From: an uncultured Candidatus Cenarchaeum sp.
Lineage (GTDB): Archaea; Thermoproteota; Nitrososphaeria; Nitrososphaerales; Nitrosopumilaceae
Assembly: GCA_958295735.1 (NCBI GenBank)
Contig: OY282369.1
Coordinates: 1,224,161-1,288,160, forward strand
Reading direction: 5' to 3'
Length of the DNA: 64,000 bases
Positions 1 through 64,000 of this stretch are shown in pieces. Position 1 is the first letter of the stretch; the number at the start of each line of letters is the position of its first letter. The notes beneath the pieces are model-generated. The model saw only the letters and a list, made by a program, of their open reading frames with translations, had not been told where the DNA came from and ran no database searches. Both the position numbers and the translations under genes were made by a program.

Positions 1-1
1 C

Positions 2-2956
2 GACTTCGCGGGGGACGGGTACGACCCCCGCCAACTGGATCCGAGCGCGTATGCCGAGGAGTACGACGGGAAGGAGTTGAGGAAACTCCTGGAGCCGTTC
101 GCCTTGGGATACGGGCGGTGGGTAGACGAATTGCGCGGCTCCGAGGCAAAGCACGGCGGCGTGAAGGACAGGATCGTCAGGGCCGCCGAAGACACGCGCA
201 GGAGAATGAAACTCGGCATAGAACTCATATGCGAGGACGACGATGCAAGGCTGGCGTTCTGCTTTGCCAACCGCGCCATGCACGAGCAGGCGAGGTGGGC
301 AAAGAGGGAAGGGATGCTGTTCAGGCCCTTTCAGCTCGCGTTCATACTCACGGTCGCCGAGTCGGCCCTGAACCCGGAGTCGAAGGATCGCGGCACGTGC
401 GATCTGCTGTGGGTCCCGACGGGGGGCGGCAAGACCGAGGCGTACCTGTTCCTGGTGTCCCTGATCGCCGCGCACAGGCGGCTGCGGGCCGCCAAGAGCC
501 GCTTCTCGAGGCGCCCCGGAGAAGGCGTGTCGGTGATCAGCAGGTACACGCTCAGGCTGCTCACGATACAGCAGTTCAGGAGGACCGTCTCGCTGTTCGC
601 CGCCATGGAATACCTGAGGGTGCACGGCCTGGGCAAGAAGGGCGGCGTGGGATGGAGGCCGCGGGGCCTGCAAGGCGGGGGGGACTTCCTGTGGGGGACG
701 GCGCCGTTCTCCGTGGGGCTCTGGGTGGGCAACGCGGTGACCCCCAACAAGATGGAAAGGACTGGGCTTGGCGGAAGCGTGCCCGGCGCCCTGGACATCT
801 TGGGCCTCCCTGACGGACGCGAGCGCGGGGATCACGGCGAGCCGGCGCAGATGCTTGAATGCCCCGCGTGCGGATCCGTGCTGGCCACCCCCAAGATGGG
901 GCTGAAGAGAGAGGCGGAGATCCACTACGTGATCCTCGGCGGTGCCGGCAAATTGGAGGCAGTCGGCGAGTCCCTGAAAGGGGCCAAGATCCCGCACGTC
1001 AAGATCGTGGACTCGGCCGTTACGAAAAACCGCGCCGAGGACGCTCGCACGCTGTCGCTCAAGCTGCGCTCCGATTCGCACATCAGGGCGGACGACCTGG
1101 CCAGGCTTTGGTCCGAAATAAGCCGGAGGCTGGAGGACGCCGGGGCGGGGGCGAGGCTGGCTCCGGCGAGCGCGTCCCGTCCGGGGTACTTTGTCAGGAA
1201 TTACGCGAGCGGCGGGAAGTTGATGGAATACGACTTTGACGTGTTCTGCCCCAACCCGGGATGCCAGCTCGTGACTGCCTGGGCGGGCGGGGCCCCGCTG
1301 GGAAGGATCCACGGCAGGGCTCCCGGCAGCCTGGATCTCGACGATTCCGCGTGCGGCGTCAAGAGCCCCGACGGCAACTACATGACCGACGTCGTCGACG
1401 CGTTCGCGGTGGAACGGAGCCTCTCCGACCGCATACCGATCCCGGCGCTCACCGTTGACGAGCAGCTGTACGGGACTCTCCCCACCATGATCGTCTCGAC
1501 CGTGGACAAGTTCGCCAGGATCCCGTTCGAGCCCAGATCCGGGGCCCTGTTCGGCAACGCCGATCACTACAACTGCGTCAGGGGATACTACAGGGAGCAC
1601 GTGGGGCATCCCAGCCCCTCGGGGAGGGGGGACAACAACTACGTCAGACTGCCGTACGGGATACGGCGGCCCGATCTCATAATACAGGACGAGCTCCACC
1701 TCATAGACGGCCCGCTGGGAAGCATGGTGGGCGCGTACGAATCCGCGGTAGAGCGCTTGTGCGCGGCCAAGGGCACGCGGGTAAAATACATCGCATCCAC
1801 GGCCACCTCCAAGCGCTCTGGCGATCACGTGAAATCCCTGTTTGCGAGGGAGTTCGCCGTGTTCCCCCCCAAGGGACTCGATGCGGACGACCGCTTCTTC
1901 GTCAGGGGAGGCCCGGCCCACCCGTTGCTGGACAGGGGCGCGGGGCAGCTCTACTTGGGGGTTTGCGCCCCGGGCCGCAGCGCCATAGTCCCGATCATCA
2001 GGGTGTGGTCGAGGCTGGCCCAGAGCGCGCACGAGCGTCACGCGCACCCGAGCGTCGATCCGTTTTGGACCATAGTGGGCTACTTTAACACGATAAGGGA
2101 GCTGGCGGGGGCGCGCGCCCTGTACCGGCAGGACATTCCCGAATGGATGAGGCATCTGGCCAAGTCGGATCCCAGGCCAACCCGCGAAGAGGGCGGACTA
2201 GAGCTGTCCGGAAGGACCCAGTCGACCGACCTCCCGTCCATACTGGACAGGCTTGGCAAGGAGCATCCTGGCGCCGAGGACGCGCTGGACGGGCTCTTCA
2301 CCACGTCCATGTTCGGCACGGGCGTGGACGTGCAAAGGCTCGGCATCATGCTCGTCAACGGGCAACCCAAGACGTCCTCGGCGTACATCCAGGCCACCGG
2401 CAGGGTGGGCAGAAAGAGCGGAGCCATCGTGGTCACCCTGCACCGCGCATCAAAGCCCCGCGATCTGAACCACTACGAGTTTTTCGTAAGGCACCACAGC
2501 CAGCTGCACAGGTTCGTGGAGCCGCCCACCGTGTTTCCGTTCTCGAAGCGGGTGGTAGAAAAAGCCGGGGGGCCGATCGCTGTAGGAATCCTGAGGAATG
2601 TCCGCCGCCCGGAGGCCAGTTGGGCCGGGGACGGCGACGCGCCCAACATGAGAGACGGCCACGGCGCGTCGGAAGTGGTCGAGATTCCCGGCATGCTGGA
2701 AAGCAGGGCGCAAGAACAGCCCGATTCGCGGAGGCCGCCGAAGGGGCACGTGAAGGATTCGGTCCTCGGCGCGATCGAAAGCTGGCGAAACCTCGCGGAA
2801 CAGGGCGGGGATCTCAGGTATGTGGAATACGCCGGCGCGGAGAAGTCCGTCGTCCTCGGAGATCCAAGACACGAGCATTCGGGCGCCGCGGTGGTGTACA
2901 GCAATTCCCCGCAATCGATGAGGGACACGGAAGAAGAGACGGGCTTCGAGACATGA
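2..2956 (+). CDS. drmA: DISARM DrmA-like superfamily 2 helicase (5' end outside window)
   Basis: A large DExH helicase whose frame is open from the first bases, so the true start lies left of the window and the TTG at 77 is internal. The visible 984 residues show Walker A PTGGGKTEAY (about residue 140), a DELH Walker B motif near nucleotide 1690, the motif VI region SAYIQATGRVGRK near nucleotide 2400, and Cys pairs (CPACGS, CPNPGC) in an inserted zinc-binding region. This architecture, with a downstream DUF1998 gene overlapping by ATGA, is that of DrmA of the DISARM phage-defence system, in which DrmA and DrmB form the core complex. The methyltransferase and phospholipase-D subunits are not seen; they could lie upstream of the window. 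Alternative: a DrmAB pair used without the rest of DISARM. Confidence 0.85.
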   Translation, partial: DFAGDGYDPRQLDPSAYAEEYDGKELRKLLEPFALGYGRWVDELRGSEAKHGGVKDRIVRAAEDTRRRMKLGIELICEDDDARLAFCFANRAMHEQARWAKREGMLFRPFQLAFILTVAESALNPESKDRGTCDLLWVPTGGGKTEAYLFLVSLIAAHRRLRAAKSRFSRRPGEGVSVISRYTLRLLTIQQFRRTVSLFAAMEYLRVHGLGKKGGVGWRPRGLQGGGDFLWGTAPFSVGLWVGNAVTPNKMERTGLGGSVPGALDILGLPDGRERGDHGEPAQMLECPACGSVLATPKMGLKREAEIHYVILGGAGKLEAVGESLKGAKIPHVKIVDSAVTKNRAEDARTLSLKLRSDSHIRADDLARLWSEISRRLEDAGAGARLAPASASRPGYFVRNYASGGKLMEYDFDVFCPNPGCQLVTAWAGGAPLGRIHGRAPGSLDLDDSACGVKSPDGNYMTDVVDAFAVERSLSDRIPIPALTVDEQLYGTLPTMIVSTVDKFARIPFEPRSGALFGNADHYNCVRGYYREHVGHPSPSGRGDNNYVRLPYGIRRPDLIIQDELHLIDGPLGSMVGAYESAVERLCAAKGTRVKYIASTATSKRSGDHVKSLFAREFAVFPPKGLDADDRFFVRGGPAHPLLDRGAGQLYLGVCAPGRSAIVPIIRVWSRLAQSAHERHAHPSVDPFWTIVGYFNTIRELAGARALYRQDIPEWMRHLAKSDPRPTREEGGLELSGRTQSTDLPSILDRLGKEHPGAEDALDGLFTTSMFGTGVDVQRLGIMLVNGQPKTSSAYIQATGRVGRKSGAIVVTLHRASKPRDLNHYEFFVRHHSQLHRFVEPPTVFPFSKRVVEKAGGPIAVGILRNVRRPEASWAGDGDAPNMRDGHGASEVVEIPGMLESRAQEQPDSRRPPKGHVKDSVLGAIESWRNLAEQGGDLRYVEYAGAEKSVVLGDPRHEHSGAAVVYSNSPQSMRDTEEETGFET

Positions 2957-4770
2957 TCCAGGGAGTCAGGCCGTCGCAATTCATACTGGTCTATGGCCCG
3001 GGCGCCATACTAGAGGGGGAGCGGGGGCCCAGGATCATCCCGGATGCCCAGAGGGGACTCTTTGGGCAGCACTCAAAATACAAGCCGGACGACTACCGCA
3101 TAGACGACGAGAGGATGTCGAGGGGCCTGCTCGGGGGCGCCCAGATATACAGGCTCCCCACCAATCCGGAGCTAGGTCACGACGGCTACATATACCGCAC
3201 CAAAGAATTCCCCAAGTGGAGGCTGTGCGTCAACCTGCACGGCCACGGGGGATCGCTCCTGTACGACGAGGAGGTCTGCCCCATGTGCAAATCGGGAGGC
3301 GGGAGGGACGCAATCGGGTTCGTCATGGCGTGCAGGGACGGGCACTTGGACGAGGTTCCGTGGATCCGCCTAGTCCACGACAGGGCCGATTGCGACAAAA
3401 GCAGGGATGGATCCATCCACCCCGACCTTCGCCGCAAATCGATCTTGTGGCGGCGGCGGGGCGGAACGCTCAGCGACGTGAGGCTGGAGTGCCCGCGATG
3501 CGGCAGGAACAAGATCTTCGGCGACGTGTACTATAGGGAGCAGAGGTGCGATGGGCGGCATCCGCACAAGGAGGGGCTGGGGGCCGCGTACTGGAACGGA
3601 GTATGCGCAAAAAGCGCCAAGATCATCGCGAGGCAGGCCTCCAACATCAGGCTGGCGGAAACCAGAACCCTTCTGTCGATACAGGCAGTGCATACCAACC
3701 TGCGCCACCACCTACAGAACAACGCGATCGATGCCGTCTTTAGGATCAGCAAGCCGGATTCAAAAGAGGCAGTGGTGAGGATATTGGATGATCTCTCCGC
3801 CAACCGCAACATAGGAAAGGGCGTGGCCGATGAGTTTCGCCAAGCCGGCTGGGAAGAGATCAAGCAGGCCATGGACGACGCGACGAGGGGCCCGCCCAAC
3901 ACATACCACGGCCTGGTGATGGACGAGTTCAGGGAGCTGATGAAGGCGTCCGTGCGCGGGGCGCCCCCGCAAAACGAAGAGAGCCGGGAATCGGCGGTCC
4001 TGTTCGAGGTTGATCCGCAGGACCGCCGCACAGCGCGCACGAAGAATGGCACGGCGTTCAAGGTTACGCCGATCCAAACGCTCAGGACGGTCACTGTGCA
4101 AACGGGATTTCGGAGGGACATACCGGAGCGCGACAGCGCGGGCACGCAGCCCAACCTCGTGAAGAATAGGTACAAGGACGAAGCCGGAGTTACTTGGTTT
4201 CCAGGGGTCGAGTTCTTCGGAGAAGGCCTGTTCATACGCCCGGATGCCGACGGCGGATGGGCGGACAGCATGAAAGGCGAATCCCGCGAGGAATGGATGG
4301 CCGGGTTGCGCAACGCCGATTCGTACGATGAGTTCGTGTTCCGCGACGCTGGCGAATCCCGCGACGAGCTGAATCCGGGATTCGTCTGGTGGCACACGCT
4401 CGCGCACCTGCTGATAAGGACCATAAGCGAGGAGGCCGGGTATTCGCCCGCGTCGATGAGGGAAAGGATCTATTTCGAGGCAGACGGAGCCAGATGCAGG
4501 GGCGGCATCCTCCTGTACGCAACCCAGCCGGGAAGCGAGGGCACGCTGGGCGGCCTGATCGCGCTGGCCCCCCACATGGAGAAGTTCCTTCGCATATCGC
4601 TCGACAAGGCCAAATCGTGCTCGGGAGATCCGCTCTGCGGCGAGGCCAGGTTCCGCGCCAACGGATACGACGGCGCGTCCTGCTACGCGTGCCTCATGAA
4701 TTCGGAGACGTCGTGCGAGCACAGGAACATGTGGCTGGACCGCCACGTTCTGATGGAGAACATGCCTTGA
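2953..4770 (+). CDS. drmB: DISARM DrmB-like DUF1998 protein
   Basis: This 605-residue protein starts at the ATG overlapping the drmA stop (ATGA), which implies translational coupling. The long open frame upstream of this ATG is only a shadow of drmA. It has zinc-binding clusters CPMCKSGGG near residue 110 and CPRCGRNKIFG near residue 180. The C-terminal DUF1998 region carries several cysteines (CSGDPLCGEA, SCYACLMNSETSC). DrmB is the universal partner of DrmA in DISARM and is thought to load or regulate the helicase on foreign DNA. No drmC follows: the next gene is gmhA after a 256-bp gap, so the operon ends here. Confidence 0.85.
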   Translation: MIQGVRPSQFILVYGPGAILEGERGPRIIPDAQRGLFGQHSKYKPDDYRIDDERMSRGLLGGAQIYRLPTNPELGHDGYIYRTKEFPKWRLCVNLHGHGGSLLYDEEVCPMCKSGGGRDAIGFVMACRDGHLDEVPWIRLVHDRADCDKSRDGSIHPDLRRKSILWRRRGGTLSDVRLECPRCGRNKIFGDVYYREQRCDGRHPHKEGLGAAYWNGVCAKSAKIIARQASNIRLAETRTLLSIQAVHTNLRHHLQNNAIDAVFRISKPDSKEAVVRILDDLSANRNIGKGVADEFRQAGWEEIKQAMDDATRGPPNTYHGLVMDEFRELMKASVRGAPPQNEESRESAVLFEVDPQDRRTARTKNGTAFKVTPIQTLRTVTVQTGFRRDIPERDSAGTQPNLVKNRYKDEAGVTWFPGVEFFGEGLFIRPDADGGWADSMKGESREEWMAGLRNADSYDEFVFRDAGESRDELNPGFVWWHTLAHLLIRTISEEAGYSPASMRERIYFEADGARCRGGILLYATQPGSEGTLGGLIALAPHMEKFLRISLDKAKSCSGDPLCGEARFRANGYDGASCYACLMNSETSCEHRNMWLDRHVLMENMP

Positions 4771-5026
4771 GCGCGGTTTCGGGGGCGGGGCGGGCGCTCT
4801 CGGGCACAGGAAAGCCGGCGCGTCGGCGTCCCGGCCGGGACGGGCAGGATTCGGCGCGGCGGAAAGGCGGCGCCGCGGCAGGAACAGCGCGCTCCGCGGC
4901 CCGGATCCGGCGGCGCACTATACGGGCCAAAAACCCGGGCGCCGCGCCGGATGCGGGGAACGCCGCGCGGCGGCCGGACGGCGGGGCGGGGGCGCGGCGC
5001 CCCGCGGTTATGGCGGGGGAAGAGCG
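4771..5026. other. Intergenic gap between drmB and gmhA
   Basis: About 256 bp of very G+C-rich sequence. No gene, tRNA or clear TATA box was recognised, and reading frames here are shadows without family resemblance. Confidence 0.5.
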
Positions 5027-5611
5027 ATGGACTTCGTAGAGGCCGCCGTGGCCGAGAGCGCGCGCGTCAGCGGCGGGCTCGCGGGGCAGGCCGGCGTGCT
5101 GCGGGAGATGGCCGGCAGGATAGCGGCGTGCCTGGGGGCCGGCTCCACGGTGTACCTGTGCGGGAACGGGGGGAGCGCGGCCGACGCGCAGCACGTGGCC
5201 GCCGAGTTCGTGGGCAGGTTCGCGGCGGACAGGATCCCGCTGCCGGCCGAGGCCCTCACTACCAACGCTTCGGCGCTCACCGCCATAGGGAACGACTACG
5301 AGTTCGGGGAGGTGTTCGCGCGGCAGGTGGACGCCAGGGTGAGGGGGGGCGACGTGCTGGCGGGCATAAGCACCAGCGGGAACTCGGAGAACGTGGTGAG
5401 GGCCATGGCCCGCGCCGGGAAGCGGGGCGCCGCCACGCTCGGGTTCACGGGGAGCGCCGAGTCGAGGATCCTGGGCGTCTCGGACGTCTGCCTGCGCGTG
5501 GGCTCCCGCGAGACGCCGAGGATCCAGGAGGCCCACATACTGGCGTGGCACATCATATGCGGGCTCGTGGAGGAGGAGATGTTCGGGAATGGCCCTCCCC
5601 GAAGCGGGTAG
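5027..5611 (+). CDS. gmhA: Sedoheptulose-7-phosphate isomerase (phosphoheptose isomerase)
   Basis: This 194-residue SIS-domain protein matches the usual GmhA length. It carries CGNGGSAADAQHVAAEF (phosphosugar-binding loop and active-site region) near residue 45, STSGNSENV near residue 120 and the C-terminal helix EAHILAWHIICGLVE containing the family's conserved Glu and His. GmhA converts sedoheptulose 7-phosphate to D-glycero-D-manno-heptose 7-phosphate, the first step to nucleotide-activated heptose for surface glycans. A PfkB kinase (48.7 kb) and an epimerase (59.9 kb) in the window could act on related sugars but are not linked to it. It lies convergent to the GHKL gene with an 11-bp gap. 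Confidence 0.9.
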   Translation: MDFVEAAVAESARVSGGLAGQAGVLREMAGRIAACLGAGSTVYLCGNGGSAADAQHVAAEFVGRFAADRIPLPAEALTTNASALTAIGNDYEFGEVFARQVDARVRGGDVLAGISTSGNSENVVRAMARAGKRGAATLGFTGSAESRILGVSDVCLRVGSRETPRIQEAHILAWHIICGLVEEEMFGNGPPRSG

Positions 5612-5622
5612 GGCGGGAGCAG

Positions 5623-7959
5623 TCAGGCATCTGTAGCGCCCACTATGCGCTCGACCGCCGCGTCGTCAAAGTCGTGCGAGGCGGACAGGCACGACCGGGC
5701 GACCGCGGCGACGGAGTTCTTGTAGATCTCCTCGTAGTTCTCCGCGTCCTTGTCCAGCGTGCGGTGCAGCATCAGCGACGCCAGGTACACGTGCATGCCG
5801 AACACGGATGCCAGCTTCTTTTGCTCCCCTGCCGGCCGGCCCTTCGTAAAGTCCTCCAAGAACCGGCAGTTGCGGTTGACCCGTATGGTCTCGCCGTCGG
5901 CCGAGCTCACGCTGGCCCCGTCCCAGCCCCACGTCCCCCAGCCCCTCTTGGTGACCCACGCGAACTTCGGCGGGTCGTCCACGCCCCCGCGGTCCTTGCG
6001 CCTGGCCTTCTTGCGCTTCGCCCCAAAATACACCTGCACGACGCACTCGAGCGGATCGTCCCCCGGCCTGGTGAGGGTCGCCCTGAGGATCCCCGCGGGG
6101 GAGTAGGGCGCGCCCTCCCCCTGCACCCTCACCGTGATCGAGCCGCTGAACGGGGGGTGGTACGCGCCCTCCAGCGCGTCCGGGAACTCGACCGTGAGCC
6201 TGCCCGCGTCCGCGTCCCTCGTGGTGTAGTCGTTCGGCGCATCGGTCTTCAGGCGGAGGTACGCGGGCCTGCTGTCCGGCGGGATCTGCTTCCGGTGGGG
6301 CCCGCCGGCCACGTAGCGGGCCTCCCCCGCCGCCACCTCCAGGTAGGTGGGGATGTAGCTGGGCGAGAAGGGCTCCGGCTCGGGCTTTCCGCCCGGCCCG
6401 TCCCCGCCCCCTCCTCCCTCCGCATTCCCGTCCCCGTCCCCTTCCTGCTCTCCCGGCCCCTTCCCGCCCTCCGCCGGCACGTCCCCCTTCGCGAGCACCT
6501 CGGCCATGGACGGGTTCTTCCGGATCACCTCCGCGATGGCCTCGTCCATGGACGAGTCCTTCACGGAGCTCCGGTCGTCGAGCTCCCTGTACTCGTCGTT
6601 GAGCGCCTTCATGTGCTCGTCGTCCTTGACGTCCTCGAATATCCTCGCCTCGAGCAGCTTGTAGTCCGCCGACTTCCTCGCCCTGTCCCGCGACGAGAGG
6701 AACATCTTGGCCTTGGACTTCGGGATGCCGGTAAGGTCCACGTGCAGCATGACGTAGTCCGCCAGGGCCGAAAACTCGGTCTTGGACTTGAACTTGGTCT
6801 GGCTTATGGGAGCGTGGGTCTGGCCGTTCTGCGTGAGCAGCACCGCCTCGCTCTTCGCCCGAAAGTCCTGCGTCGAGTTCTTCTTGCCGGTGCTGCTCGC
6901 GTGCTTGAACACGGTCACGCCGATGCTGCCGGTGCCGAACTCCCGCAGTTTTGACTTTATGGTGAACGCGGTCTTGACGTATTCCTTGGCGTCGCGCCGC
7001 ACCCGGTTCGCGTTGCCGTACATGATTTTACGCCGCTTGTCGGCGTCCATTGGCAGGATGAACGCGTCCCTCGCATCGAGCATCCACATCGGGATGGCCG
7101 GGGAGTACAGCACGGCGTTCATGGCGGCCCACAGCCGGCCCGTGATCATGGACGGGTTGGGGAGATCGTAGCTGAACATCTTCACCAGGCATCCGTCGCG
7201 CAGGGCGCCGCCCCCCGGGAGCACCGGGAGGGGGCCTCCCGGAAGCTCGCAGATCCCGCCGTCCGGCCCCACAAAGTACTCGTACCAGGAGGTCTTGTTG
7301 GGCTCCGGGACGTCCGGCTTCTCGCGGACCAGCGTGAACCCCCACTTTCCGCCGTCCCCGTCCAGCTCGGTGCTCCGCCTGGACAGGATCAGCTGGTAGC
7401 CCTTCTTGCCGCAGAACGGGAGCACGCCGGTGCCGCCCATGTTGTACTTGCCCTGCACGAATCTTATCTTCTGCTTGTTCCCCTTTTGCAGCGAGAGCAG
7501 CGTGTCTTCGAAGTCCTCCGGCCTCTGTCCCTCGCCGCGGTCCGCCACCGTTATGCACGGGCGCCTTTTGGGGCCGTCGGCGATGATCTGGATGTTCTTC
7601 GCCAGATCCAGCATCTTGGCATCGTCCAGGCGGCCGTAGTCGCCCCCCGGTATTCCGAGGTACTTCTCCACCGCCCCCTTCATGGTGCGGGGGGTCCTGC
7701 GGCTCTCCGGGTCGTCGCCTGCCAGGCGGCACCGCTTCAGGAGTATGTGGTCTATGGAGTTGATGGGCTTTTCGCACAGGGCGTTGACGGCTTCCGACTG
7801 CTGGTTGCCGACGATGGCGTAGTTGTTGTATTCCCCGCCCAGGGGCTTCCACGTTGCATCGGAAAAGAACCGGTCGCCCAGCACCTCGCCGACCTCGCCC
7901 TCGCTTCCGGCCGCCGCCAGCCGCTTGAGGATCCCGCCGTTCCGGCTACCGCCCGTCAT
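5623..7959 (-). CDS. Large GHKL (HSP90/MutL-like) ATPase, probable defence protein
   Basis: The 778-residue product has an N-terminal GHKL ATP-binding fold. The N-box lies around residues 55-65 (SEAVNALCEKPINSID, with the Mg-binding Asn), DRGEGQRPEDF near residue 150 is the G1 motif, and YNMGGTGVLPF near residue 185 is the ATP lid. A low-complexity Gly/Glu-rich linker (GNAEGGGGGDGPGGKPEPEP) near residue 540 separates a C-terminal half of unknown fold. There is no histidine-kinase phosphoacceptor domain, so it is not a sensor kinase. Such proteins occur with restriction and abortive-infection genes. It lies in the same orientation downstream of the AAA_13-like gene at 8864-11113, with a MITE between them. 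The ATG start follows a possible TATA (atatat, 8030). Confidence 0.7.
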   Translation of the reverse strand: MTGGSRNGGILKRLAAAGSEGEVGEVLGDRFFSDATWKPLGGEYNNYAIVGNQQSEAVNALCEKPINSIDHILLKRCRLAGDDPESRRTPRTMKGAVEKYLGIPGGDYGRLDDAKMLDLAKNIQIIADGPKRRPCITVADRGEGQRPEDFEDTLLSLQKGNKQKIRFVQGKYNMGGTGVLPFCGKKGYQLILSRRSTELDGDGGKWGFTLVREKPDVPEPNKTSWYEYFVGPDGGICELPGGPLPVLPGGGALRDGCLVKMFSYDLPNPSMITGRLWAAMNAVLYSPAIPMWMLDARDAFILPMDADKRRKIMYGNANRVRRDAKEYVKTAFTIKSKLREFGTGSIGVTVFKHASSTGKKNSTQDFRAKSEAVLLTQNGQTHAPISQTKFKSKTEFSALADYVMLHVDLTGIPKSKAKMFLSSRDRARKSADYKLLEARIFEDVKDDEHMKALNDEYRELDDRSSVKDSSMDEAIAEVIRKNPSMAEVLAKGDVPAEGGKGPGEQEGDGDGNAEGGGGGDGPGGKPEPEPFSPSYIPTYLEVAAGEARYVAGGPHRKQIPPDSRPAYLRLKTDAPNDYTTRDADAGRLTVEFPDALEGAYHPPFSGSITVRVQGEGAPYSPAGILRATLTRPGDDPLECVVQVYFGAKRKKARRKDRGGVDDPPKFAWVTKRGWGTWGWDGASVSSADGETIRVNRNCRFLEDFTKGRPAGEQKKLASVFGMHVYLASLMLHRTLDKDAENYEEIYKNSVAAVARSCLSASHDFDDAAVERIVGATDA

Positions 7960-8863
7960 GGCCTCCCCGCAACGCCTGCGCCCGGCCGTCGCCGTCGCGC
8001 CGCACGCATCTCGGCCGCGTGCGCGCCGCGATATATGAACATGCCCCCGCGGTCAGTACGAGGCCAGCTGCCCGCCGGCCGCAGGCGCGAAAGCGCTTCC
8101 GCTGATCTAGATCCACGCGTGCGGGGCGGGGGTTGCTGACTTCGTACGCGGCTCCGCCGTCCTGGTCCCGGGCGCGCGAAATCGGAGCGCGCGGGCATGC
8201 AGGTTTGGGCGGCGATCCGAACGCGTGCGGGCATTGTTTGCGGGGCCGGCCCCGGCACCGTGGCTTGCCGGATGGCGGCAGCGCTCGTCCGCCGCAGAAG
8301 CGCCCGCCGCGTACGGTCGGCAGTGGGGCCGCGGCGTATGCGCCGCGGAAGTCGCTCTCGCGCATGCACGCGTGCCGGAATGACATACCTTCAATGGGGC
8401 CGCGGCGCGTGAGCCGCGGAATAGGCGGCCGCGGGAGGCCGTCATCTAGTGCACCGCGCGCCCTCCCGCCCGCTGCGGGCTTGCGGTCGTACCGTGCGGC
8501 AACGCGGTCGGGACCGCGCTGCGGCTCTGCATCCTGGAGACCATGACTCGGTTGCGTGCGGGGCAGGATGCGGGGGCGCGGAGGATGGTTTTGTCCTGAT
8601 GCGGGGGGGATCCGAGGCAGGGCGGGTTTGCGTGGCGCGCGCTGGGCGGCGGCGGATGAAGCGACGCGGGGGCTGGCAGTTCTCCGCCGCCGAGACTTCC
8701 GGCGCCGCCCGCCGTACGCGCGGGCCGCCGCCCGGGAGCGGCGCGCTGCAAGCACAAGCACGGCGCCGGAAGGCGCGCTGCCGTTCCTCCCCCCTCGGGC
8801 ACGGGCCCGCCGCAGAACCGTGCCCGTACCTCAACCCGGTGCGGTTGCCCGGAACCTGCGCGA
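7960..8863. other. Gene-free stretch holding a MITE
   Basis: About 900 bp separate two defence ATPases. A MITE lies at 8056-8147. The rest consists of G+C-rich sequence whose overlapping frames on both strands look like composition artefacts. No transposase or RNA gene was recognised. Confidence 0.45.
8056..8147. mobile_element. MITE copy D (IS66-type termini)
   Basis: The sequence runs from GTACGAGGCCAGC to the inverted GCTGACTTCGTAC, with an internal GCAGGCGCGAAAG...CTAGATCCACGCG core. It matches the MITEs at 36272, 38026 and 52009 and the termini of the IS66-type element at 29622-31510. Flanking 8-mers do not form a clear duplication, so this copy is older or was rearranged. Confidence 0.65.
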
Positions 8864-11113
8864 TCACGGCGCTTCACGGGGCGAGTCCAGCCTGCGTATC
8901 CTGCGATAAAGATCCTTCAGGTGTGCAGAATCCATGTCTATTATCGGCTCGTACATGAACGAGTTCAGGTGTATCGCCTCGTGGACTGTCAGGTTCACCT
9001 CGTCGAGAGTGTCGGCGACGGTGGGGGATCCCGCCCCATCGGCTTCGCGCGCCGCCAGGTCGGGAAACTTGCGCTTGAATTCTTTGATCAGCTCGTACGT
9101 CCGGGGGTTGTGTGCGGGCGGAAGCGAGTCGCCGAATAGCTCGCGCGCCATGAAGCGTTCCGCCCGGATCCTGATCCCCACGGACAGCACGATTTTGTCC
9201 GACAAATCGTTGCCGCCGTCGGGTTCCAAGCACACGTCGGCCTCCAGGCACCCGTCGGCCTCGTCGCACATTATGTCCAGCATGCGGCGCTCTCGGCATT
9301 CCTTGAGGACTTGCGAGCAGTCGGATTTGGGAAACGTGGCGCATATGATGCCGAGCAGATCGCCTACCGTGATCCCGATCGTGTCGCCCCTCCAGTGCAG
9401 CAGCGACGTGAGTTTCTTGTAGTGATCTTTGTCGCTTTTCGTGTATTCTACGATGTTGCGCGCAAACGGTACTGCGGCGATGAGGTTTTTTGGGTCATTC
9501 AGGCCGCTCACAATGCGGCCGAGCGGATTTCTTATGTTCGAGGCCGGAGTGAATTCGACCATCTTGTCGCGCTTGGAGGCAAAATAGCAGTTTTTGTCGC
9601 GCACGATTCTTCTGAGGAGCACGGTTCTGAAGAAATCGAAGTTGTGCGTGAGTATTACGAGGTGGAAGAACTTTTCTTCCGATATTTCGTGGAGGTACTG
9701 GATTATGGCGTGCTTGTGCTTGTAGTCGAAGGAGTCGGCAACGTCGTCGACGACTATCACGGTTTCCTGCCTGTCGCGCCTGCGTTTTTCAATCTCGAAG
9801 AGCACGGTCAGCAGGTAGAACGCTTTCAGCTCCCCGGTACTCAGGCTGCCGTGCAAGAGATCGCGCTCCACCGTTTCAGTTCTTCCGCTTTCGGCGAATT
9901 CGAACTGCAGGGCAGGAATGCTGCCGTCCAGCACCGCGTGCGACCTGTTTGTGACTGAGATTGTGAAGGGCACGGAAAACCGCCGCTTGAAGTTCCTCAC
10001 CACCTCGTCCCACGCCGCGCTTTCCTTTTGCGCCCTGTCCACCATCTCCTGCAGGCGGGCCTTTTGCGACTTGTAGTAGTCCACCAGCCCGTCGACAAGA
10101 TCGGAGGCCTCGGCGAGGTAGGACATCCAGAACTTTCGCCGCAGGGAGGCGGGGTCGTCGAGCTCCTGCAGTATGTGCTTGTGCTCTGCCACGCACCGGC
10201 GGAACTCCTTTGTGTCCTCGTGGGGAGACAGCAGCTTGTCGATGTCTTGCCATTCGGCATCCATTTTCGCGTTGATTGTTATCATTTCCTCCTCAACGAT
10301 CTTGTCGAAGGCCTGCTTGTTTTTCGCCTCCGCGGGCGGGCCCCCGTACTGCGAGTTCAGGTTTACGGAATGGTCGGCCTTGAAAAATCCAGAATTTTCC
10401 AGTTTGGTCCCGACCGCGGCCGCGCCGCTGTGGTCAAACGCGGGCGCGAAGTACGGCGACTGGTCTAGCAGAAGACGGTATTTTTGCACGTACGCGCCGA
10501 GGCTTTTCTTAAAAACCGGGTTCTCCAGCAGTTTCTGGCCCCTGGACGAGAATATCGCCTCGTATTTTATGCCCGCAAGGCGCTCGTCGCCGTCCGGATA
10601 GTTCCCGTTGTACGACTCAAGCACGGCGAATATCTTATCCACGGACCCGCGTGCTCCCGCGAGGTCGTCCAGGAGCTTGCCTTCTGTTTCGGCTCGTTTT
10701 GTTCCGGACTTGCTAGAAAGTGCCTTGATCAGCATCTGCCTGCGGCGGTTCAGCTCTGACATCAGGGCAGAATATTCGCGCCGAAGTTCCTCCTCGCTCG
10801 CCAGTATGAGGGAGGACGTGTCCTCCATTTTTGGGACGTCGCTGTCGTCGTACGGGCTTATGACAAGAATTGCATCCCCCGACAGTTCGCGCCCCCGCTC
10901 GTCACGTATGCTCCTGACTGCCTTCCTGTCCGTGAATATTCTGTCGCGGGATAGTTTGTCTTGCCTCTGGTCTCGAAGCGTCCTGGCCAAGGACGACTTC
11001 ATCGTGCCGTTCGAGGCGTATATCGCCACGTGCCCGCATTGCCCGAAGCTGAATTTGTGCTCCAGGCCGCGTATGCCGTAACAGTTCTCCAGTTTGATAT
11101 CGATCTCGTTCAT
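8864..11113 (-). CDS. ABC/AAA_13-like ATPase (RloC/PrrC-like fold), copy 1
   Basis: The 749-residue reading starts at the ATG beginning MNEIDIKLENCYGIRGL, chosen because the paralogue at 15004 begins at the same point. The P-loop is IYASNGTMKSSLARTL (residues 31-46), with Met where GxxGxGK[ST] normally has Gly. Coiled-coil-rich sequence follows, then an ABC signature-like LSTGE, a Walker B VIVVDDVADSFD and an H-loop ILTHNFDFFR. The C-terminus contains HLNSFMYEPIIDMD, also present in copy 2. These features place it with the SMC/RloC/PrrC-like ATPases common in phage-exclusion loci. No HEPN or nuclease motif is obvious in the C-terminal part, so the effector activity is unknown. It may act with the GHKL gene downstream. 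Confidence 0.7.
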   Translation of the reverse strand: MNEIDIKLENCYGIRGLEHKFSFGQCGHVAIYASNGTMKSSLARTLRDQRQDKLSRDRIFTDRKAVRSIRDERGRELSGDAILVISPYDDSDVPKMEDTSSLILASEEELRREYSALMSELNRRRQMLIKALSSKSGTKRAETEGKLLDDLAGARGSVDKIFAVLESYNGNYPDGDERLAGIKYEAIFSSRGQKLLENPVFKKSLGAYVQKYRLLLDQSPYFAPAFDHSGAAAVGTKLENSGFFKADHSVNLNSQYGGPPAEAKNKQAFDKIVEEEMITINAKMDAEWQDIDKLLSPHEDTKEFRRCVAEHKHILQELDDPASLRRKFWMSYLAEASDLVDGLVDYYKSQKARLQEMVDRAQKESAAWDEVVRNFKRRFSVPFTISVTNRSHAVLDGSIPALQFEFAESGRTETVERDLLHGSLSTGELKAFYLLTVLFEIEKRRRDRQETVIVVDDVADSFDYKHKHAIIQYLHEISEEKFFHLVILTHNFDFFRTVLLRRIVRDKNCYFASKRDKMVEFTPASNIRNPLGRIVSGLNDPKNLIAAVPFARNIVEYTKSDKDHYKKLTSLLHWRGDTIGITVGDLLGIICATFPKSDCSQVLKECRERRMLDIMCDEADGCLEADVCLEPDGGNDLSDKIVLSVGIRIRAERFMARELFGDSLPPAHNPRTYELIKEFKRKFPDLAAREADGAGSPTVADTLDEVNLTVHEAIHLNSFMYEPIIDMDSAHLKDLYRRIRRLDSPREAP

Positions 11114-12414
11114 GGTTGAACGCCCCTTAGGCCCCGATGCCGTGTCGTGTACGCGGGGCGGATCCCGGTTTTGTGGCCCGTTTTGGGCGGTTTGAACCCG
11201 CGTTTTTCGCCGCCCCGCCCCCGCATCCCTGCGGCGGGCCGCGGGCCCAGCGGGCGCCGCGCGCCGCGGTGATCGCATCCCGCGCGCGTTGCGTGCACGC
11301 GGGCCCCGCCGATGCCGGCGCGCGCTTCGTCGAAGCCCGGATGCCCCCGCGCGCCGGTTTTTGCTTTGGACGACTTTGGGGGGGCCGCGTGCACGCGCGG
11401 CTTTGGCGCGCCGGAGCGGGGAATTCCGGGCCGGCGTTTGGCGCCCCTGCCGCTACCCGAGACTCCCCGCCGGCGCGCGGTTGCCTTTGCAGGCGCCGAC
11501 GTCCGGGTCGGGCGCACCGGCAGCACGGCTGGCCGCCGCGTTGTCCTAGCACCCCGGAGCGGCGGCCTCGGCCCCAGTGCGGGGGACAGGCGGCCGCCGC
11601 CGCGGCGCGCGGCCCCGGTTCGCGCGCGTGCGCCTCCCCGCGCGCGCAACGTGCCCTGGGGCGGCCCGCGATCGGGGGGGTGCGCGGCCACTTCGGCAAC
11701 GGATCTGGAGACTCCTGCCGCCATTCCGGGCCTAGCGCCCCGGTTCAGGGCCGCGCCCTCCCCGCGCCCCCGGTTGCTGGAAAGCGCGCGCCGGCTACCG
11801 ATCTCGCTTCGCGGTCCGGCGGGACGGATGAGGGGGAGGGGCGCGGCAGACGCGGAGAAGCGGAGTGGCTCAAGCGCGTTCGCACGGCCTGTCTGTCCCC
11901 GCGCGGACATCCGGCCGGCGTGCGCATCAATCCCAAGCTCAAAGACGTCCCCGGCGCCCGCGAGCCGCGCATCCGCCCTTGTCGCTACGCGGTCAGAAGG
12001 ACGGGCATTGCCCGAGCAAATAGGCCATGGCGTGAAATACTGCGGCGAGCGAAACGCGAGGGGATTTGGCCGAAGCGTGCCGTGTGGGGGAGGCGCGGGC
12101 TGCCCCGCCACCCGCTCATTCTCGCTTGCGGTGGGAACCTCGGTAATGCTGGCGGCCCCGCCGCCGCCGCCGCCGCCGCCGCCGTCTCCCGCACGATTGG
12201 CCGGCTCGTCCATGCCTGAACCTGATAAACAGCCTCCTTTATACATTTTGTATGTTATTCCCGCACGACAATAAAAAAACCAAGACAAGTGGTGTAGCAC
12301 CTAGTCAGGCCTGCGCGAGCCGCAAACCGCCTCTTACCAACTAGACTCCAACCTTATAACCGCGATCCGACGCCGTGAAAAAAGGGTTAAATTCGCGGAA
12401 TTGGATCATAGCGC
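11114..12414. other. Long gene-free stretch upstream of MORC1
   Basis: About 1.3 kb. It includes a (CCG)n microsatellite near 12157-12183 and an A+T-rich patch at 12236-12290. A 396-codon frame on the minus strand has low-complexity composition and no recognisable motif, so I do not call it a gene. The last 75 bp, upstream of MORC1, are duplicated upstream of MORC2 (about 32802-32873). Confidence 0.45.
12387..12393 (+). promoter_or_regulatory. TATA-like box for MORC1
   Basis: TTAAATT lies 22-28 bp before the ATG at 12415, the leaderless spacing seen repeatedly here. The whole 75-bp upstream block, including a second ACCTTATAA motif 30 bp further up, is conserved before MORC2. Confidence 0.6.
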
Positions 12415-14382
12415 ATGGCCGCCGCGGACGTGACCGCCGCGGACGTGACCGCCGCGGACGTGACCGCCGTGGACGTCACCCCCGACCGGAGCCTGTTCAA
12501 GAAGATCGGCCTGGCGGGATACAGGACGGAGCAGGCGGTGGCCGAGCTCGTGGACAACTCCATCGATGCCAGGGTGCGGGGGCGGACGGCCCACATCGAC
12601 GTGGAACTGGACTTTGCGGACGGGGAGATAGAGGTGAGGGACGACTGCTCCGGCATGACCCTCGAAGGGCTGAGGAACGCCATGACCATCGCGGCGGGGG
12701 GCGGGAAGGGCGGCGAGAGCCTTGGAAAGTTCGGCATGGGCATGAAGAGCGCCTGCTCCGCCCTGGGGCGGCGCTTTTCGGTGACTACGGCGAGGGAGGG
12801 AGCCAAAAAGGAGCATGCGGTGGTGTACGACGAGGACGAATGGCTGGCCGGCGGGTCCAGGGAATGGAAGTTCGACGTGAGGTCGGCCGAGAAGAACAAG
12901 CCGCGGAGCGGGACCGTCGTGAAGGTGGAGATGCTCAGCGTGCCGCTGTACCCCAACCAGGCGACCAACTTCAGGAGGCGGTTCGGCATGAGGTACGGGC
13001 CGTACCTGGAGCGCGGGGAGGTCGCGCTGCGGGTCAACTCCCGCGGCTGCGCTCCCGCCGAGACGGAGCTGGACGGGGAGAGGAGCCCGTTCGAGATCGC
13101 GCTGGCGGACGGGAACAGGATCACCGGCTGGGTGGGGCTGCTCAAGCGGAGGTCCGTGAAGGGCGACTACGGGATCCACCTGTACAGGAGGGGCCGGCTC
13201 GTCAGGGCGTTCGAGAAGTTCGGGATTGGGAGTCACCCGTCCGCCGCCAAGACGGTGGGCGAGGCCCACCTGGACCACGTCCCCGTGAACTTCCACAAGA
13301 CGGGGTTCATAGAGGACTCTCCCGAATACGCGGAGGCCGAGGCCGCGTTCAGGAAAGACCCGGCGGTGGCCCGCGCGCTCAGGGAGTCCGCGCGGAGCGG
13401 GAAGGGAGGAGGGGCGGCCGAGATAGGGCGGTTCTTGGGCGGCCCCGCGGGCGGGGCGCGCATCGCCGCGCGCGTGAGCTCGGACGCGGCGGGGAGGATG
13501 CTCGGGGAGGCAGGGAGCTTCGTCGTGAAGGGGCTCCCCGGCAAGGCCGAGATGAGGTTCGTCTCGGGCGGGCCCGCACTGTACTCGGCGGAAAAGGACG
13601 GGGACACGCTGATGATCACGGTCAACCGCGACAGCCGCGCGTTCCAGACGGTGAAGAATCCCCTGTCCTTGATAGGCGTGATAAAGAGCGAGGCGGGGCT
13701 GGCCATGGAGGAACCAGGGAGGCACGAGAGGTTCTTGGAGGCCAGGAACAGGGCGTGGCTCGATCTGGCGCCCCGCGGCGCCGGACGTGATAGCGATCAT
13801 CTCCCGGGCGCCGCGGGGAGGAGGAGGGGCCCCGTGGCGCCGGACTATTCGCTGGACCAGAGGCTGATCGGGGTGCACGACCTGCTGGAGGAGAGGTTTC
13901 CCCACCCGTTCCAGTTCACCGGCCTGAGCACGCTGGCCCCGTTCCTGCACAATACCTACGCCGTGATGGTGTACAACGTGCAGACGGCCAGGGGCTCCGG
14001 GGCCGAGCTGCAGGAGATGGTGGCCGAGGGAATCGGCGGGGAGGAGGAGCCCGTGGTGCTGCACGAGCCGGGCCGCAGGGAGATGGCCACCGCCGTCAGC
14101 CTCACGCGGGGAAAGCCGATCGTGGTGATCCGGGAGCGCGCGGAAGAGCCGGTCACCACGTGGGCATCCCCCGAAAAGGCGTGGCTTGACTTGTTCTTCG
14201 AGGTGGAGGGCAGGGGCACCAGGGTCTACCGCGACGAGCTGGCTCCGATGCTGGCCGAACTGGTGGACGCGAACCACGTCGACTTGGGCAGGCTGGAGTC
14301 GCTGGCCAAGCGCAGGAGGCTGCTCGGCAAGGTGCGGGGCCACCTAGAGGCCGCGGGATGGCAGGACACGCCGCGCGCCTGA
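12415..14382 (+). CDS. Prokaryotic MORC-like GHKL ATPase, copy 1
   Basis: This 655-residue protein carries a GHKL ATPase with N-box AVAELVDNSIDARV (residues 41-54, Glu44 and Asn48), VRDDCSGM near 75 as the DxGxG-type motif, and the lid GKFGMGMKSA near 104. A transducer-like region follows with HLDHVPVNFHKTGFIEDS. This arrangement matches MutL/MORC-type ATPases of restriction and defence loci. The N-terminus is lengthened by four copies of a 15-bp repeat encoding A(A/V)DVT, which copy 2 lacks apart from one unit. Downstream is a decayed IS481-type transposase and then AAA_13-like copy 2 in the same direction. Copy 2 is nearly the same through most of its length, so the pair is a fairly recent duplication. 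Confidence 0.75.
   Translation: MAAADVTAADVTAADVTAVDVTPDRSLFKKIGLAGYRTEQAVAELVDNSIDARVRGRTAHIDVELDFADGEIEVRDDCSGMTLEGLRNAMTIAAGGGKGGESLGKFGMGMKSACSALGRRFSVTTAREGAKKEHAVVYDEDEWLAGGSREWKFDVRSAEKNKPRSGTVVKVEMLSVPLYPNQATNFRRRFGMRYGPYLERGEVALRVNSRGCAPAETELDGERSPFEIALADGNRITGWVGLLKRRSVKGDYGIHLYRRGRLVRAFEKFGIGSHPSAAKTVGEAHLDHVPVNFHKTGFIEDSPEYAEAEAAFRKDPAVARALRESARSGKGGGAAEIGRFLGGPAGGARIAARVSSDAAGRMLGEAGSFVVKGLPGKAEMRFVSGGPALYSAEKDGDTLMITVNRDSRAFQTVKNPLSLIGVIKSEAGLAMEEPGRHERFLEARNRAWLDLAPRGAGRDSDHLPGAAGRRRGPVAPDYSLDQRLIGVHDLLEERFPHPFQFTGLSTLAPFLHNTYAVMVYNVQTARGSGAELQEMVAEGIGGEEEPVVLHEPGRREMATAVSLTRGKPIVVIRERAEEPVTTWASPEKAWLDLFFEVEGRGTRVYRDELAPMLAELVDANHVDLGRLESLAKRRRLLGKVRGHLEAAGWQDTPRA
12421..12480 (+). 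repeat. 15-bp in-frame tandem repeat, four units
   Basis: Unit GCCGCGGACGTGACC; three exact copies and one variant. It encodes A-(A/V)-D-V-T at the MORC1 N-terminus. MORC2 retains only the last unit, so the array probably expanded after duplication. Confidence 0.9.
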
Positions 14383-14469
14383 TCTGCACGGCGGGAGAGG
14401 CGGGCACGCCGGCTACGAGCGGCTCCCCGACGTAAAGCGGCTCATGGCGCACCGGGACGACGCTTACAG

Positions 14470-14905
14470 GTTCATCCAGCCTACGGCGTGTTCGAGGAGG
14501 CCGCGGGAAAGCACGCCCCGGAGGAGCTTGGCGGGGCCATGGCAGAGCACGGCAAGCTCGCCTCGATCATGACCGGCCACGAGTCCCATTCCTGCGCCAG
14601 TGAGGCGGAGACCGGGAAGCGCGGCAGGACGGAGTTCGAGAGGAGGCTCGCCGAGCTGGGCGTGAAGCAGATCCAGGCGGGGCAGGGCTCCCGGACCAAC
14701 GGCAAGCTGGGGAGGTTACGCGAGGAGATCCAGAGGAAGATCGAGCGGTTCGGCGGGATAGACGAGTTCGTCCGGCAGTACAACCACGACAGGCCCCACG
14801 ACTCCCCGGATCAGGGCACGCTGGAGACGCCTGGAGGCGTTCGCGCGGAAGATGCCCGAAAAGGGGCAAACAGTCAAAGGCGAGTACGCTGGAGAGGTGT
14901 ATCTT
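14470..14905 (+). pseudogene. Decayed IS481-type transposase (C-terminal half)
   Basis: The reading frame retains FERRLAELGVKQIQAG, TNGKLGRLREEIQRKI and FVRQYNHDRPHDSPD, the C-terminal half of an IS481/rve-type DDE transposase including the catalytic-Glu region. The N-terminal half is missing and the second Asp region reads MTGHESHS instead of a T-D-H/N-G-S form, so the enzyme is dead. It separates MORC1 from AAA_13-like copy 2. A related remnant lies at 27092-27640. Confidence 0.6.
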
Positions 14906-15003
14906 GCTGGCCAGGATGCGAAGTGGTTGCGGGATCGCACACCGCCGCACACAAGGTCGTATACTTTTAAGGTGGCCAGATGCGCACCAACAAGACGCAA
15001 ACC

Positions 15004-17325
15004 ATGAAGAAGTTAAGGATCAAGTTAGAAAACTGCTACGGCATCCGTCGCCTTGATTGCGAGTTTGATCTGTCTGACTGCAGACATGTGGCAATCTACG
15101 CTTCAAACGGCACCATGAAGACATCGCTTGCGAAGACTTTCAAAGACGTCAGCAAAGGTGACGAATCGCAAGATCGGATATTTGACAGGCCCTCCATGCG
15201 CACGATAACGAAGGAAAACGACGAAGAGGTGCAACAAGACGGTGTTTTGGTAATTGAATCCCAGGCGAATACCGATGATATGCCTGCCGCATCGTCAGAA
15301 ATATTGGCGAATAAAGAACTGCGAGACGAATACAACGCGATCAGCATGAGCCTCAAGTCCGGCATAGATGGAATCATCAAGGACTTGTCAAAACTGTCAG
15401 GCCTTACAAAAACAAATACCGGCAACAGCATCTTGGAAGATTTTGGCGTGGGTGGCGGATACGAGAGCATTTTTGCAGTATTTCAAGAATATGTGGAGAC
15501 AACTCTCGATCCAAGCGATGACTTGTCAGATGTCAGGTATGCAGATGTGCTGGGCGAGAAGGTTTGGGCGGCGTTAGAGCAGGGCGGCGTTAAGCAGATG
15601 TTGCGCGCATATTTGCAAAAATACAACGAGTTGGTATCGAAATCACCGTACTTGAGCACTACGTTCGACCACAGTAAGGCACAGACGGTTAATCAAAAGC
15701 TTTCAACGACTGGTTTTTTCAAAGCCGAGCATTCTGTAAGCCTCAAGTCCAAAAACGAAAACAGTCGCAGAGAGATAATAAGCGAGGAAGCGTTTAAAAA
15801 ATTTGTTGCCGAAGAAGAGGATAGAATCGAGGCAAAGATGATTCCGGGTTGGAAACAAATCGATGATAAACTTTCCTTCAACATAGAGTTGCAAAGATTC
15901 CGCAGTCGTATGATCACAGACAGGGGCCGCCTATTGAATCTGCTGTTGAATGACCACAAGAGGTTACGCAAGCTCCTATGGTTTAGCTACTTTACGAAAA
16001 CTGACCAAACGCTACGAGATCTGCTTGACTCTTATAAGTTACAAAAAAATGTACATGATCGCCTTGTTAAAAAGGCAAATGAGGAGAAAACTGATTGGGA
16101 CGATGTGGTCAATGTGTTCAAAAAAAGGTTTTCCGTCCCGTTTAATGTGCTAGTTACAAACAGGCCGGGAGCTATCCTTGAAGGCGAGATTCCCACCCTG
16201 GAGTTTCGCTTTTGCGACGCCGGCCATAAAAAAACAATGATGATGGCGGAGTTGGACCTGACCGTGAGTGCCGGCGAATCCCGGGCGGTCTACATACTGA
16301 ATATGCTTTTCAAGATCATGAAGAAGATCAAAGAGAGGAAAGAAACCATCATTGTCTTGGACGATATCGTGGATTCGTTCGACTACGCAAACAAGTACGC
16401 AATAATCCAGTACTTGAAAGAAATCTCAGAAAATGAATTTTTTTACCTGATAATTCTTACCCACAACTTTGACTTTTTCAGGGCCGTGATGGATCGTCAC
16501 GTTGTCGAATACAAGAGATGTTATTATGTAAACAAGACCAACGGCAGAGTGAGCCTCAAAAACGCCCACGACATAAGAACTCTACTGCGCGATATTGTAC
16601 AACACGAGCGTTCTGGCATAGAAAGTGACAAAAGGTTCGTAGCGGCAATCACGTTCGCACGCAACATAGTAGAATACACAAGAGGCAAGGAATGCACAGA
16701 TTACAAAAGGTTGTCATCGTTGCTACACTGGCAACCCGACATGCCAAAGATCTTGGTTTGTGATATACAGGAGACGCTTTGCGACATAATACCGCAAATG
16801 AAGCCCAGACGGCGAGGTGATCTTCGACCTGTTTATGAGTTCATCATGGAAACAGCGCGCAGATGCACGGGATCAGCGAACGACCTACTGTACAACAAAA
16901 TCGTTCTTTCCATAGCGATCAGGATCCAAGTAGAGCGTTTTATTCTGTGCCAGCCGAACCTATGTCGCGATCCGCCATTTGACAGTACAAACACCCACTG
17001 CTTGATCAAACGCTGCAAGAAACTTCGGTTGCCAGAGCCTGTGATCGACATACTGGACGAGGTGGGGATCATGATACCTAGCATAATACACCTCAATGCC
17101 TTTATGTACGAGCCGATCGTCGACATAGATCATACACGCCTACGACGATTGTTCGGCAAAGTGTGTGAGCTGCCTGTAAGGGATCATACCCAGGAAGCGG
17201 CTTACTCCACAGCCGCGGTTGTGGGCTCCAAGGTTGCTGCCCCCGTTGGGTGTGTAGATTCGACTGATGCGCAACAGACCACCCTTGAGCCATTCCTTCC
17301 GAGGCTGCCAGCGATGAACTCATAG
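15004..17325 (+). CDS. ABC/AAA_13-like ATPase (RloC/PrrC-like fold), copy 2, low G+C
   Basis: The 773-residue paralogue of the gene at 8864-11113 shares IYASNGTMKTSLAKTF (P-loop with Met), VSAGESRAVY (signature), IIVLDDIVDSFD (Walker B), ILTHNFDFFR (H-loop) and HLNAFMYEPIVDID near the end. I chose the ATG at 15004 over 14980 because it aligns with copy 1 and suits the TATA-like ATACTTTTAAG at 14960-14970. Its base composition is far lower in G+C (under half by eye) than everything around it and its codons are A/T-ending, so it was probably acquired recently from a different source. The C-terminal 45 residues have no counterpart in copy 1. Probable phage-defence ATPase with unknown effector. 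Confidence 0.7.
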   Translation: MKKLRIKLENCYGIRRLDCEFDLSDCRHVAIYASNGTMKTSLAKTFKDVSKGDESQDRIFDRPSMRTITKENDEEVQQDGVLVIESQANTDDMPAASSEILANKELRDEYNAISMSLKSGIDGIIKDLSKLSGLTKTNTGNSILEDFGVGGGYESIFAVFQEYVETTLDPSDDLSDVRYADVLGEKVWAALEQGGVKQMLRAYLQKYNELVSKSPYLSTTFDHSKAQTVNQKLSTTGFFKAEHSVSLKSKNENSRREIISEEAFKKFVAEEEDRIEAKMIPGWKQIDDKLSFNIELQRFRSRMITDRGRLLNLLLNDHKRLRKLLWFSYFTKTDQTLRDLLDSYKLQKNVHDRLVKKANEEKTDWDDVVNVFKKRFSVPFNVLVTNRPGAILEGEIPTLEFRFCDAGHKKTMMMAELDLTVSAGESRAVYILNMLFKIMKKIKERKETIIVLDDIVDSFDYANKYAIIQYLKEISENEFFYLIILTHNFDFFRAVMDRHVVEYKRCYYVNKTNGRVSLKNAHDIRTLLRDIVQHERSGIESDKRFVAAITFARNIVEYTRGKECTDYKRLSSLLHWQPDMPKILVCDIQETLCDIIPQMKPRRRGDLRPVYEFIMETARRCTGSANDLLYNKIVLSIAIRIQVERFILCQPNLCRDPPFDSTNTHCLIKRCKKLRLPEPVIDILDEVGIMIPSIIHLNAFMYEPIVDIDHTRLRRLFGKVCELPVRDHTQEAAYSTAAVVGSKVAAPVGCVDSTDAQQTTLEPFLPRLPAMNS

Positions 17326-17408
17326 AATTGTCAGCGCGGCCTGCACATGTCCGTCGTGCTTGCAGGCATCGCGCCGCAGTGCGCATCCTCTCTTTCGTAA
17401 GCGGCTCC

Positions 17409-17509
17409 CGCCCGCTCCGACAGTCAGACGCCGCCGTCGCTTGGTTCCTATCAAGGACTAGGGCACTTCCATGTCTCCGCCCGCTCCGACAGTCAGACGC
17501 CGCCGTCGC
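17409..17509. repeat. 32-bp direct repeat pair, CRISPR-like spacing
   Basis: CGCCCGCTCCGACAGTCAGA and the next 12 bases occur at 17409-17440 and again at 17478-17509, separated by 37 bp of unrelated sequence. The geometry resembles one CRISPR repeat-spacer-repeat unit, but there is no third repeat and no cas gene in the window. It could equally be a duplicated island remnant. Confidence 0.6.
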
Positions 17510-17596
17510 CCCCACACTGTTAATAGTAATGACTCATCCCCCATCCGAAGCGTCGGTGCGGCCCCGCCAGCAATCAAGCGCCTAGCGCGCTTGGGC

Positions 17597-18988
17597 TCAG
17601 GCTCCTGGCATGCGCCTGTGGCCGACGGCGACGCTTCCCAGCGTCTCGGTCAGGTCCAGCTCGAATTCCCGCGAGACGTCCGGGTGCCCCCCCGTGGCAT
17701 GCGCGGCCTCGTGCAGGAGGGTGCCCGCGTACCGCGCGAGGCCGCCCAGCTGGTCCCGCTTTACGATGATCCGGGACTCGGACTCTTCCCACAGGCCCAC
17801 GGGCTCGAACCCCGACATCTCCGGCCGCATCGTCTCCGAGACCAGCACCTCGCGGACGTTCGGGGGGCGGCCCCCGATCAGGCCGAATATGGCGTCGGTC
17901 ATGGAATACACCTCGGCCTCGGGCGGCGACAGGCGCGACGGGTCGACGAACTCAAAGCTGAAGCTGGAGGCGGTCTCCCGCGCGTACTGGTGGATGTCGC
18001 GGACGGCGCCCCCGCCGACGTCGGTCGTGCCCCCTATCTTCCCCGCCACGGTGCCCTGCACGGGCACGATTGCGATTCCCTCGCGCTTGGCCATGTCTAT
18101 GGCCGAGGTGTTCTGGTGGATCTGGTCGTGGGTCACGAACATCACGTTGGACCTGGCGCTCAGTATGCTGCACGCGTGGGCCGCCACGTCCGCGTATTCC
18201 AGCTCGTCGTGGGCCCTCCCCTCGGAGCGCAGCAGGTAGTCGTCCGCCAGGAGGTTCCCGACCTCGCCGCCGGACACGGCCAGCGCCATCTCCTTTACCC
18301 TTGCGGCGTACGCCGTCCTGCCGACGTTGGATCTCTCCCTGTTCAGCGCCTTGCGTATGGCCGCGTTGACGGACGTTATGTTGTACGAGAAGAGGAAGTT
18401 GGGCTCGTCCGCCACCTTGACTCCCTTTACGTATATCCTCGCGCCGCCCCGGCGCTCCAGTATCTGCCCGTGCGGCGTCTCCGCCAGAACGCGCTCTCCG
18501 GAAAACCTGTGGAACAGGCCCTTGGCGGCGCCCACGTCCTCCGCGGTGCACCCGTCTAGCGTGACCTCGGTTCCCACCATGGAGGGGTCCGACGGGTCGC
18601 TTATCACGGCATGAAGCGTGGCGATGTCGCCGAACCCGTGCTTGGCGGCCTTCGAGACGGCGAAGTCGCCGTGCCTGGAGCGCAGGCGCACCCCCACGCC
18701 GTGCCTGTGGAACGTGGCCAGCGCGTCCTTCAGCCCCACGCCGAACTTGCCGATGCAGACGTCCGTGCGGGACAGTTTTTCCTCGTTCTCGTTCTGCGTG
18801 AGGTGCCTGTGCGTCAGCCCCCTGCCGAAGTCGCGTATCACGAAACGCGTTGGGCCCCCGGTTATCTCGATGTCCGCGGTACCCGTAAGCGCGCGCTCGT
18901 CCAGCGCGTTGGCTATGACCTCCCGGATGGCGTGGCTGACGTCCCAGTCCTCCAGCATTTTCTCTATGTTGAGATCGAACTCCCGCAC
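17597..18988 (-). CDS. GHKL ATPase fused to HExxH metallopeptidase-like domain
   Basis: This 463-residue protein has an N-terminal GHKL module: EVIANALDERALTGT (residues 23-37, catalytic Glu and Asn), IRDFGRGLT near 51 and GKFGVGLKDAL near 80. The C-terminal part contains LLHEAAHATGG near residue 424, a zincin HExxH motif, followed 16 residues after its second His by Glu in DLTETLG, a possible third zinc ligand. The GTG start is supported by TATA-like TTATAAG at 19011-19017. ATP-dependent conformational control of a protease would suit an abortive-infection or signalling role, but that is inference. It is transcribed alone, convergent with AAA_13-like copy 2. Confidence 0.65.
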   Translation of the reverse strand: MREFDLNIEKMLEDWDVSHAIREVIANALDERALTGTADIEITGGPTRFVIRDFGRGLTHRHLTQNENEEKLSRTDVCIGKFGVGLKDALATFHRHGVGVRLRSRHGDFAVSKAAKHGFGDIATLHAVISDPSDPSMVGTEVTLDGCTAEDVGAAKGLFHRFSGERVLAETPHGQILERRGGARIYVKGVKVADEPNFLFSYNITSVNAAIRKALNRERSNVGRTAYAARVKEMALAVSGGEVGNLLADDYLLRSEGRAHDELEYADVAAHACSILSARSNVMFVTHDQIHQNTSAIDMAKREGIAIVPVQGTVAGKIGGTTDVGGGAVRDIHQYARETASSFSFEFVDPSRLSPPEAEVYSMTDAIFGLIGGRPPNVREVLVSETMRPEMSGFEPVGLWEESESRIIVKRDQLGGLARYAGTLLHEAAHATGGHPDVSREFELDLTETLGSVAVGHRRMPGA

Positions 18989-19010
18989 GCGGCGCGGTGG
19001 GCATTCTCGG

Positions 19011-19017
19011 TTATAAG
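19011..19017 (-). promoter_or_regulatory. TATA-like box for the GHKL-peptidase gene
   Basis: TTATAAG reads correctly on the minus strand about 23-29 bp before the GTG start at 18988, which supports that start and a leaderless transcript. Confidence 0.5.
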
Positions 19018-19260
19018 CTTGTCAAGCCCGGTTCGGTGCGCGGGATCCCGACAGTAGCCCCCCTCGCGGCCGTCCGGCGCCGCGGATGCCGCCGCCGCGA
19101 TCCCAAAAGCGGCACGCCCCCGCCGGACACGATGCCGCTTCCCCGCCCGCTTGTCCGCCACGACCCAGGCCCCGGGTTGCGGCATCTTCCCCAGGAACGC
19201 CCGGGCGGGCGTCTTCTTCCCGTGCCCCAAGTGCATGCGCCTTGTCGCAGTTGTGCCACT

Positions 19261-20937
19261 TGATCCAGTAGATCCCAGGTGTAGTTTTTTGGGCGCGGGC
19301 CCGCGCCGCCCGAAACTGCCGCGCGATGCAAAGATCTATATAGACAAGTTTTCAGATCTCGGCGATGGCGACGCCAAACGGCCCTGACACGCAGCAGATC
19401 TCCCGCCCCGCGGCGAAGTTCATGGGAAAGTTGTTCGGGGATCTGGGCATAGGGACGGGGAAGAGGCACAACGCGGTGTACGGGCCGGCCGACTTCGCGC
19501 GCGTGGTGATGAAGGCGGGGCTCGAGAAATCCTCCATAGAGGCCGCCACGAGATCGATGCGGCGGGCAGCGGAGGCGGCCGCGGAGGAATGCGGGTCCGG
19601 CGCGAAGCCGAAGCGCGTCCCGAACTCCGATCTCACCAGGTCGTCCATCCGCGTCGTGGGCGAGGGAAAAGTGGCCGGGTGCTGCAACAAAAAGCTGGGC
19701 AGCACCGTCCGGGCGGCCGGCCGGTCCGGGATGAAGCCCGGCGTGGCGAAGGGCGCGATCGACATCACCGACTACGGGTACCACGGCGAGAAACTGGAGG
19801 AGCACACGCGGGATTCCCGCCCGCGCGGGGGGACGTCCACGGCCATCTCGTACGCGCTGCTCCACGGCATCGGCGAGGACGCGAACATCATGCTCAAGGT
19901 CAAGCAGTTCCCCCGCGGCTGCAAGCTGGAAGGCATCATGCTGGCGATACTGGCGGCCGCCGCCAGGGCCGGGGTGCTGCCGGAGCTGCTGCTGCTGGAC
20001 CGCGGGTTCTGCAACGTGGGCTGCATGCTGGCGGCCGGGCTGCAGGGGAACAGGTGGATCATGCCGATGCTCAAGAACGCGAGGGTCAAGCGCCTCATAA
20101 GGGAGCACGACGAGGGAAAGCTGCCGCGGGCCGTGGAATACACGATGCTCGGCGCCGGCGGCAGGAGCGTGACGTTCACCCTGCTCATAGTGAAAAAAGC
20201 CGCGAACAAGGGGAAGGGGAAAGGGAAAGGCAAAGGGAAAGGCAAGGACGGCGGCGGCGACGGCGACGCGGTGTCGAGGTACGTCGTGTTCGCCACCAAC
20301 ATGCGGGTCGAGGATGCCGACGCCGCGATCGAGTCGATCCCAGAGGAATACCGCAAGCGGTGGGGGATAGAGACGGGGATCAAGGTGGTCAAGGGCATCA
20401 CGGGAATCACGACCAGCAACTCGATCGTCCTGCGGCTGCTGCTCTTCTTCGTGCCGCTCCTCGCGTACAACCTGTGGAGGATCGCCAGGTTCGCCGCCGA
20501 CGCGGCGGATCGCGGCAGCGGGAGAAAGCTGACCGCGAGCATGTTCGTCGGGGGCATCGTGGAGGCCCTGGGATCGTTCGTCATAGACAGGGGCAAGTAG
20601 CGCCGGGCGGCGCCCGGGGATCCGGAGCCCGCCAGACCGCTGGAATTCGAGATGCGCCGGCCGCGGGGCCTCCCCGCCGGCCGCGCTCCCTCCCGCGCGC
20701 GGCCCGCCGCGCCCCCGTTTTTTTTTTTGCGGCGCGCCCCGCCGTCCCGCGCCGCCCCGCCGCCCCGCGCAAAAGCCGATCCGGCTCCCGCGCGGCGCCC
20801 CCGCCTGCCGCGGCGTCGAAGCCGGCATCCGCCGGGCGCGCCGGCCGGGGATTGCCGCGTGATGTGCTTATCTACTGTGTTTGCCGCGGGCGGCGCGAGC
20901 CTGCGCCAAAAATCTACACCTAGGACTTACTGGATCA
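19261..20937 (+). mobile_element. ISH3/IS4-type insertion sequence with long terminal inverted repeats
   Basis: The left end TGATCCAGTA at 19261 and the right end TACTGGATCA ending at 20937 open imperfect inverted repeats of about 50 bp (left TGATCCAGTAGATCCCAGGT; right, inverted, TGATCCAGTAAGTCCTAGGT, both continuing). A single transposase gene lies within, with about 340 bp of non-coding sequence after it. No convincing target duplication was found in the flanks. Confidence 0.8.
19365..20600 (+). CDS. IS4/ISH3-type transposase
   Basis: The 411-residue DDE transposase shows its first Asp in DITDYGYHGEK, second Asp in LLLLDRGFCN and the IS4-type Y-(2)-R-(3)-E-(6)-K signature in YRKRWGIETGIKVVKG. 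This pattern fits archaeal ISH3-like elements. Between the second Asp and the Glu lies a KGKG(K/G) run encoded by a purine-rich repeat (about 20209-20248), probably a disordered insertion. The reading frame is uninterrupted and the element has both ends, so it may still be active. Confidence 0.85.
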   Translation: MATPNGPDTQQISRPAAKFMGKLFGDLGIGTGKRHNAVYGPADFARVVMKAGLEKSSIEAATRSMRRAAEAAAEECGSGAKPKRVPNSDLTRSSIRVVGEGKVAGCCNKKLGSTVRAAGRSGMKPGVAKGAIDITDYGYHGEKLEEHTRDSRPRGGTSTAISYALLHGIGEDANIMLKVKQFPRGCKLEGIMLAILAAAARAGVLPELLLLDRGFCNVGCMLAAGLQGNRWIMPMLKNARVKRLIREHDEGKLPRAVEYTMLGAGGRSVTFTLLIVKKAANKGKGKGKGKGKGKDGGGDGDAVSRYVVFATNMRVEDADAAIESIPEEYRKRWGIETGIKVVKGITGITTSNSIVLRLLLFFVPLLAYNLWRIARFAADAADRGSGRKLTASMFVGGIVEALGSFVIDRGK

Positions 20938-21387
20938 GCCGGGCCGCCGGATCCGTCGGTCCCGACGGGCGGAACGCGTCCCCCGCACGGCCCGCGGGCG
21001 GGCCGCGGGCGGCATTGCGGTGCGATGCGCCGACGAACCCGGGCAACCCGCGCTGCAGCTCCCCGCGGAGCCGGTCCGCCCGCCGCCGGCCTGCGGGCGG
21101 CTGATGCGGGCCGGCACGCGCCGCATGCCCGGCCTGGCCAGCTCCCCGAATTCCGTCTCGCCACTCCCCTCGGACTCCGGCCCGTTGGGGGTAATGGGCG
21201 ATTGACCATCTTGTCGACGTAAGATCACACAACAGGGCAAATCACCCGCGCGCGACACTAGCATGCCGAACTCGACCGAGCGGAAGATGGCCGCACCCCG
21301 GAGCGAGAACAATCTACCAAAAGCGAGGCCGAAGGGCGGGGAAGCGTTCTGGACGTCGCCCGCCACCGCGGGCGTGCCGGAACCGCC
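20938..21387. other. Gap between IS element and HNH gene
   Basis: About 450 bp. A 143-codon minus-strand frame crosses the IS right end and has no recognised motif. I see no supportable gene. Confidence 0.4.
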
Positions 21388-22701
21388 TCAAAAAGCGCGA
21401 TCATTTTTTGGTATAAAGTACGCGTGCGTGTCGCGGTCGTACGCCAGCGCTCCTGATTTCATCAGGCGCGGAACCACTTTAGAAATCGACGCCTCGACTT
21501 TCATGTGAGCAGACTGGTTGGGCAGCACGTCCAAATTTCCAAGATCGTTGTTGGTCTTGTCATGGTCTATGTGGTGCACTTGTTCATTCCGATCCAGCGG
21601 GCGTCCGATCTTTTCCGCCGCCAGCAGGCGGTGCTCAAGAGTGCGTTCTCCTCCAGGATAGACATGCTTGTACCCGTTAGCAAAAGTCATGCCCTTGAGG
21701 TTCTTGCGCGGCCTCCCCACATTTGTGGCGGCCCAGCACACCGAAGCCTTGCTCCTATAAGGAAACAGTTTGTATAACTCGGCCAGCTTCAGGTGCTTGT
21801 TGCTTCTCACCACGTCGAGTTCTTCTTCCGTCCACGGTTTCTTTTCTTGTAGGTTTGGCATGCCCAGCTTACGCCTCTTCGACCTCACTGCGCCGGGAGT
21901 TTTTCCCATCTGTGCGGCCATGGTTGTTGCACGCATGTACGGGTTGTCCTTCATGAACGTCACCTGATCGTCCGTCCAGCTGAGTTCTGAGCACGTCTTG
22001 GAGAGCCCGAGATGCCTCTGCCGAATGTGTACAGATGCGGTAGTCCGGCCCATCCTGCCTGCGATGTCCTTGGCACGCATCTTTGGGGTCCACTCCGCAA
22101 CACGCGCATCGTCGGCAGTCGACCACGGAATGTGCTTGGTTTTTCTCGACAGCCCGAGCTCGCGGCGTTTGGATTGTGCCGCATAAAGCGTCTTGCCGAG
22201 TTTTTTGGCCACGTCGTTGGCGGGCATGTCCGGGTTGTCCTTTACAAACCGAGTCTGTGCTTCCGTCCAGAGATTACTGCGGAAGTTCGGCATGCCAAGC
22301 ATCCTGCGGTGGCCTCGAACGGCATCCGCGGTCCGTTTAAGTTCGGCGGCCGCCACGGATGCCTCCATGTCGGGGTTGTCCCGGAGGAATTGTTCCTCTT
22401 TCGGGGTCCACGCGCGTTTAGGCGTGTCGCGTCTGCGTCTGGCATCACCGACTGTTGCCTCGCTCCTGCCGATCGTTTTGGGCGCGTTGGCCGCGGCCGA
22501 TCTGGAGCGGTTCGTGGATGGTTCGGCGCGGTCTGCCGGCCGGCTTCCGGGTCCCGGCATCCCTAGTTCCGCTCTTCTCCAAAGCATCTCATGAAGTTCT
22601 CGCCCAAAAGCCGAAGCGGCCTTGCCGCAGGTAAGGCAGTGTTGGTTTTTAGCCTGCCGCCTCCGCCTTTTGTCCACGGCCTGCCGTCGTCCATCACACA
22701 C
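21388..22701 (-). CDS. HNH endonuclease with array of Myb/SANT-like repeats, copy 1
   Basis: The 437-residue protein starts at a GTG overlapping the stop of the upstream paralogue by 8 nt, so the two form a coupled operon. A putative short zinc motif (HCLTCGK) near residue 22 is followed by about five modules of 45-50 residues, each with a leading W(T/S) and an A..(L/M)G(K/R)T...R...LG(L/M) pattern, as in trihelical Myb/SANT-type DNA-binding units. The C-terminal domain contains EQVHHIDHDKTNNDLGNLD, an HNH/NUMOD-style nuclease core. HNH enzymes of this style are usually homing or phage-type endonucleases. The length of the DNA-binding array is unusual. G+C is lower than in neighbouring genes. 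Confidence 0.75.
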   Translation of the reverse strand: MCDGRRQAVDKRRRRQAKNQHCLTCGKAASAFGRELHEMLWRRAELGMPGPGSRPADRAEPSTNRSRSAAANAPKTIGRSEATVGDARRRRDTPKRAWTPKEEQFLRDNPDMEASVAAAELKRTADAVRGHRRMLGMPNFRSNLWTEAQTRFVKDNPDMPANDVAKKLGKTLYAAQSKRRELGLSRKTKHIPWSTADDARVAEWTPKMRAKDIAGRMGRTTASVHIRQRHLGLSKTCSELSWTDDQVTFMKDNPYMRATTMAAQMGKTPGAVRSKRRKLGMPNLQEKKPWTEEELDVVRSNKHLKLAELYKLFPYRSKASVCWAATNVGRPRKNLKGMTFANGYKHVYPGGERTLEHRLLAAEKIGRPLDRNEQVHHIDHDKTNNDLGNLDVLPNQSAHMKVEASISKVVPRLMKSGALAYDRDTHAYFIPKNDRAF

Positions 22702-23590
22702 CAGACTCGTACGTGTGGGTGTCAGGGTTGTACAGGAGATCTCCCGACTTGATCAGTCTCGGAAAAAGTTTGCGGAGCGATCCGTGGGCGTCGTTGTGTA
22801 CGCTTGAATCGTCCAGTACGTCCAGATTGCTCGGATCGTTGTCTAGCCTGTCAAAATTTATGTGGTGCACGACCTCTTTTGCGCCAAGCTTCCGGCCCAG
22901 CGTTCTTTCCATCACGATTCTGTGCTCAAGCGCGGATTTTCTGCCTTTGGATATAACCCTGTAGCCGTTGGTTATGCTGTGCCCCTTCCGCGTTGTGCGC
23001 TTCCTGCCGAGTTTCACGAGCATGCTGCGTATGGTGCCGTGGTTGTGCCTCGGAAGGAGGCTCGAAAGATCGCGCACGGGGTCCTGGACGTGTTTCGCCG
23101 CGATCTGGATCTCGTCGTCAGTCCATTCGACGCTTTCCACGTATTTGGGCAGGCCCATCTTGAGTCGCTTCATGCGTATGGCCGCAACGCCACGATCCAG
23201 ATGCTGCGCGAGCTCGCCGGGTTCCATGCCCGGGTGATCCCGCAGGAATTTGATCTCGTGCGGCTTCCAGCGGTTTTGGCGGCGGAGTCCTAGTTTGTGC
23301 AACCTGTGGCTTATGGAAGGGACGGTCCTGCCGAGTTCCTTTGCGAGATCTTTCGCATCCATGTCGGGATGCGCCGAGACAAAGTCGTCATCTTTCGCAG
23401 TCCATTCGTTCCTGGGCGGCATGCGCTTCGATCGGCCGAGGCCGAGTCGGTGGCGCATGTGCCTCACTCCGGATTTGGTCCTGTTGAGCTTTTCAGCAAT
23501 ATCGGCATCGGTCATCGCCGTGAGGTTCTTTTTCAGGAACTTTATTTCTCCGTCTGCCCACCCCGGTCGCTCGTAGTGCGCCACACCCAT
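22694..23590 (-). CDS. HNH endonuclease with array of Myb/SANT-like repeats, copy 2
   Basis: The ATG at 23590 (MGVAHYERPGW) gives 298 residues. The longer frame to 23653 begins inside the adjacent IS66-type element and cannot be native. Four Myb-like modules (for example EWTAKDDDFVSAHPDM followed by ELGRTVPSISHRLHKLGL) precede an HNH core KEVVHHINFDRLDNDPSNLD. The C-terminus resembles copy 1 through RLIKSGDLLYNPDTHTY. It is the first gene of the two-gene operon. The IS66-type insertion lies 57 bp upstream of the start and may have cut the native promoter. Confidence 0.72.
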   Translation of the reverse strand: MGVAHYERPGWADGEIKFLKKNLTAMTDADIAEKLNRTKSGVRHMRHRLGLGRSKRMPPRNEWTAKDDDFVSAHPDMDAKDLAKELGRTVPSISHRLHKLGLRRQNRWKPHEIKFLRDHPGMEPGELAQHLDRGVAAIRMKRLKMGLPKYVESVEWTDDEIQIAAKHVQDPVRDLSSLLPRHNHGTIRSMLVKLGRKRTTRKGHSITNGYRVISKGRKSALEHRIVMERTLGRKLGAKEVVHHINFDRLDNDPSNLDVLDDSSVHNDAHGSLRKLFPRLIKSGDLLYNPDTHTYESGV

Positions 23591-23923
23591 CGCCGTCCCG
23601 CCGCGCGGAGCGCGAGGCCGCGATATTAGGGTTTGCCAGCAGTCTATGTACACACTTACCTCCCCCCCCCCCTCCCGGCGCCCCCCGCGCGCCCGGGCTG
23701 CCCCGATCGGCGCGCGCCGCGCGATCGCGGCCGGAGCGGGGATCTTTCGGCGGGCGGGCGCCGCCCCCCGCGCGCCCGGGCTGCCCCGATCGGCGCGCGC
23801 CGCGCGATCGCGGCAGGGTTCGGGGCATTTTCGGCGCGCGGCCGCCCCGGTACGGCGCTCCGTCCCGATGCCTGACGCGGGCTGACGCCGCCCGCGCGCG
23901 CCCGGCAGATCCGCTGGGGCCGG

Positions 23924-24941
23924 TCAGGCGGACGCCGCTGCCGGAGCCGGCGCCCGCCCCGCCGCGGAGCCGGGCGGGCGCACCAGCCCGGATGCGGGGT
24001 CATCGAAGACGCACCAGTCGGGCCCGGCCCACGGGCCGGGGTCGAACATTTTCCAGTCGCGATTGCGGGCGATCTCGGTGAAGGCCCTGCCCGGGAACAT
24101 GCCGTTCATGCGGGCGGTGCCCCCGATCGTGACCAGCTCGGAGAACGTCTTGCGCCCCTCCGGCGTGGAGATCTTGTGGTGCGCGTTGCGCTGCGTCACT
24201 ATGAGGTCGCGTATGGCGAGCTCGGCGGGGTTGTTGTGGGGCGGCATGCCGCGGAATCCCATGAACGTGAGCACGTGCGGCTCGGCGTTGGCGAGGTGCG
24301 TCTTCAGCTTGCCGTCGGGGTACGCCGACACGGCGTCGTGGAACTCCTTGGCCAGGTACGTCACGGTGAACGGCGCCAGCGTCTTGATGCCGTGTATCTT
24401 GTGGTAGTACCCCTGCATCCAGTCGTGCCTCGCCTCGTCCCCCGGGTCGCCGTCCACGGCGACGGCCTCGCCCTTGGCGAGCAGGTGCCTGCAGCATCTC
24501 TGCAGATGCTGGAACCACGCGCGGTACGCCGGCAGCCCGTCGGCCACCACCGCCCTGCGGGACAGCCAGCCGAAGTGCTCCCTCAGGACCGCCGCCCCCC
24601 GGGTGGGCGCGAAGTGCACCCACACGGCGTTGCCCACGACGGCCACCCAGACGTAGCCGGTCTTGCCCAGCACGCCGATCTTGAACCCGGTCTCGTCCAT
24701 GTGCACGAACATGCTCTCGCTGAACGCCCACTTGATCTCCTCCAGCTGCTTCTTCGACGCGCCCGCCATGGCCCTCCGGGCCTTCGCCACGGCCGCCTCC
24801 GAGATGCGGAAGTAGAACGTGGACTCGATAAAGCCGGCGATCCTCGCGTCCGTGCAGCCCATCTCGAACAGCGCCATTATGAGGCCGAGCGCCCTCGGGC
24901 CGCACGAGGTGCCCTTCGGAAACGGCGCCTGGGCCTCGTAG
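23924..24941 (-). pseudogene. IS66-type transposase, C-terminal part (split by IS630)
   Basis: This is the C-terminal two-thirds of the element A transposase. It has the DDE motifs MDETGFKIGVLG, VADGLPAYRAW with QRCCRHLLA, and HNNPAELAIRD. Its reading continues upstream as YYEAQAPFPKG and joins the N-terminal part across the IS630 insertion, where removing the insert and one TA restores EKYYEAQ in frame. The homologous stretch in the second copy reads GKHSEAWAPFPKG. Confidence 0.9.
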
Positions 24942-24943
24942 TA

Positions 24944-26243
24944 TAGCCGCGTAAATAAGTAACTGAGCTAATCGCGGGCGTTCATTCGGGTTGTTTTTGC
25001 GGACGCGGCGCGCCGGCACGCGCGGGGCCCGACCGCGCGCGGCGCCGTCAGATGATCTTCGCGACGGGCTCCCTGAACAGAAACCGCGTGACGTCCAGGT
25101 GGAACCGGTGCGTCCTCAGGTATTCCATCGACTTCGCGATCCTCGCGTCCACCGTCGGGTAGACCTGGTGCGCGTGCGGCTGCCGCTTGAGCGTGTTCCA
25201 GCAGGATTCGACCGGGTTGAGTTCGGGCCACCCGGTGGGGAAGTACCCGATGCGCACGAGTCCCTCGTTGTCCTTTACGAACTCGTTCGTGCCGATCGAT
25301 CGGTGCGGCGTCGCCCTGTCCACGAGCAGCGCCGCCGGGCCGTGCCGTGCCGTCACGCGCCTGAAGAACTTGATCGTCGTCTCCGTGTCGAACCTCTGCG
25401 CGTTCATGAACACCTGGTCGCCGTTCATGGACAGCGCCCCGAAGATCATCCTGCGCGTGTGGTTCCCCGTGTACCACTCGTAGGCCCGCTTCCCGACCAG
25501 CGTCCACAAGCTCCGCCTGGGCTGGTAGTCGTGCAGCAGGCTGCTCTCGTCCACCACGAACGGCAGAAATCCGTCGTTTTCCGCCTTTTGGAGCCAATGT
25601 TTCAGCCATTTTTGCCACTTTGCTACGTTTTCGACCGACTCCCTCCTGGCGTGCACCGGCTCGGGGACCTTGGGGGAATAGCCGCCGTCGCGCAGCTTGC
25701 GGCGCACCGCCCCCTCGCTGTACGCGATGCCGGTCTTCTCCTTCACCTTCTCCGCGAGCAGCTTCGGGAACCTGGACAGCGTGTCCCCCTCTTCCATGAA
25801 TTCGGTGAGCTTCCGGTTTGTTATCTTGGGCGGGCGGCCGGGGCGGGGGCGATCGCTAAGGCCCTTGAGACCTTCCCGCAGGTAGCGCTCGTGCCACGCC
25901 CTGATCGTGTTGTACGACTTGTACATGATCCTCGCGACTTCCCTGTAGCTTTCCTTCTCGATCACGATCCTGCAGATTCCGTGGATCCTCGTCACCTTGC
26001 GGGGATCCTTTTCCGTCACGAGGGCGTGCATGAGCTCCGCGCGGGTCAGCATGCCGTGCCCTCGAAAACAATCTAAATGAACGTTCCGGATCGGCCGGGC
26101 GTTTTTTCCTAATTATTGCGCAATTTGATCCCTCGCGACTAGGGGCGAGGCACCCGCGAAAAACGGCCCGAATCAGCCCCCAGACTAGCTCAATTACTTA
26201 TTCCGCCGCCGAAGACCAGCTCAGTTACTTATTTCCGTGGCTA
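24944..26243 (-). mobile_element. IS630-type element inserted in IS66-type element A
   Basis: A 1300-bp insertion bounded by TA duplications (24942-24943 and 26244-26245), the IS630/Tc1 hallmark. Imperfect inverted ends of about 27 bp start TAGCC and contain AAATAAGTAACTGAGCT. A second, slightly diverged copy of the end motif (AGCTCAATTACTTATT) sits about 32 bp inside the right end, perhaps a subterminal transposase site. Excision in silico restores the IS66 reading frame. Confidence 0.93.
25048..26052 (-). CDS. IS630-type transposase
   Basis: This 334-residue protein has an N-terminal helix-turn-helix region (IARIMYKSYNTIRAWHERY-like, then GLKGLSDRPRPGRPP) and a DDE core. Asp is in FVVDESSL, Asp in LLVDRATPHRS and Glu in GWPELNPVESCWNTLK, the DD34E-like arrangement of IS630/Tc1. 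The frame is complete and both element ends are intact, so this may be the youngest active element in the nest. Confidence 0.92.
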   Translation of the reverse strand: MLTRAELMHALVTEKDPRKVTRIHGICRIVIEKESYREVARIMYKSYNTIRAWHERYLREGLKGLSDRPRPGRPPKITNRKLTEFMEEGDTLSRFPKLLAEKVKEKTGIAYSEGAVRRKLRDGGYSPKVPEPVHARRESVENVAKWQKWLKHWLQKAENDGFLPFVVDESSLLHDYQPRRSLWTLVGKRAYEWYTGNHTRRMIFGALSMNGDQVFMNAQRFDTETTIKFFRRVTARHGPAALLVDRATPHRSIGTNEFVKDNEGLVRIGYFPTGWPELNPVESCWNTLKRQPHAHQVYPTVDARIAKSMEYLRTHRFHLDVTRFLFREPVAKII

Positions 26244-26245
26244 TA

Positions 26246-26956
26246 CTTCTCGCACTTGCCGCACCAGCCCGTCTCCACCTCGATCATCGCGGTGACCACG
26301 CGCCAGAACTGATCGAAGTCGTTGACCAGCTTTCGCCACCTGTCGAACTTCTCCAGGGGGCCGCAGCACACGGGGCACGTCAGGATCCCGCACTTCATGG
26401 TGAACTCGGGCTTGTTGCAGTGCGAGACGCCCTTGTGCCCTTGGGGCGGGCCCATCTTGCGCGGGGCGCCGCCGTCCGGAGCGGGCTTGCCGTCGGATCC
26501 GGCCCCGTCGCTCCCCTTGTAGCCCCGCTCCTTGCGCCAGGCGTTCCGCCGGGGGCCGTACGTGGTGAGGGACGACGAGGGCGCGTTCGGGCCGTCGCAC
26601 ACGGCAAGCCTGACCGCCTGCTCGGCGGCCTTGGCCTTCAGCCCGGAGTTCTCGGCTTCCAGCCAGGCGATCTTTTCCAACGCGGCCGCCAGTTCCTTGC
26701 GCAGCAGCGCCTGCTCCGTGGACTTGGCCTTCAGCATCGCGATCTCGGCCGCCCGCTCCGCGGCCTCGGCTTCCAGCCCGGCGATCTTTTCGAGCGAGGC
26801 CGCAAGTTCCTTGCGCAGCAGCGCCTGCTCCGTGGACTTGGCCTTCAGCATCGCGATCTCGGCCGCCCGCTCCGCGGCCTCGGCTTCCAGCCCGGCGATC
26901 TTTTCCAACGCGGCCGCCAGTTCCTTGCGCAGCAGCGCCACCCCGGATTCCGCCAT
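26246..26956 (-). pseudogene. IS66-type transposase, N-terminal part (split by IS630)
   Basis: The start is MAESGVALLRKELAA; a longer start at 26989 is possible. Three coiled-coil units follow, the first two being exact-looking 38-residue repeats ALLRKELAA(A/S)LEKIAGLEAEA..., encoded by 114-bp direct repeats. Next come DGPNAPSSSLTTYGPRRNAW, GAPRKMGPPQGHKGVSH and a zinc finger (CPVCCGP...GWCGKCEKY) typical of the IS66 N-terminal region. The frame then runs into the IS630 end and stops after NK. Confidence 0.88.
26667..26935 (-). repeat. 114-bp direct repeats within the IS66-type transposase
   Basis: The GCGATCTTTTCC-type block recurs at 26667, 26781 and 26895, a period of 114 bp or 38 codons, giving tandem coiled-coil units. 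The second element copy (42961-45019) has fewer units. Confidence 0.8.
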
Positions 26957-27091
26957 GCCGGCAGGCCCAAACTCGCCACAATTATACAAATCGACCCTTA
27001 GGCCAGCCTAAGCTTGCGCGGCGCGCGGGCCCGCCCGGGCGGCCAAGTCGCGGCGGGAGGGGGGGGGGAGGTAAGTGTGTACCAGTCTATC

Positions 27092-27640
27092 CTCCGTGTT
27101 GTGCGAAAATCGCGCCGCCCGTTCGCTCGCGTCCTCTTCTGCCCGGCGCGGGCTGTTTTTCTCGATCGCCCCCGTGTCCTCCCTGGCGGGGAATGCGCCG
27201 GGCGGGGCCTCCGGGCTGTCCGTGTCCGGCTGGCGGCGGGGCCTCCGCCCGCCGCAGACCGCGGCGAATTCCGGCGGGCTCCGGCGGTGCGCGATCTCCG
27301 CCTCCCCGATCCCGGATAACCCCCGTAGGCGCAGGACTGGGACCAGTGGCCGGCCGGGACGGATGCGGGCCTGCCGCGGCCGCTTGCCCTCCCGAGGACG
27401 TCCAGTACGTGCCTGCCCGCGGCCGCATCGAACGCCCCGAAGCCGATCATAAGGCGCGAGGCGCCGTCCATGCGCGCGGCGAGCCGCCTGCCGCCGTCAG
27501 GCCTCCCGCAGCCGGCGTGCCGCACGGAGATGTAATGCGCCCTCCCGCGCCCGGCCCGCCTGCGCTGCCCGCTCTTTTCGGGCCGCGCCTCCGCCACCTC
27601 CTCGGCCGCCAGCGCCCTGTGCATGGCGGCGCGGCATATG
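27092..27640 (-). pseudogene. Decayed IS481-type transposase
   Basis: The minus-strand reading retains HYISVRHAG, RMDGASRLMIGFGAFDAAAGRHVLDVLGRA and RPASVPAGHWSQS, recognisable as the DDE core of an IS481-type enzyme. Comparison with YGVFEEAAGKHAPEELG at 14.5 kb supports common descent. The second catalytic Asp is replaced by Gly in PAGHWSQS, and frames break on both sides. It lies between element A and the Mrr gene and resembles DNA inside the inverted element at 31511-32474 (shared GAAAATCGCGCCGCCCG). Confidence 0.5.
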
Positions 27641-28128
27641 CGGGCCGGCATCCTCCCCCATGTCCCCCTCCGGCCCGCCCGCCCCGCGCCCGTTCCCGTG
27701 CCTGCCCGGGAGCGCGGCCGGGTGCCCCCCGCGCCCCGGCATGCCGCTGCCGGGCCTGCCCATGCGTGGTGTACGCGATGTGCTTGTGCTTGCGGCCCCC
27801 GTGCCTCCGCCACGGCCTCCCGGCCAGGGACGCCGGGACCTTCGCGGCCTCCGCCGTCTGGGCGTCCGCCGCCTCGCCCCAGCGCTTCCGGCGGACCGCC
27901 CGCCCGGCGCGGCCCCCGTCCAGCTTTGCGGCTCCGGCCTGCCGCGCCCCGGCTCGCTGCCCCGGATCGGGGCAGGGGCCGGCCCCCCGCCCTCGTTTCC
28001 GCCCCGCCTCTGCCGTCCGGCCCTGGCGCGCGCGCGGAGGGGGGCCGCCGCTTTTGGGAGCGCGCGATGGCATCCCCCGGCGCCCGCCCGCGGCCCGCCG
28101 CGGGGCGCGCTCGCGGCTTCCGGCGCGG
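27641..28128. other. G+C-rich stretch after Mrr gene
   Basis: About 490 bp with overlapping long frames on both strands that show only Pro/Arg/Gly-rich composition. This may be further IS481-type debris. No gene could be supported. Confidence 0.35.
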
Positions 28129-29574
28129 CTACCGCGCGCGCCTGGCCCCTGGCCTGCGGTCGGCGCACCGCCCGCACAGCATCCTCTTGAAAAGCAGGAG
28201 GCGGCGGACCCAAAAGGCGCAGTTCCCGCATATCGTCTTCTTGCAGTCACCGCAGCGGTGGCTGTGCGAGCCGAAAAGCCTCGGGGCGTGCGCCATGGCG
28301 CCGCACGAGTTGCACAGCAGGCACGCCTCTCCCGCGTGCCTGCCGCAGACCCCGCACTCGTACAGATCCGAATCGGTGATCCTGGCCCCGTCGCCGTTCT
28401 GGACGAGCGAGCACCTGTACCGCTTTTTCAGGAACCCCAGCCGCATCACGTACTTGGGCATCCGCACCTGCCTGATGTCCGTGATGTGGACGCTCCTGGG
28501 CCCGATCCGGCAGTCCTTCCTGTACGACACCCTGTTTCGCCCGGTGTACCGGACCGTTGAGGAGTACTTCCGGATCAGCCGCTCCGCGACGATCCGCTTG
28601 AGCGACGGCCCGCCCAGCGCAAAGTCCTCCTTGTATACGGGGCACGGGACGGCCGGGATCCGCGGCGGCCCGCCCAGCCGCGCGCCCTCCAGCAGGAACG
28701 ACGCCCGCGCGCGATCCGTCCGGGAGCCGTCCCTTGCGCTGTATACGCCGCGTATGCCGTGCTCGTGGACCGAGCGTATCCGTCCCGCGCCGGTGGTAAA
28801 ATCCTGGTCGACGTTTGCCGTGACCACGTAGTAGGCCTCCAGCCTGAGGCTGGCCAGGGTCGTCTCCAGCAGTTCGGCCGCGGATGCGGGGTGGCTTTTG
28901 ACGGGGGCCAGGATCCCCGAAAGCATGGCCCGGAGCCCGGCCATGTCGGTTGCCGGAAGGTCATGGATGACTGAATCCCCGCTCCCGGTCACGAGCCTGA
29001 TTCCTGCCGCTTGCGCCTGATCCGCCAGCCAGTTCAGGTCCCGCAGCTTGATGGACACCCCCCCAGGAAGCTGCCTGACGCATTCCTCCGCCTTCGCAGT
29101 GTACCTTCCCGTAGTGATCACCATCCCCTTGGTCGCCCTCTCACTCACCACCGCGGAGTGGAGTTTTTGCACTATGGGCCTCCCTATGGACTTGTTCCGC
29201 CAGTACTTGCACTCTACCACGATCTTCCCGCCCCGCCCGTGTATGATCAGGTCCCGGCCGCCGTCGGCCACGCCGCCTATCTGCTCTACCCTGCACATCC
29301 AAGATTTTCTGAGTATCCTCCCGCATAGCTGCTCAAATTCACGCCATCCAAGGACGTCAAGATGCACCGTTTCCATGCGCGCCGCCGTGGCGCGGACTAC
29401 GCGTCCCGGCGGCCCGCGAGGCGGCCCGCGAGGCGGCCCGCGAGGCGGCCCGCGAGGCGGCCCGCGAGGCGGCCCGCGGCATCTCGGGCAGGACTTTGCG
29501 GCCGCGCTGTTGCGGCGCCCGCAGCGGGGGCACGGAATCCCCGGCCGGCCGGCCGGGTTCGGGCGCCTGTTCAT
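28129..29574 (-). CDS. Mrr-type restriction endonuclease with zinc ribbons and PPRG linker
   Basis: The 481-residue protein begins with a zinc ribbon (CPRCGRRNSAAAKSCPRC, residues 15-32), then a (PPRG)n linker of about six units. The Mrr-cat nuclease domain follows: GWREFEQLCGRIL, VADGGRDLIIHG and KIVVECKYWRNK, giving the D-x(n)-ExK PD-(D/E)xK site, plus MVITTGRYTAKA. A long middle region of unknown fold follows, then a second Cys/His cluster (YECGVCGRHAGEACLLCNSC and CGDCKKTICGNC) close to the C-terminus. Mrr-type enzymes cut modified foreign DNA; the terminal zinc modules may read the DNA or partner. The ATG start is 23 bp after TATA-like TTTAATTATT (29598-29607). Confidence 0.82.
   Translation of the reverse strand: MNRRPNPAGRPGIPCPRCGRRNSAAAKSCPRCRGPPRGPPRGPPRGPPRGPPRGPPGRVVRATAARMETVHLDVLGWREFEQLCGRILRKSWMCRVEQIGGVADGGRDLIIHGRGGKIVVECKYWRNKSIGRPIVQKLHSAVVSERATKGMVITTGRYTAKAEECVRQLPGGVSIKLRDLNWLADQAQAAGIRLVTGSGDSVIHDLPATDMAGLRAMLSGILAPVKSHPASAAELLETTLASLRLEAYYVVTANVDQDFTTGAGRIRSVHEHGIRGVYSARDGSRTDRARASFLLEGARLGGPPRIPAVPCPVYKEDFALGGPSLKRIVAERLIRKYSSTVRYTGRNRVSYRKDCRIGPRSVHITDIRQVRMPKYVMRLGFLKKRYRCSLVQNGDGARITDSDLYECGVCGRHAGEACLLCNSCGAMAHAPRLFGSHSHRCGDCKKTICGNCAFWVRRLLLFKRMLCGRCADRRPGARRAR
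29409..29480 (-). repeat. 12-bp in-frame tandem repeat, six units
   Basis: The unit GCGGCCCGCGAG is repeated with one variant end unit. On the minus strand it encodes the PPRG linker between the zinc ribbon and nuclease domain of the Mrr protein. Copy-number change would alter linker length without shifting the frame. Confidence 0.9.
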
Positions 29575-29621
29575 GATCCCCGGGCCGCGCGGCTCGCTTT
29601 AATTATTTGGGGCGGCGCGTT

Positions 29622-31510
29622 GTATGAGGTCAGCACCCCCCCCCCGCGCCGGCCGCGGCGCCCCGCGCCCGGGCCGGCCCGGGCGGGGAGCCCCCTCCCC
29701 CCGCGCCGGCGTCGGTCCCGCGCCGGCCGCGGCGCCCCGCGCCCGGGCCGGCTTTGCCGCCGCGCGAGGTTGGCAGATCTTCACCTTTTTGTGAAAAGTC
29801 GCAATTCGACCGCTGTTATGCATAGCCGTAGACCGTACGGCATGGGCAGGCGCAAGACGTACAGGGAACTGGAGCTGGAGCTGGAGGCGGGCCGCCTCGC
29901 CATGGACGAGTTGAGATCCAAGTTTGACGAGGTGAGATCCGAGCGCGACGAGCTTGCCCGCGCGCACGACTCCCTCAGGAAGCTCGTCGATGCGATGGCC
30001 CACAGGATGTCGTACTACGAGAACGTCAACTCGCCGCCCTCGGCCAACTCGCTGGTGTGGAAGAAACTGAAGAAGAAAAAGAACGTCGCCCGCAAGAGCG
30101 GCGACGGGCCGGAACGGAAGAAGCCGGGGGGCAGGAAGGGCCACAAGGGAACGGCGCGAAGGCACGACCCGGCGCGCTCCGAGCACCACGCGTTCGAGGG
30201 CGGCCCGCCCGTATGCTGCGGGCAGCCCGCGGCGCCGGGCTGCACCAGGACCCGGGACATCACGGACATACCGCCCGTCGTGGCGATCGAGACGCGCCAC
30301 CACATAGACACGGCGCAGTGCAGAAAGTGCGGCAAGACGTTCGAGGCGGAGAGCGGCCTGCCCAAGAAGGGCTCGTTCGGCAGGAACCTGATCGGCGCCG
30401 TGGCGGAGCTGCGGTCGCATCGGGTGCCGTACGACGGCGTCGCGAGGGCCTCGAACTCGCTGTTCGGCTGCCACGTGACCAAATCCACGGTGATCAACAT
30501 GCTCGCGAGGGTCGGGGACGCCATGGAACGGGAGGCGAAGGGCGTGATGGACAAGATCTACGCCTCGCCGTCGGCGGGAATCGACGAGTCGGGCATGTCG
30601 CTGGACGGGATCCGGGGCTGGATCCACGTCATCCAGTCGGGCCCCAACGTGTTCATCGTGTACAACAGGAGCAGGGGCAGCGAGGTGATCGACGCGCACA
30701 TGGACGGGTACGGGGGATGCGTGACCACGGACGGCCACCGCCCGTACAAGGTGTTCGATCCGGGAGGAAAGCACCAGGACTGCTGGTCACACGAGCTGCG
30801 CAACGCCGTGCACGTCGCGGACGCGGACGGGGCGCATCCGGACGCGCGCCTCCTGGCCGAGGACCTGCTGCGCGCGTACGTGGAGTCCATCCTGCTGCGC
30901 GACGGCGGGGCGCCGTCGGCCAGGCTGCGCCGGGCCGCGGAGGTGGCGCTGGGATGCATGCTGGACCGGTACAGGGGATCGGGCGACGAGCGGCTGGAAA
31001 AACTCGTCGCCAGGATCGAGAGGGCCATACCGATCCTGTTCACGTTCCTGGAGTACCCGGAGGCGGAGCCTACCAACAACTCCTCGGAGCGCGCCCTGCG
31101 CTACGCCGTGGTGTTCCGCAAGATAAGCGGGCAGATCAAGGGCGGCTCCGCGGCCATGAGGCGCATGTCCAACTTCGTGACGTGCGTCCTGACCTGGAGG
31201 GCGCACGGCAAGGGCGTGGCCGAAGAAGTGGCAAAACTGGTCTAGCGCGCAGCGCCGCGGCCGGCGCGGGACCGACGCCGGCGGCGGAAAGGCTCCCCGC
31301 CCCGGGCCGGCCTCACGCGGGATCGGGGATGCGCTTCCCGCGGCAAACGCCGGCGGCGGGGGGGGGGGCTCCCCGCCCCGAGCTGTCTCTAGTACATGCC
31401 TCTCTAGCTAGTTGATCGCGGGACGCCGGCGGCGGGGAGGCTCCCCGCCCCGGGCCGGCTTGGGCGCGGGGCACCGCGGCCGGCGGGGGGGGGGGGTGCT
31501 GACCTCATAC
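29622..31510 (+). mobile_element. IS66-type element B
   Basis: The element runs from GTATGAGGTCAGCACCCC (29622) to GGGGTGCTGACCTCATAC (31510) and is flanked by an exact 8-bp duplication GGCGCGTT (29614-29621 and 31511-31518). It contains one intact transposase. Its termini match those of the MITE family in this window, so it is a candidate for the autonomous partner. Confidence 0.93.
29842..31245 (+). CDS. IS66-type transposase of element B
   Basis: Starting at MGRRKTYRELELELEAG gives 467 residues; an ATG at 29818 is the alternative. It has an N-terminal coiled coil, a Lys-rich stretch with PGGRKGHKGTARRHD, a zinc finger (CCGQPAAPGC, CRKCGKTF), then DDE motifs GIDESGMSLDG, TTDGHRPYKVF with CWSHELRNA, and PTNNSSERALRYAV followed by QIKGG. 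It is shorter than TnpC-type IS66 proteins but complete for the single-ORF archaeal type. Frame intact. Confidence 0.9.
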   Translation: MGRRKTYRELELELEAGRLAMDELRSKFDEVRSERDELARAHDSLRKLVDAMAHRMSYYENVNSPPSANSLVWKKLKKKKNVARKSGDGPERKKPGGRKGHKGTARRHDPARSEHHAFEGGPPVCCGQPAAPGCTRTRDITDIPPVVAIETRHHIDTAQCRKCGKTFEAESGLPKKGSFGRNLIGAVAELRSHRVPYDGVARASNSLFGCHVTKSTVINMLARVGDAMEREAKGVMDKIYASPSAGIDESGMSLDGIRGWIHVIQSGPNVFIVYNRSRGSEVIDAHMDGYGGCVTTDGHRPYKVFDPGGKHQDCWSHELRNAVHVADADGAHPDARLLAEDLLRAYVESILLRDGGAPSARLRRAAEVALGCMLDRYRGSGDERLEKLVARIERAIPILFTFLEYPEAEPTNNSSERALRYAVVFRKISGQIKGGSAAMRRMSNFVTCVLTWRAHGKGVAEEVAKLV

Positions 31511-32474
31511 GGCGCGTTGCACGAAAATTAGGTCGCATTAACTCCGGCGGCCGGCGGCGGTTTTTCCAGGCCGTGCCGGCCGCGAGGCGGGTGGCCGGCT
31601 TCCCGATCGACGGGCAGATCGAGCACGCGGCAGGCGCGGGAAGGGGCGCAGGACGCCGGGGACGGCCGGGGAGATCGAGGTGTCCCGGGGCACGCGCAAT
31701 GGCGGCCCGCGGAATGCGGGCGGATAGGCGGGCCGCCCGCGGTTCGCCGGCCGGGCGGGCCCCCGGGCAGATCCGCGCCGCGTGAAAATCGCGCCGCCCG
31801 CTCGCCCGCGCCCTCCCCCATCCGGCGAGGGTTGTCCTTCCCGATCGCCCCCGTGGCCGTCCCGGCGGGGAACGCCCCGGGCGGAGTCCCCGGATCGGCC
31901 GCGCCCGGCGAGCAGCGAAGCCTTTGTTCGTTGTAAGACGCGGCAAATTCCGGCAGGCTCTCGTGGTGCCCGATCTCCTCCCCCGGGGTTCCGGAGGACC
32001 TCCCCAGCTTGCCGTCGGCCCGCGGGTGGCAGGGGCGGCCGCCCGTCGGATCGATGCCGCCGGCCGGCTGCCCGCTCCCGAACGCGGCCGGCTGCCGCGA
32101 TCAGGGGGGCGCCTTCCCGCCGTCCTTTTTGCGGCCGCCGCGTTGTCCGGGGCCGCAACCCCGAACATGCCCGCCGCGCATCGGGACGGACCGCCGGGAC
32201 ATGCGGCCGGACGGGGGCCCCGCCCGGCCGGCGGACCTCGGGCGGCTCGCCCGTCCGCCCGCGTTCCGCGAGCCGCCTTCGCGTGCCTCCGGGTAACCCC
32301 GATCTTTTGGGCTGTCCCGGACGTCTCGCGCCCCTTCTTGCGCCCCCTTGACGCGCGTTTGATCTGCCTGCAGGTCGTGGAGCCCGCCATCCGCTTGGCG
32401 GCCGGCATGCCACGGAAAAACCGCCCGCTGGCCGCCGGAGTTGGTGCGACCTAATTTTCATACAACGCGCGCCC
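31511..32474. mobile_element. Palindromic element built from two inverted IS481-type 5' ends
   Basis: The left end GCGCGTTGCACGAAAATTAG and the right end, inverted, GCGCGTTGTATGAAAATTAG begin imperfect arms of at least 250 bp that meet head to head. Both arms encode the same protein start on opposite strands: MPAARRVAGFPIDGQI on plus from 31573, and MPAAKRMAGSTTCRQIKRA on minus from 32408, the latter continuing to KIGVTRRHAKAARG, a helix-turn-helix like IS481 N-termini. No full transposase remains. IS66-type element B inserted exactly at its left border. Confidence 0.6.
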
Positions 32475-32873
32475 GCAGGGTTCAAGGCGGGGAAACGCGA
32501 GCACGATCCTCCCTGCGCGGCGGCCAGCACGCCGCGGGCCGCAGACGGGGCGCTCGACGCGTTCGCGGAGATCGACGCGGGCGCCCGCGTGCGGAGGGAG
32601 CGCGAGAGCTGCGCCGCGTGCCTGGGCAGGCCGAGAACGCGCGGGGCGCCCCGGCCAAAGCGCGCCGCGGGCGGCCGTCCCGGGCCCCGCCCGGCATCAC
32701 GGGCGGCCCCCGGCTTCGCGCGGGCCCCGCCGGGCCGGAATTCGCCGGGACCATGGCGGCGCGCGGGCCGGCCGCAACGCCTGGACCCGCCGATTATAAA
32801 TTAGATTCCAACCTTATAGCCTCGATCCGCCTCCGCGAAAAAGGCTTAAATTCGCAGAGTCGGATTATGGGGC
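32475..32873. other. Gap upstream of MORC2 with duplicated promoter block
   Basis: The first 320 bp show no gene. From about 32802 the sequence repeats the block upstream of MORC1 (including CCAACCTTATA and GCTTAAATTCGC), so the duplication carried its promoter. Confidence 0.55.
32845..32852 (+). promoter_or_regulatory. TATA-like box for MORC2-AbiEii operon
   Basis: CTTAAATT lies 21-28 bp before the GTG start at 32874, in the same position as the box before MORC1. Confidence 0.6.
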
Positions 32874-34772
32874 GTGGACACCGTGGACGTCACCCCCGAC
32901 CGGAGCCTGATCAAGAAGATGGGCCTTGCGGGATACAGGACGGAGCAGGCGGTGGCCGAGCTCGTGGACAACTCCATCGATGCCCGGGTGCGGGGGCGGA
33001 CTGCCCACATCGACGTGGAACTGGGGTATGCGCGCAGGGAGATAACGGTGAGGGACGACTGCGCCGGCATGACCCTCGCCGAGTTGAAGAACGCCCTGAC
33101 CATCGCGGCGGAGGGCGGGAAGGGCGGCGAAAGCCTGGGAAGGTTCGGCATGGGCCTGAAGAGCGCCTGCTCTGCGCTGGGGCGCCGCTTTTCCGTGACT
33201 ACGGCGAGGGAGGGAACCACGATCGAGCGCACGGCGGTGTACGACGAAGACGACTGGCTGGCCGGCGGGTCCAAGGGATGGAGTTTTGGCGTGGAGGAGG
33301 CCGAGAAGGACGCGGAGTGGAGCGGGACCGCGGTGAAGGTGGAGAGGCTCAACGTGCCGCTGTACCCCAACCAGACGACCAACTTCAGGAAGCGGTTCGG
33401 GATAAGGTACGGGCCGTACCTGGAGCGCGGGGAGATCGCGCTGCGGGTCAACTCCCGCGATTGCGCACCAGCAAAGCTGGAGCTGGACGGGGAGAGGGAG
33501 CCGTTCGACATCGCGCTGGCGCGCCGGAACAGGATCTCCGGCTGGGTGGGGCTGCTCAGGCGCAGGTCGGTGAAGGGCGACTACGGGATCCACCTGTACA
33601 GGAGGGGCCGGCTCATCAGGGCGTTCGAGAAGTTCGGGATGAGGCGGCACCCGGCGGTCGCCAAGACGGTGGGCGAGGCCCACCTGGACCATGTCCCGGT
33701 GAACTTCCACAAGACGGGATTCATCGAGGACTCGCCCGAGTACGCCGAGGCCGAGGCCGCGTTCAGGAACGACCCCGCGGTGGCCAGCACGCTCAGGAGA
33801 TCCGTCCGGAGCGGGGGAGGCGGGGGGGCGGCCGAGATGGAGCGGATCCTGGGCGGCCCCCCGAACGGGGCCCGCCCCGCCGCGCGGATGAGCGCGGACG
33901 AGGCAAGGAGGATGCTCGGAGAGGCCGGGACGTTCAGGGTGGGGGGGCTCCGCGGCAGGGCCGAGATGGAGTTCGTCTCGGGCGGGCCCGCCCTGTACTC
34001 GGTGGACGGGGGCAAGGACGTGCTGAAGATCACGGTCAACCGCGACAGCCGCGCGTTCCAGACGGTGAAGAATCCCCTATCCCTCATAAGCATGATAAAG
34101 ATCGAGGCGGGGCTGGCCATGGAGGATCCGGAAAGGTGCGGGAGGTTCCTGGAGGCCAGGAACGAGGCGTGGCTCGATCTGGCGGCCCCCGCCCGGGAGC
34201 CGAAATTCTACTACCCCGACGTCGGCCGGCGCAGGAGGGGCCCCGTGGCGCCGGGCTACTCGCTGGATTCCAGTCTGGTATGGCTGCACGACTTTCTGGC
34301 GGAGAGGTTCTCCCACCCCTTCCAGTTCACCGGCATGAGCACGCTGGCCCCGTTCCTGCACAACGCGTACGCCGTGATGGTGTACAGCGTGCAGACCGCC
34401 CGGGGCTCCGGGGCCGAGCTGCACGCGATGGCGGCCAGGAAGGCCGGCGCGGGGAGCGGCACCGTTGTGCTGCACGAGCCGGGCCGCGGGGAGATGGCCG
34501 CGGCCGCGGATCTGTCGCGCGGAAAGTCGATCGTGGTGGTCCGGGAGCGCGCGGAGTATCCCGCCACCACGTGGGCCTCCCCCGAAAAGGCGTGGCTTGA
34601 CCTAGTCTCCGAGGTGGAGTGCAAGGGCATAGGGCTGTACCACGACGAGCTGGCCCCGATGCTGGCCTATCTCGTGGCGGCGAACCACGTCGACGTGGGC
34701 AGGCTGGAGGCGCTGGCCAGGCGCCGGAGGATGCTCGGGAGGATGCGGCGCCACCTGGAGGAGGCCGCATAG
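32874..34772 (+). CDS. Prokaryotic MORC-like GHKL ATPase, copy 2
   Basis: A 632-residue close paralogue of MORC1 with the same motifs: AVAELVDNSIDARV, VRDDCAGM, GRFGMGLKSA and HLDHVPVNFHKTGFIEDS. It starts at a GTG 21 bp after a TATA-like box. It carries a single DVT unit where MORC1 has four. It is followed after 2 bp by an AbiEii-like nucleotidyltransferase, so the two are surely co-transcribed. MORC1 lacks this partner. By family knowledge, MORC-type ATPases clamp DNA upon ATP-driven dimerisation; a defence role with a toxin-like partner is inferred. Confidence 0.78.
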   Translation: MDTVDVTPDRSLIKKMGLAGYRTEQAVAELVDNSIDARVRGRTAHIDVELGYARREITVRDDCAGMTLAELKNALTIAAEGGKGGESLGRFGMGLKSACSALGRRFSVTTAREGTTIERTAVYDEDDWLAGGSKGWSFGVEEAEKDAEWSGTAVKVERLNVPLYPNQTTNFRKRFGIRYGPYLERGEIALRVNSRDCAPAKLELDGEREPFDIALARRNRISGWVGLLRRRSVKGDYGIHLYRRGRLIRAFEKFGMRRHPAVAKTVGEAHLDHVPVNFHKTGFIEDSPEYAEAEAAFRNDPAVASTLRRSVRSGGGGGAAEMERILGGPPNGARPAARMSADEARRMLGEAGTFRVGGLRGRAEMEFVSGGPALYSVDGGKDVLKITVNRDSRAFQTVKNPLSLISMIKIEAGLAMEDPERCGRFLEARNEAWLDLAAPAREPKFYYPDVGRRRRGPVAPGYSLDSSLVWLHDFLAERFSHPFQFTGMSTLAPFLHNAYAVMVYSVQTARGSGAELHAMAARKAGAGSGTVVLHEPGRGEMAAAADLSRGKSIVVVRERAEYPATTWASPEKAWLDLVSEVECKGIGLYHDELAPMLAYLVAANHVDVGRLEALARRRRMLGRMRRHLEEAA

Positions 34773-34774
34773 CG

Positions 34775-35917
34775 ATGGAGCCGCGCACCGTGCCCGATCT
34801 GCGGGACAACAAGAGCATATTGCGCATAGCCAAAGAATTCCAGTTCAGCAAGGTGGAGCGCATCGAGGAGTTCATCATGGACTTCGACGTGCAGGGCCGG
34901 ATCGAGAAGAAGATGGAATGCGTGGTGAGGGGGGGCATGTGCGTGCCGTTCTACACGCAGGAGGGGGAGATAAGCAGGCTGAGCAGAGACGTCGACCTGA
35001 TTACGAGGGCCGACCGCGCCAGCGTGCAGTCGTGCATGGACGAGATAGCCGACGAGGACTCCCGCCTCGAGGTGGAGCTCGGCGAGCCCGAAAAACCCAG
35101 TCCGGTGGACAACTTGATCTCGTATTGGATCCACTATAAATCCGTTTTTGGGAACACGGACAAGATCAGGGTCGACTTTATACACGGCATGGATATTGAA
35201 GTTCCCGTCAGGAGGATCTTGGAGGTCGAGTTGTTCAAGATGCGCTTGGCCCACTCTGCCACCATCCTGACTAGGGGAGCGCTCATAGCAGACAAGATTA
35301 CCACGCTCGCGCTTGGCGAGATCGGGCTAACCGAGGAAAAATACTCGAACATACCGAAACACGTCTACGACATCGGGACACAGATCAGGATGTCCGACAG
35401 CGACGACCTAAAACAGGCGCTGGAGACCTTCGGCGCCTTCACCGCATTCAAGGCCAGGAAATACAGGCACGAACCGCCCTACACGGTGACCAGCACCCTG
35501 CAAGCCATAACCGCGGCGCTCGGGGGGTTTGTAGGCGACAATTCGCCCCTCCGCATGCGGAGGAAGCACGAGGATCGGCATCGAAGCTTTTGCAGGACGT
35601 ACCTGAGCAAGAAGGAAGAGTACGAAAAGAGCCAGCATTTGGGAGACATGTTGCTGACGCATTACTTTGCGGAAATCGTCGGAAAGTACCTCGAGTCGCC
35701 CTCCAACAGAGACGCCCTAGTTGAGAATGTCGCGGGAGTCCTGCGGGAGATAGAGGAGGCGGAGGAGTTGGAAGCAGAGGAGGCAGAAGAGAGGCGCAGA
35801 ACCATGCTGGACGGCCTTCCAGGTGGTCACCGCGTACTCAAGGGCACGTTGAGCGCAGCCCAGCTGGATCACGCAATCCTGTACTTGGGGATTCGCAGGC
35901 TCTGCGGCACCATTTAG
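34775..35917 (+). CDS. AbiEii/AbiGii-type nucleotidyltransferase
   Basis: The 380-residue protein starts at the ATG two bases after the MORC2 stop. The N-terminal part shows VVRGGMCVPFY (residues 50-60) and RLSRDVDLIT, corresponding to the GGT-x(n)-R-S-x-D-x-D-L nucleotidyltransferase core of AbiEii-like toxins. A helical region with RGALIADKITTLALGEIGL, the AbiEii-type K-x-x-AL segment, follows. AbiEii proteins are toxins of type IV toxin-antitoxin or abortive-infection systems; their usual AbiEi antitoxin is absent. The coupling with a MORC ATPase suggests that MORC2 senses invaders and controls this enzyme. The C-terminus has a Glu-rich coiled coil (EEAEELEAEEAEERRR). Confidence 0.72.
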   Translation: MEPRTVPDLRDNKSILRIAKEFQFSKVERIEEFIMDFDVQGRIEKKMECVVRGGMCVPFYTQEGEISRLSRDVDLITRADRASVQSCMDEIADEDSRLEVELGEPEKPSPVDNLISYWIHYKSVFGNTDKIRVDFIHGMDIEVPVRRILEVELFKMRLAHSATILTRGALIADKITTLALGEIGLTEEKYSNIPKHVYDIGTQIRMSDSDDLKQALETFGAFTAFKARKYRHEPPYTVTSTLQAITAALGGFVGDNSPLRMRRKHEDRHRSFCRTYLSKKEEYEKSQHLGDMLLTHYFAEIVGKYLESPSNRDALVENVAGVLREIEEAEELEAEEAEERRRTMLDGLPGGHRVLKGTLSAAQLDHAILYLGIRRLCGTI

Positions 35918-36148
35918 GACGTCGCCCCGCCCAGGCACGGAACCGCGCGGCGGGCGCTTCTACGGCCGGCGAACAAACGCGAACCCGGACGATCCGTGCC
36001 CGAACGCATGCCTCCTCTCCTCCGCAAAGCGCGCCGGCATCATGCGCGTGGCGGCAGAGATCGGTTGCGCGTGGTTCCGTCCGGCGCGCGGGGGCTTTGG
36101 CGGCGCGTCTGCTTCGCCCGGAGAGAGGCGCCGCGGGCGGAAAAGTGG
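35918..36148. other. Gap between AbiEii-like gene and tRNA-Val
   Basis: About 230 bp with no recognised gene. It marks the change from defence island to chromosomal backbone. Confidence 0.5.
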
Positions 36149-36222
36149 TGGGCCGAGAGAGATTCGAACTCACGATCACCGCCGTGTCGAGGCGGTATCC
36201 TAACCAGCTAGACTACCGGCCC
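36149..36222 (-). tRNA. tRNA-Val (anticodon GAC)
   Basis: The minus-strand cloverleaf has acceptor GGGCCGG/TCGGCCC, D arm, anticodon stem CCGCC/GGCGG with loop TCGACAC, a T arm with loop TTCGAAT and discriminator A. GAC reads Val. Two features are odd: position 33 is C instead of the near-universal U, and the T stem has one T-T mismatch. The CCA is not encoded. The gene lies at the right border of the defence island, a common integration setting, though no attachment-site duplicate was identified. Confidence 0.85.
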
Positions 36223-36271
36223 TGAGCGGGCGACGGCCCGCGGCGTTATTAACCTTCACAAGATTCCAGCC

Positions 36272-36363
36272 GTATGAGGTCACGTACCCGCCAATCACAG
36301 GCGTGAAAGCCACTCCGTTGATCCGGATTCACGCCTGAGGAGCGGGGGGTGCTGACCTCGTAC
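36272..36363. mobile_element. MITE copy A with exact 8-bp target duplication
   Basis: The MITE runs from GTATGAGGTCACGTACCCG to the inverted GGTGCTGACCTCGTAC and is flanked by TTCCAGCC at 36264-36271 and 36364-36371. Its internal inverted motifs (CACAGGCGTGAA and TTCACGCCTGAGG) are shared with copies B and C. It lies about 120 bp upstream of bluB. Confidence 0.92.
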
Positions 36364-36483
36364 TTCCAGCCCGCGCGGCGGCCCCGATCGCGGGCGCGGG
36401 CGGCCGCCGCGGAACGGGCCGCGGGGCCCCGCCGGCGCGCCCCGCAAGGAAAGGATGAAAAGAAGGCGGGCGCGGGCGGCCGC

Positions 36484-37200
36484 ATGGAAGGCCTGTCGGA
36501 GGGGGAAAAGGCGGGGTTCTACAAGGCGGTCTTCACGAGGAGGGACGTCAGGTCCGGGTTCACGGGGAGCGAGGTGGGCGCCGCGGCGCTCGCCCGCGTG
36601 CTGAGGGCCGCGCACCACGCCCCGTCCGTCGGGTTCTCGCAGCCGTGGAACTTCATACTGGTCAGGGACAGGGCCACCCGGGAGAGGGTCAAGAGGTCGT
36701 TCGAGGAGGAGCGGCTGCGCTCCTCGCGGCTCGTGGAGGAGCCCCGGAGATCCGAGTACCTGTCGTTCAAGCTGGAGGGCATACTGGACGCGCCGGTCAA
36801 CGTGTGCGTGACGTACGATCCGTCCAGGTCCGGGCCGTTCGTGATAGGGCGGGCGAGCGCGCCGGAGGCCGGCGCGTACAGCGTGTGCTGCGCGGTGCAG
36901 AACCTGTGGCTGGCCGCCAGGGCCGAGGGGCTCGGCGTGGGCTGGGTCAGCATACTGTCCAACGAGGCGCTGGCCGGGGCGCTCGGCCTGCCGGACGGGG
37001 TGACGCCGGTGGCCTACCTGTGCCTGGGGCACGTGGAGGAGTTCGCCCCGAGGCCCGATCTGGAGGAGGCCGGGTGGCTGCCGAGGCTGGGGCTGGAGGA
37101 CGTGGTGTACTATGAAAGGTGGGGGAGGGGCGAGGCGGGCCCCGGCTGGGAGAGCGGCGTCGGCGAGACGATCCGGCGCGGCGGCCCGGATTACCCTTAA
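36484..37200 (+). CDS. bluB: 5,6-Dimethylbenzimidazole synthase BluB
   Basis: Starting at MEGLSEGEKAGFY gives 238 residues; the frame upstream runs into the MITE and is not native. Nitroreductase-fold flavoprotein with BluB signatures: FTRRDVRSGF near residue 18, HHAPSVGFSQPWNF near 47, DPSRSGPFVIGR near 110 and GLGVGWVSIL near 148. BluB cleaves reduced FMN to 5,6-dimethylbenzimidazole, the lower ligand of cobalamin. With cobJ (57.3 kb) it indicates B12 synthesis, as expected in Thaumarchaeota. It stands between two tRNA genes as a single unit. Confidence 0.9.
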   Translation: MEGLSEGEKAGFYKAVFTRRDVRSGFTGSEVGAAALARVLRAAHHAPSVGFSQPWNFILVRDRATRERVKRSFEEERLRSSRLVEEPRRSEYLSFKLEGILDAPVNVCVTYDPSRSGPFVIGRASAPEAGAYSVCCAVQNLWLAARAEGLGVGWVSILSNEALAGALGLPDGVTPVAYLCLGHVEEFAPRPDLEEAGWLPRLGLEDVVYYERWGRGEAGPGWESGVGETIRRGGPDYP

Positions 37201-37224
37201 ATAATTCGCCCGGCGGTTTCCGGC

Positions 37225-37317
37225 GGGTTCGTAGCGCAGAGTCGGGACGACGCGAAGTATGGATAGCGCGGTAGCCTCCTAAGTTACAGGTCGAGGGATC
37301 GAAGCCCTCCGAGCCCG
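37225..37317 (+). tRNA. tRNA-Arg (anticodon CCT) with apparent 18-nt D-loop intron
   Basis: Acceptor GGGTTCG/CGAGCCC, anticodon stem GTAGC/GTTAC, loop CTCCTAA with CCT at 37278-37280, T stem GAGGG/CCCTC. The D stem GCGC/GCGC encloses 28 nt instead of about 10. Removing 18 nt (37238-37255) leaves a normal D loop AGTATGGATA. The insert can form GTCG-GGA-CGAC, so it looks like an archaeal intron at a non-canonical site. The T loop ATCGAAG and discriminator G are slightly unusual. Confidence 0.85.
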
Positions 37318-37477
37318 CCTTTCCGGGAATGCGGGGCCCGTCGCGGCCCCGGCCCGCCGGCGCCTTTCGATCCCCCGGCGCCGGCTTTCAAGCCCGGATC
37401 CGCCGCCGCGCTCCGAGGCGCGCCGCCGGAACCGCCGGGCCCGGCCGGTCAACTTTTGCCGCTGGTTGGGATAACCG

Positions 37478-37485
37478 TTTTAATA
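37478..37485 (+). promoter_or_regulatory. TATA-like box for the 36-aa conserved protein
   Basis: TTTTAATA lies 22-29 bp before the ATG at 37507, a good archaeal promoter for a leaderless transcript. Confidence 0.6.
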
Positions 37486-37506
37486 GCGGGGCGCCGCACC
37501 ACAAGC

Positions 37507-37617
37507 ATGGCCAAGTATGACGGAAAGGGCGGCAAGGCCGACCTTAACAACCATTCGAACCAGCTGAACTCCAACCACAGCGAGTATCGCGGTTCCGGCA
37601 AGAGCAAGAGCAAGTAA
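37507..37617 (+). CDS. Conserved small hydrophilic protein (36 aa)
   Basis: A 36-residue ORF beginning MAKYDGKGG, with a DLNNHSNQLN..S.EY core and a Lys/Ser-rich end. It resembles the short DNHxNQxNPNNxxY-type proteins that recur in Thaumarchaeota and many bacteria; function is unknown. It has a clear TATA-like box at the right distance and lower G+C than the surrounding non-coding DNA, so I consider it real despite its size. Confidence 0.7.
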   Translation: MAKYDGKGGKADLNNHSNQLNSNHSEYRGSGKSKSK

Positions 37618-38025
37618 CAAATCTTCACTCGGCAGGACGGCGCCGCCTACGCCAGGTACTCTAGGCGGACGGAGCGGGAGCCCGCCCAAGGGCAGGCCCC
37701 CCGCTCCGCCCATATTTTCACGCCAATATCCTTTCCAGCGCGGGGCCGCTTTCCCGCGGGGCGGGCCGGGCGGCCCGCGTTGGCCCTTTTCGGTTCCGCC
37801 CCGCGACCGGCGCGGGCCGCTTTTCCGCGGGGCGGGCCGGGCGGACACGGAGGCGCGCCGGCCGCAGGCGCGCAAGCGTTGAACCGGGCCCGCGCCTGGA
37901 AGGGGGGCGGCCGGCCCCGCGGGGGCGCGCGGCCTCGGGTCGGTTCTTTGGCCGCGCCTGCGCGGATGGCCGACCGACCGTTCGCAGGCGGGGTCGGCAG
38001 GCGGACCCGAGCCCGCGCGGGGCGC
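37618..38025. other. Gene-free stretch with G+C-rich direct repeats
   Basis: About 400 bp. A block containing CCGCGGGGCGGGCCGGGCGG occurs twice (about 37753 and 37826). It includes possible hairpins after the small gene (GGCGGACGGAGCGGG and the facing CCCGCTCCGCC), perhaps a terminator. No gene supported. Confidence 0.4.
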
Positions 38026-38114
38026 GTATGTGGTCAGCAACTCCCACTCAGGCGCGAATCTAGTTCGGCGAAGGCGTTTTCACGCATGTGACTGACGGGT
38101 GCGTGACCTCATAC
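38026..38114. mobile_element. MITE copy B with near-exact target duplication
   Basis: The MITE runs from GTATGTGGTCAGC to GTGACCTCATAC. Flanking 8-mers CGGGGCGC and CGGAGCGC match at seven of eight bases. The core AGGCGTTTTCACGC is shared with copy C. Confidence 0.85.
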
Positions 38115-38132
38115 CGGAGCGCGCCTGCGTGG

Positions 38133-38140
38133 TTTAAATA
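38133..38140 (+). promoter_or_regulatory. TATA-like box for flavin reductase gene
   Basis: TTTAAATA lies 22-29 bp before the GTG start at 38162 and just after MITE copy B, so the MITE did not remove it. Confidence 0.6.
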
Positions 38141-38161
38141 AAGAGCCGCGCGCGGGGCCCC

Positions 38162-38689
38162 GTGAAGGTCGTGGTCATATCCGGCAGCCCGAGGAAGGAG
38201 GCCGCCACGCAGCACATGATGAGGGCCGTGCACGAGCGCGTCGCGGCCAAGAACGCGGACGCGCGGTTCATCAACCTGGCAGAGGGCGGGATCGACTACT
38301 TCCGCGGGAACGCAGAGTACGGCGAGTCCACGATGCGCGCGGCCAGGGACATAACCGAGGCGGACGTCTGGCTGGTGGGCACGCCCATATACAACTCGTT
38401 CTTCAGCTCCGCCCTCAAGAACCTCTTCGAGTTCATCGACTACAAGAAGACCCCCGGAAAGGTGGCGGGCTTGGCCATAATGGCCGCCGGCGAGGTAGGG
38501 TTCACGGACGTGCAGACGCTCCTCACGCAGCTGATGTCGTACTTTGGGGTGGTGACCAACCCGAAGGCGGTGTACATGACCGCCGGGATGATCTCGGGAG
38601 GCGCGGTGGCCGACGCGGGCGCCCTGAAGCGCCTCGAGGAGCTTGCGGACGGCACGCTGGACCTGGCCGCCAGGGTGCGCGGCGCCTGA
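38162..38689 (+). CDS. NADPH-dependent FMN reductase / flavodoxin-fold oxidoreductase
   Basis: The 175-residue product starts at GTG with a TATA-like box 22 bp upstream. The flavodoxin-like fold shows VVISGSPRKEAATQ (FMN phosphate loop, residues 4-17), GTPIYNSFFSSALKNLFEF near 80 (flavin ring contact of the FMN_red family) and a C-terminal helix. Such enzymes reduce FMN, quinones or azo compounds with NAD(P)H. It could supply FMNH2, the substrate of nearby BluB, but that link is inference. Confidence 0.8.
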   Translation: MKVVVISGSPRKEAATQHMMRAVHERVAAKNADARFINLAEGGIDYFRGNAEYGESTMRAARDITEADVWLVGTPIYNSFFSSALKNLFEFIDYKKTPGKVAGLAIMAAGEVGFTDVQTLLTQLMSYFGVVTNPKAVYMTAGMISGGAVADAGALKRLEELADGTLDLAARVRGA

Positions 38690-38738
38690 CCGCGCCCGCC
38701 GCGAATGAGATTTAAGCCCGCCTCCCTCCCGCCGTGCC

Positions 38739-38885
38739 ATGGCGGAGCCCCCCGCAGAATGCCCCTGCCGCTGCCACTACGGCGGGGCGGTGAGCTGCCC
38801 CGGCTGCATTGACAGGCACGGCGGCGGGCGGGAAGGCTGCCCCCACTGTAGCAGCTCCGGGGCCGCCGAACCCGCGCGCGATTGA
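38739..38885 (+). CDS. Small Cys-rich protein, probable zinc ribbon (48 aa)
   Basis: A 48-residue ORF starting MAEPPAECPCRCHYGG, with CPGCIDRH and CPHC further on: seven Cys plus His, enough for one or two zinc sites. ATTTAAG at 38710-38716 is at leaderless spacing from the ATG. Unknown function; the motif spacing and promoter argue for a real gene. Confidence 0.55.
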   Translation: MAEPPAECPCRCHYGGAVSCPGCIDRHGGGREGCPHCSSSGAAEPARD

Positions 38886-39019
38886 ACTGCGCGGCAAGCG
38901 GGCGCCGCGCCCGTTGCGGCGCTCCCGGGCAGGCGGGCGCGCGCCGCCGTCCGCGCCGTGCCGCGCGCGGGAGCGCCCCGCCGATCCGGGTTCGCGCCCA
39001 GCAGTGGCGCGGCCGGCCC

Positions 39020-39466
39020 CTAGCCCCGCCGGGAGGCCAGCACCTTCAGGTTGGCGAGCTCCGACTTTAGCGACTCGATCTGCACCAGCGTCTGCAGGCT
39101 GGCTATCTCCCCCCTCAGGCGCCCTATCTCGGCATCCTTCAGCTTTACGGCCCCCTCCAGCCTCTCCAGCTCGCCGGTCAGCTCCTCCTTCGCCTCCGAG
39201 AGCAGGTAGGCGGGGGCCGCCCCCGGCGCGGGGGCCGCCTCACTCAAGCTTTTTTTTTCGGCGCGGGCCCCCAAGGAGTGGGCGTAGTCGGCGCTCTTCT
39301 GGGCCAGCCAGCACATGAGCACCAGGAACCAGGTGATCGGCACGGCCATGATGAACACGAATTCCAGGATCGGGTACGCCGGCGCCATGACCGCCCAGGC
39401 AACGGTCAGGGCGGCCGCGAACGCGCCGCACACGACGGTGGCGAGGTGGTTGCGGAGGTAGCCCAT
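39020..39466 (-). CDS. Two-TM membrane protein with cytoplasmic coiled coil
   Basis: The ATG at 39466 (MGYLRNHLATVV) is chosen because TATAATTTTA at 39490-39499 lies about 25 bp upstream; a longer frame would start inside the promoter. The protein (148 aa) has two hydrophobic segments (VVCGAFAAALTVAWAVM and ILEFVFIMAVPITWFLVL) and then a coiled coil rich in E/K/L (LERLEGAVKLKDAEIGRLRG). Function unknown; a membrane-anchored scaffold is plausible. Confidence 0.6.
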   Translation of the reverse strand: MGYLRNHLATVVCGAFAAALTVAWAVMAPAYPILEFVFIMAVPITWFLVLMCWLAQKSADYAHSLGARAEKKSLSEAAPAPGAAPAYLLSEAKEELTGELERLEGAVKLKDAEIGRLRGEIASLQTLVQIESLKSELANLKVLASRRG

Positions 39467-39559
39467 CGCGCCGGGATGCGGGCGGTCGCTTATAATTTTA
39501 GTGCACAGCAAGGGATGCCGCGCGCCGCCGGCGGCCGTCCGGCGGGCGCGCCGGCGCTG

Positions 39560-40261
39560 TCAGCCCAGGCGCGCCTGCCGCGGAAGGCCCCGCGGGGAGA
39601 CCGACCCCAGCACGTCTTCCGGCCCGGACATCCTCGCGGCGCCGCGGGCGAGCATCTCCCCCGGCCACCCCATGCCGGGATCGTCCGCCACCGAGTCCGC
39701 TATGAACAGGGGGCGCCGCAGCCGCAGCGCCTCCCAGCCCTGGTGCCGCGTCCCGCTGTGCTTTCCCGCCTCGACTATCACGGTCGCGCGCGATACGAGC
39801 GCCATCGTGAGGTTCCTCATCACGAAGTTGCCCCGGGCGACCGGCCTCCCGGGGGCGAACTGCGACAGCAGCAAGTGGCCCTCCGCGATGGCCTTTTGCA
39901 GCGCGGCGTTCTCCGCGGGGTACGCCCTGTCCAGCGGGGTCCCGAGGACCGCGATCGTCCTCCCCCGCAGGCGGATGGCCGTCCGGTGCGCCTCCGCGTC
40001 GATGCCCGCAGCCAGGCCGCTGACCACCACAATCCCGTTTTCCACCAGTGTCGCGGACACCGCGCGGGCGCGGCGGAGGCCCTCCCCCGACGGGCGCCTG
40101 GCCCCGATCACGGAGACCGGGGGGCGCTCTAGCGGGATGCGCATCGGGCCCCGCGCGTACAGCACCGGCGGGGCGTGCTTTTTCTCGGCGGGGGCGGGGC
40201 GGCGGCCCAGCAGATCCTCTAGAGACAGCGCGGCGCACGCGGCGGCGCTCTCCGTGGCCAT
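39560..40261 (-). CDS. dprA: DprA/Smf-type DNA-processing protein
   Basis: The start ATG at 40261 sits 21 bp after TATA-like TTTAAATT (40282-40289). The 233-residue Rossmann-like protein shows VSVIGARRPSGEG, VVSGLAAGIDAEAH (DprA SG-x-A-x-GID motif), IAVLGTPLDRAYPAEN and GNFVMRNLTMALVSRATVIVEA. In bacteria DprA loads RecA on incoming single-stranded DNA. Archaeal homologues lack a defined role. It lacks the extra N- and C-terminal domains of bacterial DprA. Confidence 0.8.
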   Translation of the reverse strand: MATESAAACAALSLEDLLGRRPAPAEKKHAPPVLYARGPMRIPLERPPVSVIGARRPSGEGLRRARAVSATLVENGIVVVSGLAAGIDAEAHRTAIRLRGRTIAVLGTPLDRAYPAENAALQKAIAEGHLLLSQFAPGRPVARGNFVMRNLTMALVSRATVIVEAGKHSGTRHQGWEALRLRRPLFIADSVADDPGMGWPGEMLARGAARMSGPEDVLGSVSPRGLPRQARLG

Positions 40262-40425
40262 CGCGTGCGGGCAACAGAGGAATTTAAATCGGTTTGCCGC
40301 CACCCGCGCGGGGCGGGCATGCCGCCGTCCGGGTGCGGGGGCGCCCCCGCCGGGCAGGATTCGCTGGCGGCGGAGGGCTGCTGGGCGCGCAACTAGCAAG
40401 CCGCTCAAAAGTTCGAGGCAAGCAG

Positions 40426-40496
40426 GGCGCAACACGGCGCAACACGGCGCAACACGGCGCAACACGGCGCAGCACGGCGCAGCACGGCGCAACACG
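40426..40496. repeat. 10-bp tandem repeat, about seven units
   Basis: The unit GGCGCAACAC is repeated with AACAC/AGCAC variants. It lies between dprA and the small membrane-protein gene. As 10 bp is not a multiple of three, it is unlikely to be coding. Confidence 0.9.
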
Positions 40497-40583
40497 AGGC
40501 CGGCAGGGCGCGCCCCCACGGCCCGGCGCCAGGAACAAGCAGAGCTCAGAAGCGTTTTTACCACAGAATGGCGAGCGGTTTCT

Positions 40584-40874
40584 ATGATCAGGGAAGCAAA
40601 AGCTGTCATTTTAGTCGTTGTTGTCATATTTACTGCCTATTTCGTCATATGTTTAATCGCCTACAATGAGCACGTAAGTAAAATACACTATGAACCGCAC
40701 TACATAGATGCCCCAAAGACCCAAGAGGTTTTTGTGAGGGATTTTAAAGACCATAACTGCAAAGAAATCAACAGCCGGCTATTCAGCATTGACAGACCGG
40801 ACGATTATGGCAAATGGGACTATTATGGCGACATGTTTGAGGAGGCACAACAACACAAGAGCGCCGTCTGCTGA
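40584..40874 (+). CDS. Low-G+C small membrane protein (96 aa)
   Basis: The product starts MIREAKAVILVVVVIFTAYF with one strong transmembrane segment (residues 7-27), followed by a polar acidic/aromatic tail ending in Cys. Composition is much more A+T-rich than the surroundings. A T-rich promoter-like GCGTTTTTACC precedes it by about 25 bp. Removing the two IS66-type insertions downstream would place the gene at 45071 about 75 bp after it in the same direction, so both probably belonged to one acquired unit. Function unknown. Confidence 0.55.
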   Translation: MIREAKAVILVVVVIFTAYFVICLIAYNEHVSKIHYEPHYIDAPKTQEVFVRDFKDHNCKEINSRLFSIDRPDDYGKWDYYGDMFEEAQQHKSAVC

Positions 40875-40910
40875 TCACCAAACCGCAGGCCGCGAGTGCA
40901 AGCGGGCGGG

Positions 40911-42951
40911 GTGTAGACTCACATCCACCGCCCAGCTGTGCCCAAAAGATGCCCGAGCCGGCGCGGCGGTGCCCGCCCCCGACAAGGCGTCGCGGCATCG
41001 CGCTATCTGGGGCCGGGACGAGTCCCGCCCTGGGCCGGGACGGCATCAGGGAGGATGTTGCCGCTCGCGCCGCCTCAGCACGCGTGCGTGACGGCAACGC
41101 GCAAGCCACTGCCGGATATCCGGCGGTTGCCGCCGCCGCCCCGCAGGGGAACGGCCCGGTGGGCGGCCGCGCGAACATGTCCCATTTCGGGTCGGCGAAG
41201 AGGGCCTTCAGCGCGAACGCCGGCCAGATTCCCAAGCGCCCGCGCGTCTAGAACACGGAGCACGTTACGGAGAGGCAGCGCATGCCTTCCGCGCTCCTCG
41301 GCCGGCGGCACAACTTCTTTTCCTTGGCCGGCCCCGCGCGTATCGCCTGCTCTGCCCCGTCGTTCTTGCAGGGCATGCCGGGGTGACTCAGGAACGTGAG
41401 CATGCGCGGTAGCGCGTTGGTCAGGGCCACGCGCATCTCGTGCTCCTTCCAGTACCCGTCAGCGATCTCGAGGACCTGCCTCTCGAGCTCCCGGATCGTT
41501 ACCTCGCCTGCCATGATGCCGCGGATCCTCCTGCACGCGTGGCGCAACCGCACGTACAGCTGCACGTGCTTCTCTTTCCCGTTGCGGATCGCGCAGCTCT
41601 TGGCGCGCCGCAACAGGTGGACGAGGCAGACCTGCCCCGCGTCTATTCTCTTGTACCCCGAGTACTCGTCGGTCACCGCCAGCTTGATCTTCAGTTCGGG
41701 GAAGTGCAGGCCCGGCACGGCCGCGCCCCTGCTGAGCACGAACACCACGCGCACCGCCTTGCCGCAGACGTACAACTTGGCGTACCCCCGATTCCCGTTC
41801 GCCTTGAAGTCTCGATCTTCGCGCGCGTCGGGTCCTTTCTCACGTGATCGGCGATGCTCTAGACGCCCGGCTCCAGCACGTCGGCGGTAGCGGTGCGGCA
41901 GTTGATGACCGAGGTCGCCGCCATCTTGACATGGTGGATCTGTTCTATGATCTCAGCGACGGGCTTGTCGGGTATGGACTTGTCGGCGTAAGTCATCACG
42001 TTCCCGAGCGGCTCGATCCCCACGCGCGTGCCCGGAATGGACTCCGACTTTGCCCCGCTGATCTTGCCGCGCGCGGCGCGCGCGGCGCGCGCGGCCGAGA
42101 TGCAGACTGCCTTGGCCTCCCTGATGCCGGGCAGCAGGAGGATCTTGTTGAAAGGCCGCTCCTTCTTCAGATGCTCGGCGGACCCGGTGTTCGCACGCGG
42201 AAAGGCCGTAGTGGCGCGTCTCCGGCTTGTACGAGTGCGACACCCCCTTGTGCCCGACGGGCGGGCCCATCTTTCCCGGCTTGCGATCGCCGTCGTGCGT
42301 GCCGTTCTCCCTGCGAAACTTGGCTCGATCGGCGTTGTGCCTCTCGGCATCGGGCTTGTAGCTGTCGCGCGAGTTTATCCGCTTCTCGGCATTTTCCAGC
42401 TTCGCGGCCAGCGCGCCACACTTCGCGCAGGCAGCCCCCCTTCGCCCCAGACGGCTTGGCGGCGGGGGGGGGGGCGGGCAACGGCAACGAGGCGGCGGGG
42501 GCGCTCCTCTCCGCCCCTGCCGCATCGCGGCCGCCGCCTCCGCCCCGCGCGGCCGCCGCTGCGTTCTCCGCCTTGCCATCCCGCCCCGCCGCCAACTCGG
42601 CCTTGAGGCTATCAATTTCGCCCCGCTGTCCGACCGACTCCATCCGCTTGCCCTAGTCGAGTTCTGCGTGCTTTGCTTCCAGGGCCGCCAGGCTGCGGGT
42701 CATCGCCACCAACTCCCGCACCAGCACCGTTTGAGTCGGGCATGTCTAGTGTTACGCGCGTGTGTTCCTTAAGCGTGGATACTGACAACTGGCGACAAGA
42801 TTGTGAAGGAGCGTTGGCCCGTAGCGCGCCCCGCGGCCCTCCGGCAGGACGGAATGCTCGCCTTCCGGCCGTCCCGCGCCTGCCGGCGCACCGCTCGCTT
42901 GCGAGGCGGCCCCCCATCAGGCGCGGCTGGCAAGTGGACATGAGTCCACAC
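40911..42951 (-). mobile_element. IS66-type element C, decayed
   Basis: Ends GTGTAGACTCACATCCAC (40911) and inverted GTGGACATGAGTCCACAC (to 42951) are near-inverted repeats. GCAAGCGG occurs at 40898-40905 and 42952-42959, an 8-bp duplication, though five extra bases separate the left copy from the terminus. The transposase inside is broken by several frameshifts. A truncated relative lies at about 51090-51999. Confidence 0.75.
41272..42760 (-). pseudogene. IS66-type transposase of element C, frameshifted
   Basis: Pieces in several minus-strand frames line up as an IS66 protein: a start region MPDSNGAGAGVGGDDP near 42740, then KPGKMGPPVGHKGVSHSYKPE near 42270, SIPDKPVAEIIEQIHH near 41960, and a C-terminal block with LAVTDEYSGYKRID, VCLVHLLRRAKS and KNDGAEQAIRAGPAKEKK near 41340. 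No single frame links them, so the gene is dead. Confidence 0.7.
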
Positions 42952-42960
42952 GCAAGCGGG

Positions 42961-45019
42961 GTACACACTTACCTCCCCCCCCTCCCGCCGCGCGCCGCGC
43001 GCCCGGACCTCCCCGATCGGCCCGCGCGCCGCGCGATCGCGGCCGGAGCGGGGATCCGTCGGCGGATGACCGCCCCGATCGGCCCGCGCGCCGCGCGATC
43101 GCGGCCAAGTTCGGGGCATTCCGGCGCGCGGCCGCCCCGGTACGGCGATCCGTCCCGATGCCGGACGCGGGCTGACGCCGCCCGCGCGCGCCCGGCAGAT
43201 CCGCTGGGGCCGGTCAGGCGGATGCCGCTGCCGGAGCCGGCGCCCGCCCCGCCGCGGAGCCGGGCGGGCGCACCAGCCCGGATGCGGGGGCATCGAAGAC
43301 GCACCAGTCGGGCCCGGCCCACGGGCCGGGGTCGAACATGTTCCAGTCGGGGTTGCGGGCGATCTCGGTGAAGGCCCTTCCCGCGAACATGCCGTTCATG
43401 CGGGCGGTGCCCCCGATCGTGATAATCCTGGAGAACGCCTCGCGCCCCTCCGGCGTGGAGATCATGCGGTGGTTGTTGCGATGCGTCACTATGTTGTCGC
43501 GTATGGCGAGCTCGGCGGCGTTGTTGTGTGGCGGCATGCCGCGGAATCCCAGGAACGTGAGCACGTACGGCGCGGCGTTGGACAGATGCGTCTTGAGCTT
43601 GCCTTCCGGGTACGCCGACACGGCGTCGTGGAACTCCCTGCCGAGGTACATCACGGTGAACGGCGCCAGCGCCGGCACGGTGCTTATCTTGCGGTAGTAT
43701 CCCAGGAGCCAGTTGTGCCTCGCCTCGTCCTCCGGGCCGCCGTCCACGGCGGCGGACTCGCTCCTGGCGAGCAGGTGCCTCCAGCACCTCTGCAGATGCC
43801 GGAACCACGCGCGGTACGCCGGCAGCCCGTCGGCCACCACCGCCCCGCGGGGCAGCCAGCCGAAGTGCTCGTCCAGGACTGCCGCCCCCCGGGTGGGCGC
43901 GAAGTGCACCCACATGACCTTGCCCGCGATGGCCACCCACACGTAGCCCGTCCTGCCCAGCACGCCGATCTTGAAGCCGGTCTCGTCCATCTGCGCGAAC
44001 GCGCTCTTGCCGAGCGCCCGCTTGATGTCCTCCAGCTGCTTCCCCGACGCGCCCGCCACGGCCTGGATGGCCCTCGCCACGGCCGCCGCCGAGACGCGGA
44101 AGTAGAGCATGGATTCGATGAAATGCGCGATCTTCGCGGCCGTGACGCCCGCCATGTAGAGCTCCACGATGAGGCCGATCGCCTTCGGGCCGAACGAGGT
44201 GCCCTTCGGGAACGGCGCCCAGGCCTCGGAGTGCTTCCCGCACGCGCCGCACCAGCCCTGCCCCACCTCGATCATCGCGGTGATCGCGGGCCAGTTCTGA
44301 TCGAAGTCGTTGACCAGTTTCCGCCAGCTCGTGAACCTCTCCAGCGGGCCGCCGCATCCGTCGCACTCCAGGATCCCGTACCCGATGGTGAACGCGGGCT
44401 TGTTGCAGTGCGAGACGCCCTTGTGCCCCTCGGGCGGGCCCATCTTGCGCGGGGCGCCGCCGTCCGGAGGCGCGGGCTTGCCGTCGCTCCCGGCCCCGTC
44501 GCTCCCCTTGTAGCCCCGCTCCTTGCGCCAGGCGTTCCGCCGGGGGCCGTACGTGGTGAGGGTCGACGAGGGCGCGTTCGGGCCGTCGCACACGGCGAGC
44601 CTGGCCGCCTGCTCGGCGGCCTCGGCCTTCAGCCCGGCGTTCTCGGCTTCCAGCTTTGCGTTATTTTCAAACGCCGCCGCCAGTTCCTTGCGCAGCAGCG
44701 CCCGCTCCGTCGCGCCGGCATTCAGTACCGCGATCTCGGCCGCCTGCTCCGCGACCTTGGCTTCCAGCCCGGCGATCTTTTCCAACGCGCCGCCAGTTCC
44801 TTGCGCAGCGGCGCCGCCACGGATTCCGCCATGCGGCAGGCCCAAACCCGCCACAATTATACAAATCGACTTCTTAGGCCAGCCTAAGCTTGCGCGGCGC
44901 GCGGGCCCGTTCGGGCGGCCAAGTCGCGGCGGGAGGGGGGGGAGCAAGATGAACGCGGCCTCCGCCTTTGTGTTTTTCAGGCGGCCAAGTCGCGGCGGGA
45001 GGGGGGGGTAAGTGTGTAC
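42961..45019 (-). mobile_element. IS66-type element A, copy 2
   Basis: Inverted termini GTACACACTTACCTCCCC at both ends are flanked by the exact 8-bp duplication CAAGCGGG (42953-42960 and 45020-45027). It inserted directly beside the right end of element C, using bases of that element's own target duplication. It is 2059 bp long and lacks the IS630 found in copy 1. Confidence 0.94.
43214..44854 (-). CDS. IS66-type transposase, element A copy 2 (N-terminal frameshift likely)
   Basis: The DDE core is intact: MDETGFKIGVLG, VADGLPAYRAW with QRCWRHLLA, HNNAAELAIRD, preceded by GAPRKMGPPEGHKGVSH and the zinc finger. Compared with copy 1, one C is missing in the early GAACTGGCGGC(C)GCG stretch, so the native start MYNCGGFGPA is in another frame. 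Translation in this frame needs the GTG at 44854 or another start, giving a changed first 30 residues. It may be inactive or N-terminally altered. Confidence 0.8.
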   Translation of the reverse strand: MAGLGLPHGGIRGGAAAQGTGGALEKIAGLEAKVAEQAAEIAVLNAGATERALLRKELAAAFENNAKLEAENAGLKAEAAEQAARLAVCDGPNAPSSTLTTYGPRRNAWRKERGYKGSDGAGSDGKPAPPDGGAPRKMGPPEGHKGVSHCNKPAFTIGYGILECDGCGGPLERFTSWRKLVNDFDQNWPAITAMIEVGQGWCGACGKHSEAWAPFPKGTSFGPKAIGLIVELYMAGVTAAKIAHFIESMLYFRVSAAAVARAIQAVAGASGKQLEDIKRALGKSAFAQMDETGFKIGVLGRTGYVWVAIAGKVMWVHFAPTRGAAVLDEHFGWLPRGAVVADGLPAYRAWFRHLQRCWRHLLARSESAAVDGGPEDEARHNWLLGYYRKISTVPALAPFTVMYLGREFHDAVSAYPEGKLKTHLSNAAPYVLTFLGFRGMPPHNNAAELAIRDNIVTHRNNHRMISTPEGREAFSRIITIGGTARMNGMFAGRAFTEIARNPDWNMFDPGPWAGPDWCVFDAPASGLVRPPGSAAGRAPAPAAASA

Positions 45020-45070
45020 CAAGCGGGCCGCTAAAAGTATTTTACCATTAGCGACGGGGGCGCCTTGGAT

Positions 45071-45232
45071 ATGCTCGGCATACTGATCATGTTCTTTGCT
45101 ACTGTTGGCGTCGCCGCCTTTGCAGTCACTTGTATTTGGATGTCAATCGGCGCTTCACAAGATCAAACTGTCAACGAGTGCAATTTGTCGGCTCACATCT
45201 GTGAGAAAATCAAAGGTTGGCTTCTTGAGTAG
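45071..45232 (+). CDS. Low-G+C small membrane protein (53 aa)
   Basis: This 53-residue ORF begins MLGILIMFFATVGVAAFAVT and has one transmembrane segment and a short polar tail with two Cys (ECNLSAHICEK). It has low G+C and a T-rich AGTATTTTACC about 27 bp upstream. It was probably adjacent to the gene at 40584 before elements C and A inserted. Unknown function. Confidence 0.5.
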   Translation: MLGILIMFFATVGVAAFAVTCIWMSIGASQDQTVNECNLSAHICEKIKGWLLE

Positions 45233-45620
45233 GGAGTCGTGGAGTTTCAAGAGAGCCGCGAGTGGTGAATTCGGTAGTGGGATCGATTGGGTAGAGGAAG
45301 CATGCCTCTAGTCCATCTCACAATTACGCCTACGACGGCCGCGGCGCGGCGGTTTTTCACGCCTAAAATTCGAGTTATGTGATGCGCTACAGACCTCAGG
45401 GCAGATAAACGCGGTCAGAACGTTTGTTGATCCTCTGAACAGGCTGGCAGGACGGGCCGCTCCGGAGCCTGCGTGCGGACCGGTGTCCACGCGGCCCGGC
45501 GCACGGCATCAATCACGGCAGGCCGGGGGGCCGATGCTGTTCAATACGCCACGCCGCGCTGCGCCGCGCGGCGGGCGCCCCGCTCAAAAGACTATTAACG
45601 CGCCTGCCCCCGCCGCCTGC
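45233..45620. other. Gap before cyclophilin gene
   Basis: About 390 bp. The first half is relatively A+T-rich and may hold decayed coding sequence, but no family is recognisable. A TATA-like CTATTAA at 45593-45599 precedes the cyclophilin start. Confidence 0.4.
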
Positions 45621-46100
45621 GTGGCCGGCGCCAGCATAGAGACGGACTTCGGGAGGATCGACTTCAGGCTCCTGCCCGAGCTGGCCCCCGAGACGGTGCG
45701 CAACTTTGAGCGGCTCGCCGGCTCGGGCTTTTACGACGGCACCCTGTTCCACCGCGTCATCCCAGGCTTCATGATACAGGGCGGCGACCCCAATACCAAG
45801 GGCGCGGACAGGGGGTCCTGGGGGACGGGGGGGCCCGGGTACACCATAAAGGCCGAGTTCAGCTCGAAGCCCCACAGGAGGGGCGTGGTGTCCATGGCCA
45901 GGGCGGCGGATCCCGACAGCGCGGGCTCGCAGTTCTTCATAGTGACCTCGGACAGCCCCTTCCTGGACGGGCAGTACACCGCGTTCGGGGAGGTGTCCGG
46001 GGGGATGGACGCGGCCGACCGCATAGCGAACCTCCCGAGGGACGGCAGCGACTGCCCGAAGGAGGAGGCCCGGATGCGGCGGGTCGCCGTGTCGCGGTGA
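45621..46100 (+). CDS. Cyclophilin-type peptidyl-prolyl cis-trans isomerase
   Basis: The GTG at 45621 gives 159 residues, the usual single-domain length, and lies 22 bp after a TATA-like CTATTAA. The longer upstream frame is not native. Motifs: LFHRVIPGFMIQGGDP with the catalytic Arg near residue 42, SAGSQFFIVTSDSPFLDGQYTAFG near 105. It catalyses proline isomerisation in protein folding and is probably cytoplasmic since no signal peptide is present. Its stop overlaps the GTG start of the next gene (GTGA). Confidence 0.92.
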   Translation: MAGASIETDFGRIDFRLLPELAPETVRNFERLAGSGFYDGTLFHRVIPGFMIQGGDPNTKGADRGSWGTGGPGYTIKAEFSSKPHRRGVVSMARAADPDSAGSQFFIVTSDSPFLDGQYTAFGEVSGGMDAADRIANLPRDGSDCPKEEARMRRVAVSR

Positions 46101-47011
46101 CCGGATCGCGGCTGCGCCCCTGCGCGGCCGCCGCGGTAGCGCTGCTGGCCGCCGGGTTGCCCGCGTGGGCGGCGGGCCAGGAGCAGGCCGCGGAGAGGAT
46201 CGACGTCACGATGTCGGACTCGGGCGGGGCGGAGGTGGTGCACTCGGTTGCGGGGGGCGGCGAGAAGGCCGTCGCCCTGATCGCCGGCGCCTCCCCTTCG
46301 GACGTCGTGGTGGAGGACGCGGACGGCGACGTAATACGGCACTCGGCGGAGGGAGAGCGCGCGGTGGCGTTTACGGCACCCGATGCGGCGTACGTCAAGT
46401 ACGGCCTGGACGGGGCCGCGCCGGCGGAGGGGGGAGGGCCGGCTTTGGCCTGGAGGTTCTTCCACCCGGCCACCACCACGTTCCACCTGCCCGGGTCCGT
46501 GCGGCTGGCCTTCGTGAACGACAGGCCGCTGTACTTCGCGGAGGGGGGCGGCTCGTTCAACTGCCACGGGTGCCAGATGGTGCTGGAGTTCGTGCCCGGC
46601 CAGGAGGCCGAGGTGCGCCGCATAGCGTGGGAGGACGGCAGGGAGTTCGAGGTGGAGGTGTGGGCGACCCCGGGGCCGGGGCGGATGGTGCTGGACCAGC
46701 CGGCGCGCAGCATAGAGTACGAGTTCGGGGGGCCGGAGCGGTGGGTGACCCTGGTGCTCCCGCACGAGCTCCTCGGGGGGCCGTACCAGGCGCAGGTGGA
46801 CGGCGAGCGGATCCGGTCGTCCGTGTTCGACGCGGGGGGCAACAGGTCGGGGGTGAGCCTGAGGCTGTCGGGCGAGGGGACCGCGGCCATAACCGGCGCC
46901 TCGGTGATCCCGGAGTTCCCCGCCGCCGCGCCGGCCCTGGCCGCCGCGGTCGCCGCAGCGGTGGCGGCGGCGTGGCGGGCGGGGCCCGCGCTCGGCCGCG
47001 CGCCGCCCTAG
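46097..47011 (+). CDS. Exported protein with PEF-CTERM-like C-terminal signal
   Basis: The 304-residue protein has an N-terminal signal peptide (PCAAAAVALLAAGLPAWAAG), a beta-rich extracellular part and a C-terminal VIPEFPAAAPALAAAVAAAV segment followed by Arg. The IPEF plus hydrophobic tail resembles archaeosortase-processed PEF/PEFG-CTERM anchors of Thaumarchaeota. A CHGC pair (residues near 155) may bind metal. It is coupled to the cyclophilin by a GTGA overlap. Function unknown. Confidence 0.65.
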   Translation: MTGSRLRPCAAAAVALLAAGLPAWAAGQEQAAERIDVTMSDSGGAEVVHSVAGGGEKAVALIAGASPSDVVVEDADGDVIRHSAEGERAVAFTAPDAAYVKYGLDGAAPAEGGGPALAWRFFHPATTTFHLPGSVRLAFVNDRPLYFAEGGGSFNCHGCQMVLEFVPGQEAEVRRIAWEDGREFEVEVWATPGPGRMVLDQPARSIEYEFGGPERWVTLVLPHELLGGPYQAQVDGERIRSSVFDAGGNRSGVSLRLSGEGTAAITGASVIPEFPAAAPALAAAVAAAVAAAWRAGPALGRAPP

Positions 47012-47178
47012 TCGGACGCCGAGTCGCAGGCGCACAGCCCGCACTCGTCCACCGGCGAGCCGCACACGGCGCACTTTTCCCCGTAGTCGACCTCCCAGGG
47101 CTCCTTGCCGAACAGCCGGTAGTGCTCGTCTATCTCCTCCGGTATGGGATCGCCGGAGCCCTTTCCGTCCCCGCCCAT
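47008..47178 (-). CDS. Small zinc-ribbon protein (56 aa)
   Basis: Starts MGGDGKGSGDPIPEEIDEHY and contains EKCAVCGSPVDECGLCAC, a Cys4 zinc ribbon. It overlaps the end of the PEF-CTERM-like gene tail to tail by 3 bp. The acidic N-terminus with PxEEIDEHYRLFGKEPW looks like a conserved thaumarchaeal small protein. Function unknown. Confidence 0.6.
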   Translation of the reverse strand: MGGDGKGSGDPIPEEIDEHYRLFGKEPWEVDYGEKCAVCGSPVDECGLCACDSASD

Positions 47179-47311
47179 CCGCGGATCTCCCGCGCCGGGA
47201 GTTAAAGGTGGTTCGGCGGCGCGCCCGGAGCCGGCGCGCGCCGCGGGCGGCCCGCTGCCGCCGCGCGGGGCCCGCTTTTGCCCGGGGGCGGTCCCGGAAC
47301 CCCGGGGGCGG

Positions 47312-47920
47312 TCAGGCGCGGATCTCGGGGACGGGGCGCGGCCCCGCGCGGATCTCGGGGACGGGGCGCGGCCCCGCGGAATAGTAGATCCGGCACCCGC
47401 GCGAGTCCCTGACCAGCTCCCGCCCCAGGGCCATCTCCGAGAGCGCCCGGGACACGTCCATCGCGCTGGCGCCCCACCCGCGCTCGCGGAGGCGCTCGGC
47501 CGCGTCCAGCGCCGTCCTGGGAGAGTCGAAGAACGAGCCGGAACCCAGCGCGCGGAGGCGCCCCCTCACGTCCGGCGGCGGGGCGGCATCCTCCTCCTCG
47601 AACTCGGGCTCCGGCGCCTCCGCGTCGTCCAGGCAGTCCAGCACGGACGACACGTCGGGAGCCTTGTCCGCCGGAGGGGCGGGCGCTCCCGCCGCCTCGG
47701 CGGGCGGCAGGGGGGAACAGTGTGAAGGGGGAGCGGAGGCAAGGAGAACAGCCTCCGCCCGGGGCGGCGCGGCAACCGGAGGGGAGGCCTCGGTGGTTGC
47801 CCCGCGCGCATATCTGGCCAGGGCCGCAACTATCCCGGCGGCGTTCTCGTTGTCCACGCGGAAGTCTCTGGACTCGATCTCAACCTCGCCGTCCCCCAGT
47901 CGTACTCTGACCCTGGCCAC
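47312..47920 (-). CDS. Uncharacterised protein with winged-helix-like C-terminal domain
   Basis: 202 residues. The N-terminal beta-like VRVRLGDGEVEIESRDF, a long Pro/Ala-rich linker and a C-terminal FFDSPRTALDAAERLRERGW..VSRALSEMALG..L.R region, suggesting a winged helix, are visible. A TATA-like GCTAAATC at 47941-47948 fits the ATG. The C-terminus ends in two copies of GPRPVPEIRA, encoded by a 30-bp tandem repeat. Function unknown, possibly DNA- or protein-binding. Confidence 0.6.
   Translation of the reverse strand: MARVRVRLGDGEVEIESRDFRVDNENAAGIVAALARYARGATTEASPPVAAPPRAEAVLLASAPPSHCSPLPPAEAAGAPAPPADKAPDVSSVLDCLDDAEAPEPEFEEEDAAPPPDVRGRLRALGSGSFFDSPRTALDAAERLRERGWGASAMDVSRALSEMALGRELVRDSRGCRIYYSAGPRPVPEIRAGPRPVPEIRA
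47316..47375 (-). repeat. 30-bp in-frame tandem repeat, two exact units
   Basis: Unit GCGCGGATCTCGGGGACGGG plus ten more bases, duplicated exactly; encodes GPRPVPEIRA twice at the C-terminus of the 202-aa protein. Confidence 0.9.
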
Positions 47921-47994
47921 GCCATACCCTCGCGGTGCCGGGATTTAGCCTGGCGGGTAAGAAAAGTTCGCGATTTGGTGAATAACTGTTCACA

Positions 47995-48133
47995 AGGCGG
48001 GCCCTTTCCCCCCCCCCCCCGCCGCCGGACTGCCGCCGATGCCGCATTCCCAGCACGAGGCGGGCCCTTTCCCCCCCCCCCCCCGCCGCCGGACTGCCGC
48101 CGATGCCGCATTCCCAGCACGAGGCGGGCCCTC
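47995..48133. repeat. 63/64-bp tandem repeat with C-runs, about 2.2 units
   Basis: The unit starts AGGCGGGCCCTTTCCCCC and ends CGCATTCCCAGCACG. The C-run length differs between units. Non-coding, between two divergently transcribed genes. Confidence 0.9.
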
Positions 48134-48273
48134 CCCCGAAGCGCGGGTCCGGATCCCGGCGCCCCCGCCCGCGCGGGCGGGCGGGCGCCGGGATGCCGGC
48201 CGATCCGGCCCCGAGGGGCCGGCCCCGCGCGGCGGCGCCATGTGGTTAAAAGGCAATCCCGCGAGGGGTAGGC

Positions 48274-48735
48274 ATGGAAACGAGAAGGAAGGTCATAATA
48301 CTGGTCGCGGTGGCGGCCGGGCTGGGCGCGCTGGGCTACTCGCAGTACGCGTCGGCCTCGCACATAGGGGTGGAGGTGACGCAGAGCAGGCTCGTGGAGG
48401 AGACCGCCAGCGGGTCGTCGTACGCGCTGGAGCTGGAGTTCGACAACCCGTCCCTGCTGTACCTGACGGCCGGCGAGACCGAGTTCATGGTGACGGCGGA
48501 CGGGCAGCGCATAGGCGACGGCAGGCTGGAGGCGTTCACCCTCCCGGCCATGGACAGCGCCGCCGTGAGCGGCACGTTCGTGGTGGATCCGGAGGGCGGG
48601 ACGTACGAGGGCGGGGAGCCGGACGTGCGCATAATGGGGGTGACCACGTACGACATGCTGTTCACCACCGTCGACGTCCCGTTCGTGTACCGCCCGACCG
48701 GCGAGCAGGCAAGGGCATTTATAGAAAGCCGCTAG
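48274..48735 (+). CDS. Membrane-anchored LEA14/WHy-like protein
   Basis: The 153-residue protein begins METRRKVIILVAVAAGLGAL, an uncleaved N-terminal anchor, followed by a beta-sandwich-like domain with LELEFDNPSLLYLTAGETEFMV, reminiscent of LEA14/WHy folds. TATA-like GTTAAAAG at 48245-48252 fits the ATG. Probably extracytoplasmic and stress-related by family resemblance; low certainty for function. Confidence 0.6.
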   Translation: METRRKVIILVAVAAGLGALGYSQYASASHIGVEVTQSRLVEETASGSSYALELEFDNPSLLYLTAGETEFMVTADGQRIGDGRLEAFTLPAMDSAAVSGTFVVDPEGGTYEGGEPDVRIMGVTTYDMLFTTVDVPFVYRPTGEQARAFIESR

Positions 48736-48744
48736 ACCGGCGCC

Positions 48745-49641
48745 GTGCTGACCGTCTTCGGCTCGGCCGTGCTGGACACCATACGGACGCCGGCCAGGAC
48801 CGTCCGCGGGGTGATGGGCGGCGCCGCGCTGTACGCCGGCATGTCCGCCGGGCTTTTCGCGAGGACGGGGCTGGTGGCGGCAGTCGGGACGGACTTTCCT
48901 TCCAGGCACCGCCGCGTGCTGGCCTCGCGGATGGACCTGGGCGGGCTCGCGACCATACGCGGCAGGACGTTCCGGTACGAGTGCAGGTACGACAAGTCGC
49001 TGGCAAGCAGGGAGAGCCTCAGGGTGGAGATGAACGTGGCGGCCGGGTTCCGGCCCGAGATACCCGAGGCGTACCGGCGGTCAAGGTTCGTGTACCTGGC
49101 GAACAACGACCCCGAGCAGAACCTGGAGGCGCTGGCCGGCTTCGACAGGGTCAGGTTCTCCATGTGCGACACCATAGACTACTGGATCGAGAACAAGAGG
49201 GACGCGCTGGTGAAGCTGATACGGTCGGTCGACGCGCTGGTCGTCAACGAGTGGGAGGCCAGGATGCTCGCCGGCGAGGAGAGCCTGGCGAGGTGCGCCA
49301 GGCACGTGATGCGGCGCTGGGGGGCCTCGTACGTGGTCATAAAAAAGGCGGAGCACGGCGCCCTCGCGTTCCACGGGGACGAGGTGTTCGCCGCGCCGGG
49401 GTTCCTCCTGGAGAAGCCCGTCGATCCCACGGGCGCGGGGGACGCGTTCGCCGGCGCCCTCATAGGCAGGATGGCCGCGGGGAACCGCGCCACGTTCGCC
49501 GCCATGAGGAAGGCCATGGCCTACGCCAACGCGGCCGGCTCCTTCGCCGTGGAGGGCTACGGCATGGGCGGGCTGGCGCGGGCCGGCCGCGGGGAAGTAG
49601 AAGAGCGGGTCGCGGAGTACGCGCGGATGACCAGGCCCTGA
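48745..49641 (+). CDS. PfkB-family carbohydrate kinase
   Basis: The 298-residue protein starts at GTG; TATA-like CATTTATAG lies in the end of the preceding gene, 23-31 bp upstream. It has the ribokinase fold: MGGAALYAGMSAGLFA near residue 24 (substrate-binding Gly-Gly), VVNEWEARMLAG near 168 and DPTGAGDAFAGALIG near 229 with the catalytic Asp and anion hole. Substrate unknown; nucleosides, ribose or heptose phosphates are options, and gmhA elsewhere makes a heptose substrate conceivable. Confidence 0.85.
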   Translation: MLTVFGSAVLDTIRTPARTVRGVMGGAALYAGMSAGLFARTGLVAAVGTDFPSRHRRVLASRMDLGGLATIRGRTFRYECRYDKSLASRESLRVEMNVAAGFRPEIPEAYRRSRFVYLANNDPEQNLEALAGFDRVRFSMCDTIDYWIENKRDALVKLIRSVDALVVNEWEARMLAGEESLARCARHVMRRWGASYVVIKKAEHGALAFHGDEVFAAPGFLLEKPVDPTGAGDAFAGALIGRMAAGNRATFAAMRKAMAYANAAGSFAVEGYGMGGLARAGRGEVEERVAEYARMTRP

Positions 49642-49742
49642 GGCCCGCGGGGGGAGGGGCGGGCGCGGGTTCGCGCTGGCGCGAAAGCGGCCCGGGTTCG
49701 CGCTTCGGGGGGGCGCCGTCCCCGCGCGGGCGCTGCCGCTGA

Positions 49743-49750
49743 ATATTTTT
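49743..49750 (+). promoter_or_regulatory. TATA-like box for DUF262 copy 1
   Basis: ATATTTTT lies 19-26 bp before GTG at 49769. It overlaps the upstream ATG at 49751, which argues against that ATG. The matching TTTTATGCGC sits before copy 2. Confidence 0.55.
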
Positions 49751-49768
49751 ATGCGCGCCCCCGGCAAC

Positions 49769-49858
49769 GTGGCCGTGGAACCGGCAGGGCAGGACGGCGT
49801 GGCCGTGGAACCGGCAGGGCAGGACGGCGTGGCCGTGGAACCGGCAGGGCAGGACGGC
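49769..49858 (+). repeat. 30-bp in-frame tandem repeat, three exact units
   Basis: Unit GTGGCCGTGGAACCGGCAGG plus ten bases, three identical copies, encoding VAVEPAGQDG at the N-terminus of DUF262 copy 1. Confidence 0.95.
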
Positions 49859-50914
49859 GGTAATCAAGAATGGTTGCAGGAGGAGCCGCAGGAAGTGGCC
49901 ACCCCTAGGGAATACGACGTCATGACGATGCCGGCAGATTACACGCTGGAGGATCTCCACAGCAAGTGGCGCAATCGGGAGATCGCCTGGCCAGAATCCC
50001 AGCGCAGAGACGCGTGGTCCATCACGCAGGCATCCCGGCTTATTGAGTCGATCGTCATGGGATTGCCCGTGCCTCCGGTTTTCTTCTACATAGACGCGGA
50101 AGAAAAGACGCTCGTGGTGGACGGCGTGCAACGCTTGAGAAGCATCTTTGGTTTTTTCGAGGGGTATTTCGGGGACGAAAACGTGAAGAAGCGGCCCGTC
50201 TTCAGGCTGCGCGGCATCAACAAGGACAGCAGGCTGTACGACAAGGAGTTTGAAGATCTTGATTTGGATGACCAGCTAAGACTCAAAAATACCGCTTTCC
50301 GGGCCATCCTCATCAGGCAACTGCAACCGAGCGACCACACCATGATATATCACGTGTTTGAACGCCTCAACACTGGAAGGGTGACACGGAAAGATCAGGA
50401 GATACGCAACTGCGTATACGAAGGCAAGCTCAACGACCTGCTGGCGGACATCAACTGGACCGCAGAGTGGAGGAAGATACTGGGCAGGCCGAAACCGGAC
50501 GAACGAAAAAGAGACGTGCAGCTCATACTGAGGTACACGGCCTTGTTCCACAGTGGAGCAGACTACCGCGCGCCGATGAAGGACTTCATGTCCAGATTTA
50601 TGAGCGAGAAGAGGGATCCGTCGGACGAATTCATCAGGTCGGAGAGGAGGAGGTTTGACGATACGTGCAGGCTCGTGCTTGCAAGGCTTGGAGAGAAGCC
50701 GTTCCACCAAGCCCGGGCCCTCAACGCGGCGGTGTTTGACTCGATGTTTGTGGCATTTGCGCGAAACTTGGACTCTTGCCCAACGGACATCGCGAAACGG
50801 GCCGAAAACCTGCGCAACAGCCAAGAGTTCCAGAGGCACACGACCCACGCGACCACGGACGGCACGGCCGTGCGCGCCAGGCTGGACCTTGCGCGGAGAT
50901 CGCTGTTTGAGTGA
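49769..50914 (+). CDS. DUF262 (ParB/GmrS-like) protein, copy 1
   Basis: The GTG at 49769 is chosen because the TATA-like box overlaps the ATG at 49751. 381 residues: three copies of VAVEPAGQDG, then a DUF262 domain with SITQASRLIESIVMGLPVPP and LVVDGVQRLRSIFGFFEG. The first motif, canonical IPxFQRxYVW, has become WPESQRRDAW. DUF262 is the NTP-hydrolysing/ParB-like half of GmrSD-type IV systems; here no DUF1524 HNH domain follows. Downstream is a broken HEPN gene, so this copy has probably lost its effector and is diverging. Confidence 0.75.
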   Translation: MAVEPAGQDGVAVEPAGQDGVAVEPAGQDGGNQEWLQEEPQEVATPREYDVMTMPADYTLEDLHSKWRNREIAWPESQRRDAWSITQASRLIESIVMGLPVPPVFFYIDAEEKTLVVDGVQRLRSIFGFFEGYFGDENVKKRPVFRLRGINKDSRLYDKEFEDLDLDDQLRLKNTAFRAILIRQLQPSDHTMIYHVFERLNTGRVTRKDQEIRNCVYEGKLNDLLADINWTAEWRKILGRPKPDERKRDVQLILRYTALFHSGADYRAPMKDFMSRFMSEKRDPSDEFIRSERRRFDDTCRLVLARLGEKPFHQARALNAAVFDSMFVAFARNLDSCPTDIAKRAENLRNSQEFQRHTTHATTDGTAVRARLDLARRSLFE

Positions 50915-51086
50915 CTCAGACGAGACGGAGCGGAAGCCGAGATAGGAATTGTCAGACATCATCCCAACACCGCATGCATGCGTAAAACTCGGATCGAAGC
51001 GCTTCTGACCTGTGCTCTTCTTGTCCACATGTGCGGCGTATGCGAGGAAGAGATCCTCTGGGCCGCCATTAGCAGGGCGACCAGCG
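50915..51086 (+). pseudogene. Remnant of HEPN partner gene (copy 1)
   Basis: DNA after the copy 1 DUF262 stop matches the 5' part of the intact HEPN gene, including CTCGGATCGAAGCGCTTCTG and GCTCTTCTTGTCC. Frameshifts have destroyed the reading frame, and it ends at the IS66-type remnant. This shows the DUF262-HEPN pair was duplicated as a unit and one partner was then lost. Confidence 0.75.
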
Positions 51087-51999
51087 CATCGCAAAGCGAG
51101 TGAAAGAAAACGCTACGCACGCGCAGATCGACGAAGCCTCCTTCAGGATCTCTAGAAAGCGGGGGTACGCGCGACTGTCTCCCCTGAAGAACGCAGGGCG
51201 CGTGGTGTTCTCGCGCAGCGGGAACGCGGCCGTGCCGGGCCTGCACTTCCCGGAGCTGAAGTGCAGGCCGGCGGTGACCGGCGAGTACTCTGGGTACAGC
51301 GACATCGACGTGAGGCAGATCTGTCTCATCCGCCTGCTGCGGCTCGTTAAGAGCCGCACGATCTGCACCGGGGAAGAGAAGCACGAGAAGGCGCACATGC
51401 AGCTGCGTGCCACGTACAGGAAGAGCAAAGATGCGGACACGGCGGGCGAGCCCGCGATCTGGGAGCTCGAGCAGGTCCTCGAGATCGCGGACTGGTGCAG
51501 AAAGAAGCACGAGATGCGCACGGCCCTCGCTAACGCGCTGCCGCGCATGCTCGAGTTCATGAAGCAACCCGGCATGCCCTGCCGGAACGACGGGGCGGAG
51601 CAGGCGATACAGGCGAGGGCGGCCAAGGAAAGGAGGTCGCGCCGCCGGCTGAGGAGTGCATCCGGCATGCGTCACCTCTCCACAACGCACTGTCCAGACA
51701 TGCGGGCACCTAGGAATCTGGCCAGCGCAAGCGCTGGAAGCCTTCTTCGCCTACCTGAAACGAGACCTGTTCGCGTAGCCGGCCGCCGGGCCGCCCCACG
51801 ACGGGGGAGGCGGGAGCGGGAGCCGCCGGATCGCCGACAGCGGCTTGCGCGATGCCGCCTCGCACACATGCCGAGGCGGCGCAAGCGGCATCATCCACCT
51901 CCGATGCCGTCGCGGCCTCGAGCGGGAGCGGGAGCGGGCCCGCCGCGCCGGCTCGGGGAAGCTTTCGGGCACAGTCGGGCGATGGACGTGAGTCTACAT
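51087..51999 (+). mobile_element. IS66-type element D, truncated (relative of element C)
   Basis: The C-terminal part of an IS66-type transposase survives in pieces: VPGLHFPELKCRPAVTGEYS, ICLIRLLRLVKS and RNDGAEQAIQARAAKERR. The 3' end GGACGTGAGTCTACATC matches the terminus of element C (GTGTAGACTCACATCC inverted), so the right border is near 51999. The left half is missing; it joins the HEPN remnant at about 51087. Confidence 0.7.
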
Positions 52000-52008
52000 C
52001 AGGCGTTG

Positions 52009-52100
52009 GTATGAGGTCAGCGGCCCCTTTTCTGCAGGCGTGAATCTGGATCAGCGAAGGCGTTTTCACGCCTGTGACTGACGGGTACGTGACTTCATAC
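52009..52100. mobile_element. MITE copy C
   Basis: The MITE runs from GTATGAGGTCAGCGGCC to GTGACTTCATAC, with core CAGGCGTGAATCTGGATCAG and AGGCGTTTTCACGCCTGTG. GGCGTTG on both sides gives a 7-base flanking match. It sits directly upstream of the DUF262 copy 2 promoter. Confidence 0.88.
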
Positions 52101-52116
52101 GGCGTTGCCGCCAAAT

Positions 52117-52124
52117 GCTTTTAT
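52117..52124 (+). promoter_or_regulatory. TATA-like box for DUF262-HEPN operon (copy 2)
   Basis: TGCTTTTA lies about 17-24 bp before the GTG at 52141 and 17 bp after MITE copy C. The same TTTTATGCGC is found before copy 1. Confidence 0.5.
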
Positions 52125-52140
52125 GCGCATCTTCGGTAGC

Positions 52141-52200
52141 GTGGCCATGGAGCCGGAAGAGGCGGCCGGCATGGCCATGGAGCCGGAAGAGGCGGCCGGC
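52141..52200 (+). repeat. 30-bp in-frame tandem repeat, two units
   Basis: Unit (G/A)TGGCCATGGAGCCGGAAGA plus ten bases, twice, encoding (V/M)AMEPEEAAG. The position matches the copy 1 repeat but the sequence differs, so the arrays evolved separately. Confidence 0.95.
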
Positions 52201-53253
52201 GGCGACCAAGACTGGCTACAGGAGCCGCAGGAAGAGGCCACGCCTCTAAAATACGACATTATGACGATGCCGGCCGACTACACGCTGGAGGTTCTCCACG
52301 ACAAGTGGCGCAAACGAGAGATTGTCATGCCAAAATTCCAGCGCGAATACGTGTGGTCCATCACGCAGGCGTCCAGGCTGATCGAGTCGTTTATCTTGGG
52401 GTTGCCCGTACCTCCGGTTTTCCTCTACATAAACTCGGAAGAAAAGATGCTCGTGGTGGACGGCGCGCAACGCCTGAGAAGCATCTTTGGTTTTTTCGAG
52501 GGGCATTTTGGAGACAAAGCCGGGAAAAAGCGGCATGCCTTCAGGCTACGCGGCATCAATAGGGACAGCAGGCTGTACGATAAAGAATTTGGGGATCTTA
52601 ATTTGGAAGACCAGTTGAGGTTAAAAAATACTATACTTCGTTCCATACTCGTCAGGCAGCTGCACCCGGACGACCACACCTCAATATATCACATCTTTGA
52701 ACGCCTCAACACGGGAGGAATTACACTTAAAGATCAGGAGGTACGCAACTGCGTATACGCCGGCAGGCTCAACGACCTGCTCATAGATCTCAACTGGACT
52801 ACAGAGTGGAGGGAGATACTGGGCAGGCCGAAACCGGACAAACGAAAAAAAGACGTGCAGCTCATACTGAGGTACATGGCCTTGTTCCACGGCGGAGCAG
52901 ACTACCGCGCGCCTATGAGGGACTTTATGTCCAGATTTATGAGCGAGAGAAGGGATCCGACGGACGAGTTCATCAGGTCGGAGAGGAGGAGATTCGACGA
53001 CGCGTGCAGGCTCGTGCTTGCGAAGCTTGGAGAGAAGCCGTTCCACCAAGCGCGTGTCTTCAACACAGCGGTGTTCGACTCGATGTTTGTGGCGTTTGCG
53101 CGAAACTTGGACTCCTGCCCGGCGGACGTCGCGAAACGGGCCGAAGACCTGCGCGGCAGCCAAGAGTTCCAAAGGCGCACGACCCACGCGACCACGGACG
53201 AGGCGGCCGTGCGCGCCAGGCTGGACCTTGCTCAGAGATCGCTGTTTGAGTGA
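52141..53253 (+). CDS. DUF262 (ParB/GmrS-like) protein, copy 2, intact
   Basis: The GTG at 52141 gives 370 residues; ATGs at 52105 and 52123 lie in or before the TATA-like region. Two copies of (V/M)AMEPEEAAG precede the DUF262 domain: MPKFQREYVWSITQASRLIE (canonical PxFQRxYVW), GLPVPPVFLYINSEEK and LVVDGAQRLRSIFGFFEG. The remaining C-terminal half is helical with RSERRRFDDACRLVLAKLG. The HEPN gene follows at once. By family knowledge DUF262 proteins sense or hydrolyse nucleotides in type IV restriction; pairing with an HEPN RNase instead of DUF1524 suggests a toxin-type effector. Confidence 0.82.
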   Translation: MAMEPEEAAGMAMEPEEAAGGDQDWLQEPQEEATPLKYDIMTMPADYTLEVLHDKWRKREIVMPKFQREYVWSITQASRLIESFILGLPVPPVFLYINSEEKMLVVDGAQRLRSIFGFFEGHFGDKAGKKRHAFRLRGINRDSRLYDKEFGDLNLEDQLRLKNTILRSILVRQLHPDDHTSIYHIFERLNTGGITLKDQEVRNCVYAGRLNDLLIDLNWTTEWREILGRPKPDKRKKDVQLILRYMALFHGGADYRAPMRDFMSRFMSERRDPTDEFIRSERRRFDDACRLVLAKLGEKPFHQARVFNTAVFDSMFVAFARNLDSCPADVAKRAEDLRGSQEFQRRTTHATTDEAAVRARLDLAQRSLFE

Positions 53254-53258
53254 CCTCC

Positions 53259-53738
53259 ATGGAACTGGACGAGGTGGATGCCGATATAGAAATGGTCCTG
53301 CGTCACCTTGACGACACAGGCGGCAGGAAAACCCGGATCGAAGCGCTCCTGACCACCGCTCTTCTTGTCCGCACATGCAGCATCTATGAAAAAGAGATCC
53401 GTCGGGTCGTCATCAGTCGCACACACGGGTCAGAAGACGCCGACTTGGAACAGTTTGTAGAAGGCGTGCTCCGCCGCCGCAGATACCTGAAGTTGAGCGA
53501 CCTGCGAGGGGAGATACTGGACAAGTTCGGAAAAAAGTATGTTGAAGAGTTCAATAAGCGTGTTAAAGGCACCGTTTACGAAACGTCGTATTACAACATA
53601 ACATCCAACAGGGACCACGGCGCTCATGGGAACATCACAAGCACGACAGTCGACGAGTTGAAAAAATGGCATCCTAAAGCCCGGCATGTGCTTGCGGCGT
53701 TTTCTGACGTTCTCTGCCGCCCCCGCGACGGTCCGTAA
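53259..53738 (+). CDS. HEPN-domain protein (RiboL-PSP/MAE-type), probable RNase toxin
   Basis: The ATG at 53259 lies 5 bp after the DUF262 stop; a GTG at 53250 overlapping it is possible. The 159-residue helical protein has a basic middle and SNRDHGAHG near residue 118, whose R-x4-H fits the catalytic HEPN motif of RNase toxins. RIEALLTTALLVRTCSIYEKE resembles the start of RiboL-PSP-HEPN domains. It is co-transcribed with DUF262 copy 2, a probable regulator or sensor. The related copy 1 partner is destroyed. Confidence 0.72.
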   Translation: MELDEVDADIEMVLRHLDDTGGRKTRIEALLTTALLVRTCSIYEKEIRRVVISRTHGSEDADLEQFVEGVLRRRRYLKLSDLRGEILDKFGKKYVEEFNKRVKGTVYETSYYNITSNRDHGAHGNITSTTVDELKKWHPKARHVLAAFSDVLCRPRDGP

Positions 53739-53993
53739 TGGGCTCCCGCCAACCGCAATGCCTTGAACAGGCATGCAAAACAAGGCACCGCGCCAATCCC
53801 CAGCCCATCCGAGATCTGTGCGCGCCTTTCCCCCAAACGGGCAAGGCGAACCGATCTACGCGCGCTTTTGACAGGCCGGTGGCGGCCCGATCGGGCTTGC
53901 GCGCCGGATGCCACGCAGGGACAGGCGCCAGCCGTGCGGCAGCGCCCGATCCGCTTCGGCGGGCCATTCCCGCCGGCGCCGCGGCCCGGCGGC

Positions 53994-54101
53994 ACAGCGG
54001 GCCGGCACGAAGCGATGCGCCCCCTTCCAGTTGTTGCCCCAGATGCGGTTCGGCGAGCCCGCGGACAGCGGGCCGGCACGAAGCGATGCGCCCCCTTCCA
54101 G
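53994..54101. repeat. 37-bp direct repeat pair, CRISPR-like spacing
   Basis: ACAGCGGGCCGGCACGAAGC plus 17 bases occurs at 53994-54030 and 54065-54101, separated by 34 bp of unrelated DNA. No third unit or cas genes. Unrelated in sequence to the pair at 17409. Confidence 0.65.
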
Positions 54102-54190
54102 GCTTGCGCGGGCGCCACGTACAGCTTGCACGCAAGCAAGACAGCCTGCCGGAGGCGGCCCAGAGATCCAAACCCGCCGGCGTTGCACAT

Positions 54191-54199
54191 GATTTAATT
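54191..54199 (+). promoter_or_regulatory. TATA-like box for dUTPase gene
   Basis: GATTTAATT lies 24-32 bp before the TTG at 54223; this supports the unusual TTG start and a leaderless transcript. Confidence 0.6.
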
Positions 54200-54222
54200 G
54201 CGGCGCGGGCGGCCCCGCGCCG

Positions 54223-54576
54223 TTGTCGCAGCGGGCCCCCGGGGCGCAGGACAAGCTGGACGAGATATTCGACATGCAGCGCAGGTTCGCCGATCACGTG
54301 GGCGGCGGCAGGTACCCCAAGGGGCGGCAGGACAGGCTCGCGGCCCTGTGCACGGCCATAATACAGGAGGCGGTCGAACTGCAGGCCACGACGGACTGGA
54401 AGTGGTGGAAAAAACCCGCGCCGTTCGACGAGGCCCACGCCAGGGAGGAGCTGATAGACATCTGGCACTTCGTGGTCCAGGCATCGCTGGAGATGGGCCT
54501 GTCCCCGGCGGACGTGCTGGACGAGTACGCGCGGAAAAACAGGATAAACGTGGAGAGGCAGGAGGGCGGCTACTAG
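54223..54576 (+). CDS. Dimeric dUTPase-type / MazG-like NTP pyrophosphohydrolase
   Basis: This 117-residue all-alpha protein starts at TTG 24 bp after a TATA-like box. IIQEAVELQATTDWKWWKK and REELIDIWHFVVQASLEMG give the E-x(n)-E...ExxD metal-binding pattern of the dUTPase_2/MazG superfamily, with the WKWWK and final RKNRINVERQ typical of dimeric dUTPases. It removes dUTP, protecting DNA from uracil incorporation and making dUMP. Confidence 0.82.
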   Translation: MSQRAPGAQDKLDEIFDMQRRFADHVGGGRYPKGRQDRLAALCTAIIQEAVELQATTDWKWWKKPAPFDEAHAREELIDIWHFVVQASLEMGLSPADVLDEYARKNRINVERQEGGY

Positions 54577-54586
54577 GGAGGCCGCC

Positions 54587-55129
54587 CTACGGGGCGCGGG
54601 GCGCGCCCCCCGCGCCGGAGGCCTCCACGATGGTCCCCGCCAGCGCGCCCAAGTCGGCGACGCCGATCCTGTTTATGATGCGCACCTCCTTCCTGAACCG
54701 CTCCACTTCCCCGCGGCCGGCGCGCAGCACGGGATCGGGGCTGGGCGAGCCCACTATCCTGCCGGAGTAATCCACGCCGCCCGCGTGCAGCCGCAGCAGC
54801 GCGTCGCCCGCGAGGTGCCCGCGCACCTCCCTGCCGCACAGCAGGAGCGCCGTGATCCGGCGGGCCGGCGGGCCGGGAGAGCAGAGCGAGCGCAGCAGCG
54901 CGTCTATGCCCCGGTTCTCCGAGAGCAGCCGGCCGGCCAGGGCCACGCGGCCCATCAGGTCGGAGGCGGCGAGATCGCGCAACAGGTCCATGCTGGACAG
55001 CGTGCACACGGCCAGGGGCGAGGCGGGCGCCCCCTCGTGGACCTCCTCGGGCAGGGGCAGCAGCGCCTTGCAGATCCCGCCGAGCGCCTCGGCCGCCGGG
55101 CCGAGCGTCAAGCCCCTTCCCCGCGGCAC
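54587..55129 (-). CDS. MtrA-like protein (tetrahydromethanopterin S-methyltransferase subunit A homologue)
   Basis: The 180-residue product starts at GTG. SPLAVCTLSSMDLL, NRGIDALLRSLCS, ALLLCGREVRGHLAGDALLRLH, DYSGRIVGSPSPDPVL and EVERFRKEVRIIN correspond to the soluble part of MtrA, which in methanogens carries a corrinoid and moves methyl groups. No transmembrane anchor or other Mtr subunits occur here. Thaumarchaea are not methanogens, so this orphan probably handles methyl-corrinoid in C1 or B12 metabolism; inference. Confidence 0.75.
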   Translation of the reverse strand: MPRGRGLTLGPAAEALGGICKALLPLPEEVHEGAPASPLAVCTLSSMDLLRDLAASDLMGRVALAGRLLSENRGIDALLRSLCSPGPPARRITALLLCGREVRGHLAGDALLRLHAGGVDYSGRIVGSPSPDPVLRAGRGEVERFRKEVRIINRIGVADLGALAGTIVEASGAGGAPRAP

Positions 55130-55316
55130 GGAGCGCCGCTGCCGCCGCCCGAACGCAAAGGCGCCACGCCGCGGGCGGCGCCGGCGCCGCTAATAAATCC
55201 CGCACCGGGGCCCGCGGGCAAGGCGGGAGCGGGCGGCGCCGCCCGCCAATTCCGCAACCGCATCCCCCGGCCTCCCGGAATAGGTTTTTTTATGCCGGGC
55301 CGGGCCGCGATCCGGA

Positions 55317-55880
55317 ATGGAAAAGCGCCACCTCCAGGAGCGCGACCCCGGCTACAGGGTGTTCCTGTACGTGTTCTATATGGCCGCGTCCATGATGGCG
55401 GCCATAGCGGCGTACGGCGCCTACGCGATGCACGCCGAGTGGGTCGAGAACGGGACGTACGTGATGGGCGAGGTCCTGCACGCCACGACCGTCCCGTTCG
55501 AGAACTTCGCGCGGCTCTCGACGTGGCTGTTTTTTTCCACCATAATCAGCTGGTACTGCGTGTCCAGGATAGGGTGGAAGAGGACGGCCGGCGAAAAGAT
55601 CTCGGGGCACCGCATGGCGCTGCTGCAGCTGATGCTGCTCGGATTCGCGGTGATCTGCCTGTACGAGGTGCTGTGGAACTTCGCGGTCTTCAACGCGCAG
55701 ATAGCGGCCGGGATCGCGGCCGGGGCGGTCCCGGACATCGACGCGCTGAAGGTGGCGTACCCCGACCCGGACAGGCCGTGGAACCTCGTGTTCGCCACCA
55801 AGATATTCCTCTCGGGGTTCCTGATCAGCGCGCACGCGTTCTACCTGAGCACGAGGCCCCGGAAGAGCGCCGCGGCGTAG
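55317..55880 (+). CDS. Four-TM integral membrane protein, uncharacterised
   Basis: 187 residues. Hydrophobic segments near residues 14-37 (VFLYVFYMAASMMAAIAAYG), 68-83 (STWLFFSTIISWYC), 102-125 (ALLQLMLLGFAVICLYEV) and 163-180 (LVFATKIFLSGFLISAHAF) predict four membrane spans, with conserved-looking aromatic and charged residues between. TATA-like GGTTTTTTTATG at 55275-55286 fits the ATG. I do not recognise the family; it looks like a lineage-specific membrane protein. Confidence 0.6.
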   Translation: MEKRHLQERDPGYRVFLYVFYMAASMMAAIAAYGAYAMHAEWVENGTYVMGEVLHATTVPFENFARLSTWLFFSTIISWYCVSRIGWKRTAGEKISGHRMALLQLMLLGFAVICLYEVLWNFAVFNAQIAAGIAAGAVPDIDALKVAYPDPDRPWNLVFATKIFLSGFLISAHAFYLSTRPRKSAAA

Positions 55881-55896
55881 GGCCGCGGGCGGCGGG

Positions 55897-56130
55897 TCAG
55901 CCTTCCCGCCTGTTGACGGTCAGCGTGGAGCGGACCTTGTCCATGCGCTGTATCTCCCACGTGAGCAGGGCCTTGAACTTTTCGATGTTGGGCGCCTCGA
56001 CCTTCGCGAGCAGGTCGTAGGCACCGTATATCTGGTCCACCCACAGGACCTCGTCCATCCCCGTGAGCTTTTCGGTCACCTCGTCCTCGGCGCCCAGGTC
56101 GCACTTCATCAGGACGTAGCCTACTGTCAT
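55897..56130 (-). CDS. Stand-alone Lrp/AsnC ligand-binding (RAM) domain protein
   Basis: 77 residues matching the ferredoxin-like sensor half of Lrp/AsnC regulators (GYVLMKCDLGAEDEVTEKL, DEVLWVDQIYGAYDLLAKVE), with no DNA-binding domain. Such single-domain proteins bind amino acids and may modulate full-length Lrp partners. Common in Thaumarchaeota. Convergent with the four-TM gene. Confidence 0.85.
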   Translation of the reverse strand: MTVGYVLMKCDLGAEDEVTEKLTGMDEVLWVDQIYGAYDLLAKVEAPNIEKFKALLTWEIQRMDKVRSTLTVNRREG

Positions 56131-56160
56131 GGGCCCCCGCGGGGCGCGCGATATTTCAAA

Positions 56161-56257
56161 GTATGGCGCGGCCCGCGGCGCGGGGCCGGCGGCCCCCTCC
56201 GCGGGCGCGAATCCGGATCGGGGCGCCTTCGCGCCCGTGACGCGGGCGCGCGGCCCC
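56161..56257. mobile_element. Possible eroded MITE copy upstream of tyrS
   Basis: GTATGGCG at one end, CCCCGTAC at the other, and internal GGGCGCGAATCCGGATCGGG/GCGCCCGTGAC resemble the MITE core (GGCGTGAATCTGGATC...CACGCCTGTGAC). Termini are degraded and there is no clear target duplication. Confidence 0.35.
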
Positions 56258-56271
56258 GTACGGCCCGCGCG

Positions 56272-56279
56272 GATTTATA
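56272..56279 (+). promoter_or_regulatory. TATA-like box for tyrS
   Basis: GATTTATA lies 25-32 bp before the TTG start at 56304. Confidence 0.6.
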
Positions 56280-56303
56280 GGGTCTGGGGGCGCGGCCCTC
56301 CCG

Positions 56304-57353
56304 TTGGACGCGGAGGAGAGGATGGCGCTGGTCATGAGGCCCCCCACGGAAGAGGTCGTCACCGAGGGGGAGATGCGCGGGCTGCTCGCGGCCGGCTCCC
56401 GGCCAAAGCACTACATCGGCCTGGAGGTGTCCGGGTTCCTCCACCTGGGGAGCCTGATCAGCACCGGCCTGAAGATCAACGACCTGGTGGAGGCCGGCGC
56501 GGACTGCACGGTGTTCCTGGCCGACTGGCACACGGCCATAAACGACAAGCTCGGCCGTGACATGGGAGGCATAGCGAAGGTCGCCGAATACTACAGGAGC
56601 GCGTTCGCGGCCTTCTGCCCCGGCGCCTCGGTCAGGGTGGGCTCGGAGCTGTACTCGCGGAACCCCGACTATTGGGCGGAACTGGTGCGGTTCGCCGGGC
56701 ACATGTCGCTGGAGAGGACGAGGAGGGCGCTCACCATAATGGGCAGGGCGGAGGGCGACGAGAGGACGGATCTGGGCCAGCTGCTGTACCCCGCCATGCA
56801 GGCTGTGGACATCCACTTCCTGGGCGTGGACATTGCCCACGCGGGGACCGACCAGAGGAAGATACACATGCTCGTCCGCGACGCCTTCCCGAAGGCGGGG
56901 TGGAAGGTGCCGGTCGCGCTGCACCACAGGCTGCTGCCCGGCCTGTCCGGCCCCCGGGGGGGCGGGGCGAAGATGAGCAAGACCAGCCCGGGATCCGGAA
57001 TATTCGTGCACGACACTGCCGAGCAGGTGCGCGGGAAGATCCGCGGGGCCTGGTGCGAGGCGCGCGCGGTGGACGGCAACCCGCTGCTGGGAATGTGCAG
57101 GGACATAATACTCCGCGATCCCGCCGGCGGGGAGCCGCTGCTGGTGGAGAGGCCCTCCAAGTTCGGCGGGAACGCGAGCTTTTCCTCCTACGCGGAGCTC
57201 GAGGAGGCGTTCGCGGCGGGCCGCCTCCACCCCGCCGACTTGAAGGAGGCCGTCGCCGGGCGCCTCGCGCCCATGCTCGGCGAGCTCTCTTCCAGGATAC
57301 GGCTAGGCGACGAGGTCCGCGGGATCATCGGGGCGGGGGCGCCCCCCCGCTAG
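56304..57353 (+). CDS. tyrS: Tyrosyl-tRNA synthetase
   Basis: 349 residues, class I, starting at TTG with a TATA-like box at leaderless distance. The HIGH-like HLGS occurs in GFLHLGSLISTG near residue 45, YPAMQAVDIHFLGVDIAHAG with the tyrosine-pocket residues near 165, and KMSKTSPG near 225 as the KMSKS loop. It has archaeal/eukaryal type and length, without the bacterial S4 tail. Charges tRNA-Tyr in the cytoplasm. Its 3' end overlaps cobJ by about 29 bp, convergent. Confidence 0.93.
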   Translation: MDAEERMALVMRPPTEEVVTEGEMRGLLAAGSRPKHYIGLEVSGFLHLGSLISTGLKINDLVEAGADCTVFLADWHTAINDKLGRDMGGIAKVAEYYRSAFAAFCPGASVRVGSELYSRNPDYWAELVRFAGHMSLERTRRALTIMGRAEGDERTDLGQLLYPAMQAVDIHFLGVDIAHAGTDQRKIHMLVRDAFPKAGWKVPVALHHRLLPGLSGPRGGGAKMSKTSPGSGIFVHDTAEQVRGKIRGAWCEARAVDGNPLLGMCRDIILRDPAGGEPLLVERPSKFGGNASFSSYAELEEAFAAGRLHPADLKEAVAGRLAPMLGELSSRIRLGDEVRGIIGAGAPPR

Positions 57354-58128
57354 CTTCCCCGTCGCGGAGGGCGTACTTTGACGAGTACCCCCGCGGGTTT
57401 ATCATGAGGTCCTTGTAGTTGTAGGTCGACGAGTTGCCCACTATGACGGTGCTTATCATGCCGAGCCGGTCCGCGTGCTCCTCCATGCGCCCCAGGTCGG
57501 TCAGCACCACGGACTGCGAGTCGCGGAACGCCCCCTTCACGATGGCCACCGGGGTGGAGGGCCCCCTGTGCTTCAGCAGGATCCTCCGCGCGTCCTGCAG
57601 CTGGCGGATGCGCCTCTTGCTGGACGGGTTGTATATCACCACCACGAAGTCGCCCAGCGCTGCCGCCTCCACCCGCTTCTCTATGATCTCCCACGGGACG
57701 AGGAGGTCGCTCATGCTGAGCACCGCAAAGTCGGTCATGAGCGGGGAGCCTATTATGGAGGCGCACGAGTTCAGGGCGGACACCCCGGGCACGACCTCCA
57801 CCCGCAGGCCGGAGCGCGGCTCCCACCCCCGCCCGGCCAGCGTCTCGTATATGAGGCCGGCCATGCCGTATATGCCCGGATCGCCGCTGGAGACCAGCGA
57901 GACCGTCCGGCCCGACTCGGCCAGATCGATGCACTGGCGCGCGCGCTCCACCTCCTGCGTCATCGCGTAGCGGTACACGTCCTTGCCCCCTATGAGGTCC
58001 TTCACCAGGTTGACGTACGTCTCGTACCCGACTATCGTGTCGCTCTCCCCTATGGCCTCCTTCGCGCGGAATGTCATGTGGTCGTGGTGGCCCGGCCCGA
58101 CCCCCACGATGTACAGCGCGCCCCCCAT
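57325..58128 (-). CDS. cobJ: Precorrin-3B / cobalt-factor III C17-methyltransferase
   Basis: The 267-residue tetrapyrrole methylase shows LYIVGVGPGHHDHMT (SAM-binding N-terminus), IVGYETYVNLV, LVSSGDPGIYGMAGLIYE, VVPGVSALNSCASIIGSPL and VVIYNPSSKRR, the CobJ/CbiH hallmarks. It performs the ring-contracting C17 methylation in cobalamin synthesis. TATA-like TTATTTTA at 58149-58156 fits the start. Other cob/cbi genes are not in the window, but bluB is at 36.5 kb. Confidence 0.92.
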   Translation of the reverse strand: MGGALYIVGVGPGHHDHMTFRAKEAIGESDTIVGYETYVNLVKDLIGGKDVYRYAMTQEVERARQCIDLAESGRTVSLVSSGDPGIYGMAGLIYETLAGRGWEPRSGLRVEVVPGVSALNSCASIIGSPLMTDFAVLSMSDLLVPWEIIEKRVEAAALGDFVVVIYNPSSKRRIRQLQDARRILLKHRGPSTPVAIVKGAFRDSQSVVLTDLGRMEEHADRLGMISTVIVGNSSTYNYKDLMINPRGYSSKYALRDGEASGGAPPPR

Positions 58129-58161
58129 GCGGCGCCCCGCGGCGGGAGTTATTTTAGCGTT

Positions 58162-59688
58162 TTACGGATCGTCTGCCTCGCCGCCGGCGGCCTCCTGGAA
58201 CGGATCGACCGCCGGCGAGTTGACCACGTAGTCGCTGTGCATCGGGCGGGCCAGGACCACGTCCACGTCCCCGGCCTCCTCGAGCGCCTCCACGTCGGCC
58301 ACCGTCTGCAGCACGGACGCGCCGTCGGGGTCGGAGGCCCACTCCGCTATGTAGACGCGCTGCACCGGGCTGTACCCCTCCTGGCCCGGCGCGGCCGAGA
58401 CTATTCCCGGCTGGAACCCGAGCGGGCCCGCGCCGGGCACCCCGTTGCGGAAGTGGTACGCGTCTATGGCCGCCGCGCCCGGGACCGTGCTGGCGAGCGC
58501 CGGCTCGTGCGTGGCCCCCGTCACCCCGGCCGGCCCCTCGGGCGTCGCGCCCACGAGTATGTGGTACGCGGTGCGGCCGTCCGGCCCCCACCCCCTGCGC
58601 GCCTCGAACGTCGCGTACATGAGCTCCTCGTCGAGCTCCATCACCTGCGCGCCGCCCTCCGCCCCGCCGCCGGTCGCGTTGCCGTCCCCCGTCGCGTTGC
58701 CCCTCACCGGCATCTGGCCGCCCGGCCACTTCACCTGCGGCATGTTGACCACCGTCCCCGTCCGTTCCAGCACGACGCGGCTGGAGTTGCCCGCCCGCAT
58801 CACCGCCTCCTCCGAGTCCAGGAGCTCCGCGCTCTGCCCCAGCTTCCACTCCACCTCGACCACCGACCGCAGCGCGCTGTACTCGTAGGGCCGTTCCGGG
58901 GTGCTGGAAAACACCTCGGCCTGGTACCCGCGGAGCCCAGCGCCGGCCACCCCGTTGGCGAACACGTACACGTCGGCGCGGGCGTCAGGGTGGGCCGCCG
59001 CCAGCGGGGGCGCGTGCTCCACCCTCCAGCCCTGCCTGTCCGAGATCATCCCGGCGTACTTTTCGTCGCTCGAGTCGGTGGCGATGTACAGCAGCTCCTG
59101 GCCGCCGTGGAGCCCGGCGCGCAGCGGGATGCGGGCGGGAACCTCCCCGCGCGCGAGATCCAGCGGCGCGGCCTCCTCCGGCCCCGCCGGCGCGGCCCGC
59201 ACCACCACGGAGGTGGGCTCCCCGCGGATCCAGCCGTCGACGCTCGCCGTGACGGCGAACCCGCTTCCCGCGTGCAGCGCCAGCGCCGCCCCCGTGAACT
59301 CGGCCGAGCCGGAGGCGGATCCCGGCGCGGCCTCCAGCGACACCGCGTAGTGCGTCCTGCCGTCTACCGTCCAGGCCGGCTGGCCCAGCAACTCGCCGTC
59401 TTCCAGCTCGTGCAGGACCATGACCCGGACCGGGCGGTCGGCGGCGTACGTCACGGAGCCGTCGTATATGGTCCCCGCGTTGGGCGAGAGCAGCAGCGCC
59501 ACGTGGCTGCCGTTGGCCGCATCCACTCCAGGATCCGGCCACGAGGACATCGTGTGCGTGAAGTGCACCTTGCGGGGGGCCTTCGCATCGGCGAACTGCT
59601 CGGAGATCGGCGCCGCGGCCGCGAGGGCGGCCGCCGCGAGCACGGCCGCGGCTACCAAGGCCGCGCGCCGCGGGCGCAAGAACCGCAT
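58162..59688 (-). CDS. Exported protein with two DUF7482-like repeats
   Basis: 508 residues with a signal peptide (LVAAAVLAAAALAAAAP). Two repeats end in VYVFANGVAGAGLRGYQAEV and AYHFRNGVPGAGPLGFQPGI, each followed by YSP/YSA and an EW pair, matching the secreted DUF7482-type domains frequent in Thaumarchaeota. Between them is an Asn/Gly-rich linker (GNATGDGNATGG) with possible N-glycosylation sites. No membrane anchor at the C-terminus. TATA-like TTAATTTA at 59712-59719 fits the start. Probably cell-surface associated; function unknown. Confidence 0.7.
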   Translation of the reverse strand: MRFLRPRRAALVAAAVLAAAALAAAAPISEQFADAKAPRKVHFTHTMSSWPDPGVDAANGSHVALLLSPNAGTIYDGSVTYAADRPVRVMVLHELEDGELLGQPAWTVDGRTHYAVSLEAAPGSASGSAEFTGAALALHAGSGFAVTASVDGWIRGEPTSVVVRAAPAGPEEAAPLDLARGEVPARIPLRAGLHGGQELLYIATDSSDEKYAGMISDRQGWRVEHAPPLAAAHPDARADVYVFANGVAGAGLRGYQAEVFSSTPERPYEYSALRSVVEVEWKLGQSAELLDSEEAVMRAGNSSRVVLERTGTVVNMPQVKWPGGQMPVRGNATGDGNATGGGAEGGAQVMELDEELMYATFEARRGWGPDGRTAYHILVGATPEGPAGVTGATHEPALASTVPGAAAIDAYHFRNGVPGAGPLGFQPGIVSAAPGQEGYSPVQRVYIAEWASDPDGASVLQTVADVEALEEAGDVDVVLARPMHSDYVVNSPAVDPFQEAAGGEADDP

Positions 59689-59767
59689 GGGGGCCCGGCG
59701 GCGGCGACCCTTAATTTACCTGCCCTTCCCCGGCCGCGGGCGGGCGCCGGCCGGCGCGGGGCCGCGC

Positions 59768-59837
59768 GCCCGCCGGCGCGGGAACGGCTCCGCCGATCCG
59801 GATCCGCGCCCGCGGGGCGGGGGTTGCTGCCCCGCGC
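59768..59837. mobile_element. Possible eroded MITE fragment upstream of the epimerase
   Basis: CCGATCCGGATCCGCGCCCG followed by GCGGGGCGGGGGTTGCTG matches the right half of MITE copy D almost base for base, but the terminal GACTTCGTAC is lost. Confidence 0.4.
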
Positions 59838-59885
59838 CCGCCCTGCCCGCAAACACAGATAACCGCGGGCCCGGCCCGGCCCGGA

Positions 59886-60818
59886 ATGTCCAGGATACTG
59901 GTGACCGGGGGGGCGGGATACCTGGGCTCCGTCATGGTCCCCGAGCTGCTCGCCGCGGGCCACTCCGTGCGCGTGCTGGACAACTTCCGCTACGGGCAGA
60001 CCAGCCTGCTGGACTGCTGCAGTTCGGAGGGCCTCGAGATAGTGCGGGGCGACGTCAGGGACGAGCGCATCCTGTCGGGCGCGCTAGACGGGACGGAGTA
60101 CGTCGTACACTTGGCGGCCCTGGTCGGCGCGCCCGTGTGCGACGCGGACGCGGCCGGCGCATCCACTACCAACCTGGACTCGGTCGACCTGCTGCTGTCC
60201 CTGCGCGGCGACCGCAGGCTGCTGTTCCCGTGCACGAACAGCGGGTACGGGATAGGGCAGGAGGGCAAGTTCTGCACGGAAGAGACGCCCCTCAGCCCCA
60301 TCTCCCTGTACGGCCGCACCAAGGTGGAAGCGGAGAAGAGGATCCTGGAGGCGGGCCGGTCGATAAGCTTCCGCCTCGCCACCGTCTTCGGCGCCTCGCC
60401 GCGCATGCGCACGGACCTGCTCGTGAACGACTTCGTCCACAGGGCCGTCCGCGACGGGTTCGTGGTCGTGTTCGAGGGCCACTTTAGGCGCAACTACATA
60501 CACGTCAGGGACGTGGCGGGGGCGTTCGCCCACGGCATGGAAAACTTCGAGTCGATGCAGGGCCGGCCGTACAACGTGGGCCTGAGCGACGCCAACCTCA
60601 CCAAGATAGAGCTGTGCGAGGCCATAAGGAGGCGCCTGCCGCGGTTCGTGTTCCTGGAGTCCAGCGTGGGGACCGACCCGGACAAGCGCGACTACGTGGT
60701 GTCCAACGAGAGGATGGAGGCGACGGGATTCAGGCCGCGCTTCTCCATAGACGACGGCATTGCGGAGCTGGTAAAGGCGTACTCCGTGTTGCCGAGGCAG
60801 GCCTTCGGCAACGCGTAG
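59886..60818 (+). CDS. NAD-dependent sugar-nucleotide epimerase/dehydratase
   Basis: 310-residue extended short-chain dehydrogenase: ILVTGGAGYLGSVM (NAD motif), VVHLAALVGAPVCD, FPCTNSGYGIG (Ser of the triad), SLYGRTKVEAEK (Tyr-x3-Lys) and FRRNYIHVRDVAGAF. Such enzymes epimerise or dehydrate UDP/GDP/ADP-sugars for surface glycans or S-layer glycosylation. Substrate not deducible. Stands alone. Confidence 0.85.
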   Translation: MSRILVTGGAGYLGSVMVPELLAAGHSVRVLDNFRYGQTSLLDCCSSEGLEIVRGDVRDERILSGALDGTEYVVHLAALVGAPVCDADAAGASTTNLDSVDLLLSLRGDRRLLFPCTNSGYGIGQEGKFCTEETPLSPISLYGRTKVEAEKRILEAGRSISFRLATVFGASPRMRTDLLVNDFVHRAVRDGFVVVFEGHFRRNYIHVRDVAGAFAHGMENFESMQGRPYNVGLSDANLTKIELCEAIRRRLPRFVFLESSVGTDPDKRDYVVSNERMEATGFRPRFSIDDGIAELVKAYSVLPRQAFGNA

Positions 60819-61036
60819 GCGGGCTCGCGGGGCCGGCGGCCGAGCCGCCCCGCGGATCCGGATCGGCGGGTCGTTTTCGCGCACACGGCCGGCGGGGGCG
60901 CGGCGCCGCGCCGTCGATCCGAGCTCGCGCCCGACCAAGGAGCGGCCGGCCCCGAGTGGGCCGTTGCGCGGACAAGGGAGCCGCGCCGGATCCGCGGGAC
61001 GCTGCGAAAGGGGCGACCGGCCCCGAGTGGGCCCCG
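60819..61036. other. Gap with G+C-rich repeats
   Basis: About 220 bp; ACCGGCCCCGAGTGGGCC-like blocks recur at about 60944 and 61014. No gene seen. Confidence 0.4.
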
Positions 61037-61687
61037 CTACTTCTGGGAAGATCCCTGCCGGATCTCCGAGAGGGAGCGCCAGTCGCGGCCCGCATCCTGA
61101 GCGGGCGGCGGGGGCGCCGCCTCGGCGCCGCCGGGCGGCCCGCGCGCGGGCCCCTCCCGGCCGCCCCGCCCGATCAGCAGGCCGCGCGACCGCAGCGTCT
61201 TGCGCAGCAGGACGAACCCCAGCGCGGTGGTGAGCGAGCCGAACAGTATGTTCACCACGCTCGCGTCCTCGCCGGTGGACAGCACCGTGAACGCCAGCCC
61301 CATGACCATCATCAGCCCCCCCAGCCCCGCGAAGATCATCATGACCAGGGGCAGGCTCTTGGGCTGCTGCGGCAGCTCCGGCATCTCCCCGCCCTTGGCC
61401 GCCTTTTCCAGGCGCGCCGGCTCCACCGCCCCGCTCTCCACCGCCTGGCGGCAGACGTGGCAGTACCTGCCGTGCCTGGCGGCGCCGGTCCCGTTGCGCA
61501 GGAAATAATACTCCACGCCGCACAGGCCGCACGGCATCGCCTTCCTCTCTATCTTGCCGGACTTGTCGAAGTCCTTGCCGAGCTCCATCATGCACCCCTT
61601 GCAGTAGTACCCGGGTATGCGCCACATCCTCTGGAAGCGGTACTTTTTCCACCCCAGCGGCACGCCGCAGCCGCCGCAGTGGGCCAC
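61037..61687 (-). CDS. Zinc-ribbon membrane protein next to the urea transporter
   Basis: 216 residues. N-terminal zinc-binding pairs CGGCG, YYCKGCMMELG, MPCGLCGVEYY and YCHVCRQAV form two probable ribbons; two membrane segments follow (VMMIFAGLGGLMMVMGLAF and NILFGSLTTALGFVLL) and a Pro/Gly-rich tail. The GTG start shares one base with the stop of the upstream symporter (TAGTG), so they are an operon. A role in the transporter's assembly or control is inferred from this coupling only. Confidence 0.65.
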   Translation of the reverse strand: MAHCGGCGVPLGWKKYRFQRMWRIPGYYCKGCMMELGKDFDKSGKIERKAMPCGLCGVEYYFLRNGTGAARHGRYCHVCRQAVESGAVEPARLEKAAKGGEMPELPQQPKSLPLVMMIFAGLGGLMMVMGLAFTVLSTGEDASVVNILFGSLTTALGFVLLRKTLRSRGLLIGRGGREGPARGPPGGAEAAPPPPAQDAGRDWRSLSEIRQGSSQK

Positions 61688-63723
61688 TAGGAGCCGCCCT
61701 CCGCCCCGCCTTCAGGCGTCCGCTGGCGCCTCGCCACCTTCGCTATGCCGTGCCTGGCCTCGATGATGGGCAGGCCCACTATGAAGAAGGTGGCCACGCT
61801 GACCCACACCACGGATATGCCCACCCAGAACGAGTAGAACGCCACGTCGAATACGTACCCCGCGAAGAACAGCGGCAGGGGCCAGGCCACCACGAGCACC
61901 AGCGTCATGATGCCGCCGCCGCGCAGGCTGAACTTGAACGCCTTGGCCAGCGTCGCCTCGTCCTGCGCCAGCCTGCTGACCTCGGCCTGGGATATGTCCA
62001 CGAGTTTTATCTTTTCCCTCATCTCGTTCCAGTCGAACTTCGTCCTCTTTATCAGGCTGCCGATCACGGCTATAGCGCCGCCCGTGAGTATCCCCGCAAT
62101 GTTCCCGAACAGCATGGAATAGTTGTTGCCCAGGCTGGCCAGCGAGACCTCGCCGCCGAACTCGGGCAACGATGCGGCAACGCCCACCCACGTGCCGAGC
62201 GCGACGAACAGCCCGGCTATGGCGCCGAACGTGGCGGCGTACTTGTCCGTCCACTTCCACGTTATGGTGAGGGCTATCGGTATCACGGCGGAGCCTATCA
62301 GCACGCCCATGGCCAGGTACACGAACCCCAGGCTCAGGCCCATGCTGAGCAGGATGACGGCGAGCCCCCCCATGCCCAGCCCGAACCCGACTATCGTGGC
62401 GCGGGAGACCTTCAGCAGCTTCTTCCCCGACGCGTCGGGGTTCTTGTACGTCCTGTACACGTCGTACGTCACCAGCGAGGAGACCGCTATGAGCTCGGCC
62501 GAGCCGGCCGACGTGACCGCCATGAACAGCATCGTGAGCACCAGCACGGCGCCGATCTCCCCCATCAGCACGGACGCGGCGGCGGGCACCGTAAGGCCGA
62601 GCTGGACCTGCTCCGGGGTCAGGTCCACCCCCAGCGCCACGGCCGTGAGCCCCATCGTGGTGGCCAGCGTGAACGGTATGGCGAACCAGCACGCGCCGCC
62701 GAGGAGGAAGCCCTTCACGGTCGACTGGGGCCGGGCCGCGATGGCCCTCTGCCAGTAGGCCTGGTCCACGAATACCGTCCCGAAGTTGCCCACTATGTTG
62801 ATGATGCCGAATATGAGGCCCCCCACCGATGCCATCGTGAGGTACATTCCGGCCGCGTTGCCCTCCACGGGGTTGAGGCGGGCCGCCTCGACGAGCTTTT
62901 CGTACATGCCCTCCACGCCGCCCGTTATGGGGCTGACAAAGTACACGGTGGCCACGAACGTGAGGATCACGGCGAATATGATTATCGTGTGCATGTAGTC
63001 CGCCACGAACGTGGCCTTCAGCCCCCCGACCAGCGTGTATATCATCACGCCTATGGGTATGAGGAACGCGGCCAGCGATATGTCCATGCCGGTCAGGCCG
63101 TTGACCACGGCGGCGCCGCCCAAGAGCAGCATCGCGGTGACTATCATGTTGGTCATCAGGGCGAACACCAGGAACACGCGGTGGGCCCCGTCGCCGTACC
63201 TGGCGCGTATTATCTCCAGGAACGTGTGCGCGTTGGGGGCCTTCCTCTTCAGCTCGATGGCCAGTATGCCGAACAGCAGCACCTGTATGGACGCGCCCGC
63301 CGCGTACCAGAACGGGCCGCTGATCCCGTACTGGTATGCCACCGTGGACGACTGGAGCAGCGTGGCGGCCCACGTCCAGGCCGAGACGATGGCTGCCGCC
63401 GTCAGGCCGGTCTTGATGACCCGCCCGGCCGTGTTGAACCATTCCGAGGTCTGCGAGACCCCGAGGTACCTCTCCTCTATCTTGGTCTCCACCGTTATGA
63501 CTATGGCGAATACGGCGCCGAGCCCCACGACGATGAACCATCCCCAGCTCTCGTCCAGGACCTCCCCGATGGCGAACCCCTCGGATATTGCGCCGGCGGC
63601 CCAGGCATCCTGCGGCGCGGCCCCCGCCACGGACGCAACGGCCGCTACCGCGGCGACTGCGGCCAGCATGCGGCCGGAACCCCCCCATCCGGGGCTCGCG
63701 CGGCCGGTGCGTGGACGAGTCAT
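61687..63723 (-). CDS. dur3: DUR3-type urea:sodium/proton symporter (SSS family)
   Basis: 678 residues with about 15 hydrophobic segments and an apparent leader (MLAAVAAVAAVASVAGAAP). DUR3-like signatures: SAWTWAATLLQSSTVAYQYG, GPFWYAAGASIQVLLFG, YTLVGGLKATFVADYMHT and IVGNFGTVFVDQAYWQRAIA. DUR3 imports urea with high affinity; in ammonia-oxidising Thaumarchaeota it feeds urease. TATA-like TATTTAAAG (63770-63778) lies about 50 bp upstream of the ATG. Confidence 0.88.
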   Translation of the reverse strand: MTRPRTGRASPGWGGSGRMLAAVAAVAAVASVAGAAPQDAWAAGAISEGFAIGEVLDESWGWFIVVGLGAVFAIVITVETKIEERYLGVSQTSEWFNTAGRVIKTGLTAAAIVSAWTWAATLLQSSTVAYQYGISGPFWYAAGASIQVLLFGILAIELKRKAPNAHTFLEIIRARYGDGAHRVFLVFALMTNMIVTAMLLLGGAAVVNGLTGMDISLAAFLIPIGVMIYTLVGGLKATFVADYMHTIIIFAVILTFVATVYFVSPITGGVEGMYEKLVEAARLNPVEGNAAGMYLTMASVGGLIFGIINIVGNFGTVFVDQAYWQRAIAARPQSTVKGFLLGGACWFAIPFTLATTMGLTAVALGVDLTPEQVQLGLTVPAAASVLMGEIGAVLVLTMLFMAVTSAGSAELIAVSSLVTYDVYRTYKNPDASGKKLLKVSRATIVGFGLGMGGLAVILLSMGLSLGFVYLAMGVLIGSAVIPIALTITWKWTDKYAATFGAIAGLFVALGTWVGVAASLPEFGGEVSLASLGNNYSMLFGNIAGILTGGAIAVIGSLIKRTKFDWNEMREKIKLVDISQAEVSRLAQDEATLAKAFKFSLRGGGIMTLVLVVAWPLPLFFAGYVFDVAFYSFWVGISVVWVSVATFFIVGLPIIEARHGIAKVARRQRTPEGGAEGGS

Positions 63724-64000
63724 ACGCCGGGCAACGAATCGCGGCGTACTTTTCGGTTGAAGCGGGCGGCGCTTTAAATACGCCTAGCCGGCGTCGGCGG
63801 ATTCGGGGGCAGCCTAGCCGGCGTCGGCGGGTTCGGGAGGGGGCGCCGGCGCGGGATTGTTTGTTAATGTCGGCCCGGCAGGCCGCGGGGCGGCCTAGCC
63901 GGCGCCGGCGCGGCGCGCGGCCCCGCGCCCGGCGGCCGCGGGCGCGAAAACGCCCCCGCGGATGCGGGCTCGCGCCTCGTATGGGAGCGGGGGGGCCGCG
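63724..64000. other. Right end of window, repeated GCCTAGCCGGCG motifs
   Basis: Non-coding. GCCTAGCCGGCGTCGGCGG occurs at about 63782 and 63812, and again as GCCTAGCCGGCGCCGGCG near 63893. A GGGCGCGAAAACGC...CTCGTATG stretch near 63938-63980 may be a worn MITE end. Confidence 0.4.

Follow-up and report, generated by a model that had tools for sequence, protein, structure and literature searches.

The HNH homing enzymes MobA, MobE and I-HmuI nick one strand of DNA, and the DNA-binding parts of phage homing enzymes have been described as beads-on-a-string (PMC2988022), so that modularity as such is already known. The enzyme I-PfoP3I, with a C-terminal HNH motif and a presumed DNA-binding N-terminus, nicks a 14-bp site (PMC3428280). 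An HNH homing element hidden in a phage methylase, the ShiLan element, has also been reported, its homing having been inferred from its distribution (PMC11855218).

Here we compare these systems with two neighboring genes, A and B, in a 64,000-nucleotide window (the whole stretch of DNA analyzed) of an archaeal genome. On the minus strand B comes first and A follows, each with its module array N-terminal to an HNH_3 domain. As the initial annotation had claimed, both open reading frames encode HNH nucleases preceded by four to five Myb-like modules each; B has four and A has five.

22694 to 23590, minus strand: gene B, open reading frame with an ATG start, 298 amino acids, four modules and an HNH_3 core
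21388 to 22701, minus strand: gene A, open reading frame with a GTG candidate start, 437 amino acids, five modules and an HNH_3 core
22694 to 22701, minus strand: 8-nt overlap between the B stop and the candidate start (GTG) of A, as read from the sequence with an uncertain start codon
22417 to 22701, minus strand: N-terminal 95 residues of A, doubtfully coding, with possible decayed modules (codon-position GC, module HMM, pLDDT)
22703 to 22990, minus strand: HNH nuclease core of B, with VHHIN, N251, N255 and H265 intact (conserved columns of a 12-sequence alignment; Pfam HNH_3)
21412 to 21699, minus strand: HNH nuclease core of A, catalytic residues intact (Pfam HNH_3; alignment)

The HNH_3 family (PF13392) scored 34.2 bits in A and 31.9 bits in B against a Pfam cut-off of 24.8, and residues H242, H243, N251, N255 and H265 of B are conserved in the alignment of twelve relatives; H377 is a conserved HNH histidine of A. 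The proposed 8-nt overlap of the two genes is plausible and depends on the start at GTG 22701, because the next ATGs in A, at residues 39 and 48, would both leave a gap instead. Residues 1-95 of A look poorly coding, with a flat codon-position GC (0.63/0.64/0.62), and residues 53-94 have a pLDDT below 50 in the AlphaFold model. This stretch also contains one or two possible decayed module ends (7.6 and 1.0 bits), which lie near the level of shuffled sequences; additional, degenerate modules at the A N-terminus could not be clearly separated from chance.

Nine complete modules of about 41 residues, all trihelical, were delimited in the two proteins. Scores are those of the module HMM, followed where given by those of an HMM built from phage and plasmid modules only (phage-only).

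23438 to 23563, minus strand: module B1 (residues 10-51), 62.4 bits, phage-only 28 bits, helices 13-21, 28-34, 39-48
23285 to 23407, minus strand: module B2 (residues 62-102), 68.0 bits, phage-only 26.1 bits, helices 65-73, 79-86, 90-99
23150 to 23272, minus strand: module B3 (residues 107-147), 66.3 bits, phage-only 12.5 bits, helices 110-118, 124-131, 135-144
23003 to 23128, minus strand: module B4 (residues 155-196), divergent type with one extra residue, 58.5 bits, phage-only 0.2 bits, helices 158-166, 172-178, 184-193
22291 to 22413, minus strand: module A1 (residues 97-137), 65.4 bits, helices 100-108, 114-121, 125-134
22150 to 22272, minus strand: module A2 (residues 144-184, with the module HMM match at 145-184), 65.9 bits, helices 147-155, 161-168, 172-181
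22003 to 22128, minus strand: module A3 (residues 192-233), 61.1 bits, phage-only 26.8 bits, helices 195-204, 210-217, 221-230
21859 to 21981, minus strand: module A4 (residues 241-281), 70.8 bits, helices 244-252, 258-265, 269-278
21712 to 21837, minus strand: module A5 (residues 289-330), divergent type like B4, 55.7 bits, phage-only 1.2 bits, helices 292-300, 306-312, 318-327

The module scores of 56-71 bits in A and 58-68 bits in B were obtained with an HMM trained on these same modules, and the phage-only HMM served as an independent check. The latter placed all nine modules in register, seven of them at 6.9-28 bits, whereas 1000 shuffles of the A/B sequences gave at most 4.5 bits; the last module of each protein (B4 and A5) was weak. 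Besides, the arrays matched PHROG 323, the D5-like regulators, with E=5.7e-39 for A and E=1.9e-35 for B. AlphaFold modeling, one of the checks proposed with the initial annotation, predicted three helices in every module, with a mean pLDDT of 83 for B and 75 for A and an arrangement between modules that is not fixed in the models (pTM 0.37 and 0.32).

Compared with known structures, the family profile matched v-Myb R2R3 (E=3.8e-6), the CRISPR-repeat-binding protein 2lvs (2.6e-4) and B-Myb (0.009). Foldseek returned no PDB match under E 0.001, and its best match, the Reb1-Ter complex at E 0.03, is suggestive at most. In the Pfam search, the Myb_DNA-binding family (PF00249) remained below the cut-off and was not listed for A and B, reaching a sub-threshold 18.2 bits in gp103 of Mycobacterium phage Thibault, and no NUMOD DNA-binding domain was listed for A or B up to E=10. 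Accordingly, "Myb-like" is a fair description of the modules and "Myb family by Pfam" is not. Helix 3 carries a net positive charge of +3 to +6 in every module, with variable outward positions and fixed core positions. Sequence and models together indicate that the modules probably bind DNA, and the DNA-reading role initially ascribed to the arrays finds support in the trihelical fold, the Myb profile match and the fusion of the same array type to another nuclease in Acinetobacter phage ME3.

The comparison of the modules with each other did not sustain the further idea of a natural programmable nuclease. They are 12-51% identical and differ throughout, unlike TALE repeats, which are near-identical and differ at specificity positions, and because the differences are spread all over, a one-module-one-code scheme is not apparent. 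The most similar are modules 1, 2 and 4 of A (41-51%), and the module tree is almost unresolved, pairing only A2 with A4 (94/70); this identity and this pairing suggest that the array of A grew by internal duplication. In the tree of HNH domains A and B are sisters (support 97/77, moderate and not decisive), and the best reading of their sequences is a duplication in place. Both fall outside the clade of two-module proteins, so the shared module-HNH layout could have arisen twice.

More than two modules combined with an HNH domain were found only in A and B and in none of about 190 other HNH-containing frames, in a census that was seeded from A/B and HNH motifs and is not exhaustive. Modules were lacking in 162 frames, seven had one, fifteen had two before the core, and six had them only behind the core; proteins of the first and last kinds were set aside. 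A viral scan with A alone gave HNH matches only. The two-module group comprises Thibault gp103 and its relatives, viral contigs (L055-L068, L260-L271) and a Rhodocyclaceae sequence (L134). Homologues with a fixed two-module layout, which the initial annotation had set against its own reading if the rest proved degenerate, therefore do exist; the extra modules of A and B are not degenerate.

In all three translated cases (L054, L055, L134) the two-module HNH gene sits within a C5-methylase gene but in another reading frame, directly 3' of the AQxFGVxQRRRR motif, and the methylase frame stays open across it. This is the same kind of hiding place as that of the ShiLan element, whose HNH protein, unlike the Thibault-type and A/B proteins with their modules, has two zinc fingers according to its authors (PMC11855218). 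We also considered whether the ShiLan and Thibault-type HNH proteins are the same and rejected it, as phage ShiLan is absent among the 60 matches listed of the Thibault gp103 search. What looks like a further ShiLan-like element, encoding a different HNH protein, occurs in the Rhodocyclaceae MAG, viral contigs and mycobacteriophages (L134:1106-3277; around 2900-3600 in L055 and L054). For phage Schatzie, the annotators recorded an intron whose bounds they could not set.

The gene pair is bordered on both sides by transposon sequences.

23648 to 23923, minus strand: terminal part of an IS66-family element, lying 58 nt upstream of the B ATG; the genome has about 22 copies that are near-identical (96-100%)
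23924 to 24877: IS66 transposase (Pfam match)
21182 to 21385, plus strand: transposase element truncated to its left end (the end and the first transposase codons), cut at the A stop codon, 73-76% to genome copies that run on as a full gene

The IS66-family end carries an internal duplication of about 88 bp, and the insertion may have cut off the promoter of B. The possibility that the operon had inserted within the downstream truncated transposase gene was discarded because the other half of that gene was not found on the far side, and the insertion thus cannot be read as a homing event. Rfam detected no group I or group II intron between positions 14000 and 34000, where the flanks are insertion sequences; such an intron around A and B was rejected, with no Rfam match in the phage relatives either. 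Nor was a concealed host gene like that of the methylase elements seen at A/B, where the alternative frames on the same strand are short.

Several genes with possible defense functions occur in the same window. An AAA ATPase (14980-17325; GC3 0.56) matches the PADLOC candidate PDC-S46 with 669 bits and is apparently foreign, probably a recently acquired single-gene defense system. Two HATPase proteins (HSP90/MORC-like) are encoded at 12415-14382, with a weak MzaB match, and at 17597-18988. Near IS66 elements, an Mrr-type restriction endonuclease with CxxC motifs (28129-29574) is type IV restriction-like by PADLOC.

The host encodes an archaeal AmoA (E=1.7e-118) and is thus an ammonia-oxidizing archaeon, probably a Cenarchaeum-like member of the Nitrosopumilaceae of the sponge-symbiont type. 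Its genome, a single contig of 3.17 Mb compared with 0.8-2.2 Mb in the family members searched, exceeds those of its relatives in size and has a heavy load of insertion sequences. The GC3 of the pair (0.66 and 0.71) contrasts with 0.90-0.96 in five neighboring genes. No A/B relatives were detected in 60 related genomes, nor HNH proteins with arrays in 398 genomes of the phylum, and the pair is single-copy in its own genome. With one carrier genome, absence from the 60 relatives and a foreign GC3, the pair has the mobile, patchy distribution of homing endonucleases, and these features point to horizontal acquisition, most likely from a virus or other mobile element. Small two- and three-module array proteins without nuclease are encoded in other archaea of the same phylum (L246:1495-1848, L247:1429-2271).

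We consider, with moderate confidence, that A and B are horizontally acquired, site-specific HNH endonucleases of homing type with expanded arrays, duplicated in place. This homing-type character, already put forward in the initial annotation, is supported by the same-layout relatives inside methylase genes, the foreign codon usage and the patchy distribution. The N-terminal tandem of four or five modules would lie along the DNA and read a long asymmetric site, and the C-terminal HNH_3 core would cut at the site read, most likely by nicking, like other HNH homing enzymes. The genes would then spread through repair templated by the gene-carrying copy, the pair having presumably entered by horizontal transfer and duplicated before coming to lie among insertion sequences as at present. 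Cutting and homing by A and B are proposed by analogy with the relatives, since the pair does not itself lie within a host gene; a search for a target site, empty site, intron or intein for A/B found none.

The foreign gene pair could also be viewed as part of a mobile defense island, in which A and B would cleave incoming DNA at sites that the host lacks. The candidate defense ATPase, the two HATPase proteins and the Mrr-type endonuclease nearby fit this explanation, but we regard it as unlikely: PADLOC models give no match to A and just a weak mads_1 match over 26 residues to B, a methylase partner is absent beside the pair, and the closest relatives are phage genes within phage genes, that is, on the attacker side. 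Quite unlikely in our assessment is a regulatory or relict nature, by which the arrays would be D5-like transcription regulators with an inactive or incidental HNH core and the genes would be decaying among insertion sequences. The top PHROG match is indeed a transcription-regulator family, transposons adjoin both sides and the N-terminus of A looks poorly coding; against this, the nine modules are intact, as are both HNH active sites, and an HNH core is lacking in the D5-like array proteins examined.

The homing-type explanation has a special form, a two-subunit cutter, in which A and B would sit side by side on a composite site and each nick one strand, so that a staggered double-strand break would require both of them. 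The retention of the sister duplicates, with their two cores intact, in a single transcription unit, and the frequent nicking by HNH homing enzymes (PMC2988022, PMC3428280), would agree with such a cutter. Tandem duplication alone, however, explains the layout, and no second such pair was found; we hold this form to be rather improbable. The apparent sister-duplicate status of A and B fits a heteromeric cutter and two separate specificities alike. The most far-reaching version, an obligate pair of modular nickases making a staggered break at a composite site of at least 30 bp, with arrays that lengthen by module duplication and so gain new specificity, is a speculative proposal to which we give still less weight.

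Under the favored reading of homing-type nucleases, the growth from the usual one or two modules to four and five should enable each enzyme to single out a long DNA site. To our knowledge, homing enzymes with clearly countable and separable DNA-reading modules are uncommon. The occurrence of one, two, four or five module copies on an HNH core, and of the array on a Vsr-like core in a phage, offers a direct test of whether specificity grows with module number. The specialist interest is moderate and would rise if the pair cuts together or if module number sets site length. A small literature search found no earlier report of a homing system in an ammonia-oxidizing archaeon, to which A and B would add a possible one.

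Among the known systems, I-PfoP3I resembles A and B in its domain order, and the structure-search matches include an HNH protein of phage Pf-WMP3, the phage of I-PfoP3I, and weakly I-HmuI. Unlike A and B, I-PfoP3I and I-HmuI are encoded in group I introns, and a long module array is not described for them. The v-Myb/B-Myb R2R3 and Reb1 repeats are likewise tandem trihelical DNA readers, but they belong to eukaryotic regulators or fork barriers and carry no nuclease. Thibault gp103, Schatzie gp117 and their viral-contig relatives share with A and B the N-terminal Trp-led modules, the HNH_3 core and a common C-terminal extension, with about 30-32% identity to B over most of the length; they differ in having two modules, in being single genes inside a methylase gene and in forming a separate, well-supported HNH clade. 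Arrays without nuclease are common on phages and plasmids, and the D5-like regulators have the same kind of array as A and B but no nuclease core; there are three modules in the case of Listeria phage B025, and a protein of a Sphingobium plasmid has about six. The top match of the viral structure search, gp88 of Acinetobacter phage ME3 (L255:1186-2139, annotated simply as DNA mismatch endonuclease), carries four modules (two of them weak) before the nuclease, which is Vsr-like in contrast to the HNH of A and B. As the array is found alone, with HNH and with a Vsr-like nuclease, it looks like a portable aiming part. Overall, module arrays are not new as such, and what sets A and B apart from these systems is the length of their arrays, their pairing and their host.
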